Positions 1-64,000 of a DNA stretch of 64,000 nucleotides are shown one piece after another. The stretch is from Hysterangium stoloniferum (Eukaryota > Basidiomycota > Agaricomycetes > Hysterangiales > Hysterangiaceae). The stretch is taken from contig WHVD01000009.1 of assembly GCA_015178975.1 (NCBI GenBank), positions 806,001 through 870,000 of the forward strand, written 5' to 3'. The notes under the pieces were generated by a model, which had not been told where the DNA came from, ran no database searches, and saw nothing but the letters and a program-made list of their open reading frames with translations. Position 1 is the stretch's first letter; every line of letters starts with the position of its first letter. The translations under genes were made by a program, and so were the position numbers.

Positions 1-77
1 TACAATAAGTCAACTCATACTAGTTTTAATATTAATCTCCAGGCCCATGGTGTACCAGCTAAGTGGCAGATGATATA

Positions 78-189
78 CATTGAGGGATGAAACCCTTCCA
101 ATTAGTTTTAGTTGTGCAAAGATTATTGAATAACTCAAGAACCACTGTAGCTACAGGCCTAACATTTGGTGGGTGGTTAGGTCTATATG
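78..189. mobile_element. Truncated MITE (same family as 46020-46237)
   Basis: Starts just after a TA with a degenerate tip (CATTGAGGGATGAAACCC). It matches the reverse complement of the right half of the complete MITE at 46020-46237 over about 110 bases at roughly 80 percent identity. Homology stops near 189 and no second tip is present, so this copy is truncated. Confidence 0.6.
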
Positions 190-508
190 ACAAAGATAGA
201 CTGAGCTAGAACAGAAGGCATGAAAGGCTGCTGTCTAATGCAGCCTTACATTGGCATCGGTCCAGATGTTGATAGGACCAAACTATATTCCTAGTGAACA
301 GTGAGTATGATATACGATGATGACGGTAAGTAAAACGATTGTATCTAAAAGGTACTATGCACGTCTGTGATAATATAATTGGTATGTCGTAAGCCACCAG
401 GCTTACAAGGCAGCAGATGCCCAAGACTCAGTCACTGCCTAGCGGGGCTGTAGGGAAACAACTTTATTTACCTAGAACAGGAGGCAGCAGATGCCCAAGA
501 CTAATTTA

Positions 509-545
509 CAGTGACTCACAAAACTGTCCCAATTGTCTTGGAAAC
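509..545. mobile_element. Isolated Tc1/mariner-type terminal tip
   Basis: The sequence CAGTGACTCACAAAACTGTC followed by CCAATT closely matches the outer tips of the mariner elements at 34844 and 41275. No transposase or second tip follows before the P450 gene, so this is a relic end at most. Confidence 0.35.
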
Positions 546-720
546 CGCCAGAGTACCTCTTACACACTGTCGACATAAAGTAGTACCGAAGAGTGACCAT
601 ATGATGTCAAACACACAGAGGCATGTCATTGCAAGATTTTGATTGATGGAGGACTTTGATGATCATGAATTTATTTATGTGTGAATAGTCACAACAGTGC
701 AATGGGACGATACATAGTAG

Positions 721-2829
721 CTACTGGAGTTGATTTATCAATGCCTCCGCCGCTACAGAACGAGGGACGAAGCCACATTTGAAAGGGGCAGGACGTCTAC
801 CGCAAATTTCAGGCTTTCGACTTTACGATATCTAGTGAAAATACGCACGAAAAGATTCCTGGGGTGAATGCGTTACTATCCGGAGGGGTTGCACCAGGAG
901 GGAGAATGATATTGAAAACGTGCAAAATTGATGCTATGGCAATGAAAAGACCATTTTCTGCCATAGTGCGACCAGGACATGCCCTATTGTCTTCGATTAG
1001 GGGGCGAACAACACGTCGACTCCTTCTTACCTTCTGCCGAAACCGAAGGCAGCAGCTGGATCCTTCATGCCGTGTAAAAATCGTTCGGGCTTAAATGCCA
1101 TTGTATCTGAGCCATAGGTGGCCTCTGAGTGAAGTATTCCCCTATAAAAGCTCTTGTAAGACTGGATGCACTATTGGCTGCACACAACGGACCATGCATT
1201 TCCTAGGACCATGGTGCCCGCAGGTATAAAGTATTCGCCCACAACGTCATCTTGTATAAGGCGATGTGGGAATGCTGTAGTTGTGAGGGGATGCCAACGC
1301 AATAGCTCTTTACATAGCGCTGAAATGTATGGCAGACTACTGCGATCTTCGAACGACGGCAGGCGGTTTGGTCCTATAACTGCATCGAGTTCTTTCTGGG
1401 CGGTCAGTTGAGCTTCGGGATAGAGAACCATCGTGAAAATGAAAATTTCCAGGGTAGAAGCCGTCTTAACAGAATGATTATTGAGCATGGCCAAAATATG
1501 AAATTGAAATATAAAGCATACTGTATCAGCACCCCCCCCATAAGCAACTCCAGTTATGTTTCTGATCAGTTCTTCTTCATCTTCGGAAATCTTTTGATCC
1601 TCAGCGTTCGCATATGCTTCCTCCAGTAATGTGGCGGTTAGTGATGGTTTTGCAGTCCCAGCCGCCTGAACATCTATCTGATCATGATTCATTGATGAAC
1701 CAGGGAAGGAAACTTACAAGTTCTTTCTTGACAAATTGGAAGGGCACTGTAGGCATATCTAACACCGTCTTCCTCCAAATTTTAGCCTTCTTCTGGAATC
1801 CGGCGCCAGGAAACCATTCGGGAAGATGCTTCACTACAATAGTGGTGAGATCAAGAGGTGCAAAGAGAGGAAGGATGATTACGAGGGGGTATCGTGTTGA
1901 CCAAATATGATCCTGGACCGCTAATGGTTCCCAGCAATCCAACTGTAAATTCAGCCGTTGCAATGTATGGGTCATTTTCTGGGAGTATATCTATCCCATA
2001 TGTAATCTATTTCCATATCGAAGAAAAATTAGTTCACGCGTAATGTGATTAGACGTGACTATACTACCTCCATAATAACGGCACCTATGGTGTGTCGGAT
2101 ATGTAATTCCCAGTCTTTGGGAAGTTTATACAGTTGCTGTAACAAGTTTCTGCAATCTGTTCTAGCGCAGACCTCTGATATTACGTGTACGAAGACTTGG
2201 CTCACCGTGAATGCTTGGTTTGGACTGGGGTGTACTGATTAAACACTGTGCTATTCAACCTCTGATGAAAAGCATGTCGGTGCTTTCGCCATCGTTCACT
2301 ATAGGGCATGAGGCTGAATGCCCAAGAGAATCCGGTTCTAAAAAAATGGGGAACATAAGGCCCTTGCAAAGGATTATCTTTTACAAAGAAGGACACACAA
2401 ATCAAGCATAGAAATCACGGGACGATCAGAATAAATTGACGATCGTTTTTCGAAGAGTTCATACGCCATTTCGGCCGAGTTAACGTATAAAAGGGAGGTG
2501 CCCAAAACATTGAGATAAACAAGGTCGCCTAAGAGAAAATTAGACATACTAAACTTATAAAGGGAGACCATCTACCATATTTCTTATGCCACTCAGAATA
2601 TGTTACCCATTCGTGGTGGGATGGTACATCTCGTAGATTACCTATTAAAAAATCACCACGAGGGCCTGGGGGAAGTTTCAATCCTGGTAGAAGAGTTCAC
2701 ATATGAACAAGTGTTGTATATAATGTACCTCAACAAACCTTTGGGAACCCGTGTCCGAAATATTAATCGTAATGTCACAATCAGTGCACAAATGGTAGTG
2801 AAAATGTCTAAGGCGTTGGATGAGAGCAT
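721..2829 (-). CDS. Cytochrome P450 monooxygenase, OrdA-like, 12 exons
   Basis: A haem-thiolate monooxygenase, probably anchored in the ER by an N-terminal membrane helix and supplied with electrons by cytochrome P450 reductase. Translating by eye through 11 short GT...AG introns gives about 517 residues, the usual family length. The start is the ATG at 2829-2827 (MLSSNALD..), followed by a hydrophobic helix and the proline-rich hinge LKLPPGPRG. Later landmarks are WRKHRHAFHQ (helix C), the I-helix GADTT (about 314-318), the ExxR motif KELLRWHP (about 369-376), FKPERF, and the haem loop FGFGRRACPGR with the ligand cysteine near residue 450. The end is FSRPAPFKCGF...NQLQ, with the stop at 723-721. 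The junction after NAWS needs a donor a few bases downstream (GT|GTGCAG), which adds about three residues relative to typical relatives. It resembles basidiomycete O-methylsterigmatocystin-oxidoreductase-like P450s; the substrate is unknown. No inactivating lesion was found. Confidence 0.88.
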
Positions 2830-3335
2830 TGTGAGGAGTCAAGCGGAGCTTCGAACCTGTTACTATGTATATCTACTCTTTTGTATCCTCTAATACCATA
2901 AAGATACCTTCCTTGTCACTCGAGTGTGAGTGAGTTCTCTTCTATTGATTGCACCACCAGTCGGGCGCCTGCCACGTCGGGGTAAAGGAGTAACTGACAT
3001 AGCTTCCTAAAAAGTTATAGAATAGGAGTCGGGTAAATTGATCAAGAGAGTACTACCAGACAGTAAAACCGTCAGCCGTATGCTCGATAGTTTCTTGTCA
3101 AAATTCCTGTAAAGTATTGAATTTTGCAAGAACCCCACACGCAAGTGTTGGCCAGTGCCGGACTGGATGAACCACCGTGATCGGGACACGGACGTTAATA
3201 AGTACCTTATTTGGGCCTGGTTATCACCAGTTCATTTAGGCTGAAGAACAAACAGTATCTTACGTCGTGCGAAATCCCGATCGCAACAGGACACCTTCCG
3301 GTCGCACGTGACTATATTCCGCTGACCACGGCAAT
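2830..3335. other. Intergenic stretch, no gene seen
   Basis: Lies upstream of the P450 gene, so it should carry that gene's promoter, but no certain core element was recognised. The right part (about 3200-3335) is one flank of the hAT insertion site. Confidence 0.4.
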
Positions 3336-3343
3336 ACTACCGG
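3336..3343. repeat. 8-bp target site duplication of the hAT element, left copy
   Basis: ACTACCGG directly precedes the TIR and recurs at 7747-7754 directly after the other TIR. Eight-base duplications are the signature of hAT transposition. Confidence 0.95.
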
Positions 3344-3555
3344 TAGTGATTGGCAAGGCCCGGCCCGGCCTAAAGCCCCCGGCTTGGGCTCAGCTTTCAC
3401 GGCCTGGGCCTACCAATATCTCAGGCCGGGCTTTGAGAGAGGGCCTGGGCCCGGCCCGGCCCGGCTTGGGCCCCAGGCCGCGGTATAACAGATTTTTAAA
3501 CTTGTAGTCTACTAATAAAATCAAAAAAACTTCTCAAAAATATTATCAATTTATA

Positions 3556-6500
3556 TTACACATAAATTTCCTCTTCATCAGAGGATAGCTCAACTTCAAG
3601 CAATGCAGCCTCTGAATCCCCGCTCTGTAAACTTGTTTCGATTTCTTCGTCACTCTCAATATCCATCTCAAATGAAGAGGAAGGCATTGGAGGATGGATG
3701 AGGAGGTCCTTTTGAATTGCACACTTGAGAACTTGAAGTGCTTCAACAATGTCATTTTTTAAACGGTTTTGACGGCATGTGAGTGTAATGCCACCCGCCG
3801 AAAATGCCCTCTCACTAGATACGGAGGAAGCCATAATGGGAAGATAATCCAGGGCTAAGGATGCCCATACTGGATATCTATCACAATTAGCCTGTTTTAA
3901 AAATTAAGGATATGAAATAAATAAAATTGCGGTTAAAAAACTTACACCCCACCATTCCACAATTCCCTTTGATTCTGGGACTACCTCTTGAGTTTGAAAC
4001 CAGTGCTGGTACTCACGCATCCAAGGTGATGCACTTAAGGAAGCTTCGTCATCGTCGTCATCATCACTACTTTCGAGTTCAAGTAAAAGCTGCAATAATT
4101 TTGTGGTTTTTGGGTATTTAGGCTGAATGACGGGAGCACCATTTCCATATAACTTTATGTACCGTTCCCGAAACTATAAAAATAAATTAGTGATTGAAAG
4201 TCGAAAAACACACATTCTCACTATTTTTTCAACACGCTCAAGTGCCCGAGTTTTTAATTCAGCACCCCAGTACTTCTTGAAATGCTGCGCTTTTTGTGAG
4301 GGATTAAGCACTGTGAAAATCAGGGACTATGAAGTGGGACAGATCAGTATAATGTATATGACATACCCATGGCAATGAGATAGGCATTGGATTCCTCAGT
4401 TTTGTTATAGGAGGGTGTTTATAATTACTATAATCTCAAATATTTACTAATAAAAGTCTTATTTTTACAAAACTCCATCTTTAAATAGTGATATCTATTC
4501 TGAAACAATTATATCATCAAAAAACAACCATCAGAAATAGTTCTCCATATTACATCTTATACAACCCATAGTTATTTAACAAATTCCATTGTATATAATT
4601 TCCTTCCTTTTACAGATGCCTACTAATACTTTTATTAGTACTTTGTTTTTTAAAAGTTGTAATGAAGTTATTTCCATGTAAAATATGTAAAATATTATTG
4701 GAAAATTTTCATACCACAGCTGTCTTTATTAAGTAAAACCCCCTATATATTCTGGGTATGTTGAATCAAGTAGAAATCTGTTCAGATTGACAGATCTATT
4801 CCGAAGTAATACATATGTATTTAGAGGTGCCAATGATATACATATGCATGGAATGGACTATCTAAAGGTATCTACTTTTTAAAAGTATTAGTGTTTCAAA
4901 CTACTAATTTTTTTTATTGTCTACTCGTGTCCAGAAAGATTCTTTAGTTTGTAATGTATGAGAGAGTTTAAAACTTTTTGAAAGTTTTAAAAACCAAATT
5001 ATGTTTGAATCACATCCCAGATGTTTAAATGACCTTTAGAGTATATTAGAATTTGGTATACTTAATAGTTTTCAGATATCCTCCATAGTATTCAGCAATT
5101 TTTGCAATTCCGGCTCCTAGGGGTGAAATAAACAGTGGGCTACACTTAGAATGACGCTTTGTCCATGCAGCATGCAATCCCTCAAGTGCCGGAATTGCCA
5201 AATAAAGCGTAGGATAATTTTCCGATGAGAAGGCTTGTTGTGCAGCATCTGCATACTGATAAAACCAATTCAATGGGTAATTGGATGACGTGAAATTGAA
5301 TAAAATACTTACACTTATTAATTCTCGAAATTCCTGGATCTCGTCCCATTCTGCCGTATCCAATGCAATTGAACGAAGTTTTGCATGCCTTGTGATGTCA
5401 TTCTCTTCGGCTGTTATGTCAAATATAAAGCGGTCCACATGCTGTAAACCAATATAAAATATCAGAATAACTAAGTATCATCTCTGTTTTAATACTTACA
5501 TCCCGTAAAAGATATGCCCAGTTCACCATAACTAAAGTAGATGACCAACGAACTGGCATATCTAATAACAGTGTTTGTGGGCGATCAGAGCCTTTGTCCT
5601 TTTGTAGTTTGAGAAATAGATCTTTTCTTTTACTTGAGCTTCGAACCTGAAGTATTATAGATAGTATCAGCGTGAACAGAATGCATCTTTTATCACATAC
5701 CTTCACAACTATGGCACGAACCATCCCCAATACATCCTTCTTGTCACCTGTGCCTTGAGTCGGAAGGTGTGCTTCTGGGTCATGTGGGTTGTAGTGTTTA
5801 GCACCCGAATATGTCGAGATAATTGCTTGAGTTGCCAAATTAATGACATGTGCAAGGCAACTGAAATTTTAATATTATTTAATGTTAGTATTGTATAAAG
5901 CAGACATAATGAAAAACTCACCGAATCCGATGTTCTTTCCAATCATATTTTTCACCTGTTGCTCCTTCGAAAAGGACCATGAACTCTCTCATCATTGTGC
6001 CATTGTTTGCTGCATTGTCAGAGGTGATCCAACCAGTCTATTAAATTATATTAAATAATGGCTTGTGACATTGTAATTGTTATATGTACTTACTTTTTTG
6101 ATAATATCAACCCGGCTGATAAGTTTGAATAGTGCCATTGCAAGCCGCTTGCCACTGTGTGAGCAGTTCATCTTTGTAAACCCAATTAGTGAGGCTTGTA
6201 GGGTCCATGTTTTTGAATCGGTCCATTCAATCCAGTGTGCCGTGACAGCAAAGTATGAGTCCGCATTACTTGCCTGCCAGCAGTCACACGTGAATGAAAC
6301 TTTGCCCTTGACCATTGGGCCCTGAAATAAAGTTTTTAGCTCAAAACTTTGATATTTAAAAAGAAACTAAGACAGACATTTATTCTCTCCTTGATATCAA
6401 GTAGGTGTTGCCTAAAAAGTGATATGATTCCTTCCCGGGTAGCCTTTTGTGCTGGAATCTTTACCCCATTCTTGGCGCAAGAAGCAATATTAATCATTTC

Positions 6501-7502
6501 TTTAAATTTTGGATGATTCAAGGCTTGAATTGGCTTTGGAATCAATGTTATTGCTAAATAAAGTAAAGATTTAATAGTGTAATAACATACTTGATCTGTC
6601 TCAATCAACCACTCCAAAGCGGCCTGCTTAAAAGCCTCACCTGAGTATTGAATAACATTTTTAGCTGGGCCAACTGGTTTGAAATGGTCAGTGACGCTGG
6701 ACTGAGTCAATATTTCTTCTCTCATTTTTAAGAGATGCTTTGGGAGTTTGTTTGTTGTTCCGGGTGTCTCTTTAACCCATTTAACGTAAGCACCCTGTCA
6801 CCATATAATTAAAATTTATAATCAATAAAGAGATATCATAAAGTTTACATACTGTGTGATTTGATTCGAGATGTCGGCGCAAAGTTGTCACCTCGTTAGT
6901 AATTGAGCTGTCACTGAAAAAATTTTGATTTATTTAATTAAAAATGTAGCTGTGATGTACTCACCGACAAATTTTGCATTTTCTTCTTTTTTTCCCATTA
7001 ATGGTGCTGGGGGCATGAAAAAAATGATCTATATCTCTGGTCTTATTTTTGTTCTTCATCATTTCCTCTCCAATCTCTTCAATTCCATCCATGTCATTGC
7101 ATATCACATCCTTACCCACTGGGGCATCTGAGACTGAAATAATATTTAAATAGATTATATTACTTGTTTTAAATATATTTGAATTTCAAAAAACACACCA
7201 TTGACAGCAGCAGTGATAGCCGACTTGATTTTTTTTTTCTCAGGTCCTGTTTCACATACAATCTCATCTATTGGTAGGCTATGTTTCAATAAATGTTTTG
7301 ATGCCGTTTCAGTGGTGGGCACACCAGCTGGCCCGGGGCATGTGGAAGATGATTTAACTACTAAACTTGGCGGAAGTTGCCTCAATTCTATGTTATTTGG
7401 ATCACGGAGCACTCGGTTCATTGTACGGATCCGTGCTGAGCGCCCTGGAGACTTACTTGGCTGTCCCAGGCAAGGTTTTGACTTTGGCAGCATTGTGTAC
7501 AA
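3556..7502 (-). CDS. hAT transposase (multi-exon, probably decayed)
   Basis: Encodes the cut-and-paste transposase of the surrounding hAT element. Read on the minus strand it begins at MYTMLPKSKP. Next comes a degenerate BED-type finger region (TLRRHLESNHT, about 6900-6840), then a helical region (FKEMINIASCAKNGVKIPAQ), then the RNase H-like core in pieces: SFTCDCWQASNADSYFAVTAHW, TSDNAANNGTMMREF, RIRCLAHVINLATQAI and VRWSSTLVMVNWAYLLRD. The C-terminal dimerisation region reads YPVWASLALDYLPIMASS then SSERAFSAGG, with an acidic tail ending EEEIYV. The pieces are separated by stretches of 40-60 bases with splice-like ends, so this is a spliced gene rather than one frame. A block of about 620 AT-rich bases near 4420-5040 is far longer than the other introns and probably an insertion. 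Activity cannot be judged by eye. Confidence 0.82.
4420..5040. repeat. AT-rich insertion-like block inside the hAT transposase gene
   Basis: Falls between transposase segments ending YYGGYL (upstream) and beginning ESNAYLIAM (downstream), which are neighbours in related proteins. It is very AT-rich and far longer than the 40-60 base introns elsewhere in the gene. No transposon ends were recognised. Confidence 0.4.
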
Positions 7503-7746
7503 GGGAGTTGGAATAGAAATTGAATGGTGGCTTACATTATACAGAAGACACTCTGACGATCCTTGACCATGCAGGACCTTGTCCTTACCTTGTGGCCACT
7601 AGCAGGCCGCGGCTTGGTGGCCCAGCTTGGGCTTAAAATATCTCAGGCCGGGCCCACAGTGGACGGCCTAAGTACGGCTCGGCCTGGGCTTTTCAGGGCC
7701 CGGCTCAGGCAGCCCACAGCCTGAGGCCGGGCCTTGCCAATCACTA

Positions 7747-7754
7747 ACTACCGG
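7747..7754. repeat. 8-bp target site duplication of the hAT element, right copy
   Basis: ACTACCGG, identical to 3336-3343. Confidence 0.95.
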
Positions 7755-8117
7755 ACCCACTGGGCTACACATCAGACAGACCTTCAGTCACAACAAGGCT
7801 GTGGGGCAAGCCCCCATGCTACCACCCCTACAACTTTACTCGGTCACTTTGCGACCTGGTAGATAAACCTACTCAGCAGTCATTGTTAGTAATCAAGTCT
7901 TCGCATAAATCGAAATCGGAATCAAACCTACAATGACGAGTGTATGCGCATATATGCGCATATATTGTAGTGCTGATAAGGGGGTAACTCCTAATTACAA
8001 ATTTCTCCTGAATGATGCAATTGACTAGAAACTTCGAGCATCAAAATTTCTTTTTTTACTCCCCTAATAATCCTCCTAGAATAATTAGAAAGTAAATAAA
8101 AAGTCGCAATATTTCGC

Positions 8118-8166
8118 CATATACCTCAGTGAAGTTTACTCACTCACTCACTCACTGAGGTATATG
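8118..8166. repeat. Perfect 15-bp-arm hairpin enclosing a CACT microsatellite
   Basis: CATATACCTCAGTGA (8118-8132) is the exact reverse complement of 8152-8166. The loop is a TCAC/ACTC microsatellite. A related block at 8236-8275 has the loop but different flanks, and the phrase gcttcgcaaacag occurs twice nearby. Confidence 0.8.
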
Positions 8167-8431
8167 CACAATCATTTATTATCATTCTATTACTTATGAA
8201 ACATCTTGTAGCTTCGCAAACAGGTACTATAATATATAGTGAAGTTTACTCACTCACTCACTGAGCTTCGCAAACAGACTTAATCCTTCCGAGTTCTTGT
8301 CTTCTACTCAACAGTCATATCTGTCTTGAATAGAATTTTCAAATACTTCATTACATAACTTTTGTATTACCTTCTGTGACCATGTCATATTGAGGGCCTC
8401 TGTACATTCCAGGTTCCCATTTATTCTCATT

Positions 8432-8518
8432 CATACTCCCCTTCTCATTCACACTCTCCTTCTCATTCATACTCCCCTTCTCATTCATACTCCCCTTCTC
8501 ATTCATACTCCTCTTCTA
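8432..8518. repeat. Minisatellite, about 19-20 bp unit
   Basis: Four to five copies of a CTCATTCATACTCCCCTT unit, with small variations. Confidence 0.8.
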
Positions 8519-9487
8519 CTCATCTGTCTGTCATTAAATATTTAGTATAAATTATTATTTTGTACTCCCATTCAAATATTGAGTTAGAACCTATGTGTTA
8601 GGAACTATGTCATTTAGGTCTCTGTGTATTTTCAATCTATACTCTGGCATCCTGACATTGGTTCCTGATGCAACATCTCTGATGACAGTGTACTGACAAC
8701 TCACCCACTTAATGACTTCATTTTCTAGCCATTCCATCCTATTTTCCTTCTGATGGCATTCCATTATTCCTTGCATAACTTCACCACATCATTTGCCACC
8801 TCAGAGTATTTATCTTTTTTTTTTCTCTTGTCTTGTATTCCTTTTTCTTGACCCCCTGTTCCATTTTCCCAATTTCCTGTATCCTGTTAATATAAAATCA
8901 CCATTTTCAGTCCTCCATGCTTCCATTTACATAAGTATAAAATCTTGTCTTGTATATTACTACCCTTCAGTTTAAATAATCCCCCTCTCATTTATAGAAG
9001 CTTACGGAATAATACCTTCATTTATTTTAAAGTATTGTTCATCCTGTTTAATTATTTTGCTAGTGTCTAGCCACACTAAGACTTACTATCTTTGCAATCT
9101 TAGCCTCTGGACCTCCAGTTGATACAGTGGCTCAAAACATTGTTCCAATGTTTTGTTGTTTTGGAAAGATTGATTCACAATACAAATACCAGAGATCAGA
9201 CAATTCTCAAAAGATTATCCAATATACATAGTACAGCATCTTAGCTTGAACTTGGCACTTGGCTTATGTAATTTGAATCCAAATTGGTGGAATAATAAAT
9301 AAAACTAAATAATCACTCATTGGAACAATTTTTTGACCCTCTATTATTTTGACAGAAAACCTACTATTTCAGTCAAAATATAAGTCTAAACTACTTGTGA
9401 GAATAATAAATATATCATGTGACTTTGTTTACATCTGTTTGACATGTTGACAGTTGGTTCAACCACTCCTGAGTCTTTACCACCTCC

Positions 9488-9757
9488 ATGAAAGCTATTT
9501 CTGCTACTCAGCACTTTACTATTATCTTTATTCTTCAAGAGGGGTATTCCTACACTCAAATCCAGACTAAAACTGAGTTAGGAAGGGCTACAATCAGCAG
9601 GATCAAGGCTGAAGTGCTTGGAGATAAAGAAAACAACCTAGCTGGCCATCCTTCTAAGCTTACTACTTATAATAAACAGTCAATTGTCCATTAAATTAAC
9701 TCTGGAAACCTTGTTCATTAATTCTCTCATCCCCAACTCTATCACTTCCCAAACTGT
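9488..9757 (+). pseudogene. Tc1/mariner transposase, N-terminal part (T1)
   Basis: Begins MKAISATQHFTIIFIL and includes a helix-turn-helix of the Tc1 type (GYSYTQIQTKTELGRATISR) that binds the element's inverted repeats. It is closely related to the transposases at 35204 and 44943. A stop (TAA) follows SIVH, and the gene is then cut by a solo LTR, so this copy cannot encode a working protein. Confidence 0.8.
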
Positions 9758-9764
9758 CAGGAAT

Positions 9765-10604
9765 TGTTAGGATACACACACAGGGCAGGTTTCCAGAGAA
9801 ACCCGCGGGATATCCGGTAGGACTTGGCTTCAGCTTATAGGCTGGGCCCTCACTAGATCATGTTGTCCAATTTCAAACAGGCGGACGGGGATCCCAGGGA
9901 GTCTGGGCGGGGTTCGTGGGTCATAGGTCATAAGTCGGGGGTCGTGGGTTGTAAGTCAGAGGTCGTGGGTCGTGAGTCGAGATAGTTGAGAGAGATAGAT
10001 GCGCCGGAGCCCATGGGCTCCGACTAGTGCGAGCGGTGTGAATCAAGTAAGGTTTTAGAGCGGAAAATGTTATTAGATTACTGGGGGGAATCTAAGCTAA
10101 TTTTCTGACTGGATTGTATGTACAACATCTGCCAGTTTATATAGACCATGGAGTGAATGACATACCAAATCTAGTAATGACGAAATGAAACTAACAAAAC
10201 ATAAAATGGGAATAGTAAACACCAAATTGGTGTTAGGAATGGGACGGAACGGAGCGGAGTCCGAATTGTGACAAAGCATAACCCATAACAGGAAACGGAG
10301 TGGGAGCAGAGTCCTAAATTGTGACAGGTCATTTGACTAAAATGGGAACGGGGCTCGATTAGAGTGGTGACGGGATTCTGAGCGGGGTCCGGTGACTGAT
10401 GCGTGGGACGAAGATGGACATAGACAGAGACGGAGTCCAGGGGAAGTCCGGTGACTGATATGTGTCGTAATGAGGTCAAACATAATGAGTCTTGACATAA
10501 CAGAGTCCGGGCGGGAAATCCTATAAACAGACAATTGGTGCTTGTAGCACGTGGGGGCATACAGGTTAGTGCCCAGAGTCCAGCGGGATTGTCCGGTCGT
10601 AACA
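9765..10604. mobile_element. Solo LTR, family D (copy 1)
   Basis: Runs from TGTTAGGATAC to GGTCGTAACA and is flanked by the 5-base direct repeat GGAAT (9760-9764 and 10605-10609). Related LTRs lie at 31646-32995 and, inverted, at 54917-55650. With no internal region and an intact target duplication it is a recombined solo LTR. It sits in the T1 transposase, a few bases from the Gypsy element that begins at 10633. Confidence 0.9.
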
Positions 10605-10632
10605 GGAATGTACTCAAGAAAAATGGTCTTAA

Positions 10633-10865
10633 TGTAAGGGAAACTCTCTAGACCACACTGACTCGCACTATGACTGAGTTGGGGCACTAGAAGAGGGAAT
10701 CCGAAGAGAAAAGTCTAAGGAATCCTTGGCTAGCAAGTGACTAACTACTAAAGGTGCAGTGGAGTTTGAAAATGTGATAAAGACAAGGTACTCTCACCAC
10801 CCTTGACTTATGAGAGAATATAAGGTCAGGAATGAATTTGGAAAACTTGAGATTGTCCCCTGACA
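10633..10865 (-). repeat. LTR of Gypsy A (3' side)
   Basis: TGTAAGGG...CCCCTGACA, matching 22154-22457. A purine tract (minus-strand AAAAGGGGGGGTGA) abuts it at about 10866-10880, as expected for the plus-strand primer site of a retrotransposon. Confidence 0.85.
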
Positions 10866-10990
10866 TCACCCCCCCTTTTGAGGTATGGCATCCCGACATG
10901 CTGTTGCTGCCAATAAAGTCCAGGCTTAACCTTTCGAAACCCTGGAATCTGGGTCACTCATACTATGGTGTTTGGAGGTTGCCTTGATCC

Positions 10991-12954
10991 TCAAATAGGG
11001 CCCTGAATTGTTACTGCCTCTGGATGTTGTGTGTGGAAGTCTGCTGTCAAAGTGGGGGCAAATACCTTATGTCCTGGTTCCCAGCTATTATGTTCCATGC
11101 CAAAGCCTTGCCATTTTATGAGATATTCAATTTGCCCATATCTCCATCTACTATCCAATACCTTCTCAACCTCATACTCCACCTCTCCTTCCACTACTAT
11201 TGGATCTGGGGGTGGTTGAGAATGGTGGCTGATGATTGGATCCTCAATTTTCAGTGTCAGTTTCACCACATTGAATACTGGGTGGAGTCTATTCATTGAC
11301 TTGGGCAGTTCCAACCTATAGGCAATTGGTGAGACCTGTTAAAGTACCTTGAATGTCCCTAATTGAAGGTGTGAGAGCTTCTTTGAGGGTTGGGCCATTT
11401 GAATATCACTGGCATCTAGGAAAACCTGGTCTCCTGCCTTGAAGTTTGGTGCTGGGGTTCGCCGATGGTTATAGTACTTTGTCATCTTGTCCTTTGCTTT
11501 AGCCAATGCTGCTTTTGCCTCTTCAAGAGTTTCCACCATTCGATCTCAAAAATCATTTGCCGATTCCACCTTGTTGGATTGAAGGTCTGGTTCAAAGCCC
11601 ATTCATGGATGACGTCCACAGTCTAACATGAATGGTGTCTGTTATGTAGATGCATGGATATGGTTGTTGTATTGGAATTCTGCAAGTGGGAGAAGGTCAA
11701 CCCAGTCTGATTGGTGCTGATTCACAAAAATCTGTAGATATGTCTCAAGCTCTTGGTTGACTCATTCAGTTTGTCCATCAGCTTGAGGGTGGTAGGCTGT
11801 GGAATAGGCTGGTTGAATCCCAGGGAGCTGGTATAATTCCCAAGTGAATTGGCTTGCAAACTGTGATCCATGATCTGAGATGACTCTCTGTGGAAGTCCA
11901 TGATGCTTCCACACATCCTTACCAAAGACCCAAGCTGCACCCACAGAGTCGACAGTCTTGTGTGTGGGCAGGAAATGTCCCCGCTTTGTCATGAGATCTA
12001 CAATTACCATAACTGAATCATACCCTTGAGATTTAGGTAGGTCAACTATGAAGTCAACACTGGTTGTATCCCATTGATCTGCTGGTGTGGTGTTTGGGTG
12101 TAATTCCTCAATTGGCATTCAATGCTGGAACTTGGTGCACATACATGTGTGACAGGTCTTAACATATTGCCCTATATATCATTATATGCCTGGCCACCAG
12201 AAGTTGTGACTTACCAGCTTTAAAGTCTTCCATCATCCTGCATGGTCAGCAACCTGAGAGTCATGGTGCTGTTCCACAATCCTACACCTCAGTTCTGGGT
12301 CTGTTGGTACATATATTTTACCCCGATACAACACCAATCCATCTTCCTCTGACCATTCCATTAATTTGATAGATCAGCCACCAGATTTTTGGAGTTCCTT
12401 CACTACCTTGATCACTGCTTCCTCCTGTTCACCCTTCTCATTTCCTTGGCAAATAGCAGTGAGGAATTCACATTCTGGCCCATGTATTGACACACCCTCC
12501 ATGGCTCGAATTGCAAAGAACTCTGGTTTAAGTAGAGTGATGTTTGAGTTGTCTCCTTCACCTGAACCATGGTCAGACTGGTGAGAGAGTGCATCTGTTT
12601 TACCCATAGAGCATCCTGGTCGGTGTGCAGTTGGAAATCAAAATGTGCCAGGAACAGAGACCATCGAGCCTGTCTTTGGTTTAGCGTTTTTGAGGACATG
12701 AAGTACTTGAGGTTTTTGTGGTCAGTCCATACTTCCACTGAGTGTCGTGCCCCCTCTAGGAAATGTCTCCACTCATCAAAGGCATGAATCACTGCAAGCA
12801 TCGCTTTGTCATGGATCTCACAATTGCGTTCAACAGCTGACAGGCTTTTTGAGTAAAAGGCAACGCCACTTTCCATCATCCAGCTGTTGTGAGAGGACTG
12901 CTCCAGTGGCATAGTCTGATAAGTCAGCTTCAACTCTAAATGGTTTTGAATCAT
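10991..12954 (-). pseudogene. Gypsy A: RNase H, integrase and chromodomain remains
   Basis: From right to left on the plus strand: an RNase H region (YSKSLSAVERNCEIHDKAML, then TDHKNLKYFMSSK), an integrase core (TTSVDFIVDLPKSQGYDSVM, then SDHGSQFASQFTWELY) and a C-terminal chromodomain (EVEKVLDSRWRYGQIEYLIK, then WQGFGMEHNSWEP). Chromodomains in such integrases steer insertion toward chromatin marks. The region is broken into several frames. Confidence 0.85.
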
Positions 12955-13015
12955 CAGGCATTTGTCAGAATCGGTGCATTTGTAACCAGGTCCTTGAGGA
13001 GAAGGAAAGCATTGT

Positions 13016-13738
13016 TGTTATGACCGTGTCGCAACCCTATCAGTCCCGAGGTTATTGCCACCTATCAATGTTTCAAGTCACCGTCTCGGAAACCATTGGC
13101 CCCGAAGCTGACATATGTTTTCATGAAGATCAAACTCCGTTTACGCCCACGTCAAAATAACTCGTATTGTCTGGTCAAACTTTGATACGTCCCCTTTTAT
13201 TATGTTGATCCGTTCAATCTTATGTTTCACATATGTCTATCTATATTTGTAGTCCTTGAACTATTTCCTTTTATCGTAATCCCGCTCTCGGTTATCATTG
13301 GCCTCCGAACTAATCATAAACCTCCCGTTCCTAGTCAAGCTTATTGTTAATACCATTTTCTGCCCTTCTCCCCATTAGTATTTTCTAGATGCCTGTTACT
13401 TGTATATGAACCCGCTGTAGTTGTAGTTACTAGGCAATCAGAATATTGACTCAGAATACCCTCATACGCCTGTAATAGTCTCATACTAAGAATCCTCCCA
13501 TCCGCCTCCACGTGCGCTCGCCCACTCCTGGCCCCGACCCCCTGGCCCGACGCTCGACTTGTCCTTCGGTTCCGATTGGTATCTTGCCGAAAGGAACTCC
13601 TTAGGATTAGTCTTCGCCCACCCGAAATCTAAGGACACCCTACGGATATTTGTGAGGGCGCAGCACATAAGCTGAAGCCAAGTCCTTCCGATCGGTCCCT
13701 GTCGGCCACCGACATTAGTCAGTTTTCAGTTCTTAACA
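13016..13738. mobile_element. Solo LTR, family B (copy 1)
   Basis: TGTTATGACCGTGTCG...TTCTTAACA, 723 bases, flanked by ATTGT on both sides (13011-13015 and 13739-13743). It is inserted in the pol region of Gypsy A, so it is younger than that element. It is related to the longer LTR starting at 44951. Confidence 0.92.
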
Positions 13739-13743
13739 ATTGT

Positions 13744-15007
13744 CCTCTGTCATGGTCCACCTCCAATTGGTTTCCTTTTTTGTGAGATCAAACAGTGGTC
13801 ACACATGGTGGGAGAAATCTGATATGAATTACCTATAGAAGTTGGCAAACCCAAGGAAGGCTTGTACCTCTTTCTGACTGGTAGGAGTGGGCCAATCATG
13901 TACACCTGACAACTTGATTGGGACCATCTCTGCTTGGGTTTCAGAGATGACTAGGCCAAGATATTCAACCTTTGTCTTTTCAAACTCACATTTCTCTGGC
14001 TTAAGGTAGAGCTTATATTCATGAAGATGCTCTAGAACCAGTAATAGGACATGCCAATGTTACTCAAGTGTCTTGGTGAGAATGAGGATGTCATCCAGGT
14101 AGACACAGACAACTCCTTCTGCAATCAAATCCTGGAAAATGTCATTCATCATAGTCTGAAAGATTGCTGGGCTGTTAGTGAGACCAAAAAACATGACCAA
14201 GGGTTCAAACAATCCTCTATTTGTTTGGAAGGCAGCCTTCCACTCGTCACCATCCTTAATGTGAACATTGTTGTAACCCCATCTAACATCAAGCTTTGTG
14301 AAATATTGTGCCCCTTTTAATTGATTCACCAGCTCTGAAATAAGTGGGAGTGGATATCGATTTTTTATTGTTTGGGTATTCAATTTACAATAGTCTTGTA
14401 CAAGTTGAAGGGAGCCATCCTTCTTCTTAATGAAGAAAACTGGGGATGCCATGGGTGACTTAGAAGGACATATCCAACCAGCTGCAAGGTTTTCAGCAAT
14501 AAAAATATCCAGCTCTGTCTGTTTATTGAGGGACATAGGGTAGACCTTGCAATTGGTTGACTTTGCATCAGGGATTAGTTCAATTGCATGGTCCCAAGGT
14601 TTTTGATCAGGTAATGAATTAAATGACTCCTTGAAGAACACATCTTCAAAGGTATGGAGATACTCAGGGACAATGTCTCGAAAACCTTTTGGACTTGGTG
14701 TGTTGAACCTTGCACTAGCCTCTGCTAGTCGCTGAGACACTATAGCAGATGCTCGAATCTGACTTGGAGTCAGTTCTGGGTGCAACACTGTGACAAATAC
14801 CCAATCTCCATCTTCAATTAAGTCATCCATTTGGTCTTCAACCTCATCAGACTGATCAGGTAGTAAGTCAGGAATTGGCTCTTCTGTGTCCTTAGATGTG
14901 AAGACTGGGGCTGGGGCATCTTTACAAGCTTGTAAGCATCTAATCTCTTCACATGCCTGGAGGGTTGAGATTTTACACTCTTTACAGTGTGGGTTGCAAC
15001 GGGTCAT
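13744..15007 (-). pseudogene. Gypsy A: reverse transcriptase remains
   Basis: Contains reverse transcriptase landmarks such as FIKKKDGSLQLVQDYCKLNT, YPLPLISELVNQLKGAQYF, TKLDVRWGYNNVHIKDGDEW and the catalytic box VCVYLDDILI. It belongs to the Ty3/Gypsy type found in basidiomycetes. Confidence 0.88.
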
Positions 15008-16088
15008 CTTGACTTCTTGTCTCTGTCAATTGATCTCAGGGTTGTGATCCTGAAGCCAGGTATAGCTGAGTAAAAGGGATTCCTTCCCAAGCTTGGTGAC
15101 TGCAAACAATGCCTTTTCTGAGTGATCCTTGTAGCGGAGGACCAACTCAACAACTTCAGTAATTGAACCCACTTCATTGGGTGTCCCATTAACATTGTAT
15201 ACATGGATTGGGTAGATGAGTGATCGTATGGCAATTCCATTTTCATGCACATAGTCTCAGTCAATGAATAGACCAGTTGCACCACAGTCAACCAATGCAC
15301 GAGTCGATCGGAAGAGACCAGTGTCAGTTGTTTGGAGCTCAACTTTTAGGTGTAATGATTTGGCAGTTGCCATTAGGGCAATAATGAGAGATTTTGGAAG
15401 ACAACGTTCCCAACTGGTCTTCTATGATGTGAATGGACTGAAGGGGGTTTGGGTGGGTTAGGTATGACTTGAATTCCAGTGTCCTCACTCAATGGAGGTT
15501 CAACTTCAGATGTATTAACTGTACATACATCATCAACTGAGAGGATGCTGAATCTATTTGAAAGTGGCAGTGAGGGCATACCCTTCACTCGCTGCAGTTG
15601 GGAAAACCTGAAACAGGCTGTAGATTAGCCCCTCAAGGAGAGTCATCTGTTTTGGCCACCCTACTACAGGCAATTTGGACATCCACTTCTGCAAGAAGGA
15701 TGTCCATGGCCATGGCCTGTCCTTCATCATCGAGGCTAGTAAGTAAGGAACAGATTCTTTGTAGTTTTCGAGGGCAGTCATGACTGAAGTGACCTGGCTG
15801 ACAACACTCAAAACAGAGGGTTGAGGGGAGACCCTGGCCTTTGGTTGCATTGACATCCATCATGTTGATTGGTCTAGAGGAGGGTAGTGTCAGTGTAGGA
15901 TGTGGAGGATGTGGGGAAACAATGTGGGGGAGCATCAGGGGTTTCAGTGCAAGTTGTCATGTTGTGACACCTGCCAAACAAAAGATTTTGTTTGCATTTC
16001 GGTTTTGGTCGAAGTGGGAGGTGGTGTCATACCAGCCTTGCTTGTCATCGTCCTTTGGGCAGTTTTCCATTGTTGCAACCTGGGTCTG
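15004..16088 (-). pseudogene. Gypsy A: protease-like region and CCHC zinc knuckle
   Basis: Includes a CCHC knuckle of the nucleocapsid type (CFECCQPGHFSHDCP, near 15790-15830) and a region matching the aspartic-protease part (YNVNGTPNEVGSITEVVELV, about 15070-15200). The right border is the solo LTR at 16089. Confidence 0.75.
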
Positions 16089-16559
16089 TGTTATGTATTT
16101 CTAGGTTTTTTCCAATTTTGAACCAATGTCCCCTAACAAATTGCGAAAACGAATATTTAAATGTAATTATATTGCGACGATAAAATTGTACAATATTTGC
16201 TTGATTTATCTTGAATTCTTACAATTTATTTTGTATTTTTATCTTGTAAATTGAGCAGGTTATTGAATTTCTACCTTTTATTCTTTTTTGATTAATATGT
16301 TGGCGACTCAGCGCTTATTCACAATGCGCGAGTGATCATGTGATATTCACATGACATTTCAAACTCCGACGCCGACAAAATGTGAATCATGCATTATCAA
16401 GGCAAAATATATATTATATATTATTATAATAAAATATTATTATATTTATAATTAACTAAAAATAAATATAATAATTATATTATAATATAAAACCGGCCAC
16501 CTGGTACTTATTACACGGTCCGCGGGAAAATTGTCACAATGAGTGACAACTGTCACAAC

Positions 16560-17052
16560 ATGTGACAGTTGTCACAAGGGTGTGTGACGGTCACAAGGGC
16601 GCGCGATAGTCACAGAGGTGCGTGACGGTCACAGAGGTGCGTGACGGTCACAGAGGTGCGTGACGGTCACAGAGGTGCGTGACGGTCACAGAGGTGCGTG
16701 ACGGTCACAGAGGTGCGTGACGGTCACAGAGGTGCGTGACGGTCACAGAGGTGCGTGACGGTCACAGAGGTGCGTGACGGTCACAGAGGTGCGTGACGGT
16801 CACAGAGGTGCGTGACGGTCACAGAGGTGCGTGACGGTCACAGAGGTGCGCAACTGTCACAAAGGCGCATAACTGTCACAAAGGCGCACAACTGTCACAA
16901 AGGCGCACAACTGTCACAAAGGCGCACAACTGTCACAAAGGCGCACAACTGTTACAAAGGCGCAAAACTGTCACAAAGGCGCCCGACTGTCACAAAGGCG
17001 CACAATTGTCACGAAGGCGTGCAACTGTCACAAAGGTGCGCAACTGTCACAA
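16560..17052 (+). repeat. 19-bp minisatellite in the LTR-C upstream part
   Basis: About 25 tandem copies of a 19-base unit. The first block is gtcacagaggtgcgtgacg (about 13 nearly identical copies) and the second is caactgtcacaaaggcgca (about 10 copies). Units contain GTGAC...GTCAC dyads. The sister LTR at 51268-51440 has the same 19-base period with a different unit (gtcacaacaggtgacattc), so the arrays expanded separately. Confidence 0.92.
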
Positions 17053-17055
17053 ATT

Positions 17056-17221
17056 CTAGTATATAGTTAGTTCAGATGAGGAGTAGATCCCTCATCTGAA
17101 AGCCTAGTTATACCACTGGTTTAGCATCTACCCGCTCTACTCTTAGTGGCTATGCTCCAACAGTAGAGAGTCCTCGTACTGTGATCACCAGGCTAGCAGA
17201 TTATTTTAACAACCCCAAATT
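17056..17221 (+). repeat. Fragment of LTR family E
   Basis: Closely matches the right part of the complete solo LTR at 29860-30129, from ctagtatatagtta to ttttaaca. It marks the left border of the block inserted in LTR-C. Confidence 0.8.
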
Positions 17222-18370
17222 CCACAGGCCAAGTCTGCTGACTCTTGAAAACCCTCCATGGTTTGAAGCAATCAGGATGCCACTGATACCAGAAGCTAGT
17301 CAAAATTATGGAAGTGTTGGATTTTACTTGGAGAAATGTTGACCAAGCAGTATTCTATTGAAAAGTGAGTAATATTCTGATGATTGTGTTGGTCCATGTA
17401 GATGATTGCACAATTGCATCAAACTCAGCTGACACCATTGCTTCCTTCAAAAAGGACATCCCTTACCATATCAAAATAACCAACTTGGGTGAACTACACT
17501 GGTTGTTAGGAATCAAATTTGTAAGGGAATGAGATCAACACACCATACACTTATCCTAGCAATCATATATTGATTCCATCCTCCACCACTATCATCTTGA
17601 GGACCTCAAACCAATGTCCACCTTGATGGACCCAAATGTAAGACTGTCTTCCTCCCAATGTCCCTCCACAACACTTGAAAGTGCTGCAATGCATGGCATA
17701 CCTTACCACAAAGCCCTTGGCTTCCTAATGTATACCACATTCAGTACTTGACTGGTTATTGCTTTTGCCATGCAGTCATATTGCATTGCAACACTAATCC
17801 TGGCCAGGAACACTGGACCACTGTCAAAATAAATTTTTGCTACCTGGCCATACCAAAGACTTTTGGTTAACTTACAAGAAATTAAGCAATGACCAATGAC
17901 TTACTGGTTATGCTGATGTGGATGGCAGCCTCACTGAGGATCACCATGCTATATCTGGGTATGCATTCCTGCTCAATGGTGGTGCTGTATCTTGGGGTGT
18001 GAAATGATAAGAAGTTGTCTCATTGTCCACAACTGAAAGTGAATGCATGGCCATAACCCATGCATTCAAAGAAGTGCTTGTCTATAGTCATTGCTTACTC
18101 AGCTGCTTGGTTTCCCTGATGTGCCTATGACTCCATTCTCAGATAATCAGTTTGTCATTGTGCTTACCAGAGACCATCAATATCATGGACACACCACACA
18201 TATTGATGTCCACTTTCATTTTGTTCATTGGATCATTGAGAACAGGTCCCTTCAACTTATTTATTGCCCCACTGCCAACATAATTCCCAACACCTTAACT
18301 AAGGTGCTTCCCTCAGCCAAGGTCAAACACTTCACCACTGAATTGGGACTCTCTGTGACTTGAGGGGGAG
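17222..18370 (+). pseudogene. Copia (Ty1) element, 3' pol fragment, fossil
   Basis: Shows the end of Copia reverse transcriptase (VLVHVDDCTIAS, ITNLGELHWLLGIKF) and RNase H (TGYADVDGSLTED, SGYAFLLNGGAVSWG, STTESECMAI). The end reads ANIIPNTLTKVLPSAKVKHF, then a purine-rich tract at about 18362-18370. Gag, protease, integrase and the 5' LTR are absent. Several breaks; a dead fragment. Confidence 0.85.
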
Positions 18371-18789
18371 CGTTGGAATAGCAAGCATGCAACAGTCCCT
18401 TTATGGTATAGCAGGAAGGCCACATTGTGCCAGCCAATAGATAAAAGCCTCCCTTTGTTTTATTTCTTTATTGTTCCCTTTGTCACTGTGATATTTCTTT
18501 GAAACATTCTAGTACATTCCATGCTATTGTTTCCACTTTATCACCTTTTCTCTTTTGTTCTGAGTTAGCTTAAATACAAGCCATCCCAGTCAACTTCACC
18601 TCAGCTATTTGGTATACAGTGTGCAAATACTGAGGTGAGATACTTGCTACCATGCCTTCCCAATTCTTTTACTTATTACCATTACCTAGTATTATTCATC
18701 TTATTTAGGTAATCAATATTAGCTATTTGGCATACAGCATGCAAGCACTGAGTATTACTCTTCCTATTTAGTGCTCTAAATCTCACACA
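18371..18789 (+). repeat. Copia LTR adjoining the 17222-18370 fragment
   Basis: Begins right after the purine tract (gttggaatagcaagcatgc) and probably ends at ctcacaca near 18789. The internal motif gctatttgg.atacag.gtgcaa recurs near 18610 and 18725. The right border is approximate. Confidence 0.6.
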
Positions 18790-20110
18790 GTCATGTTTCA
18801 AACATTCCATGACATACTTATAGTGGTGTGGCCTTCCCTAATTTCCCTTCATGCTCTCATCACCTTCCTCTTTTTCACCTTATCCTTTCTCTGTCTGCAC
18901 CTCCAGCACTATCCACACTTGTATCCTGGACCTTCACCCCTACACACTTGTCTCCACCTTCATCTCTACATAAATCTGCCTTCACCTCCAACACCTTGTA
19001 TTCACCGTCATCTCTACATATCTCTGCTTTCACCTCCAGCACCTTGTATTCACCTTGGCCCTCACCCCCCACTTGTCCTTACTTCTGCTGGTTTTTTTTT
19101 GCTCATCACAGTACTGTTCCTGCTATGCTGGAAGACACAGTATTATTGCTGTTGTCTTTCTCACTGGGCTATATTGTTATAACAACAAGCTGTACATGTC
19201 TGCCTGACAGCCAACTATACTAGTTGTTTTGTTGCTTGTAGTGTGAAAGTTGTTCATGGCTTGTTTTTACTTTCGATTAGAGGCTTGAATTTGAGGGGGC
19301 AGCAGTGGGGTGGAATTGAATGTGGTGACTCAATGATTTTTGACAATTGGTGAGCATAAAAAAGATTTTGAAATGTAGCAGTAGTACACTACTAGTGGTA
19401 CTAATGCTTCATAATAATAATAATCACTTTCTGAATCACACTTGTAATTGAATTTTTCAAATTTATTTTTCTAAATGAATATTTATCAAAAATATTATAA
19501 ATACAGCTAGAGCATCTAAAGTAAGGAGAGTAGTGAGAGTAGTGAGAGAGAAAAATATTTGCAAGAGATGTTGTGAGCATTCGCCTTTTCTATAGTGCAC
19601 TGAGAGCATTTGAAACCGGGCGATGTTCTCTGAATACTCCGGTGCCGCTGGAACCGCCCTGAGGCTCCAGAGGACATGCTCATTTTACTGATGCAGTGGC
19701 CGAAATAATACATATGTACATACCTTCTAAGCACTGGCTATCCTATAATGTATTTATATTAATGAGTTGTTTGTCTCATTTAAGCATTAAGCATGTGAAT
19801 TATAAAATAAAACAAGCAAAATCTGCAATAAAAAAGTGTAAGCACTACTTGGTGGACATTTGAGCAGTAGGTAGAATTCCTCCACCTTCTATTTCACTAT
19901 ATCTACAAAAAGGCAATTGTATAGTTGTAAAATGATATTTTCTGTATTTATCACCCTAAATCTCATTAAAATACTTAATATCTAAATATATGTTTTAATA
20001 TTGCTCAGTGAAAAATGGAGAGTTTATAGTGGGGAGTTCTATGGCTATGTGGCTTTCCCCTAAAGCTGTTCAAAAAAAAACAAATGAAGAAAAAGAAAAA
20101 CTGGGAGTAC
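18790..20110. other. Unassigned insert sequence within LTR-C
   Basis: Contains pyrimidine-rich imperfect repeats (cacctccagcaccttgtattcac, about 18900-19070). A purine tract followed by TGGAATTGAATGTGG lies near 19305, and a TATA-like attataaatacagc near 19490, together suggesting another LTR. No coding region was recognised; the long open frames here come from low-complexity repeats. Confidence 0.35.
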
Positions 20111-21495
20111 AGCAAAAACCGGAAATTCCCTGGAATATTCCAGTGGCTTCCAATGGAATAGTAGATAGTAGATACTAATAATAGATAGAATATTGTAGAA
20201 TATTCTATAAGATTCCAGAAAGTTCTATTATGCCAAGAATATTCTATAGTGTCTTAGAAGTAGTTAGAACCTTCCACAATGCTCTAGAAAATTCTAGAAG
20301 ATTGAATGATGTCATTCTGGAAGAAAATTCTAGAAAATTCTAAATGACATCATTCAATCTTCTAGAATCTTCTAAATGTCTCAGACCAAAATGTATATAA
20401 GGAGCTCAGCTCCAGCCTTGAATAAAATATCATCTTCACTACATTTTATCAGCCACATCAGTGTGCCACTGCAGCAAGCAGTTAATCCACCCCTAGTTGG
20501 GCTGTTGGATAAATATATACAAACACTTAGTCACCTCTAGTTGAGCTGCTGACCTAAGTTATCTCAGGATTCCTTTGTCACCTCTTGTTGAGCTTCTGAC
20601 AATAATCCTACCAATCAGGATTCTCAGTCACCTCTTGTTGAGTAATTTGACTATAATCGTACAATCAGGATTTCCTGCCACCTCTTGTTGAGCTTCTGGT
20701 ATTAATCCTTTATACTATAGTCACCTCTTAATTGAGTACTGATTATTAGTTTTCTTTACATTGTTATTTGTAGTCTAAAACCTCAGTCACCTCTTGTTGA
20801 GTAATTTGACTGATTATTACATACAAATAATCCCTGTTCCCTTGCTCATTTATTGTGAATCAGTAAAGCATATCCACATAAATGAATACTGAGAATATCC
20901 TTGCAAGATCCTAAGACTACATTAAGATCCTGATAAGTTAATATCACAGTAGACCTTGTAGGTTAGTGTAAATAAAGCATATATTAGCCAAATAGTGTTT
21001 TATTCTATATCTAATCTTTTGACCTGTTTATAAATGTTTTTACTGTTTGATAAATAGTATAAAATATATATAAACTAGCTAGTATTGAAGTTAAATCTAA
21101 CTTCGGAATCAGTAAATTGTTATTCTTATTTTAATAGTTGTTGTCACAGAAAAAGAACAAGCTTGTACAAGCAGCTCTCAAAACCTTCTTTGCGAAGTAG
21201 GGTGCATATATTCAATAAACTCTTGACTTCAGAGGTTCTAAGTCTATTTAGGCTGCCACTGATTAATATCAAATACTTAAATTATTTTACCTTGCAGTGA
21301 ATTGAGTATTTGCACATTTTGATAGAGCATTGGACTCCTTTTTCAGAAAATAGTATTAAAGTAAGGCTAATACATTACAGTCTGGATACTCGGTAAGAGG
21401 CCATGTTGATATTTCATAACGATGGCTAATGGGTCCTTGTAACCCACAAGGTCAATGGGTTCTCGGAACTTGTCAGTGTACTCATCGACCGTTCT

Positions 21496-22014
21496 TCAGG
21501 CTTGATGGTACATCATCCCTTCTAATTTGATATGGGCCATAGCTGCTTCATCGGCTGGAAAGAACTCATGTTTGAAGGTCCGTGCAAAGGTCTCCCATGA
21601 AAGCACTGTCTCTCCTTGACTCCACGACTTCATGAGCCGATTTGTGAAAAGGGCGGCTCGACCGGTCTTCATGAATGACACCACCCATTGGACCTTCGTC
21701 TTGTCCATCTGGAATTTCAATCCATTCATGCTGATGTACAACAGATACGAATTGTAGAAGGTATATCCACTGGATTGATCACCATCATATGCATTTGGGA
21801 GTGGAACCTTCAGACCTGAGTTGGTTGAAGTGGCAGAAGGGGTCGATGTAGGTAACACTGTCAGAGGAGTCGTTGGCGGTTGCAATTGTAAGGTGAGTTG
21901 CTGAAGGATTTGCTGCAGCAAGTCCATGTTTTGCTTCTGGGAGGCTTGGAGATCTCAAATGTCATTACTGTGCTGTTCCAGCACCTGATGGGGATCGGTC
22001 ATAGAAGCCGACAT
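21496..22014 (-). pseudogene. Gypsy A: gag remains
   Basis: Reads MSASMTDPHQVLEQHS at the start, then a glutamine-rich helix (LLQQILQQLTLQLQPP) and a gag core (GTAFYNSYLLYISMN-like, KTKVQWVVSFMKTGRAALFT, TFARTFKHEFFPADEAAMAH) typical of chromodomain Gypsy gags. Broken. Confidence 0.8.
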
Positions 22015-22153
22015 GATGGTAAAAATGAGGGGAGGGGACTGCATGTAAACTCGAAGTCAATTAGATCTGTATAGATGTCTGAACTTGCGATCTTGGATAT
22101 AGTTTGAAAAATAGTGGTGGTAATTCCAGTCACTAGATGTGAGACTTTTCTTC

Positions 22154-22457
22154 TATAAGGGCAACTCTCTAGACCACACTGACTCACACTTATGACTGAG
22201 TTTGGGGCACTAACAGAGGGAATCCAAAGTAAGCTTTATACCTATCTATTATATACATACAGTGTACAGTATTACTTACCTAGCAGAGAGAATCTGAAGA
22301 GAAAAGTCTAAGGAATCCTTGGCTAGTGAGTGACTAACTAAAGGTGCAGTGGAGTTTGAAAATGTGATAAAGACAAGGTACTCTCACCCTTGACTTATGA
22401 GACTATATTAAGGAAGGTCAGGAATGAATTTGGAAAACTTGAGATTGTCCCCTGACA
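22154..22457 (-). repeat. LTR of Gypsy A (5' side)
   Basis: Matches 10633-10865 but carries about 70 extra bases around 22225-22290 that repeat neighbouring LTR sequence. Followed by the CTTAA target duplication at 22458-22462. Confidence 0.85.
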
Positions 22458-22462
22458 CTTAA

Positions 22463-23018
22463 CTCTGCAATACAGAAGAAAGTATCCATGTTGAAGAAGA
22501 CTCATCATCAGAAGTGACTTGAGGTTACTCAGTACCATGAAAACTGGACTTTGGAGGACTTCAAAAGGGTGTTGTAGACAAATGAGACTAAGATTAACTG
22601 AATTGGATCTGATGGAAAGGTGTATGGTTGGAAAGAATGGGGGAACCAATATCTAACTGAACAACAACATCAACTGTCAAATATGGAGGAGGAAATAATC
22701 TCATGGTATGGGGCTCTATGGGGTGGAGTGGTGTGAGAAGGTTTGTGGAGGTTCAGGGAATAATGGATGCTGGTCAGTATGTGGAGATTTTGGAGGATGG
22801 AGTGGTAGAAAGCTTTGGAATGCTAGAAATGGAGGGGGGCAAACATTACTTTCAACAGGACAATGATCCAAAACATATATCTAGGAAGGCCAAACAGTGG
22901 TTTTAAGACAATATCATTCAAGTACTATCCTGGCCTGCCTAGTCTCCTGATCTAAATCCCATTGAACACCTCAAGTATCACCTGCAACAATGTAGCTTTT
23001 ATGGTGGTAGGAAAGGCT
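22463..23018 (+). pseudogene. Tc1/mariner transposase, catalytic part (T1)
   Basis: Retains KHYFQQDNDPKHISRKAKQWF (second catalytic Asp) and SPDLNPIEHLKYHLQQ (catalytic Glu). The expected first aspartate in the LWSDETKIN motif reads N (TNETKIN), preceded by a stop codon. Another stop follows QWF, and the C-terminus is lost by a deletion that joins the gene directly to the right arm at 23019. Confidence 0.8.
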
Positions 23019-23620
23019 AAGGAGTGGTTGAACCAACTGTCAACATGTCAAACAGATGTAAACAAAGTCACATGACATATTTATTATTCTCACAAGTAGT
23101 TTAGACTTATATTTTTACTGAAATAGTAGCTTTTCTGTCAAAACAATAGAGTCAAAAAATTGTTCCAATGAGTGATTACTTTGTTTTATTTATTATTCCA
23201 CCAACTTGGATTCAAATTACATAAGCCAAGTGCCAGGTTCAAGCTCAGATGCTGTACTATATTGGGTAATCTTTTGAGAATTGTCTGATCTCTGGTATTT
23301 GTATTGTGAATCAATCTTTCCAAAACAACAAAACATTGGAACAATTTTTTGACCCACTGTACATACATACCTATATACATAACTGCCATTATACATCCTG
23401 CCACATTCCTCATCTATTCCTTCCACATGGGTCTTTTTATATGGTCATTTCTAGACCTCCATTGAGTTTATTTAATCCCAGTCTTTGAACTTTGGGAGCA
23501 CCTAAATAGTCATGAGTGGCCAATAGACCTGAGTCTGGGTTCTTAATAGTACTGTTATATCTATTGTCTCAGTTTTTGCCCTTGCTATGATTTAGTTCTT
23601 CATAACTCTTTGTTAGGGCA

Positions 23621-24583
23621 ACACTAACAAGGCTACCAAATACAAGATAGAATATAAAAATATGAAGTGAGGAGGGGACAGCTCAATGACAGGGGAGATC
23701 ACACTTGTTTTAGTGGGATTCCTAAGAAATTGAAACTAAATAAATAAGTATGTACAGTTCTACTATTTATACTATGTATTTAATATTTATTTAGTATTTT
23801 TTATTTATTAGAAACATGAGAAAAATACTAAAAATGGATTGTATGCACCCTACAGTGCATAGCCACACTTTCGGCACTTATGTAAACCCACCTGGCGCTG
23901 TGTAGGTCCGCACGGCATGCTGGCACTTGCGTAGGCACTGACTGCAGTTGCAGTGCCAGTGCACAAAGAGGCCTCCATGGGCACACAGTGCGAAACACTG
24001 TGTGTCCATCAGGGTGTAGGCGGCAGTGTCAGCCTTATGGCAGTGCTGTCGTTTGTGTTACCTTTTTGGTGAAAATATGACCAGACCTATAGAGGATGAG
24101 TGCAATACTATCTGAGTGATATTGTTGGTTATAAATGCATAGGGGGGTCTTATGTGTAACTACAGGATTATATACTCAAAACAAGAGCGGTAATGAATGT
24201 GGGTAATAATGACCCCAGTCACTATACAACTCCGACTGCTTGCTTTACCCGAAAATCTAACAGTTTGGCCATCCCATGCTGTGTTGCATTGTGGTGCCGC
24301 TGCACAGCTGTGCTCGGGACGTAGGTGACACCATTGTCATTATGTCAGTGCCATCGCTTGGCCTTGCCACTGTACAGAATGCACAAATTGTGACTATGCT
24401 GCATGCCCGTGCATTGTGATGGTGCAACTACTTTCAATGGCAGTGGCAGCAGTGCAATTACATAATCATTCTCATGCCGTGCCTGCACTGCTATATGCAT
24501 ATGTAAATATAATAAAATAAAATAAAATAAACCAAAATCAAAAAAATAAATGGCAAATATATAATCTATATATTGTCCTGACA
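23621..24583. mobile_element. Solo LTR, family K-like, 963 bp
   Basis: TGTTAGGGCAACACTAAC...TGTCCTGACA with the 5-base direct repeat CTCTT at both borders (23616-23620 and 24584-24588). Its first about 30 bases match the reverse complement of the end of the solo LTR at 33140-33481. The middle is locally GC-rich with repeated GGCAGTG/CAGTGCC motifs (about 23870-24060, 24290-24460). Confidence 0.88.
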
Positions 24584-24628
24584 CTCTTGGTGTCCCAAGC
24601 TTCTGGTAATTACATACACTGGGTGCTT

Positions 24629-25144
24629 GTGATGTATTAGTCTTATTTTAATGCTATTTTCCGAAAAAGGAGTCCAATGCTCTATCAAAATGTGCAAATA
24701 CTCAATTCACTGCAAGGTAAAATAATTTAAGTATTTGATATTAATCAGTGGCAGCCTAAATAGACTTAGAACCCCTGAAGTCAAGAGTTTACTTGAATAT
24801 ATGCACCCTACTTCACAAAGAAGGTTTTGAGAGCTGCTTGTGCAAGCTTGTTCTTTTTCTGTAAAAACACTACTAAAATATGAATAACAATTCACTGATT
24901 CCGAAACTAGATTCGACTTCGATTCTAGCTAGTTTATATATATTTTATACTATTTATCAAACAGTAAAAATATTTATAAACAGGTCAAAATATTAGATAT
25001 AGAATAAGACACTATTTGGCTAATATATGCTTTATTTACACTAACCTGCAGGGTCTACTGTGATACTAACTTATCAGGATATTAATGTAGTCTTAAGGAT
25101 TCTGCAAGAATATTCTCAGTATTTGTTTATGCCAAAAACCGGGT
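24629..25144 (-). repeat. Inverted fragment of LTR family C
   Basis: Reverse complement of the last about 510 bases of the LTR at 51005-52620, from TGTGATGTATTAG to AAAAACCGGGT. It stops two bases before the palindrome at 25147, so the LTR was cut at that junction. Confidence 0.88.
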
Positions 25145-25146
25145 GG

Positions 25147-26917
25147 CAAGGCTAGCTGTTTACACACTTGATCAGTATTACCTCATCTGTCCAATTATGT
25201 CCCGTTTTACACTGTCAGATGACCAAAGCCATTATCGTTTATTGTTCATGATGAACTAGATAGAAATTTTTGCAAGGAAAACTTGAGGTGTGAGTATAAG
25301 AGGTAACCGCCAGCCCAACCGAGGTGCACAGGTTTGACGTCCGGTGACCCTTGCTTCTCAAAGATTTGTTTATATTGAGCAAGTCATATTGCTTTCGGCG
25401 CAATCAGCACTTAGTTATGAATTTTAGATCCCCAGAACACTACTGAAGACCCCTCGAAAACCTTCTGTTTGCAGTCGACATAATGTTTTTTGAAGGCTTT
25501 TTCACGGATATTGTGAAATCGTTCATCTAGCCCTTAGCGTTGTGAAAGGCTGTATATGTATTCCAATAATGTTCAAACTGACATATTCCGATAGTACGCA
25601 TTCATATCACTTCAGAGTATTCATTAAAAAACTAAGAAATACAATCGATTCTCATACTGGTATGCAGGTATCTCGCATCACAAGCCAAGTAGATCCCCTG
25701 AGGTCGGATCAGTGCCACCCTCAGAATACTCAGTCTTTGGCACCATAGGCTGCGTGGTGGTGGAGGGTGATAAATCGTGTTTAACATGATCACGCTCATT
25801 CCAGCCACTCATCCGTAACACCGATTCCATCCAACCGGATATCGAATTGCCGGCCCACTACATAGCATTGGTGCGCTGCTGACTCCTTATACTGGAATGT
25901 ATGGAGTCGTCGGGAACATTCGCTAATATTTATTATGTTATCAATAGACTCATATGATTAATTTGTTGTGTATGACCTCTTGCACCCATACATCAGCGGA
26001 TTAGTTCGAAGTTTCTCGTTTATTCAATGTCCCATTGAAGGAGTTAATTAAAACATTGGCGATGACATTTGCGTTACGATACGAAAAGGCGCTGACAGCA
26101 ACGGAAGTTGCCGAATACAATGAGATACTCCAGCAACAGACCACGAGTAGGGCCACTTTAACTTTAAATTCCCACCAGAAGAGGCATCTGCCATTATCCG
26201 GTATCAGGAAACGTTTATTGCCAAAGAACCTGTGAGAAAATATATAAATATATGATACGAATGAGCACGGTGATCAATGTTAAACACGATTTATCACCCC
26301 CCACCACCACGCAGCCTATGGTGCCAAAGACTGAGTATTCTGAGGGTGGCACTGATCCGATCTCAGGGGATCTACTTGGCTTGTGATGCGAGATACCTGC
26401 ATACCAGTATGAGAATCGATTGTTTTTCTTAGTTTTTTAATGAATACTCTGAAGTGATATGGATGCGTACTATCGGAATATGTCAGTTTGAACATTATTG
26501 GAATACATATACAGCCTTTCACAACGCTAAGGGCTAGATGAACGATCTCACAATATCCGTGAAAAAGCCTTCAAAAAACATTATGTCGACTGCAAACAGA
26601 AGGTTTTCGAGGGGTCTTCAGTAGTGTTCTGGGGATCTAAAATTCATAACTAAGTGCTGATTGCGCCGAAAGCAATATGACTTGCTCAATATAAACAAAT
26701 CTTTGAGAAGCAAGGGTCACCGGACGTCAAACCTGTGCACCTCGGTTGGGCTGGCGGTTACCTCTTATACTCACACCTCAAGTTTTCCTTGCAAAAATTT
26801 CTATCTAGTTCATCATGAACAATAAACGATAATGGCTTTGGTCATCTGACAGTGTAAAACGGGACATAATTGGACAGATGAGGTAATACTGATCAAGTGT
26901 GTAAACAGCTAGCCTTG
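25147..26917. repeat. Large near-perfect palindrome, 641-bp arms and 489-bp spacer
   Basis: The left arm (25147-25787) and right arm (26277-26917) are reverse complements with no net length difference and about five or six mismatches seen by eye, roughly 99 percent identity. The outer tips read CAAGGCTAGCTG. No direct repeat flanks the structure. Each arm holds the same 68-codon open frame (25542-25748 plus, 26316-26522 minus), but no motif supports it as a gene. Confidence 0.93.
26035..26235 (+). other. Unidentified 66-codon open frame in the palindrome spacer
   Basis: Begins MKELIKTLAMTFALRYEKAL and is rich in charged residues. No family was recognised. It is the longest frame in the single-copy spacer and could be a gene remnant or chance. 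Confidence 0.2.
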
Positions 26918-27540
26918 TCGCATTGCGCACGGCGCACGCTGTCAAGACTGGTTTATTGACTGCAACAGGTAGTGAAAAATCGAAATCCTCACCATTAGGT
27001 CCGGGGGCAACGGGGGCAGAAGGCCACTTGACATTTGCTCAAGTACTCTTGCTTAATGTATGCGATAAGGTGATCCGGGCACAATGTCAGGTGTTTTGTA
27101 CAATACGTGATTGCGCCTGGTGATGGGCGACAATTCCCCTTGCTTTTAAGAGGGCAATGATGACTGACTCTGCTTTTCGACGGCATTTACTTGGGTATGA
27201 ATGACTGCAGTCTTGAGGGAGGACATGAGAAACCGGAAAGTTTAAAAACTCACAGTGGACGCGATGGAAATACTGGGAGTCACTGTTGGCTTGTAGAAGT
27301 GCTTCCTAGTGGGTCATATTTTATACCTTTATGAGAATCGGGACATTGACATGCCACATGTTCAGAAGGAATAGTGAAAATGACAGCGTCAGATAAAGGA
27401 ACTCGCTTCAATGAGGCTTAGTTCAGTCGCTTGTAATACAACGGGGCCGCAGCTTCAAATTCGCTTTACAGAATGAAATCTAGTCTCACCCCGATCTCTG
27501 GCACTAATAAAGAAATCTTAAGGAACTGAATCTATATCTA
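26918..27540. other. Stretch with a Cys/His-rich minus-strand frame
   Basis: A 63-codon frame on the minus strand (27186-26995) has an ordered Cys/His pattern (HHCPLKSKGNCRPSP, YCTKHLTLCPDH, KCQVAFCPRC) that could be a zinc-binding remnant of a host gene. No start context, splice pattern or known family supports it. Nothing else was recognised. Confidence 0.25.
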
Positions 27541-27714
27541 TAGTCGACTCCCTCATAACACATACCCCCATAGGCCCAGAAGTATGTGGTATCAGGGAGT
27601 ATGTATTATCAGGGAGGTATTAAAACCCGCGTAGCAACTTGGTTACTCCAGAATTGTATGCGTTATTAGAGAGTATGGACTTTACCGGGCATGTGTTATA
27701 AGGGAGTTGACTGT
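27541..27714. mobile_element. MITE with about 27-bp inverted repeats and TA flanks
   Basis: The left end tAGTCGACTCCCTCATAACA and the right end (reverse complement CAGTCAACTCCCTTATAACA) are imperfect inverted repeats flanked by TA. The interior of about 120 bases repeats tatcaggga and encodes nothing. The tips resemble those of fungal pogo-like mariner elements, so it is probably a non-autonomous derivative. It sits about 210 bases upstream of the APH-like gene. Confidence 0.7.
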
Positions 27715-27924
27715 ACCATTAACCCTATGAATAAGGTTGTATTCCACAGTTTATTCACTTAAAAATCTTGTCTACGGCATTGATTGTCCCAGTAAAACAG
27801 TCCCATCTTTGACCATCGATTCGGACTCCGATTGCAAGCGAAACAGCATTACTCACTTGAAAGCAGCGTGTCGTGCTTACACTTATCGCAAAGCTGCGCA
27901 CGATCACTCTGATCGTTCTTACTA

Positions 27925-29250
27925 ATGACAGCACGAAACGAAGTCACACTTCATGAAGATGAGAAGGATCATGATATAGACGACAGCCGTTCTGAATCCA
28001 GCTCATGTCGCATTTCTCAGACAAGCACAGAGCTGTTTGAGACGTTCAGTCATCAAGCGCACGATCTCCTAGGTTTCCTCTTTCCAAATGACCTGCCCAT
28101 CGAGGTGAAACACATGGCAGGTGGTGCCTCCAACCGGGTTGTACGCGGTACACTCCGCTCCGATTCGATGGACAGTCAAAAGAATATCGTCCTTCGTATC
28201 CCACGTGTCCAGTTCAATTCCCCTACCAATGAAGTTGCTGTCCTCAGCTTTCTGGCCGAAAAAACCAGTATCCCAGTCCCGCGTGTGCTGCACTTTGATG
28301 CATCCTCATCTAACATCATATCCAACCCTTTCGTCATCCTGGAGTATCTCCCAGGTAGTTGTCTCGAAGAAGTCTATCAAAGCATGCCCATTGCTACGAA
28401 ACGAGCCGTCATCTCCAGTATGGTCCATCTGCTCAAGGACCTCAGTCAGGTTTCCTTCGGTAGTATAGGTAGACTGATTCCCGGGTCACCTGATGACTCA
28501 ACGCTCAAAATTGGCCATGTAGTTGATCGTAGGGCCCTTTCACACCTCACCCCTCCTGCCTTGGCAGCTACGGCAGACAGTATCCGCAGTTACCTTGAAG
28601 AACGTTGGGCATTTTTCGAGAGGGAAGAGCAACGCTGCAATCCTGGAGATACCTTTGATGTGAGATACAATAGGGCATTTCGGGCCGCTGCGGCAAAACT
28701 GCCAATACCTGATGCCGAAACCCCAGCACGGATCGTGCTGTATCATCCAGACTTAGCGCCGCGCAACATTTTCGTTGATCCAGAGACTGGCAAAATTACT
28801 GGTGTTTTGGACTGGGACCGTGCTGAAAGTGCACCAGTCGAAGCAGCTTGGCAGATGCCTGCATGGCTTTGGGGCTGGGATCTTGCTGGTTCAGACCAGT
28901 TGCAGTGGGTGGACCCCGACGACATCCCCACCGATCCGGAGGCTGTGGAGATAAAGGAGATTTTCGTAAAAGAAGTGAACGAGGTGTTGCCCGGTTTTGT
29001 AGATACTGTGACAAGCAACAAACTTGTCTTTGAACTACTGACATTCGCACGTATTGGGCTTTATTCACAAGAAACGATTTTCATGGCCGATGATTTTTTC
29101 GACGAATGGACGTCGAGGTCCCCAAAGAATAACAGGGGAAAAGGGATGTCGGATGCAGGATCGTTATGCGTTCTGGTGGTACTTGGGATGAGTGGTTCTC
29201 CAATCTTACCTGCTTGTGCTTCACCTATTGTTCATAATCCTGCATATTGA
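27925..29250 (+). CDS. APH/choline-kinase-like phosphotransferase family protein
   Basis: A single-exon, 441-residue protein of the aminoglycoside-phosphotransferase fold (protein-kinase-like). In fungi these are large families of mostly unknown substrate, so no antibiotic role is implied. Landmarks: glycine-rich loop GGASNRVVRG (66-75), VLRIPR (89-94), PVPRVLHFD (117-125), hinge-like FVILEYLPG (136-144), catalytic loop HPDLAPRNIF (274-283) with the Brenner Asp and Asn, and the metal-binding DWDRAES (296-302) in place of DFG. The N-terminal 35 residues are acidic and probably disordered. The last about 30 residues (SLCVLVVLGMSG..) do not look like family sequence, so the true end may lie in an unrecognised spliced exon. 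A MITE lies just upstream. No inactivating change was seen. Confidence 0.85.
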   Translation: MTARNEVTLHEDEKDHDIDDSRSESSSCRISQTSTELFETFSHQAHDLLGFLFPNDLPIEVKHMAGGASNRVVRGTLRSDSMDSQKNIVLRIPRVQFNSPTNEVAVLSFLAEKTSIPVPRVLHFDASSSNIISNPFVILEYLPGSCLEEVYQSMPIATKRAVISSMVHLLKDLSQVSFGSIGRLIPGSPDDSTLKIGHVVDRRALSHLTPPALAATADSIRSYLEERWAFFEREEQRCNPGDTFDVRYNRAFRAAAAKLPIPDAETPARIVLYHPDLAPRNIFVDPETGKITGVLDWDRAESAPVEAAWQMPAWLWGWDLAGSDQLQWVDPDDIPTDPEAVEIKEIFVKEVNEVLPGFVDTVTSNKLVFELLTFARIGLYSQETIFMADDFFDEWTSRSPKNNRGKGMSDAGSLCVLVVLGMSGSPILPACASPIVHNPAY

Positions 29251-29859
29251 TCTCTTTTCTTTGCATTGTGTTTATCATAAATGATTGCAAGTTGTTAGCT
29301 GAGAAAAGATACAGCTACACATTCAGTGCATCTAATGAGGGCAAATGTTCCTAAAGGCAAACTCCCTGTATTGTGGAGATGATCAAAAGAGGTGTAAGAT
29401 GTTGAAGAAGTTGTGACCATCCTCCTATATTATAGTACAAGCCTAAGAACCCTTGCTATATTGCAGGGTGGTGTTAGGATCTAAAGTCTAAAGACAAAAG
29501 GGGAATGATGCTGGGGGGCTGAAAGGTAAAATTGTACTTAACTAAAGCCTAGATATGTTGTGGTAAAGTTTGTACAATATATTTAGCATAAAGAAACAAG
29601 ATTTGCACAGCCTTTGATTTTTGCTAATTTACAGCTGCCAGGTACCCTGGATTTGGTGCATGCATTATGTAATGCACAAAGCTGTAACCTATACTTAGTA
29701 TTAGAGGCAAGGGAGTCAAACTATCATCTGTATTATTGTCAGAATGAATTCCACAACACCAATTGACAACCCAGATGGTTCTGGTTATGTTTCACAATAT
29801 AATAAACTCAAATCACATTAGCTATTTTTGAAATCTCACATAAATAGCACAGAATACAT
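29251..29859. other. Intergenic stretch, no gene seen
   Basis: Downstream of the APH-like gene. AT-rich, with no open frame or motif worth calling. A phrase gggtggtgttaggatc near 29465 resembles an LTR edge but has no partner. Confidence 0.4.
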
Positions 29860-30129
29860 TGTTAGAATATGATAATGTGATTAATCGTAATCTCATATCT
29901 CATCTTGTGACTGTATAGGTTCCGGCCGGTTCCATAGCACGCCATTGTGCACAGACCAGTGCACAGACCATGTATACTAGTATATAGTTAGTTCAGATGA
30001 GGAGTAGATCCCTCATCTGAAAGCCTAGCAATATCACCGGCTTAGCATCTACCCGCTCTACTCTTAGTGGCTACGCTCCAACAGTAGAGAGTCCTCGTAC
30101 TGTGATTCCCAGGCTAGCAGATTTTAACA
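29860..30129. mobile_element. Solo LTR, family E, 270 bp
   Basis: TGTTAGAATATGATAATG...ATTTTAACA flanked by TACAT on both sides (29855-29859 and 30130-30134). It contains two hairpin-forming segments, TCAGATGAGG...CCCTCATCTGA and CTCTAC...GTAGAG. The short LTR length suggests a Copia-type parent, though no internal region is present. A fragment of the same LTR lies at 17056-17221. Confidence 0.9.
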
Positions 30130-30215
30130 TACATCTTATCCCAAATCTCAGATTACATACATCCATATATCCAATACATATGATGTTGTTTACACATTAG
30201 ACTAACACATAAATA

Positions 30216-31273
30216 CAGTAAGCAAAAAAAGGGTTGCAATGTTCAGTAAATTTAACTTGAATGCTTATAACTCCAGAAATATAAGTTAGAAAGTGTTTCT
30301 GAGCTCTAACATGATAAGCAAGTTTGTTCAAAAATATTCACTCATTGTTGAGATATTAAATATTTTGTACAGGAGTATCATTGCAATCCTTTTTTTGCCT
30401 TCATTCAGTAGATGAAAGGGCAGGTTGTACTGGTGTTTCTGATCCATTGTTGGGTTGTATTTGCTTTTTTAATCATGTGATATGTTCAAAACATTCAACA
30501 CATGACAAACAGACCACAACAGTCTTGTTGATTCCAACATGCAGCCTCTTTCTACTTCTCAATGCAAACACATCCTCTCCCTCTTGGATTCTGGTCATTC
30601 TGCCCACAAGATCTCATCATCCACTGGTCTACACATCAGTACCATCTCTAGACTTCACAAAAAACACTGTCCTTCCCTGCATAAGCCCACTGGTGGAGAT
30701 CCTTCCAAGCTTTCTGAGGCTGATATTCGCTATGCCCAGTATCTCATCACCTCAAGGAAGGCTGAAGATGCCTCTCAGATCATCTAGATCCTTCAGAATA
30801 CTACCAACCAGTCTCTCACATCCCAGACAACTTGTAACTGCCTGAAGTTACCTGGTATGAAAGCTGTGGTAAAGGCCAAGAAGCCCCTTCTTAGCAAGAG
30901 GCATAGGAAAGAGAGGATGGATTTTGCTCTGGCTCATTTGGACTGGAAGACTGTTGTATGGTACCAAAATCAATAGGCTGGGGTCAGATGGGAAGAGGTG
31001 GGCTTGGAAGAAGGCAAGGGAGGGTCTGAGTGGTAGGCTTGTGAAGGAGACTGTAAAGTTTGGGGGTGGATCTCTGATGATGTGGGGCTGCATACTGTGG
31101 GAGGGAGTTGGGTATGCATGCAAGATTGATGGGAATATGGATGGAGAGTTTACACCAATATTCTGCAGGAGGAACTCCAGGAAAGCCTTGCCTTCTATGG
31201 CAAGAATCCCTCCACTTTCATCTTCCAGCAGAATAATGTTCCTAAGCACAAGTCCAAGAAAGCTACAATTCTA
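30216..31273 (+). mobile_element. Tc1/mariner element T5, 3'-truncated
   Basis: Starts after TA with the tip CAGTAAGCAAAAAAAGGG, with an inverted inner tip at about 30373-30400. The transposase is on the plus strand (30539 onwards): MQPLSTSQCKHILSLLDSG with a helix-turn-helix (SAHKISSSTGLHISTISRLH), then stop and frame changes. The first catalytic Asp is lost (YGTKINRLGSDG where WSDETKIN is usual) and the second reads Asn (QQNNVPKHKS). The right end is missing; sequence passes into the repeat at about 31274. Confidence 0.82.
30539..31273 (+). pseudogene. Tc1/mariner transposase remains (T5)
   Basis: Helix-turn-helix at residues about 10-45, then GGDPSKLSEADIRY, KRHRKERMDFALAHLDW, and VKFGGGSLMMWGCILWEGVG in shifted frames. 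It is closest in style to the T4 transposase (minus strand, 41861-42634). Two of three catalytic residues are altered and the C-terminal Glu region is gone. Confidence 0.75.
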
Positions 31274-31645
31274 AAAATTTGCATCAGGAACTTCTGAGGA
31301 AACATTGTTGGAAATAACCTATTTTTTATGGATTTTCTAAATAAGAAAACTCTTAAAAAACCCTGTATATTGTTAGAGTTTTTCCACCCAACAAAATCCT
31401 ATGAAAACTGTAATAATGTGCATAGAGAAACCAATTGAAAATCATATATTTCTACTCAATTTTGTCCCTCTCTCAGGGAATCAATTGAAAACTGTGATTT
31501 GTTGCCTAAGAAATCTTGTGCCAAGACAAAGTTTTCTTAATGTTTTGTCAAGGGGAAAACTATAATGAAATTTACAATTTAATTATGTGTGAAAAATCAT
31601 TGAATAATTATATATTTTAACCAAAGTTTCCTTCGTCACAAGCAC

Positions 31646-32995
31646 TGTTAAGGAGTGTGTGTGGAGCTTATCAGAGGGTTTCTGGAGAAACCCCCAGGAA
31701 AGCTGGTAGGCCTTGGCTTCAGCTTATAGGCTGCACCCTTGCAAGATTGTGTCATCCAATTTCAGATGGGTGGACAGGAATCCCAGGGAGTCCAGGAGTA
31801 GTTGGTGAGTTGAGAGGTTGGGCAGTGATGAGTCGGAGGTCGAGTAATAGATAGGCCGGAGCCCATGGGCTCCAATGAGGTAAATAGCAGCGTGTTGCAA
31901 AGAGGAGATTAGAGCGGAAAATGTACTGAGATTACTGGGGGAAATATAAGCTGATTTTCTGACTGGATTGTATGTACAACATCTGCAAGACTATATAGAC
32001 TGTGGAATGTATGTCATGCCAAATCCAGTAATAATGAAATCCAAACTAGTAATCATAAAACAAGATAAGTAAACACCAAGTTTGGTGTTAGGAATGGAAT
32101 GGAGTGGAGTGGAGTCTGAAATGTGACAGGTCATTAGACCATAATGGGAATGGGGTGGGAGCAGAGTCTGAAATGTGACAGGTCATTTGACCATAACAAG
32201 AACAGGGCTCAGTTAGAGAGCTGACAGGTTTTACGAGCAGAGTCCGGTGACTGATGTGTGGAACAGGGTCGGGAATAGACGGGGATGACGTGCACAGGGT
32301 CTGGGCAGGTGTTCTGGTGACTGGTACATGAGATAACGAAGGTCAGGCATGGACAGGTCTGACATCTGGGTTCTGGTGGGTATTCCAGTAAACTGATAAC
32401 TGGTGTGCGTAGGTGTGGGTGCGTATAGGGTAGTGCCTGGAGTCCAGCAGGTTTTCTGGTCAGGAGGATGGTCACACTTTATTGAATATACAAAATTTTA
32501 CTGAATAATCCTCATATTTTCCGAGTGAGTCTATTCCTTCTGGCCATGACAACTTATTCTATGAGTTTATATTTAATTACCTGAAATTTCATCTTTAAAA
32601 TATGCCTGCCCTTTTAAAATATGCACAAATGACATAGTTACACAAGATTATTTGGGTTATGACTTAATCTTTGGGTTATGATGTATTCTCTTGTATACAA
32701 GCAAACTTTCAAATGTATTTCATATAATTTAAATTTAGTTGGTTTAGAGAGTTAACCAGAACTATCTGGGGTATCAATCCCCATTGTACAATTTATTCCA
32801 AAAGAATAATCTACAGATGATTGTTTGACTAAATTTTGTCAGATATAGGATAAATATTAATATTTTTGCATTCTTCAGAGTGATACCTAATCAACTGAAT
32901 TTGATTAAATATTAATTTTACAACAAACAATATAAATATATATACTTTAGTGGATAAATAATTTTTAAAAGTTTTGGGTTATCCTCCTCATAACA
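31646..32995. mobile_element. Solo LTR, family D (copy 3), containing a MITE
   Basis: TGTTAAGGAGTGTGTGTGG...TCATAACA, with AGCAC before and AGCAT after (one mismatch). It matches the LTR at 9765-10604 throughout. Close to its right end a 525-base MITE (32463-32987) is inserted. Confidence 0.8.
32463..32987. mobile_element. MITE family H (copy 1), 525 bp
   Basis: Inverted ends GGAGGAT and ATCCTCC with TCA directly repeated at both borders (32460-32462 and 32988-32990). AT-rich interior, no transposase. The second copy is at 38255-40571. The three-base duplication fits PIF/Harbinger-type or CACTA-type parents; the parent is unknown. Confidence 0.75.
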
Positions 32996-33139
32996 AGCAT
33001 TATGGAAATTCAAAAAATATGTTTGTGAAATCTTGAAGAAATTGACAATTTCCCATGAGTTTCTTAAAGATTTTTCAAGACAAGAAACCCTGAACTGATT
33101 TTTCCTGATTCAACATGATTTTCAAATCTTCAAGAGGAT

Positions 33140-33481
33140 TGTCAGGGCACTACATATTTAAAAATTAACATTTAGCTTTATTTTTGTTAATTCATTTTAA
33201 ATAGTATTTGTACATGTCACACATGTGTGCATGATGAAAGTCACATGACACTCACATGACAATAATATAATGTTCAAACCTTATTTTAGTTTTCCTTTTA
33301 GTATAAATACCCTAGGATGTATATAGTTACATAGACCCCAGTTTCAATCTCTTCAGATTTCCACTAAATACAAGTGTGATCTTCTCAAGTCATTAGAACT
33401 TCTACCCCTCTATTCCTTATCCTTGTCTTATCTCTCTTTCCTTCTTCGTGTTTTGGTAACCTTGTTAGTGTTGCTTTAACA
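33140..33481 (+). mobile_element. Solo LTR, family K, 342 bp
   Basis: TGTCAGGGCACTAC...TGCTTTAACA flanked by AGGAT on both sides (33135-33139 and 33482-33486). A promoter-like agtataaatacc near 33299 sets the sense orientation as plus. It is inserted in repeat family J. Confidence 0.9.
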
Positions 33482-34843
33482 AGGATACAGTGTTATTCAT
33501 TGTGATTCACTATTGTTCAAGAAGATTCAGTTCAATTCATTGCAATTTGCAATTGTTTGGGAGGATTCAGTCTGATTCACAAATATTTGAGAGGAACCAG
33601 TGTGGTTCATTGCAATTTGCATTTGTTTGGGAGGATTCAGTGCCATTCCACCACATGTCAATATGTAAGGCATCTTAACATTCTGTGGATTAACTGATGG
33701 AGATGGGTCAGTATATAGGAATCTCACACAGATGTGATTCCTGTCATTGTCAGGATAGATACACAGCATATGATATGCAGATTATAGGGGTGTTCACACC
33801 AATGTGATTCTTGAGATTTGTGGGGTACATACACAACACATGATATACAGAGTTTATGGATGCCCATACTGTGGCAATTCCTACAATTCCTGGAGTAGCT
33901 ATGTACATAGTCCATGCTATGCAAGGAATGGACATGATCAGAGTGGTGATTCTTGGGATTCCCAGGGTAGATACACAGTGCATGATATCCAGGTTGTGGG
34001 GCTGAGTCACACAGAGGTGATTCTGAGATTCCTGGGTAGATACACATCACATGATATTCAGATGACAGGGTGTTCACACAGAGGTGATTCCTGAGATTCC
34101 TAGGGAGCATACACAGAATATGATATATAGAATATATGGGTACCCACAATCCAGTGGGTCTTAATATTTCTAGGGTAGATACACAATGCATGCTATGCAG
34201 AAATGGATATGATGACACAGTGGCAATCTTTAAAATTCCCATTGTAGATACACACCATGTGATATGCAGATTGTGGGGCTGAGTCAGATTGAGGCAATTC
34301 TTGAGATCCTTAGGGTAGACACACAAGACATGATATGCAGTATATAGGGGTGCTCCCAATAGTTGAATTTTGATATTCTCAGGGTAGAGATCCAGTGAAT
34401 GTATGCAGGCTTCCCAGGTGTTCACACAGAGGGATATCTCGAGATTGTGAGGATGGATGTGTGGTGCAAGCTATGCAGATAATAGGGGACTCACACTGAG
34501 GTGATTCCTGATATTGTTAGGGTAGATACACAGCACATGATATCCAGATTATAGAGGTACTCATACTGAGATGATTCTTGAGATTCCTAGGGTAGATACA
34601 TATCCCATCCTATTCAGAAGGTCATGCTATTCAGAAGGTGGCTGTGATCACACAGTGGTGATTCCTGAGATTCCTAGGGTAGATACACAGTTACACAGTT
34701 CATGATATGTAGGTTGGGTGGCTAATTCACACTGAGGCAATTCTTGAGATCTTTAGGGTAGATACACAACATGGGATATGCAGATAATTGGGTGCTTACA
34801 ATTCTTGGGTTTCCTAGGGTACAGTAGACATCCAGTGCATGTA

Positions 34844-36454
34844 CAGTGGCTCAAAAAACTGTCCCAATGTTTTCTCCTTTTTGAAAGGTTAGGTTGGTAT
34901 GGACCACTGAAATAAGCAGAAAATCTATGTGAATTATAAAAGGTACTATAGGATCATGGCTTGAAGGTAAGCTGTGGTTCATGTGATTTGAATCAAAATC
35001 CATTAAATAATAAATACAACAAAACAGCTGCTCATTGGGAGAGTTTTTTGACCCTTTATTTTTTGACCTTTGTTCCTACTGTTATGCACCAGTACAAGGC
35101 ATAGGGAGGCTGTGGGAACAATAAAACATGTCACATGACTGTATTTGTATTTGTTTGACAGGTTTAAAGTGGTTCAACTACATCCTGACTTCTTACCACC
35201 ATCATGAGATCTATTTCTGCTACTCAACACTCTTCTATTGTCTCTCTCCTCAATGAAGGCTATTCCTATTGCCAAATCCAGGAAGGAACTGGTCTAGGAA
35301 AGAGTACTGTGAATAGGATTAGTAGGGAAGTGGATGGGAACAAGGAGAACAATCCTGGGGGCCATCTTTCCAAGCTTCTGGTCATGACAAACAGTCAATA
35401 ATCCATCAAATCAGCTCTGGACAGCTTGATAATGTAGTTCAGGCTACCCAATTCATTAATTCTATCATCTCCAACCCTGTCACTCCCCAAACAGTCAGAA
35501 ATATACTGAAGGAGAATGGTTTTTACTCTGCAACAAAGCAAAAGTGACTATTGCTCAAAGCCATTCATTGTTAGAAGTGGCTCAAATTTGCCCAATATCA
35601 TGAAAATTGGACTGTGGAGGACTGGAAGAGGGTGTTATGGTCAGATGAGACCAAGATTAACAGGATTGGGTCAGATGGAAAGTCATATGTATGGAAACAA
35701 AGAGGAGAAACAGTGTCTGACAAGACTACAACACCAATGGTCAAACATGGAGGAGGAAATAACCTTATGGTATGGGGTTGTATGGGTTGGAATGGGGTGG
35801 GAAAGCTCATAGAAGTGCAGGGGAGGATGGATGCTGAACAATACTGTCAAATTTTGGAGCTGGGAGTAGTGAGAAGTTTTGAAAAGTTGGAAATGGAGGA
35901 GGCCAACCATTACTTTCAGCAGGACAATGATCCTAAACATACATCTCAGCAGGCAACAAAATGGTTTGAGGACAAGGAAATTCAAGTCCTATCCTGGCCT
36001 CCCCAATCACCTGATCTTAATGCCATAGAACATCTTTGGGAATACCTCAAATGCCAACTCCAAAAATATAATATATCACCCAAGGGAGTACATGAATTGT
36101 GGGAGAGAGTGATGGAGGAGTGGAATGCAATCCAACCAGAAGTTTGCCAAGATCTAATAGAAAGTATGCCTAGAAGGATCAGGGCAGTTATAAAGGAAAA
36201 AGGGGGGTATACAAAGTACTAGAAAGTAAAATAATCATACTGTAGGTCAAAAAACTGTCCCAATGAGTAGCTGTTTTGTTTTATTTATTATTCAATGGGT
36301 TTTGATTCAAATCACATGAACCGAGGCTTACCTTCAAGCCATGATCCTATAGTACCTTTGATAACTTACTTAGATATTCTGCTTATGTCAGTAATCCATG
36401 CCAACCCAAATTTTCCAAAATGAGAAAACATTGGGACAGTCTTTTGAGCCACTG
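34844..36454 (+). mobile_element. Tc1/mariner element T2, complete ends, 1611 bp
   Basis: Tips CAGTGGCTCAAAAAACTG (34844) and the inverted tip ending GAGCCACTG (36454), each flanked by TA. Arms of about 200 bases each carry an inverted inner tip (about 35033-35056 and 36245-36270). A unit of the surrounding satellite near 36915 (cagtgcatgcatgtatgcaaa) shows the pre-insertion target. Inactive only through damage in the N-terminal half of its gene. Confidence 0.93.
35204..36222 (+). pseudogene. Tc1/mariner DD34E transposase (T2), frameshifted
   Basis: N-terminal helix-turn-helix (MRSISATQHSSIVSLL, CQIQEGTGLGKSTVNRIS) up to HLSKLL, after which the frame is lost (stop at 35399-35401). The matching amino acids then continue in another frame up to about 35545. 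From 35614 a 203-residue open frame holds the whole catalytic part: LWSDETKINRIGSDG (first Asp), HYFQQDNDPKHTS (second Asp) and SPDLNAIEHLWEYL (Glu), with 34 residues between the second Asp and the Glu. It ends MPRRIRAVIKEKGGYTKY. All three catalytic residues remain. Confidence 0.88.
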
Positions 36455-37190
36455 TATGCAAACTTCAGAGGTGTTCATACATTAGAATTTCTCAGGATAA
36501 ATGCACAGTCCAAGCTATGGATATTATAGGGGTGGTTCACACTGAGGTGATTCTTGAGATTGTTGAAGTTGATACACAGCACATGATATGCAGATCATAG
36601 GGATGCTCACACAGAGGTGACTCTTGAGATCCCTCAGATACTTACATGAACATGGTATTCAGACTGTATGGATTCCCACTGAAGTGAGTCAGAAGGTTCC
36701 TAGGGTAGATACAGAGTCCATAATATGGAGAAAATGGGTGTCATAATGCAGTGGTGATGTCTGGGATTCCTAGGATAGATACACAGTGCCTGGAATATGC
36801 AGATTATAGGGCTCACTCACACTGAGGTAATTCCTGAGATTTTTAGGATAGATTCACACCAAGTGATATGTAGATTATACAGATGCTTACAAGAGATGAT
36901 TCCTGAGATTCCTAGGGTAGACATTCAGTGCATGCATGTATGCAAATGTCAGAGGTGTCCACACAGAGGTAGGTCTTAGGATTCTTAGGATGGATGCACA
37001 GTGCATACTATGCAGAGGGTGACTTACACAGTGGTGATTCTTGAGACTCTTAAGATAGTGCATAGTACAACATATGCAGATCATAGGGGTGTTCACACAG
37101 GGATGTTTCTTGACATTCTCAGAGCATACACACAGTGCATGATATAGAGGTACTCACAAGAGGTGATTCTCGAGATTCATAGGCTACATA

Positions 37191-38254
37191 GAACCTGTAC
37201 AATAATTCAGATATTCTGTAAATGAATCACCTATGCTTATTCCACCACTGAGACATTGAGATTCACTGCAAGTATGGGTTTGCCATGGTCCACAGCTACA
37301 TTATAAGTCCAGACCTACCCAAGTTCAGGTAGTGTCATGGTTATGCAGAAAGACCTGGGATCAATTCCCAATCTGGCCAATCACTCTACATTTAAACACT
37401 GGGACTGTAAAGTTGGACTCATGGTTGACCACATTCTCATGTCGCCTATCTGCTTCAAATGTCTGTAGATACCTGAAGATGTTTTGTATTGGTATCCAAG
37501 GAATTAATCTGGGTATTTATCTACATAATAGATACATGGATCAAAACTATCTTCTTGTGTCAAACCCAAACAGGTAGTGGTCAATATTTGGGAGTTGATA
37601 TGCCAGTGAGTTTGTGTACCAGTACTCAGGACTCAGGGGATGAAACTTGTGGTGAGCCTTGGACAGACACATGATACAGATATGTACATCATATCATATT
37701 CCAACATGCTCACTCACTACCTGCTCACTACAGCTCCAATTTTTTAAATTACATTCTGGCAATCAACTTTATCCAACTTCACCTGAACCAATCCCTTGGT
37801 AAATGAATCCATGATTTGGTGACCAAGTAGAATGTATAATAATTCAAGTTTACTAGCTTTGACAAAAAATGATGGGATAGGCCCATATGTAACTATGTTG
37901 ATGTCTTCTTAAAATTCTCATTAAGGTTGTGTCCCACTGGTAATGGGGAATGTGTATGAAGCATTGCAAGATATGTATATAAGCCTTGTCTTACACACAT
38001 AAGGCAAGTGTTAAGGGGTTGTGACACAGGAGTGACTATGCAGAAGATGAAGGGTCTGGTTCTATAGATAAGTGGAGCTTTGCTTCAATGTACAGTACAT
38101 GTTGTCCCCTTGCACAAACTGTCTGGGCGCTCCAGTATTTCAGAAACAAACAAGAAGTACATCCTAACTGAAAAGATCAACACTTAGCTGTTATATGGAG
38201 GGCCAGAGTCTAAGGTTAAAGGTAATTATAGTCTTGAGCTTGCAGAAGACCAAA
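37191..38254. other. Repeat-derived stretch with a Copia 3' end and tRNA-like relic
   Basis: On the minus strand at about 37850-37740 the phrase MDSFTKGLVQVKLDKVDCQN resembles the end of a Copia RNase H. To its left a possible LTR begins TGTTGGAATATGATATG (reading minus, about 37712). The segment 37865-38040 (gatgggataggcccatatg.., gtaatggggaatgtgtatgaag..) recurs at 41160-41274 and 43015-43040, so it is a further repeat. A tRNA-like relic is at 37328-37378. Confidence 0.45.
37328..37378 (+). other. tRNA-like relic, possible SINE head
   Basis: The segment ggTAGTGTCATGGTTATGCA resembles an A-box/D-arm. It is followed after a short gap by a T-arm-like hairpin (TGGGATCAATTCCCA). It lacks an anticodon arm and matching acceptor strands, so it is not a functional tRNA. 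Confidence 0.3.
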
Positions 38255-38479
38255 GGAGGATAACCAAAAACTTTAAAAGTTATTTATCCACTCAAGTATA
38301 TATATATATATGGTTTGTTGTAGAATTAATATTTAATCAAATTCAGTCTATCAGGTGATACTCTGGAGAATAAGGAAATATTAACATTTATCTTGTATCT
38401 GACAAAAGTTAGTCAAACAAACATATATAGATTATCCTTTTGGGGATAAATTCCACAACATGGATTGGTTGGCCAGATA

Positions 38480-40082
38480 CAGTGGCTTCCAAAACTGTCC
38501 CAATGTTTTGGTAATTCTCAATAAATGCTTTATAACCTACCAAGTAAATTTTCTAAAATAGTGAAATTATTTTCACATATACCTTAGCATACTAGCTTTG
38601 ATCGACCCAAATATTACATAATATAGATGGATATTGGTGTCACAGTGAATATTTAAAAATGACCAATCATTGGGACAGTTTTGCAACTCTCTCTTTTCAC
38701 ACATTTCATTATATCATATTATAATCTATAGGGCTAGGAAAATTACAAGAAAAATCACGTGACATCTACTTGATGTTCTAATTAATATGTGACATGAAAT
38801 GTCACATTTTAACTATCATTCTTATCATGAAAGATATTTCCCCTCTTAAAAGAGAACAAGCCATCTCCCTCCTACAAAATGGCCTCTTCAATAGGAATGT
38901 AGCCTCTACAACAGGTGTTAGCAAGTCTACTATCAGTAGAATTGCTCAGGAGATGGACATAGACAAAGAAAACCTGAAAGGAGGATGTCCTTCCAAGCTT
39001 TCTCCTACTGACCAGAGGAGGATCATATATACATACATCAAATCACCTCTGGCAAGCTAGATAATGCTGTCAGGCCACACACTTCATCAATTCCTTCAAT
39101 GAATCCCATGTCTCATCCAAACCAGTTAGGAGGATCTTGAAACAGCATGGTTTAAAAGCTGTAGTCAAAGCCTTGCTCAAGGCTCAACATAGAAAGCCAG
39201 GTTAAGCTTTGCCCTCAAGTATGTGCCAAAACTGGACTGTGGATGATTGGAAAAGGGTCTTGTGGTCTTATGAGACCAAGATAAATAAGATTGGATCAGA
39301 TGGACATCAATATATGTGGAAGAAAGCTGGAGAACCACTTTCTGATAGGACAACCCAACTTACAGTCAAGCATGGAGGTGGAAATATCATGATGTGGGGC
39401 TGTATGGGTTGGAATGGAGTGGGAATGCTTGCAGATATTGAAGGAAGGATGGATTATGCACAATATGTGGAGATCCTGGCTCAGCATTTGTCCCAGAGCA
39501 TTGAAGATTTGAAGATTCCAGCAGGTGAGACCATTTTCCAGCAGGATAATCACCCTAAACACACATCCAAGATGGCACAAAAATGGTTTTCTGAAAATCA
39601 TATTCAGGTGTTAGACTGGCCAGCACAGTCTCCTGACCTGAATCCCATAGAAAATATTTGGTTTCACCTGAAGAAACAGCTCCAGAAATATCCTTCACCA
39701 CCAAAGGAAGTTTGGGAGTTATGGGAGAGGGTGGAAGTGGAATGGCCAAAGATTGAGCCTCAGGAGTGTCAGAAACTGATAGAAAGTATGCCCAGAAGAC
39801 TTGATGCTGTAATAAAGGCTAAGGGAGGCCATACAAAGTACTAGAATAACAAGATATCTGATTCAAAAAGAGTGGTTGCAAAACTGTCCCAATGATTGGT
39901 CATTTTTAAATATTCACTGTGACACCAATATCCATCTATATTATGTAGTATTTGGGTATATCAAAGCTAGTATGCTAAGTTATATGTGAGAATATTTTCA
40001 CTATTTTAGAAAATTTATTTGGTAGGTTATAAAGCATTTATTGAGAATTACCAAAACATTGGGACCATTTTGGAAGCCACTG
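38480..40082 (+). mobile_element. Tc1/mariner element T3, complete ends, 1603 bp
   Basis: Tips CAGTGGCTTCCAAAACTG (38480) and the inverted tip ending GGAAGCCACTG (40082), flanked by TA. The arms of about 210 bases match almost throughout and each carries an inner inverted tip (about 38664-38690 and 39875-39900). It is inserted in MITE H copy 2, so it is younger than that MITE. Confidence 0.92.
38827..39844 (+). pseudogene. Tc1/mariner transposase (T3), first catalytic Asp replaced by Tyr
   Basis: The start is probably at MKDISPLKREQAISLL (38827); an in-frame ATG at 38794 adds 11 residues. Helix-turn-helix NRNVASTTGVSKSTISRIAQ; the frame is lost after IKSPLAS. A 211-codon frame from 39209 carries the catalytic part. 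The LWSDETKIN motif reads LWSYETKIN, losing the first metal-binding Asp. The second Asp (FQQDNHPKHTS) and the Glu (SPDLNPIENIWFHL) are kept. It ends MPRRLDAVIKAKGGHTKY. The missing Asp alone should abolish cleavage. Confidence 0.88.
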
Positions 40083-40189
40083 TAGTTCTGGTTAACTTTC
40101 TAAACCAAATAAATTTAAATTATATGAACTACATTTGAAAGTTCACATGTATACAAGAGAATGCATCTTATCCCAAAGATTACATCATA

Positions 40190-40430
40190 ACCCAAATAAT
40201 CTTGTTTAACCATGATGTTTGTGGATATTTAAAAGTCACAGAGATACTAGAGAATGCATCTCATCCCAAAGATTAAGTCATGATCCAGATAATCTTGTTT
40301 AACTATGACATTTGTGCATATTTTAAAAGTCACAGAGATACTAGAGAATGTACTTTATCCCAAAGATTAGGTAACAACCCAGATAATCTTGTATAATCAT
40401 GACATTTGTGCATATTTTAAAAGAGCATAC
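40190..40430. repeat. Tandem repeat, about 97-bp unit, three copies
   Basis: Units read cccaaagatta..tcatgatccagataatcttgttt..ctatgacatttgtgcatattttaaaagtcacagagatactagagaatg. They lie inside MITE H copy 2; copy 1 has about one unit. Confidence 0.8.
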
Positions 40431-40571
40431 AAGTCTTAAAGATAAAATTTTGGGGTAATGAAATATAAATCCCTAAAACATGTAGTCATAGCCAGAGGAA
40501 ATAGTCTTACTTAAAAGTATGAGGACTCTTCCATAAAATTTTGTATATTCAATGAATTGTGACTATTCTCC

Positions 40572-41274
40572 AAAGTGAAAGACACTAAAGACAGAGCAGG
40601 AAATACCTAAGTTGATATTCAAACTAAAGAATAGTAAAATACAAATAAGAGACTTTAAACTAACAAGATATGGCAAAATGGAATTATATAGAACATGGTT
40701 GAATTAGGAAACAGAGTTCAAGCAAATAACAGAAAAGTGGAATACAGGAAAATGGAGGCATGGGTCAAGGTGATGAATAAATGGATTAGATAAATGATAA
40801 TGATTCCAAAGAAATTAATAAAGTGACACAGGTAGATCATTTTGCAGAGCATAGTGCTTCTATTTAAAAATAACTAAATAAAACAATACTGACATGTAAT
40901 CAATTTCACTGGATTGTTAATTGATGGGAAATTACCACAACTTGACAACATGTTAGGACTGGGAAACCTGCTGGGACCCAGAACCCATCCTATATGCACC
41001 TGGCTCTCTATATCATACAAACCAGTCACCAGACTCTGACTGAACACTGGACACTCTGAACCCCTTCTTCCCAATCTGTCCAACATCTGTTCCATCACAG
41101 ACCCCCTTGTTCCCATTATGTTTAACATCTGGTTTATTGTTTTATTGTATGCCTATTCTGAAAATGATGGGATATGCCTATATGTAACTATTATATGTGG
41201 AAGTCTTAAAATTCTCCTTAAGCTTGAGACCCACTAGTAATGGGGAATGTTTATGAAGTGTTGCAAACTATGTA
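40572..41274. other. Repeat-derived stretch with an LTR-D fragment
   Basis: 40951-41110 resembles the start of the inverted LTR-D copy at 54917 (TGTTAGGACTGGGAAACCTG, then cctatatgcacc and caccagactct). 41160-41274 repeats the segment at 37865-37985 and is the target of mariner T4. No gene was seen. Confidence 0.5.
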
Positions 41275-43014
41275 CAGTGACTCACAAAATGTATCCAATG
41301 TTTTGCAGTTTCAACTTATATACAGTATCTTATACCTTAGTAGATAAAATAGTAAAGATCACCGAAATATTTGTCAACATGCTCTATCATGTACATATAG
41401 TTTGATATACATAATGATGCTTTAAGTGACCCATCTTGAAATACAGACCAAGGTGTCTAACATGCCTGCGAGTGTTTGGATGGAAAACCCGAGCGTGTAA
41501 TGAAAGTGAAAAGGTCAAGACCTCTGTCATGGAGGGCACCGATGCCCGGACCAGATGATCTCCATATATAGTAACAATATGAATATTTTAATAGAGAAGG
41601 TTCATTGGATACCTTTTGTTGCTGACAAGGTTAGGTGGGAAATTACTTGTATTTAATGCTTGGTATAGCCACCCTTTCCCTTTAATGTATCTGAAAATTT
41701 CCTACACATATTTTCAATCAAATCCTGACATACCTTTGCATCAATCCTGTACCATTCCTTCATCACCCTCTCCCAAAACTCTTCCATCCCCTGGAGTGCA
41801 TTCTCATACCCTGCCAACCTCCTCTTCAGGTGATTCCATAAGTGTTCAATGGGATTCAGGTCAGAAGACTGTGATGACCATGAGAGAACCCTGAAACAAT
41901 TTATTGGAACTAATTCTGGGCCTTCTTGCAGGTGTGCTCAGGGACATTATCCTGCTGGAAGCTGCAGATTTCATAGTCACTAAGGCTGGCTTGTAGGCCA
42001 TCCTCCAGAATCTGTATGTAGAGATCACCATCCATCCTTCCATCAATCTTGCATGCATACCCCCCCCCCCCCTCTCACAGCATACATCCCCATACCATCA
42101 AAGATCCACCACTGAACTTCAGGGTTCCCTCAACCAGCCTGCCACTCAAGCCCTCCCCTGCCTTTTCCCACACCCACTTCCCACCATCTAACCTCAGCCC
42201 ATAGATTTTGGTCTCATCAGACCACACCCTGCTTCCAGTCCTCCACAGTCCAATTCTGATATGCCAAAGCAAAGTCCATCCTCTCCTTCCTATACTTCTT
42301 ATACAGAAAAAGCCTTTTCTTCTTTACCACAGGCTTCATCCCAGCTGCCTTGAGTCCACAATGCACTGTTTGAGGATGGAGTGACTGGTTGGTGGTAGTT
42401 CAAAGTGCCTTTGTTGTATCTACAGCTGTGCCAGCCTTCCCAGAGCTGATAAGGCATCATGCAAAACGGATACAGTATTGGCTGTAGAGAGTTTGGAAGG
42501 GTGACCATCAGAGGCCTTAGAACAATGGGAATTATATTAAGAGTGAAGTTTAGAGATAGTAGCAAAGCCATAGCCAGTAGAAAATGAAATATGTTTGGCA
42601 GAATAGCCAGCTTCAAGTAGAGAAAGGATCTCATGCTGGGCAGCAGGGAAAAGGGGATGCATAGTTGGAATTAAGAGAATCTTAGCTGTGAGAGCCCTTT
42701 GACTTATACTTTAACACAACATGATCACATAACATGTTGAAAAAACATAAACAAGTGCAAAAAATCAACATAGTACATGATTTTCATACAAGAGCCTGTC
42801 AGCAACAAAAGGTATCCAATGAACCTTCTATATTAAAATATTCATATTGTTACCACATATGGAGATTACACAATGACATTATACATATCTTCTCAAACCA
42901 TGCATGATAGAGCATGTTGAAAAATATTCTGGCGATTTTCACTATTTTATCTGCTGAGGGATAAGGTATGTAAGTTGAAACAGCAAAACATTGGATACAT
43001 TTTGTGAGTCCCTG
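41275..43014 (-). mobile_element. Tc1/mariner element T4
   Basis: Tips CAGTGACTCACAAAATG (41275, after TA) and a degenerate inverted tip ending GTGAGTCCCTG (43014). Inner inverted tips at about 41600-41622 and 42795-42820 both read in the CAGCAACAAAAGGTATCC form. Matching repeat sequence at 37960-38000 shows the empty site (gcaagatatgtatataagcc). The transposase lies on the minus strand. Confidence 0.82.
41640..42700 (-). pseudogene. Tc1/mariner transposase remains (T4)
   Basis: Reading minus: a damaged N-terminal part (42634-42299), then VWSDETKIYGLRLDGGKWVW with the first Asp and LKFSGGSLMVWGCM. A 13-base run of C at 42060-42072 follows, and then FQQDNVPEHTCKKAQ in another frame. The C run is a likely cause of the frame loss. 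The end is also shifted between frames. Confidence 0.75.
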
Positions 43015-43815
43015 AATATAAGCCTTGTCTTACATACATACACTGGAGGTATCCCAAGATTTTTGGAGTTGGAAAACCATTAGAAAATCTTGCTATTTGG
43101 CCAAATTTTCTAAGCATTTTTGAACTGAAAAACTGTTTGAAAATCTTGAGTTTTAGTAGGTTTTCTGAGGATGAAAACTGTATCTGAAAATGCAAAAAAG
43201 TTTGATCAGGAAATTCCAAGGAAAGATTGTTGGAGATAGCTGATTTTCTTATGGATTTTCTAAATAGGAAAACTGTGAAAAAAGCCTGTATTTTGTTAGG
43301 TTTTTCCACCCAACAAAATTGAAAACTGTAATAATTTGCCTAGAGAAATGAATTGAAAACTACATATTTCTACTCAATTTTTCCCCTCAGGGAATTGAGT
43401 GAAAACTGTGATTTTCTGCCAGAAAAATCTTGTGCTAAGACAAGGATTTTTTAATGTTTTGTCAAGGGGAAAACCATAATTAAATTTACAATTTAATTAT
43501 GTGTAAAATCATTGAACAATTAGATATTTCAACAAGATTTTCCTTGGTTACAAACACAATAGAAATTCAAAAAATGTGTTTGTAAAATCTTGAAGAAATT
43601 AACAATTTCACATAAGTTTCTTAAAGGTTTTTCAAGATGAGAAACCTTGAACCAATTTCTCCCAATTGAGCATGATTCACAATTGTTTGGAAGGATACAG
43701 TGTGATTCACAAGTATTTGAAAGGATTCTTTTAGATTCATGTAGATCCTTTTAGATTCATGTAGATTCATTTAGATCCATCTAGGTAAGGATCTACTTGA
43801 ATCTAAAAGAATCTA
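43015..43815. repeat. Repeat family J (uninterrupted copy)
   Basis: From about 43200 it matches 31274-33640 without the two solo LTRs. The right part (43690-43815) has short direct repeats of gattcatgtagat/ccttttagattc and a near-palindrome around gatccatctaggtaaggatc. Ends at the TA where mariner T6 begins. Confidence 0.72.
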
Positions 43816-44950
43816 CAGTGGGTCAAAAAACTGCCCCAATGTTTGTGTATTTTAGAAAGATTGATATTGTGTGAAGAAATGACATCAGCAAAACTTCTGA
43901 AAAAGTCACATGATATACTAGAACATGTTTGGCTATCTACCAACTTAAGAAATCATGTGATTCCAATCAAAACCCATTGCTCAATAAATCAAACAAAATA
44001 ATCACTCATTGGGGCAGTTTTTTGACCCTCTATTATTTTACAAGCTAATACTTTGTATGACCCCCCTTTGCCTTTAAAACTGCCTGTATCCTCCTAGGCA
44101 TGCTTTATATTAGCTTCTGGCATCTCTCTGGTGGTATGTCATATTGTTGGAGTTTGGCCTTGAGGTGTTGCCAGAGGTGTTCAATGGGATTTAGATCAGG
44201 GGATTGGGCAGGCCACTTCATGGGAATGATGTTATTGTCAGAAAACCACTGGTCTGCCTTTTTTGAGGTATGTTTTGGATCATTGTCCTGTTGGAAGTAC
44301 CACTTATCCTCAGCCATCTCCAAACTTTCAATGCTCTCCTCCACTCCCTCCTCCAAAATCTCACAATACTGCACTGCATCCATGTTCCCCTGCACCTCTA
44401 TCAGCTTCCCCACCCCATTCCAGCCCATACACCCCCAAACCATCAAGTTATTCCCCCCTCCATGTTTGACAGTTGGTGTGGTGGTCCTGTCTGATAGTGG
44501 TTCCCATTGTTGCTTCCAAACATATACCTTCCCATCTGACCCAATCCTATTGATTTTTGTCTCATCAGTCCACAACACCCTCGATGAGACCCCTTGAGCA
44601 TAGGGACTTTCTTCTTTGTTGCTGACCTAAAGCCAGCTTCCTTCAACACATTCCTAACAGTCTGAGGAGTGACAGAGGTAGATATGATGGAATTTATGAA
44701 TTGGGTGGCTTGGACAGCATTGTCAAGCTTCCCAGAACTGATTTGATGGATAATTGACTGTTTATCATAAGGGGAAAGCTTAAAAGGATGGCCACAGGAT
44801 GATTTTCCTTGTCCCCCCTCCCTACTGATCCTGCCAATAGTACCCTTCCCCAGGCCAGTCCTAGCTTGAATTTGATGATGGGAATACCCCTCATTGAGGA
44901 GAGAAACAACAGAAGAATGCTTTTCAGCAGAGATGGATTTCATAGTGGTG
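43816..44950 (-). mobile_element. Tc1/mariner element T6, right end cut by an LTR
   Basis: Left tip CAGTGGGTCAAAAAACTG after TA, with an inverted inner tip at about 44003-44030. The transposase on the minus strand is nearly complete. Just past its start codon (44943) the element ends at an LTR beginning at 44951, and no right arm is found further on. Confidence 0.85.
44040..44943 (-). pseudogene. Tc1/mariner transposase (T6), nearly intact
   Basis: Starts MKSISAEKHSSVVSLL. It has a helix-turn-helix (HHQIQARTGLGKGTIGRIS), then DKQSIIHQISSGKLDNAVQA, with a frame change near 44590. The catalytic part holds LWTDETKINRIGSDG, YFQQDNDPKHTSKKA and SPDLNPIEHLWQHL, so all three catalytic residues remain. 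About 17 residues are deleted after QQYDIPPE, and a TAA replaces the usual Glu codon before SMPRR. The tail (MPRRIQAVLKAKGGHTKY) is otherwise preserved down to about 44044. Confidence 0.85.
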
Positions 44951-45920
44951 TGTTACGACCGTGTCGTAACCTGTGTCACAACCCGACGGTCCCCAAGGAT
45001 ACTACCATCTATTGATGTTCCAAGTTATTGATCAAGTCATCATTTCGGCAACCGTCGGAACACTGACACTGATGTATACCTTCACGGTGATCAAACCCCA
45101 TTTATGCCCCTGTCAAAATATACTCGTACCATCTGGTTATGCTTTGATATGTCCCCTTTCATTATGATGATTTATTTTACTCTATGTTTCACATATGCCC
45201 GTATATACTTGTAGCCTGTGGACTATTCCCTTTTCTTGTAATCCCACTCTCCGCTAAATCTCAGCTTCTGATCTTATTGTAACCTTCCGGTTTCTAGTCA
45301 AGTTTATTTGTCAATCATGTTTCCACTCTTCCCTCAGTTAGTAGTTTCTAGACACTGACAACTCATATATAAACCCGCTGTAAATGTAGTTACTAGACAA
45401 TCAGAATATTGACTTAGATACCCCTCTAATCTCTGACTCCATCCTATTTACGATCCAAGCTACATTTACGACTTAGATACCCCTCTAATCTCTGACTCCA
45501 TCCAATTTACGATTCAAGCTACATTTATGACTTAGATACCCCTCTAATCTCCGACTCCATCCAATTTACGATTCAAGCTACATTTATGACTTAGATACCC
45601 CTCTAATCTCCGACTCCATTATCTATTCACGACCACCACATTCCGACTCCATCCAATTCAACCTACATTTACGACTTCAACCTCTAATCTCTGACTCTCA
45701 GTATCTGACTCTCAGTCCCCGACTCTCAGTCCCCGACTCTCAGTCCCCGACTCTCAGTCTCTGACTCTCAGTCTCTGACTCTCAGTCTCTGACTCTCAGT
45801 CTCTGACTCTCAGTCTCAGTCTCCGACTCTCAGTCTTCGACTCAGTCTCTGACTCTCCAACCCAACCCTCAACTTATCCTTCGGTTTCCAATCGGTAGTT
45901 TACCGAGAGGTTTACTCAAC
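44951..45920. mobile_element. LTR family B (copy 2), with expanded tandem repeats
   Basis: Begins TGTTACGACCGTGTCGTAACC and follows the solo LTR at 13016-13738 at moderate identity until about 45920, where homology fades before a right end is reached. Compared with copy 1 it has gained 59-bp and 14-bp tandem arrays at about 45411-45855. Confidence 0.78.
45411..45855 (+). repeat. Two adjoining minisatellites (59-bp and 14-bp units)
   Basis: The 59-base unit starting gacttagatacccctctaat occurs at 45411, 45470, 45529 and 45588. It passes into a 14-base unit (tctgactctcagtc, alternating with ccgactctcagtcc) with about ten copies. The solo LTR copy of the family lacks both expansions. Confidence 0.9.
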
Positions 45921-46019
45921 AGTGTTTTTGGATTGGAAAGTAAACAGATGTATATATATATAATTTTGACAGGTCAGATGATTTTTATTTGCATATAAAC
46001 AATATGGTTATATGTTAAT

Positions 46020-46237
46020 CATATGACAGGGACAAAACCCTTCCAATGCAGTTTAATTAGTATTTTATTTATAGTGTGGGAGATACTGATGCTTATGTAA
46101 TAATACTTTAAGGGTAAATAGACAACATATAGACCTAACCACTCCCCAAATCTTAGGTCTGTAGCTACAGTGATTCTTGAGTTATTCAAGAAACTTTGCA
46201 CAACTAGAAATCATTGGAAGGGTTTTGTCCCTCACTG
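46020..46237. mobile_element. Complete mariner-type MITE, about 218 bp
   Basis: The inverted tips contain GGGACAAAACCCTTCCAATG on the left and its reverse complement on the right, ending CTCACTG next to TA. No coding capacity. A truncated relative lies at 78-189. It sits at the damaged 5' border of Gypsy G. Confidence 0.8.
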
Positions 46238-46240
46238 TAT

Positions 46241-47475
46241 ATCAGATCTCAATTCTGCAACTCACTCATCATAGGTCCCAAATGCAAAGCTGCCAAAGGA
46301 CCATCTCAACTTCAATCTGTGTTGCAACTTTATACCACCCAACCCGAAACCCCAAATCAGCCAACAACATCAGCTTCTGTCAAAGAACTTACCAAGGTAG
46401 CGAAGGATCCCAACAATCCCAACACTTCTGACAACGAAGCAGAAGATCAGCCGGTGACATCGAAAAAGAAATCTTCCGATGAACCAACTGAATTGTTGTT
46501 TATCAACTCCATTGTGAAATTCACTGACTATTTGAAATCTGCTGAGGAAAGCAAAGAATCATCCCACATCGGAGTCAAAGAACCTGAACCATTTACCAGC
46601 AAGGATCCAAAAAAATTGAAGAATTTCCTTCTCCAATGCCATTTCAGTTTCCATGATCGACCTGCTGCATTTAAGTCCAACAGTCGAAAAGTCAATTTCA
46701 CACTCTCTTATCTCAAGAATACCGCTCAGGATTGGTTTGAACCTGGACTATCTGGAATATCCGATGAAACACCCATATGGCTCGACGACTGGGATGCATT
46801 TGTGGAAGAACTGGAAACTAATTTCGGACCTTACGATCCTCCGGTGAAGCAGAAAATGAATTAATGACGCTCAAAATGAAGGACAATCAATGAGTCTCTG
46901 ATTATCTTGTCAAGTTCAATACCCTCACTGCACGATGTGGATGGGATGATTCTGCCCTCAGGCACCATTTCTATATGGGACTTCCATCATACCTTAAAGA
47001 CAAGATCTGCAAAGATGGAAAGCCAAAAACTCTCCAACTCATGTGGATTAAAGCTCAGACATCCGATGCCCATTATTGGAAATGAAAAGCCGAGGTCTCC
47101 CAAGAGAATCCGATGGAACATTCTCAGAACAACAAGGTGTCAACTAGCAAGTCTTCCAGCAACAACTCAGGCAATAACACCGGCAACTCTAGCACTAATA
47201 CTGGCAAATCAAACTCCGATCGGAAAAAAGACAAGAAATCCAACAAGGATAAACAGTCAACTTCCGACAAACCAACATTTCCCATTTGTTGGGCACCGAC
47301 GGTAAACTCACCCCAAAGGAGAAACAATGATGTATGGACAATGACCTCTGCCTTTTCTGTGGGAAAGGTAGACACAAGGTTTCTGACTGTACTGTTAAAT
47401 CTAACTCTTCCAAGGCCCGCACAGCAACTTCCACTACGACTACAACGTCTAAGGAAAAACCTGCCATGGAGTTGA
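46241..47475 (+). pseudogene. Gypsy G: gag remains
   Basis: Retrotransposon gag core at about 46590-46860 (FTSKDPKKLKNFLLQCHFSF, NTAQDWFEPGLSGI, DDWDAFVEELETNFGPYDP), followed by a Ser/Asn/Lys-rich linker. Typical of basidiomycete chromoviruses. Confidence 0.82.
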
Positions 47476-47560
47476 AAAAAGAGTAAGCAACCCTCCAGAT
47501 TCTGCATGGACAGAGGGTTGCATTGACACTCTCCATGTTTCTGAGATTATCCGTCTCAAT

Positions 47561-47929
47561 GTGTCTGCTCTTTCTACTCCTGACTCCTTATTTGTAAAAC
47601 TCATTTTTGACCTTCTTGGAAATTTAGTGTTCCGAGCTCTGATAGATTCCGGCTCCACACACTGTTTTGTAGATACCACCTTTGCCACGAAACATAATCT
47701 GAAACTCCATTCTGTCCCCGCAATTTCTTTATGTCTGTTTGACAGCACTAGCAATATGGCAATTACCCAAGCCTGCAACATGTCTATCCGGTTCCCATGT
47801 GGAACATCCCAGAAGGTTACTTTTTTCATAACACAGTTGGACTCTAGCTGTTCAGTAGTTCTTGGATACAACTGGCTCACCCGATATAATCCATTGATTG
47901 ACTGGGTATTGGGCAGTATTAATTTCTGA
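47561..47929 (+). pseudogene. Gypsy G: aspartic protease domain remains
   Basis: Contains the active-site motif [13 protein letters not shown] and the later [17 protein letters not shown], hallmarks of a retropepsin-type protease. Confidence 0.85.
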
Positions 47930-48049
47930 ATTCCCAACACTTCCATTCCTCCTGCAGCGTCTTTTCCTGCCAGAGCCTTTTCGGCCTCAACGGCGCCTCC
48001 AGCTTCTACCGAAACCTCCAAGCCTCCAAAAATCTCCCTCATCAATGCT

Positions 48050-49548
48050 TTGGCATTTGTTAGGGCAAGTAAACTGGACAGATCACAGTGTTTTTTGATC
48101 AGCTTAAAAGTTGATGAAGCATCTGGATGTTTTGCGACTCCAGAACTATCCGAGCTAAAAGCCGACCTGGAAGGAGTTCCCGAAAAATACCATGATTTCA
48201 CAGACATTTTCAGTAAGCAAAAAGCTGACTGGCTTGCACCACATAGGCCCTACGACTTGAAAATCGATATTGAGCCTGGTTCAAACCCTCCGTTAGGACC
48301 TATTTACCCATTATCCCAATCGGAACTTTCGTCTATTCGGGAGTTCCTGGATGAACATCTGTCGATAGGATTTATCCATCCCTCAAAGTCTCTGTATGGA
48401 GTGCCCGTCCTTTTCATCAGAAAGAAGGATGGCTCCCTTCGACTCTGCATCAATTTCAGAGGATTAAATTCCATCACATGGAAAGATAAGTATCCACTTC
48501 CACTCGTTACCGATTTACTCAATGCCCCCGCTATGGATCCTTTGAATGGTTGGTTATGCCGTTCGGCCTTACCAATGCCCCTTCCACCTTTCAACATTTT
48601 GTTAATGATATATTTTCCGACATGCTTGACGTATGTGTTATAGTCTATTTGGACGACATTTTGGTATTTTCCAAGGATCCCACTCTTCACAATGAACAAG
48701 TCCGTGAAGTTCTCCGAAGACTCCGCAAAAACGGTCTTTTTGCCAACAGTAAAAAATGTTACTTTGACATGGATTCTATTGAATACTTAGGTTTCATTAT
48801 CAGACCTGAGGGTCTCCGTATGGACGAAACCAAGGTTCAAGTTGTCTCTGATTGGCCCAAACCACAGAAAGTCAAGGATATTCAGTCATTTTTAGGTTTC
48901 GCCAATTTTTACCGTCATTTTATTCGGAATTACTCGGATACTACAATACCACTTACCCGTCTCACCCGTAAAACTCAACCATGGGTCTTTGACGACAAAT
49001 GCCACTCTGCTTTCCAGACTTTGAAAAATGCTTTCACTTCTGCCCTGATTCTTTCCCATTGGAAACCTGATGTTCTGATTATTGTGGAAACCAATGCTTC
49101 CAATTATGCAATTGCCGCAATTCTTTCCATTCAAGATTCTGATGGTGACATTCATCTGGTCACATTCCTTTCTTGGACACTGAAAGTGTCTGAACTCAAC
49201 TACAATGTTCATGATAAGGAACTTTTGGCAATTTTTGAAGCTTTCAAACATTGGCGCCATTATCTCGAAGGTTCCTCAACTCCCATTGACGTTGTTACTG
49301 ATCACAAAAATCTCGAATATTTTTCTACCACTAAACGTTTAACCTGCCGGCAAGCCCGCTGGTCTGAATTCCTTTCCGCTTTCAACATGATTATCTGTTT
49401 CCGACCCGGACATCTTGGTGGAAAACCAGATGCCATGACTCAACGATGGGATGTCTATCCTAAAGAGGGGGAAAGTAACTACACCATTGTTAATCTGCAT
49501 AACTTGAAACCAGTTTTTACAATGCAACAACTTTCCGCATCTATTTGA
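48050..49548 (+). pseudogene. Gypsy G: reverse transcriptase and RNase H remains
   Basis: Reverse transcriptase landmarks LFIRKKDGSLRLCINFRGLN, YPLPLVTDLL, MPFGLTNAPSTFQHFVNDIF and VYLDDILVFS; connection KVKDIQSFLGFANFYRHFI; RNase H LSWTLKVSELNYNVHDKELL and TDHKNLEYFSTTKRL. More conserved than Gypsy A. Confidence 0.88.
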
Positions 49549-51004
49549 GCGACTTCCCTTTACTATCCAATTATGTGTACCATTATGATTATGGACATTG
49601 AGCAATTACATCAAGATATCCTTTCTGCACTCACTTCCGATCCGGCTCTCAAGCCACATCTAGAAATTCCTGATAATCCCGACCAACCCTGACACAAGAC
49701 TCTCAAGATTTTATCCGTCTTGATGGATGTATCTACGTTCCAGATTCCAACAATCTCCGACTCCACGTACTTCAGTACAAACATGATCATCCAATCTCAG
49801 GACATTACGGCATTAACAATACTCTTGGTCTAATCCGTAGAGAATATACTTGGCCCAACCTCTGAGATTTCATAACCCAGTTCTGTAAGTCATGCACCAC
49901 CTGCTTATACTCTAAAACCCAGAGGCATAAGCCGTACGGCCTTCTCAAGCAACTCCCGATATCGGAAAAACCCTGGAACTCAATTTCCATGGATTTTATC
50001 GAGCAACTTCTGATGTCTGAAGGCTTTACATCCATTCTAGTTGTTGTGGATCGATTCTCAAAACAAGGCATTTTCATACCTACTCATGATACAATCACAT
50101 CCTTACAATTAGCGGAACTTTTCATTATTCACGTATTTTCCAAACATGGTGTTCCATCTCACGTAACTTCCAATCGAGGCTCCAAGTTCATCTCCCATTT
50201 CTTCCAGGCCCTCAGAAAAGCCCTTGACATGAAACTACACTTCACCTTGGGATAACACCCGGAAGGTGATGGACAAACGGAACGTGTTAATCAAACATTG
50301 GAACAATATCTCCACATCTATTGCAATTATCAACAGGACAACTGGAAATCCCATCTTCCGATCGCAGAATTCGCCTACAATAACTCTCTGAATGCAACTA
50401 CCGGCGTATCTCCTTTTTTCGCTAACAAAGGCTATAATCTGAATCTCACAGTACATTCCAAATGAGATTTGGCTTCTGTCCATGCTCAAGAATTTATTAC
50501 TGACCTCAATGAATTACATCAAGAACTTCGGAAAGCTATTTCTTCCACACAGGAATATTACCAACATTCTGCAGACAAAAACAGGATCCCGTCTCCTAAT
50601 TTTAAAATTGGTGATCAGGTTTTTGTAAAAGCTCAATTCTTCCCTACCACCCGACCTTCTAAAAAACTCGCTGAGAAATTCTTAGGCCCTTTTGAAATTA
50701 TAGCACAAGCTAATTCACTTTCATGGACTCTCCGACTTCCTGATAGTATGCAAGCAGTCCACCCCATCTTCCACATTTCCATGTTAGAACCATGTGTTCC
50801 TAACAAAATCCTGGAATGTATTCAACCTCCATCCCCTCCAGTCATCATTGACGGAGAGCCCGAATTTAAAGTTTCCGAAATTTTGGATTCTAAAATTGAT
50901 AATTGCCGACATACTTGTAAATTGCTCTATTTAGTCAAATGGGCAGGTTATGAAGGTACCGACAAGGAAACTTCATGGATATTGGCCACGGAACTTGGAC
51001 ACAC

Positions 51005-52620
51005 TGTTATGTATTTATAGGTTTTTCCAATTTTTAACCAATCTCCCCCTAAACAAATTGATAAAAACACGTTTAAATGTACTTATATTGCAACGAAATT
51101 ATTGTACAATAGTCTCATGAAATTGAGCTGATTTCTACAATTTATTTCATATTTTTATCATTTATTTTGGGAGAGTTATCGAATTTCTACTGTTTATTCT
51201 TTTTTATCTAAATATCTTCTAAGTCGGCCATCTGGCGCTTATTGCGCAACGCGCGGGAAAATTCATCACAATATGTGACATTCGTTACAACAGGTGACAT
51301 TCATCACAACAGGTGACATTCGTCACAACAGGTGACATTCGTCACAACAGGTGACATTCGTCACAACAGGTGACCGGCGTCACAACAAGTGACCGGCGTC
51401 ACAACAAGTGACCAGCGTCACAAAATGCGACAACTTGTCACAAACGCGACCCAGCTGTCACAAATGGCTGAATAATAGTCACGTCACACATATGAAAACA
51501 TCGTGATGCGCGGGAAAATTATGTAATCAGCGCGCACACGAAATCAGCAACTTCGCGACGCGAACATTACGTCAGCATATATGCTACAATGGAAAGTAGT
51601 AGAAACTCCTGGAATATTCCAGCAGATTCCAGGTAAAATAGCTAAAAATAGGTAAAACAAGTAGCTAGAACATTCTCCCATGTCTCAGATTTTCCTGTAT
51701 ATAAGGAGCTCTGCTCCACCACTGAAATATAACTCATTTTAACCCATTTATCAGCCACATCAGTGTGCCACTGCAGCAAGCAGTTATATTCCACCCCTAG
51801 TTGGGCTGTTGGATAAATATATACAAACACTTAGTCACCTCTAGTTGAGCTGCTGACCTAAGCTATCTCAGGATCTCTTTGCCACCTCTAGTTGAGCTTC
51901 TGGTAATAATCCTACCCCCTTGTCACCTCTAGTTGAGCTTCTGACAAACAACTTCTTCCCCTTTTGCCACCTCTTAGTTGAGTAGCTGGCTATCCTTTAT
52001 TACTAATCCACCTCTAGTTGAGTTGTTGGTTATCAGTTAAAGTAATAAATATTTTAGGTTATATTGAGATTAGAAATACATATATTCTAATTTCTACCCG
52101 GTTTTTGGCATAAATAAATACTGAGAATATTCTTGCAGAATCCTTAAGACTACATTAAGATCCTGATAAGTTAGTATCACAGTAGACCCTGTAGGTTAGT
52201 GTAGATAAAGCATATATTAGCCAAATAGTGTTTTATTCTATATCTAATCTTTTGACCTGTTTATAAATATTTTTACTGTTTGATAAATAGTATAAAATAT
52301 ATATAAACTAGCTAGAATCGAAGTTGAATCTAGTTTCAGAATCAGTGAATTGTTATTCATATTTTAGTAGTGTTTTTACAGAAAAAGAACAAGCTTGCAC
52401 AAGCAGCTCTCAAAACCTTCTTTGCAAAGTAGGGTGCATATATGCATATATTCAAGTAAACTCTTGACTTCAGGGGTTCTAAGTCTATTTAGGCTGCCAC
52501 TGATTAATATCAAATACTTAAATTATTTTACCTTGCAGTGAATTGAGTATTTGCACATTTTGATAGAGCATTGGACTCCTTTTTCGGAAAATAGTATTAA
52601 AATAAGGCTAATACATCACA
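51005..52620 (+). mobile_element. Solo LTR, family C (copy 2), 1616 bp
   Basis: TGTTATGTATTTATAGG...AATACATCACA, flanked by CACAC on both sides (51000-51004 and 52621-52625). Carries a short 19-bp minisatellite at 51268-51440 and a tandem series of ccacctctagttgagc.tctgg units (about 51780-52030). Inserted in Gypsy G after that element was in place. Confidence 0.93.
51268..51440 (+). repeat. 19-bp minisatellite in LTR-C copy 2
   Basis: Eight to nine copies of gtcacaacaggtgacattc and variants. Same period and position as the longer array at 16560-17052. Confidence 0.9.
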
Positions 52621-52780
52621 CACACTATGGAAATTGTTACTGACTTCCACACAGCTTATCTGAGCAAACCCGGACCTTTATCATGACTCTGACCTTTTTT
52701 CCGTTTTCTTTCTGTTCAGTTTCCATTACTTCCAATATCACACTTGTTCTTGAAATCATACAAGTTAAATATATTTGCAA

Positions 52781-53930
52781 CTATTCCAATGTCTCTGACA
52801 CCCCAAATCCTCCTTCCGCTTCAACTCCCGTATCATCTGCAATCTCCACACTTTCAACCATATCCTGTACCTCTTCATCTTCACTTTCCGGCCCTTTCCC
52901 TGACTCCCACCTTTTCTCGACACACTCTGCCAATAGATCATTTAGTTGTTCCCTTGCCTTATTGGAAAACCTCTCAGAAACTGCAATTACACCAATGCTA
53001 ACCATTACCTTCTCCAGAAACTCATTTTGCCTCTGGAAATTCCGGGTCAATGAACGGAAACCCTTTTCTTGGATATCATTGTGGCGATCCAGTGCATCCC
53101 GCATTTTCATAAGTTCCATTCCGATAAAAACCAACGCGTCAATGGTATCCTTGAGGAGTTCGATGCCCATACTATCCATGTTCAGCACCTCAGTTCCCGC
53201 TGTTTTGGCCACTCCTGAACTTTCCGCGTCGTTAGTTTTCTGAGTCTTCTCACCTTTTGGAACCCTCTTCGCAGCAAGTGTGCACAGAAGTTTGAGGACC
53301 ACACAGGGATAGCAAGTTCCACCCCATTTTACCTTTTGTTTCCAGCACGTCATATTCCAAATTGAACATCGATAACACGGAATGTCATGGACGACTTCCA
53401 TCCGTTCTGGAGCTTTGACCTTTTGCTTCTGTATTCGGAAGTTAATCAACTACCGACCTCTTGCAAATGGTAATTACTTTAGGACTCGAAGGCCCAGCCT
53501 CTCCCTCTACCTCCACCTCCACAGCTTTTCGCTGTACCCAATAGTTATCGGATGGAACTATGGAAACCTATGGTTTGGACTTACCTTTCCTTCCCTTATC
53601 TCCTTACATTTTTCCACCACCTCAGACTCCCACTGTAGTTTTTCCGCCTCTTCCTTCTTCTTCTGAACCTCCACCATCTTCCATATCCACACCTCCTTTT
53701 CCACCTTCACTCGCTCCAACTCTGATTTTTCCGCCTCTTCCACCACTTTCAACTCCCACATCAAAACCTTTTCCTCCTCCTCTTGTCGCCGCTTCATCTC
53801 CTCCATCCTCTGTCGTTTTTGTTGAAGTTCTGCGACCTTTGAAGTATGGCAATTTCAGTGTCTGAATCTTCCAGGGTAGTGTTGAACAACGGTTGACAAA
53901 TCGACATGCAAGTTGTGGATAAAGAAACAA
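52781..53930 (-). other. Antisense frames in Gypsy G, coiled-coil and Cys-cluster type
   Basis: Lies between the end of pol and the 3' LTR but is read on the opposite strand. One frame (53806-53558) is almost entirely charged heptads (MEEMKRRQEEEEKVLMW, ERVKVEKEVW), a likely coiled coil. A second (53449-52781, 222 codons) has a paired cysteine cluster (DIPCYRCSIWNMTCW and GGTCYPCVVLKLLC), then a helical region with acidic stretches (ESEDEEVQDMVESVEIADD). The Cys spacing resembles small fungal zinc-binding regions. Whether it was ever expressed is unknown. Confidence 0.55.
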
Positions 53931-54091
53931 AAATGTTAATTCAAATATTTGGAGGTTTTTATACTCAAGACAGCAGCTGAAACTCTCACCTCCATAATTG
54001 CGTAAATTTCACAACACATAACAATTAGCCGTCACTTCAATCACTCAGTACCTAATCGCCTCTATGGGATTTTGGCCTAACAGGGGGGTAC

Positions 54092-54629
54092 TGTTACGAC
54101 CCATTCCTGGATGTTTCAATATCCAACTTCTGATATCCGACTACGGAACATCATAGTTACTGTATCTTCCACATTCTTCCCTTGTTCTGCATTTGGTAAT
54201 TTGTCTGTTGACAAGTATTCACTTGTTTGTCTGTTATATTCCCGTTTCGGAATATCGTCTCCCCAATATGTCTTATTGTATTCCCATTTAAGAATACTTC
54301 CATTTCCATCTTATTATGGTCTCAGTTTGTAGTACAATAACGAGAAGACTTATATTAGTTTCCACGAATTTGTACTTTACCTGAGATCTGATATCGACTT
54401 TGTTTCTTATCCCTTCTTCCGTCTTTCTGTATGCTCGATATTCGGAACTCTTCGGAACTCTGAATATCCGTATCTTCCATTGTAAGTCTCACTTCTGAAA
54501 TTAAGGACGCATTTGTGTAGAGGTGCAGCACATAAGCTGAACCCAATGTCCTGACCCTATCTGATAGTTCCCGACTTTCCGGTGACTCTCCAATAGTTCC
54601 GGAATAAGTTCCCGACATGGTACTTAACA
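54092..54629 (+). repeat. 3' LTR of Gypsy G, 538 bp
   Basis: TGTTACGACCCATTCC...TACTTAACA directly after a purine tract (caggggggtac). The phrase gcacataagctgaa..aa.gtcc near 54530 is shared with LTR family B. Followed by aaggc repeated three times. Confidence 0.82.
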
Positions 54630-54916
54630 AAGGCAAGGCAAGGCCCTGCTATATAAGTATTTTGGTAATGTCATGGAATGTTTGAACTGTGACTGTAGTG
54701 TTACTGTGACTGATCGAGGCAACAACCAAATGCTTGTCACACTTTGTCACAATATGTCAGAGTGATATAAGGTGGATAGAGGTTCTAGCTGGGATAGGGC
54801 CACTAGATTGTCTGGTGCTAGCCTGGGGTATTAACTCTAGCTACAAGATAGACTACTTAAATTCCTTCATTCTATGGACCATTTAGATGCCCCTTCCCAA
54901 TTCTCTGATGCACCCT
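54630..54916. other. Short stretch between LTR elements
   Basis: No gene or clear element was seen. A run of aaggc units opens it, and TATA-like ctatataagta is at about 54651. Confidence 0.4.
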
Positions 54917-55650
54917 TGTTATGACCAGAAAACCTGCCAGACTCCAGGAACTACCCTATATGCACCCACACCCTTTACGCACCAGTTATCAGTTAACCAG
55001 AATACCCACTGGGACCTGGACATCAAGCATATCCATGTCCAACCTTTGTCGTCTCATGCACCAGTCACCTGCCTGGGACCCACACATGTCATACCTGTCT
55101 ATCTCCGACCCTGTCCCACACATCAGTCACCAGACTCTCCCCAGAAAACCCATCAGCTCTCTAACTGAGCCCCATTCCCATTATGGTTAAATGACCTGTC
55201 ACATTTCAGACTCTGCCTCCACTCCATTCCATTCCTAACACCAAATTTGGTGTTTACTTATCTCATTTCATGATTACTTGTTTGGATCTCATTATTAGGT
55301 ATTGCATACATTCTACAGTCAATAAAAACTAGCTATGTTGTACATACGATCCAGTCAGAAAATCAACTAAGTTTTCAGACTAAATCCTCCCCCAGTTACT
55401 TTACATACCTGCTCCATCTCCGTCTCACAACACTCGACCTTGTCAGAGCCCGTGGGCTTTCTGACTGGTCCTTCAACATCAACCTCCAACCTATCATCTA
55501 CACCCAGACTCCCCAGGTTTCCCGTCTGCCTGTCTGAAGTTGGACACAACAATCTCACAAGGGCACAGCCTATAAGCTGAAGTGAGTGCATTTCAGGCCT
55601 CTGCTGTGGTTTGTGTTGATTTACTTCTGAAACCAAGTGGATTCTTAACA
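54917..55650 (-). mobile_element. LTR family D (copy 2), inverted
   Basis: TGTTATGACCAGAAAACC...GATTCTTAACA is the reverse complement of the LTR type at 9765-10604 and 31646-32995. Flanking five-base sequences (accct and ttgag) do not match, so the borders were altered or it arrived by another route. Confidence 0.78.
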
Positions 55651-56000
55651 TTGAGGGTAATCTTACTTTTTGCATGTGTTGCACTGTGCCCATTCATCTA
55701 GTGTTGGTGTCATGGAGCCCCAATAGCTCATTGGTGTCAGTGTTAGTCCATTCAGGGTAATCATTGTGGGTTTAATAATACTCCCATCCAGGTAAACATG
55801 AACTCCTCTGGCATTAGCTGTGGACAGGATGGTCTCTTTCCAGGAGTACCAGTTATTGCCATCAAAATGCTCATCAGCAGAGAGTTGAAAAGGAGATGGT
55901 TGAGTGGACATGTTCACAAATTATCAGTTATAATCATGTCGGGGATCAGTGATTAAAAAATTACTGTTGTTTCGGGGAATTAGCGTGATCGGGGTAAGTC
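55651..56000 (-). pseudogene. Copia gag fragment, fossil
   Basis: The minus-strand start MNMSTQPSPFQLSADEHFDG is followed by NNWYSWKETILSTANARGV and YWGSMTPTLDEW, the N-terminal gag region of basidiomycete Copia elements. Cut on its downstream side by the LTR-D copy. Confidence 0.8.
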
Positions 56001-56054
56001 AGTTGGGTCAAGGTTCAGTGTGAATATCTGGTCAGCGTGCTTATTGATTTGTGG

Positions 56055-56087
56055 TTTTTATTTTATTTTATTTTATTTTATTTTATT

Positions 56088-56118
<31 letters not shown>

Positions 56119-56119
56119 G
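56055..56119 (+). repeat. Microsatellite (TTTTA)n then (TTTA)n
   Basis: Pentamer TTTTA repeats pass into tetramer TTTA repeats, about 65 bases in all. Confidence 0.92.
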
Positions 56120-56872
56120 CAACTCGTATTAGGGTCCATAACCTATAACAAATATAATATCTCAGTCGACACAATTGAAAAATAGACTGAGGTGCAGTGG
56201 CGTTGGGAAAGCCTAGCATTTATATGAAAGAAAAGCAATAGAGAGACAAAAAGCTTTGAGTGGCGATAACTCATTATAGAACAAAAAAAAAATTGAACAA
56301 AAGGAAACCGTTCGAACAAAGGAGACTATTCAAAATGGTCGCAAATCATAATCGTGAGTTGCCTCGTGTTTTCTGAGACGCTCTTGTTACGCCACACTGA
56401 CACCCCTTTAAGCAGGTGTAAGTAGTTCATAACAAAGCTGGAATTCCAGCCATTGAACCTTGGTTCTATCAAACAACATAGATAAGCCACACAGTCTCTT
56501 ATGGTTATATCTCACCCTCGTCATCTGGAGTAGACCCACAAGATGACATAACTAGCAAAGTAGCTTTGGTAGAGGGTTTTAGAACGCAGTTGGAATGTAA
56601 ATACACACGTTTTGAATGTGCTGTGACATTATGTCACACAAGGTCGTAAGAATCTTTTTTTTCAGGAGTGCCATTATTTATGAAAAACGGCGGCAAAAAC
56701 CGAGTATTTCGAGCTCCGCCATGAATTAATTAAAACAGCAAAAACTGAGCCTCATTAAGCATTCAAACTCCGTTGATTAGTCACCCAACCCCCCCGTCAA
56801 GGTCCTTGACCACAGATTCCTATCCCGTCCCTCTTATCATCATATAAAGAAGTAAATTTTGTAGAAAGCACG
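56120..56872. other. Intergenic stretch upstream of the F-box gene
   Basis: No coding region. A homopolymer-rich tract lies near 56283. atcatataaagaag at about 56839, some 30 bases before the ATG, is a plausible TATA-type element. Confidence 0.4.
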
Positions 56873-58771
56873 TTGGATCGCCATAGAATGTCGCGCTATC
56901 CCATGTCAGAACTGCCGACAACCGCTCAGCTTGCAGAGGCGAAGGAGGCTCTTCATACGTCTGAACGGGCTCTTCAAGACATTTCAATCAAGATCGAACG
57001 TGCAGAACAACAGCTTGCAGAGATCGTAGCTTCGACCAAGCGTACCATCGATGGTCTTAATGCAGAACGTGCAGTTGTACAGGAAGAGATAGCGCTTGTA
57101 CTGGCGTATGTTTCCCCGATTCGTCGCCTCCCCAACGAGCTTCTCCGTGAAGTTTTTCTCGTGTATTTCGAAGAGGACGCCCGATGTGCATGGACACTCG
57201 CTGCTGTCTGTTCGTTATGGCGTCGAATTACAATCGCAATGCCAAAGATATGGTCCAAAGTCCGTCTCGAGACGACACAAAACGACTCGGCCGATACCAT
57301 CCGCCTTTGGCTGGAGCGATCCGGCGCGTCATGTCCCTTAGATATAGAGATCACATTGCAAGTTCTTCCACCACTTTCGCCAACAGTGAAAACCCGCTGT
57401 CGTGCCCGCTCTCATTCGTATGCACCATTGCCATCTCCGCCACTGTCGTGGACAGCGGTCCAGGTGCATCAGCATGGCCCAGTCAATATCGGCACTGGAG
57501 GTGGTGTCATGCAGTATATTCCTCCAGGTGTATTTCCACCGCCCCCAGTATTGGTATCCCCACCACACTCGCATCACGGTTCACCATCGCCGCCATCAGC
57601 ATCTTCATCTACAAGATCCGTTGCACATTGGGGTCACATCGCGATGTATTATCTTACACAGCAAATGCATCGATGGGAACGATTTGTATTTAAGTTCGAC
57701 AAGTCATTCCCCTCAATTGCATCACTGAAGTCTATCACCGGTGAGTATCCAAAAAAATATATTAAAGAAAATATAATTTGACCCACAAAAAAAACACGAA
57801 AAGGCAACGCACCTTTATTAAAGGCATTTGAGATTAGCTGTTCCGAGTCTGGTGGCTTCTACTTCGACAACACATGGTCTTGGCTTCCTACCCAACAAAC
57901 CGTCTTACCTTCCTTACAATCCCTTACACTTTCCAATATGCCCTTTAAATGGTCGAGTCCTATGCTCAATGGTTCCGGATTGACCTCTATCTGTCTTCGT
58001 GCCCTCCCTATAGCCACATTGTCGCTTGATCGTCTCCAGCATATCCTCACCAGCAATGCTATGACACTGGCTTCTCTTACCCTTTTTTTCCCCACAACAC
58101 AACCTGCCATCCTTCCTCTCACGCCACTCACGCTTCCTGCTCTCGAGGAGCTTTCATTCTCTGGTCATCATCTATTATTGACCCTCCTGGATAACCTCAT
58201 ACTCCCCTCGCTAGAATCCTTAAACCTGACACTTGATCTCTCCCGACATCCCGATCCTCTTGAAGAAACTCTTTCAAATCTTCTCATTCGTTCACAACGG
58301 CCGTCGCTCACATCGCTCACACTTGCTCATGGAGCAAATCACATGTTTTATGCCACACCCGGCCCCGGACCCCAAGTGTTTATGCCATGGTCATTCCTCA
58401 ATGATATCCCGGCCCTTACACACCTCACAGTTTCTAATTCGGCTGTAGAGCCGCTGCTCGCTCTCCTTACGGGACCAGATGACGAGGGAGGGGGAGGATG
58501 GCTGTGTCCTGATCTTACCTCCTTGACCTTGCGATCATGTCATCCCCATGCCGATGGAGTTTCGAAGCTTGTTGGTTTCATTGATGCGAGAAATCCAGCA
58601 GAGTCTATTGCAGGCATGAGCGCAGCTTCGGCTGTCGCACGGATACAAAGTCTGGAACTCAGCGACAGTCTTACGGTCGGAGTGGATGTCCTGGAATGGT
58701 TAAAAAGTCGGGTGAAAGAAGTAAGTGTGATAGAACCGGTGTATGAGCGGTGCGTGTTTGCGTTTGAATGA
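56873..58771 (+). CDS. F-box protein with leucine-rich C-terminal part
   Basis: Two exons (56873-57740 and 57804-58771) joined by a 63-base GT...AG intron give 611 residues with no stops; the phase-1 junction reads SITG|NAPLLKAF. The F-box recruits SCF ubiquitin ligases through Skp1, and the C-terminal part probably binds the target. An N-terminal coiled coil (about 15-78, EAKEALHTSERALQDIS..) precedes the F-box (about 81-127: SPIRRLPNELLREVFLVYF, CSLWRRITIAMPKIWSKV). An unusual Pro/His/Ser-rich segment follows (about 165-255, GVFPPPPVLVSPPHSHHG). Leucine-rich repeats such as LPSLQSLTLSNM, LPALEELSFSGH, LPSLESLNLTLD and PDLTSLTLRSCH make up the rest. This architecture is characteristic of expanded agaricomycete F-box families. 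The Met at residue 6 is an alternative start. Confidence 0.9.
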
Positions 58772-59340
58772 TATAGTAGTGATTGATATTGGCTTTGCTG
58801 TGCTTCGTATTCATATCAACGATTCATTGTTGGTTTTTCCACTCCAAAGTAGGCGTATGTTATCCAGATCGCCTTCGTACGCGTGGTGATGCCCGTCCGT
58901 CTGATACAAATCCCTATATCATGCCATCCTCACCTTGTCTGATTCCTTGCCATCTGCGCTATCGTGCACTGTGACGCACCCCTCTGGTTTGCAGGTAACC
59001 CAATTTCATGGCGTTCGTGTTGTTCCTTTCATTCTTTCTATCATCGTTTTTGCGGTTGTCTTGTTTCGTATCAAACCTACCCTAGCTTATGTGCAATATA
59101 TTTTGCATGTCTTGATTGGGGAGGTCATCTTTAAGGATTTCTTTGTAGTGTTTATGTAGCCTGTTTTGTCGCTTCTGCATTTGTTGGATTCGCGCGCTTG
59201 TTTTATATCATTATGGACTACTAACTTCTGTATTTTCTGGGAATTTGGTCTTATCGCCCATTAATTGAGGACGGCTGTACTATTTAAGCACGCTGAATTT
59301 ATTGCCATGGACTCACTCTTTACGTATTTATCGTGCTGAT
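58772..59340. other. Intergenic stretch between convergent genes
   Basis: Should hold the 3' ends of the F-box gene and the MT-GT8 gene. Short open frames (for example 58935-59159) look hydrophobic by chance. No element was recognised. Confidence 0.45.
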
Positions 59341-61005
59341 TTACTGTATCGAGATTCGTCTCTCAAATTCTACTAAGCCATCTTCGACAATTGCCTTTTT
59401 CACTCGGATTAAACTTTCCTTGAAAGTCTTATCCTGCCGTGTCCCTTTCCACGTAGTTTTTTCAAGCACTTCCCACCAATGTTCCGTAAAAGGATTTCCA
59501 GGCGCGCCTGAATATCCCCACGGTTTGCTCACCCACGGCTGAAGAGATTCGTTTAGTACATTGGACATGCTAGGATGCAAAGGCCCGGTAAAATGGACGA
59601 TCGCAGGGTCGAGGAGAAGTGTCGCTAGTCCCTGTGGCCATGTGTTATCGCGATCGGCGGATGACCATGAAGCGTATGTACCAAGGCCACTGGCATTCCA
59701 CGCGATATCAAGCTCATACAAATCACCCGAGAAAAAGGCGTTGAGAAAGTCCTGGTCCTTGTACGCGGTCTCCTGCCGTGCCGCTAAGGCATTCCTCATC
59801 TCCGGGTGCCGCTGTCTGCTTAGGGATAGATTGATGAGTAGCACGCCCGCATTGAAATATGGGCGGCACCGTTCGACCTCGGAGAGTCCTGGATGTCCCA
59901 GAGGGTAGCCTATATCCCTCGTAGCTCCGATGGCACATTTTCCCATATCAGTACTCCAGATACCTTTGAGGTCTCGACGGACAAGGATATCAGCGTCAAG
60001 GTATAAAACGCGTTCCACGGGAAGGAAGGAGGGGTGTATTATCATGTCAATTTTGGCCCACGTGGGCTCTCTTATGCCTCGACTTCCATGTGGGAGGGAG
60101 AGGAATACAAGGGTTACTTCATCGGTGCGCGCCTGAGGGATTGACGCCTCGAGCTTGTGCTTTTCTTCGGACTGGAGTCCACAATCAACAATGTAAAACG
60201 TCATCCGACCCGCAGTGGTATCGATCGCGGAGCGCAGGACTACAGCACCTGCCATTGCATATGAGCTATCAATGCAAAGGGCAACATTAATGCCGTATTC
60301 GAAGTCCTTCAGGAGATCCGACGTATGAGATGAGACCGATTTATGCAGAAATCCGATCCGCATTTCGACAGTTTTGCGCAGGATCACCTGATATTCTTTG
60401 TGCAGCAGCTCAAATTGCCCTTTGTGCAACGTGATAAAAGCCTCGATCCCCCTCGATGGGTGATGCATACTCGACGCTGGCTCCCTGTCCCACCCGTAGT
60501 CGTCGAATATAAGCAATCCTCCCGATCGAGTAAGCCGCCATGCAAGCTCTGCATCGAGAAACGTGTCATCGGCTTCATGAGATCCATCGAGATACACGAA
60601 GTCAAAGCCACTATCGTAGTTGGCCAAAGCCTCCTCCTTCAAGAGCGTCATAAGCCCCGGGACGCTGAACTCGTCCAAAATACGAAAAGGCGATCCGGTG
60701 AGAGTAAGGTTGTGTACGACTTTGTCATGTCGCTCGCGACCTGCTACTGTGCGCAAAAGGTCGAAATGGTCGACACAGACAAGAAGACTGTCTGCTGTGT
60801 TGCATATTTTGTTCAGAATGTAGACGGCGGAGCGACCTTCCCAAGTCCCGACTTCAAGAGCGCGGGGTGCACGACCTGCAGGAAGGCTAGAGAGGAGGAC
60901 GTTGATATACGGCTCCCATGTAGCTATATTATGAGTAAACCAATCTTGAGACGTGGTAAAATTGTAGCTCTCGGACGCTGCACAATCTGCCTCGGAGACA
61001 GACAT
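59341..61005 (-). CDS. Methyltransferase-GT8 glycosyltransferase fusion protein
   Basis: Single exon, 554 residues, with no signal peptide or membrane segment seen. The N-terminal half is a class I SAM-dependent methyltransferase of the Methyltransf_24 type: motif I LEVGTWEGRSAVYIL (50-64), acidic VCVDHFD (76-82), FVYLDGSHEADDT (136-148) and GGLLIFDDYGWD (162-173). The C-terminal half (about 238-525) is a GT8-type glycosyltransferase, retaining by family rule and using a nucleotide sugar: INVALCIDSSYAMAGAVVL at its start, DxD metal site YLDADILVRRDL (335-346), YFNAGVLLINLSL (383-395), KDQDFLNAFF (416-425) and HFTGPLHPSM (471-480). All key residues look intact. The linker (about 195-237) is short. 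The likely role is to glycosylate and methylate one glycan or metabolite; the acceptor is unknown. Divergent to the epimerase-like gene at 62526. Confidence 0.9.
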   Translation of the reverse strand: MSVSEADCAASESYNFTTSQDWFTHNIATWEPYINVLLSSLPAGRAPRALEVGTWEGRSAVYILNKICNTADSLLVCVDHFDLLRTVAGRERHDKVVHNLTLTGSPFRILDEFSVPGLMTLLKEEALANYDSGFDFVYLDGSHEADDTFLDAELAWRLTRSGGLLIFDDYGWDREPASSMHHPSRGIEAFITLHKGQFELLHKEYQVILRKTVEMRIGFLHKSVSSHTSDLLKDFEYGINVALCIDSSYAMAGAVVLRSAIDTTAGRMTFYIVDCGLQSEEKHKLEASIPQARTDEVTLVFLSLPHGSRGIREPTWAKIDMIIHPSFLPVERVLYLDADILVRRDLKGIWSTDMGKCAIGATRDIGYPLGHPGLSEVERCRPYFNAGVLLINLSLSRQRHPEMRNALAARQETAYKDQDFLNAFFSGDLYELDIAWNASGLGTYASWSSADRDNTWPQGLATLLLDPAIVHFTGPLHPSMSNVLNESLQPWVSKPWGYSGAPGNPFTEHWWEVLEKTTWKGTRQDKTFKESLIRVKKAIVEDGLVEFERRISIQ

Positions 61006-62525
61006 TGGCGCAAACAGTATGGATATGAAAAGTATGATTTACCATGTAACTACTTTTATCGCAGCGGTGTAAGTAATGTTGATAACCTAATTCACAAATG
61101 CCGTTACATGTTACTTGTATTTCCTCTTAAGACTTGAGACGTAGCTTCTTGGCTCGCCAGTCCCGATCTGTTGCAATTGCGGTCACACTGACTCCACAGG
61201 TCATTTGGGGGACGCAATCTGTACCTGAGTAGCCATGTAAATCTCATCTGCGGAGGAACCTCAACTTGAAACCTTGCAAACATTAGATAGAGCACCTCAT
61301 TTTTGCCAAGTTCCATCAGAAAGTGGCACTCAGGAGATAGAGTGGACAATTACTACCATATTGATCGCGGCCTCATGGTATACTTTCCGGTCATTCGAGG
61401 TTTGATTGGTCTGGTTTCCTGAACATAAATCTATTCTACACGCGTGACACCGCACGCCACAGCTGCAGCAGTGGCCATCTGGCAATTATGCCACTTTGGA
61501 TTACATACCCGGACGACCAATGAAATTATGGTGATAGATAAGAGGTAAATTTTCAAATAAGAAGTTCACCAATATCCATGTCCATTCACGCAATTATGCG
61601 TTCAGCCGATGTACTGGTAGGCTCGCGATCCTGTGCGGTCCATTCGTCTGGCCCCGCACATGGATACTTCACTGGAAAAAGCCCGAAATCCAAAATATTT
61701 GTAGATCCTGTGTAGAGGCTAAGCGTAACAACTGCAATATAAACCTCAGCAATGGCAATTCAGATCCTTAACTGAGAGTTAATGTCAGTTAATAACCTGA
61801 AAATATTTAGGGTTGATAGTTCATTAACCAACTTCGGCTAATAGTACCCACAGCCTCTACAAAGGATCCATAAACCTGTGGGATCCAGGGCTTCTCCTGG
61901 GGCTTAATATGACAGGTTGCATCATTGTCTGTCCCCGGAGCTAGGCGGTACAGCTTCCCGCCACTCTGAAGCGCCAATGTAAAAGACATATTATACCACC
62001 CCTCTCATGAATCGATACGTCGGGTAAGATCCTGATATCACATTAAACAGATCTGCGGTATTAGAAGGACAATTTGGCAAAGTCACGAAGAAGACGGGAC
62101 GTCTCCTGTGTTGCAATAGTTTAAGTAGCGCTCGTTGGCACCGATTCTGTCACATGTGATAATTTAGGCGCTGCCGCCATCATCTTTGCTGGAGATATGC
62201 ACACGATTGTATATGATTGTGCGCTTCTAACTGCTTCCCGTTCACCATTAACATTTAATGGTGCCTAATGTGTCAGCGTTGAATTGCCTTGTATGCGTTT
62301 CGTAAATATGGCATGTCTTTTTTCTTTACTATCCCCCGACAGATTATCCCGATTAATACTGTAAAATAATTGTTGACAGATATTAGTCAAGTACTATGCG
62401 ATGACGAGCTCGTCGCATATTAATGCTCGGTTCAAGTCATATCGACGGGTTAAATAGACTTCTTTGTAGCTTATATTTTTCGAACCACATCCATTGCCTC
62501 CACAAATACACAATTACTCTTTGCA
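61006..62525. promoter_or_regulatory. Divergent intergenic region between the two sugar-enzyme genes
   Basis: 1.5 kb without a supported gene, lying between the start of the MT-GT8 gene (minus) and the epimerase-like gene (plus). It should carry both promoters. No transposon ends or tandem repeats were seen, in contrast to the rest of the window. ggttaaatagac near 62448 is a weak TATA-like match for the plus gene. Confidence 0.4.
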
Positions 62526-64000
62526 ATGCAGTCTCCCATGATCACCAAAGGCTCAAAGGTATACCTTGTCACTGGCGGAGCTGGCTTCATAGTACGTCTA
62601 ACAATCTCCAGCCTAATTGACATAGCCAAATATAATCCATAAACTTATATCACAGGGCTCACACATCGCCGAGTGTTTGCATACTCTGGGCGAAAATGTG
62701 CGAGTTGTTGATATACATCCCAAACCATCCATTAAAACCAACACCAATGAATATATTTGTGGTGACTTGAGGAATTCTCATTTTTGCGACAGGATTGTCA
62801 AAAACGTTCATACGGTCATTCATATGGCCGCTAACATGGGCGGTATGGGCACAATACACGGGGATAACGATTTTATCGTTTTTCAGGACAACAGCACGAT
62901 GACAACGAACATTCTAAAGGCGTCAGTGAAGGCTGGTGTCAAATGCGTCTTATTTGCATCATCTGCGTGCGTATATCCGGCCTGCCTTCAGTCGAACCAG
63001 GCGAAAATTATCGGACTCAAGGAGAGCCATGCGTGGTCAACCTTTCCACCTTCGCCTCAGGGTTTATATGGCCTGGAGAAGCTTATGGGTGAAATGCTTA
63101 TCTTGCAATACAGAGACACGGTGGACATAAAGATCGCACGATTTCACAATGTGTATGGTCCGGGCGGTACTTGGACTGGCGGCCGAGAAAAGGCTCCTGC
63201 AGCATTTTCCCGGAAAGCCGTTGTCAGAAAGATGGCCCAGTGTCCCAACGGCATGCAGGATAATTTCGAGATTTGGGGTGACGGCACGCAAAGGCGAAGT
63301 TTCTTATACATTTCGGATGCTGTCGATGCGATTTTACGCCTACTTCGTGCAGATGGATCAGCAACCATCAACGTAGGCTCAGAAGAGCATGTCAGTATGA
63401 AGGAACTAGCCGACATTGCATGCGCTGCTGCCGAATTGCATCAAAAAGACGTACGGTTCTCATACAACGAGTCAAGGCCGATCGGAGTGGAGTGTAGGAC
63501 GTCAGACAATACCCTGGCAAAGAGAGTATTGAATGGCTGGGAGCCCACCGTTTCATTAAAAGAAGGCATGGCTTTGACAGTCGAATGGGTGAAGTCTCAG
63601 GTAACGTGCCTTCAAATTCTCCCAATACTTTCATAGAATAATTATACGGCCAGATCGAGGAAGAAATCGCTCATAACAATCTAGATGGCGCATGTCGTTC
63701 GAAATTTTTGGACGGGTTGCGCCTTAGTTCGGTACTGAACCTCGAACCAGAGACCGTCATTTTCGCCATCCTCCTTCCCGTCACGTCCCGAGGGACTTCC
63801 TCTCCCGAGGAATGTCTCGATTATTTGACACGATTCGGACTATCTCTTTGGCGGACAACGAAGCACGAGACACATCCGCACTATAGTGCTTCATTCCGCA
63901 TAAAAATATATCTGGCACTAGACAGCGACGATGGTTTCCTCGTTGACGGCACAAAAGCCGAAGATGCCCTCCAAAGCTTTTATAATTTCGAAATACATCG
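62526..64000 (+). CDS. GDP-mannose 3,5-epimerase-like protein with C-terminal extension (partial)
   Basis: Exons 62526-62591, 62656-63600 and 63654 onward, split by 64- and 53-base introns; the last exon is still open at the window end (452 residues so far). Residues 1-337 are an extended SDR sugar-nucleotide epimerase: Rossmann motif TGGAGFIGSH (16-25), MAANMGGMGTIH (79-90), SSACVYP (124-130) with the Cys used by plant GDP-mannose 3,5-epimerase, catalytic YGLEK (160-164), FHNVYGPGGTWTGG (185-198), then REKAPAAF with the Lys of that family, and RTSDN (303-307). Exon 3 adds a domain absent from plant enzymes: an open frame with VIFAILLPVTSRG (about 372-384) and RIKIYLALDSDDG (419-431), a strand-helix-strand-DxDD pattern like GT-A glycosyltransferases. 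The start ATG is the first in frame and gives a complete Rossmann fold. Probable product of the epimerase half: an epimerised GDP-hexose. The neighbouring gene is MT-GT8. Confidence 0.87.

Follow-up and report, generated by a model that had tools for sequence, protein, structure and literature searches.

A predicted fungal fusion of a GDP-mannose 3,5-epimerase with a GT2 glycosyltransferase in Hysterangium stoloniferum

Described epimerases and their gene neighborhoods

Characterized GDP-mannose 3,5-epimerases (GM35E or GME, EC 5.1.3.18; PDB 2c54, 2c59, 2c5a, 2c5e and 8sg0) are, in the part of a 2019 account that deals with them, those of plants and of one bacterium (PMC6678494), and Table 1 of a 2011 survey places 2 members of the family in Fungi against 53 in Viridiplantae (PMC3220709). 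The relatives compared here are stand-alone proteins, with 379 and 409 residues in the PDB chains and 329 and 373 in the phage ones, whereas the fungal gene described here adds 723 residues behind its epimerase. A precedent for several nucleotide-sugar steps on one polypeptide exists in the plant UDP-L-rhamnose synthase RHM, as described in the relevant part of the 2011 survey (PMC3220709); RHM, however, joins interconversion steps without a transferase, while the fungal fusion includes one.

The same division into separate genes holds for the annotated prokaryotic and viral regions examined. A tblastn search with the fungal epimerase at E 1e-5 returned 1,042 plasmid and 157 phage-collection records, all below 60% identity, many of which presumably belong to different epimerases within this superfamily. 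Five epimerase regions, selected by choice rather than at random out of the 30 matches listed, were examined; each of the four that are annotated encodes its epimerase in a gene of its own. In cyanophage S-PRM1 and on a Thalassobaculum plasmid this gene has a glycosyltransferase gene as its immediate neighbor, in cyanophage S-SCSM1 a single gene separates the two, and on an Azospirillum plasmid methyltransferase genes are near the epimerase and a glycosyltransferase gene is ~5 kb off. (In S-SCSM1, L043:6942-7793, the gene directly after the epimerase is annotated as "coatomer subunit alpha", an unlikely assignment for a phage sugar cluster.) For the Methylacidiphilum GM35E, the 2019 account, in the part consulted, gives an adjoining glycosyltransferase and a nearby methyltransferase (PMC6678494). 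Epimerase and glycosyltransferase are thus close in S-SCSM1, S-PRM1, the Thalassobaculum plasmid and Methylacidiphilum as they are here, albeit as separate genes there, and by this analogy the fungal gene looks like such a gene neighborhood drawn into one chain; common descent of the transferase parts is not implied.

Among the listed titles and abstract openings of open-access papers, none describes a GDP-mannose epimerase fused to a glycosyltransferase. The sections consulted of PMC10158824 hold no epimerase fusion of this kind, and those of an eLife ascorbate survey (PMC4396506) hold nothing on an epimerase fused to a glycosyltransferase.

Gene structure and the epimerase domain

The window, that is, the whole 64,000-nucleotide stretch of DNA analyzed, corresponds to positions 806001-870000 of contig C544 in a 111-Mb assembly of 554 contigs. 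At its far end, on the forward strand, conceptual splicing gives a gene of three exons that encodes 1,060 residues and continues beyond the window edge. Exon 1 (62526..62591) supplies the start codon and the first strand with a glycine-rich NAD-binding motif, which exon 2 (62656..63600) completes to GGAGFIGSH before encoding the remainder of the epimerase domain. The two are separated by intron 1 (62592..62655), a 64-bp GT-AG intron in phase 0 by exon lengths that contains two CTRAY motifs. Intron 2 (63601..63653; 53 bp, GT-AG, again phase 0 by exon lengths) falls at the end of the epimerase domain, and exon 3 (63654..65825 in window numbering, stop codon included) encodes a middle domain, a GT2 domain and a hydrophobic stretch; the part inside the window (63654..64000) comprises the first 115 codons of the middle domain. 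A sequence-only reading of the window had proposed this 53-bp intron, followed by 115 in-frame codons to the edge, and its coordinates proved right. Extension past 64000, which that reading had suggested, finds the frame open throughout, with 723 codons ending at a TGA at contig positions 871823-871825. By comparison, 2,000 first-order Markov simulations modeled on a 2.4-kb stretch of the locus and read in six frames gave a longest open frame of 334 codons and a mean of 130.

The join between exons 2 and 3 merits scrutiny. The exon 2 frame closes at a stop codon at 63634, and the exon 3 frame opens only behind its own last stop, at 63639, such that the two open stretches do not overlap; a single sequencing indel could therefore not unite them, and splicing is required. 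Exon 3 reaches its first in-frame ATG only at codon 145, inside the middle domain, which makes it unlikely that exon 3 is a gene of its own. The splice signals of intron 2 are weak, with a GTAACG donor and no CTRAY branch motif. The far end of the protein is uncertain, since a GTAAGC donor at 65683 (window numbering) with eight possible acceptors yields models of 1,014-1,046 residues; such a last intron could trim C-terminal residues and would leave all the domains listed here in place.

We regard it as secure that the N-terminal domain carries the residues of a GDP-mannose 3,5-epimerase. Exon 2 matches PF01370 in a Pfam profile search (E 3.6e-35), and the top PDB matches are GDP-mannose 3,5-epimerases (E 1.1e-61), the next kind of enzyme appearing only at 7.1e-24. 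In an alignment with the Arabidopsis enzyme (2c59), 119 of 267 residues agree, and all eight of the key functional residues named in the part of PMC8787198 used here are the same, which bears out the earlier reading of exons 1-2 as an enzyme of this type. The domain has the GxxGxxG NAD motif (GGAGFIGSH at residue 17), the SDR triad of Ser and YxxxK (S125, Y160 and K164, equivalent to S143, Y174 and K178 in Arabidopsis), and the Cys-Lys acid/base pair together with the Arg that acidifies the Cys (C127, K201 and R303, equivalent to C145, K217 and R306). Lys and Arg at these places, both among the eight, mark a GDP-mannose 3,5-epimerase, whereas His and Lys mark a GDP-fucose synthase, according to the same part of that paper (PMC8787198). 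A protein search of the whole genome at E <=1e-5 matched the epimerase at four places, namely the fusion gene itself, two pieces of a partial copy on contig C36 and one partial match of 31% identity; it found no second full-length epimerase match.

The partial copy (C36:183047-184538; 1,492 aligned positions, 98.26% identity) corresponds to the middle of the fusion gene and keeps the C544 order of epimerase sequence, intron and exon 3 sequence. It is cut at both ends, carries a one-base insertion and itself looks dead; the 60 bases on each side of it differ from C544. The distribution of the 25 substitutions between the two copies is nevertheless informative, in that 20 fall at third codon positions (binomial against one third, 2e-6), 17 are silent and 8 alter a residue, with none in the intron. 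By exon, third positions take 12 of 14 changes in exon 2 (one-sided binomial against one third, 8e-5) and 8 of 11 in exon 3 (0.009), a pattern expected of copies that changed as coding sequence for most of the period after they separated. The mainly third-position differences in the shared part of exon 3 argue that this part is translated, or was until recently; the comparison takes in the first 178 codons of exon 3 and so concerns the middle domain and leaves GT2 aside.

The transferase portion

The strongest evidence for a transferase comes from beyond the window edge. From residue 627, in the same frame, the protein matches PF00535 (E 2.5e-11; 44.2 bits, with the cut-off at 23.3; positions 2-99 of a profile 168 positions long), and solved GT2-type enzymes in the PDB match this C-terminal domain at E 1.5e-5. 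The GT2 motifs occur in their usual order (VVPSYR, IIIIDDP, NSGASASRNRG, LFLDDDV at 710 and GGEDIDY at 803), of which we take LFLDDDV to be the DxD-type metal site and GGEDIDY the (E)D base motif. Assignment of the C-terminal domain as a GT2 glycosyltransferase is secure. It differs from the usual PF00535 protein in its setting, behind an epimerase and a middle domain and with a hydrophobic stretch following the catalytic part. That stretch (residues 874-914) exceeds 1.5 in a Kyte-Doolittle scan, as does one segment within the epimerase (115-133); by hydropathy, residues 874-914 could be a membrane hairpin. The scan finds no hydrophobic N-terminal stretch, making a cytosolic orientation the simplest guess.

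Between the epimerase and GT2 domains lies the middle domain (~290 residues, 338-625), and for the part of it inside the window the sequence-only reading had proposed a GT-A glycosyltransferase fold. The wider idea, an epimerase fused to a glycosyltransferase, gains its support from the PF00535 domain, and the GT-A identity of the residues from 338 on falls short of proof. Profile searches from residue 338, which that reading had also suggested, give no match to a Pfam family, to PADLOC or, for the whole domain, to NCBIfam. In PHROGs the whole domain matches a single family, phrog_14945 "glycosyltransferase", weakly (E 0.13), and two of three trimmed pieces match it at E 0.074 and 0.2, with no match from the third. 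Unrelated entries score alike, however: Nbs1 chains in the PDB at E 0.19-0.21 (along with one designed protein at E 2) and, for one of the three pieces, an NCBIfam ammonia lyase family at E 0.14. The phrog_14945 match is no better than these and so is not evidence taken alone; its length of ~150 residues and its agreement with the neighboring domain speak for it. The 115-residue piece within the window, predicted without an alignment, gave a mean pLDDT of 40.7 and is not usable as a structure. A single-sequence comparison of the middle and GT2 domains with each other gave an hhalign probability of 0.2% and no BLASTP hit.

Landmarks can be read by eye along the middle domain, namely a strand TVIFAILLPVTSRG (371), strands that end in YLALDSDDG (423) and in MGDDVELLDAGW (485), and NQDGDPY (554), the last taking the place that GGEDIDY has in the GT2 domain. 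Read in this way, the order of elements would be that of GT-A enzymes, and GT-A is our best guess for the fold. The earlier proposal that LALDSDDG (424) presents the DxD metal site would probably not stand on this reading: by element order it is probably the strand-2 motif, at the position where GT2 enzymes carry their strand-2 aspartates, and the likelier DxD candidate is YMCLMGDDVELL, with its MGDDVEL (485), ~60 residues further on and outside the window.

Searches for relatives of this region were made with an exact short-peptide pattern method, which can miss distant relatives, and with tblastn. Neither exon 3 nor the middle domain gave a pattern match in the viral contigs; the GT2 part gave two there and the epimerase five, none confirmed, and among the genome contigs exon 3 gave six and the middle domain 13, again none confirmed. 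No record was returned by tblastn with exon 3 against the phage collection at E 1e-5, or with the middle domain against plasmids at E 1, and phmmer matched none of the genes around two phage epimerases to the middle domain (best E 0.25). Two phage-collection records aligning to one 40-residue piece of the middle domain (E 0.5-0.6) were taken as chance, as was the best tblastn match to exon 3 (E 0.11) among 17 contigs returned by a degenerate DNA motif scan. Altogether, no related fused gene was found in the collections searched, which were other than eukaryotic ones (viral, phage, plasmid and genome contigs).

Locus context, alternative readings and implications

Upstream and head-to-head with the fusion gene, on the reverse strand, lies a second gene of composite character (59344..61005 from its first ATG; frame open 59344-61038, 565 codons). 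One frame encodes both a Methyltransf_24 domain (PF13578, E 1.8e-16) and a GT8 domain (PF01501, E 5.2e-27), with the GT8 enzyme LgtC as a PDB match (E 1.1e-15), and a genome search at E 0.001 gives no match besides this gene. Two divergent genes that each pair a sugar-related enzyme with a transferase suggest a putative small glycan cluster, and it would be speculative to have the methyltransferase–GT8 protein act on the same glycan as the fusion protein. Viral contigs L021 (2961-4327) and L022 carry a 30%-identical relative of the neighbor's methyltransferase domain, and on L021 the frame of this relative overlaps with the final part of a 266-codon frame upstream, which looks glycosyltransferase-like by eye.

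Elsewhere in the window we find an F-box-like match (56810-57778) and a Tc3-type transposase match (44446-44952), each below its cut-off, two stretches of reverse-transcriptase sequence (14063-15025 and 48490-49545), and a 445-codon open frame on the forward strand (27913-29247) of the APH phosphotransferase family (E 1.6e-20). Across the genome, PF17667 (Pkinase_fungal) gives 116 matched pieces and also matches four of 14 prokaryote control genomes (two over the cut-off), while the hydrophobin family PF01185 gives 18 matched pieces and matches none of the 14 controls. These matches are in keeping with an agaricomycete. CVNH and HET match neither this genome nor any control genome, a result that does not establish their absence.

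The fusion gene as modeled appears intact; its epimerase and GT2 domains are secure, and a third domain matches no Pfam family. The reading we favor, at somewhat better than even confidence, is that of a nuclear gene of the fungus whose single product is a multidomain enzyme, probably anchored in a membrane, which would make GDP-L-galactose and/or GDP-L-gulose and hand it to its own transferase part. Under this scheme the epimerase domain would act on cytosolic GDP-mannose, the adjoining transferase module or modules would move the resulting sugar onto an acceptor on the cytosolic side of a membrane, and irreversible transfer would pull epimerization forward. Most glycosyltransferase transfers are irreversible, and such a forward pull has been argued for separate enzymes, in the part of the 2019 account that discusses it (PMC6678494). 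That a single protein is made is suggested by the middle and GT2 domains sharing one uninterrupted frame that lacks an early ATG and starts 53 bp from the epimerase, and the weak signals of intron 2 count against it, since retention of that intron would leave a plain epimerase as the product. On this reading the transferase modules would use a GDP-L-sugar. A wider and distinctly more tentative version would add the divergent methyltransferase–GT8 gene, giving a two-gene system for a glycan with L-galactose or L-gulose, maybe methylated, in which the fusion would make the GDP-L-sugar and transfer it with two chained transferase modules, the first of them from a family missed by the Pfam models searched here.

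The fusion may be real and its transferases may use other donors (UDP-sugars or GDP-mannose), the epimerase having been joined to them only for co-regulation or complex assembly; to this we give about the same limited credence as to the two-gene system. PF00535 spans many donors, and the solved enzymes nearest to the GT2 domain are listed as GalT1 and GalNAc5-diNAcBac-PP-undecaprenol beta-1,3-glucosyltransferase, both of which we take to use UDP-sugars, whereas the direct fusion and the lack of a second full-length epimerase match in the genome suggest a shared pathway, though they do not prove a shared donor. We think it rather unlikely that the main transcript retains intron 2 and specifies a stand-alone epimerase, with the fusion a minor or non-functional isoform: retention would end the protein 11 codons on, at the 63634 stop, and the weak intron signals would allow it, yet exon 3 has stayed open for 723 codons with its GT2 motifs kept, and most differences in the portion shared with C36, which is confined to the middle domain, lie at third positions. 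We give very little weight to exon 3 as a separate gene joined to the epimerase by our conceptual splice. The intron does coincide with a domain border, but the gap is a mere 53 bp, the first ATG falls well inside a domain, and the C36 copy has the epimerase part, the intron and the exon 3 part side by side. Equally slight is the chance that the gene has recently died or is a decaying duplicate of which the C36 fragment is a sign; truncation and the one-base insertion in that fragment, along with the retroelement sequence in the window, would fit such a history, while the C544 copy reads through all 1,060 modeled codons without a stop or frameshift and has its epimerase catalytic residues intact.

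With the possible exception of the middle domain, the parts are all of known kinds, so that the novelty of the locus lies in how they are combined rather than in mechanism. If expressed as its sequence suggests, the gene would be an unusual all-in-one arrangement, in which the donor of a rare mirror-image sugar is made on the same chain as the machinery that attaches sugars. Should the favored reading be true, fusion would here serve to hand over a substrate, placing a fungal epimerase in the same chain as its likely customer, and the gene would offer a natural template for epimerase–transferase coupling, an aim put forward in part of the 2019 account (PMC6678494). It would also point to an unrecognized fungal glycan that contains an L-sugar.
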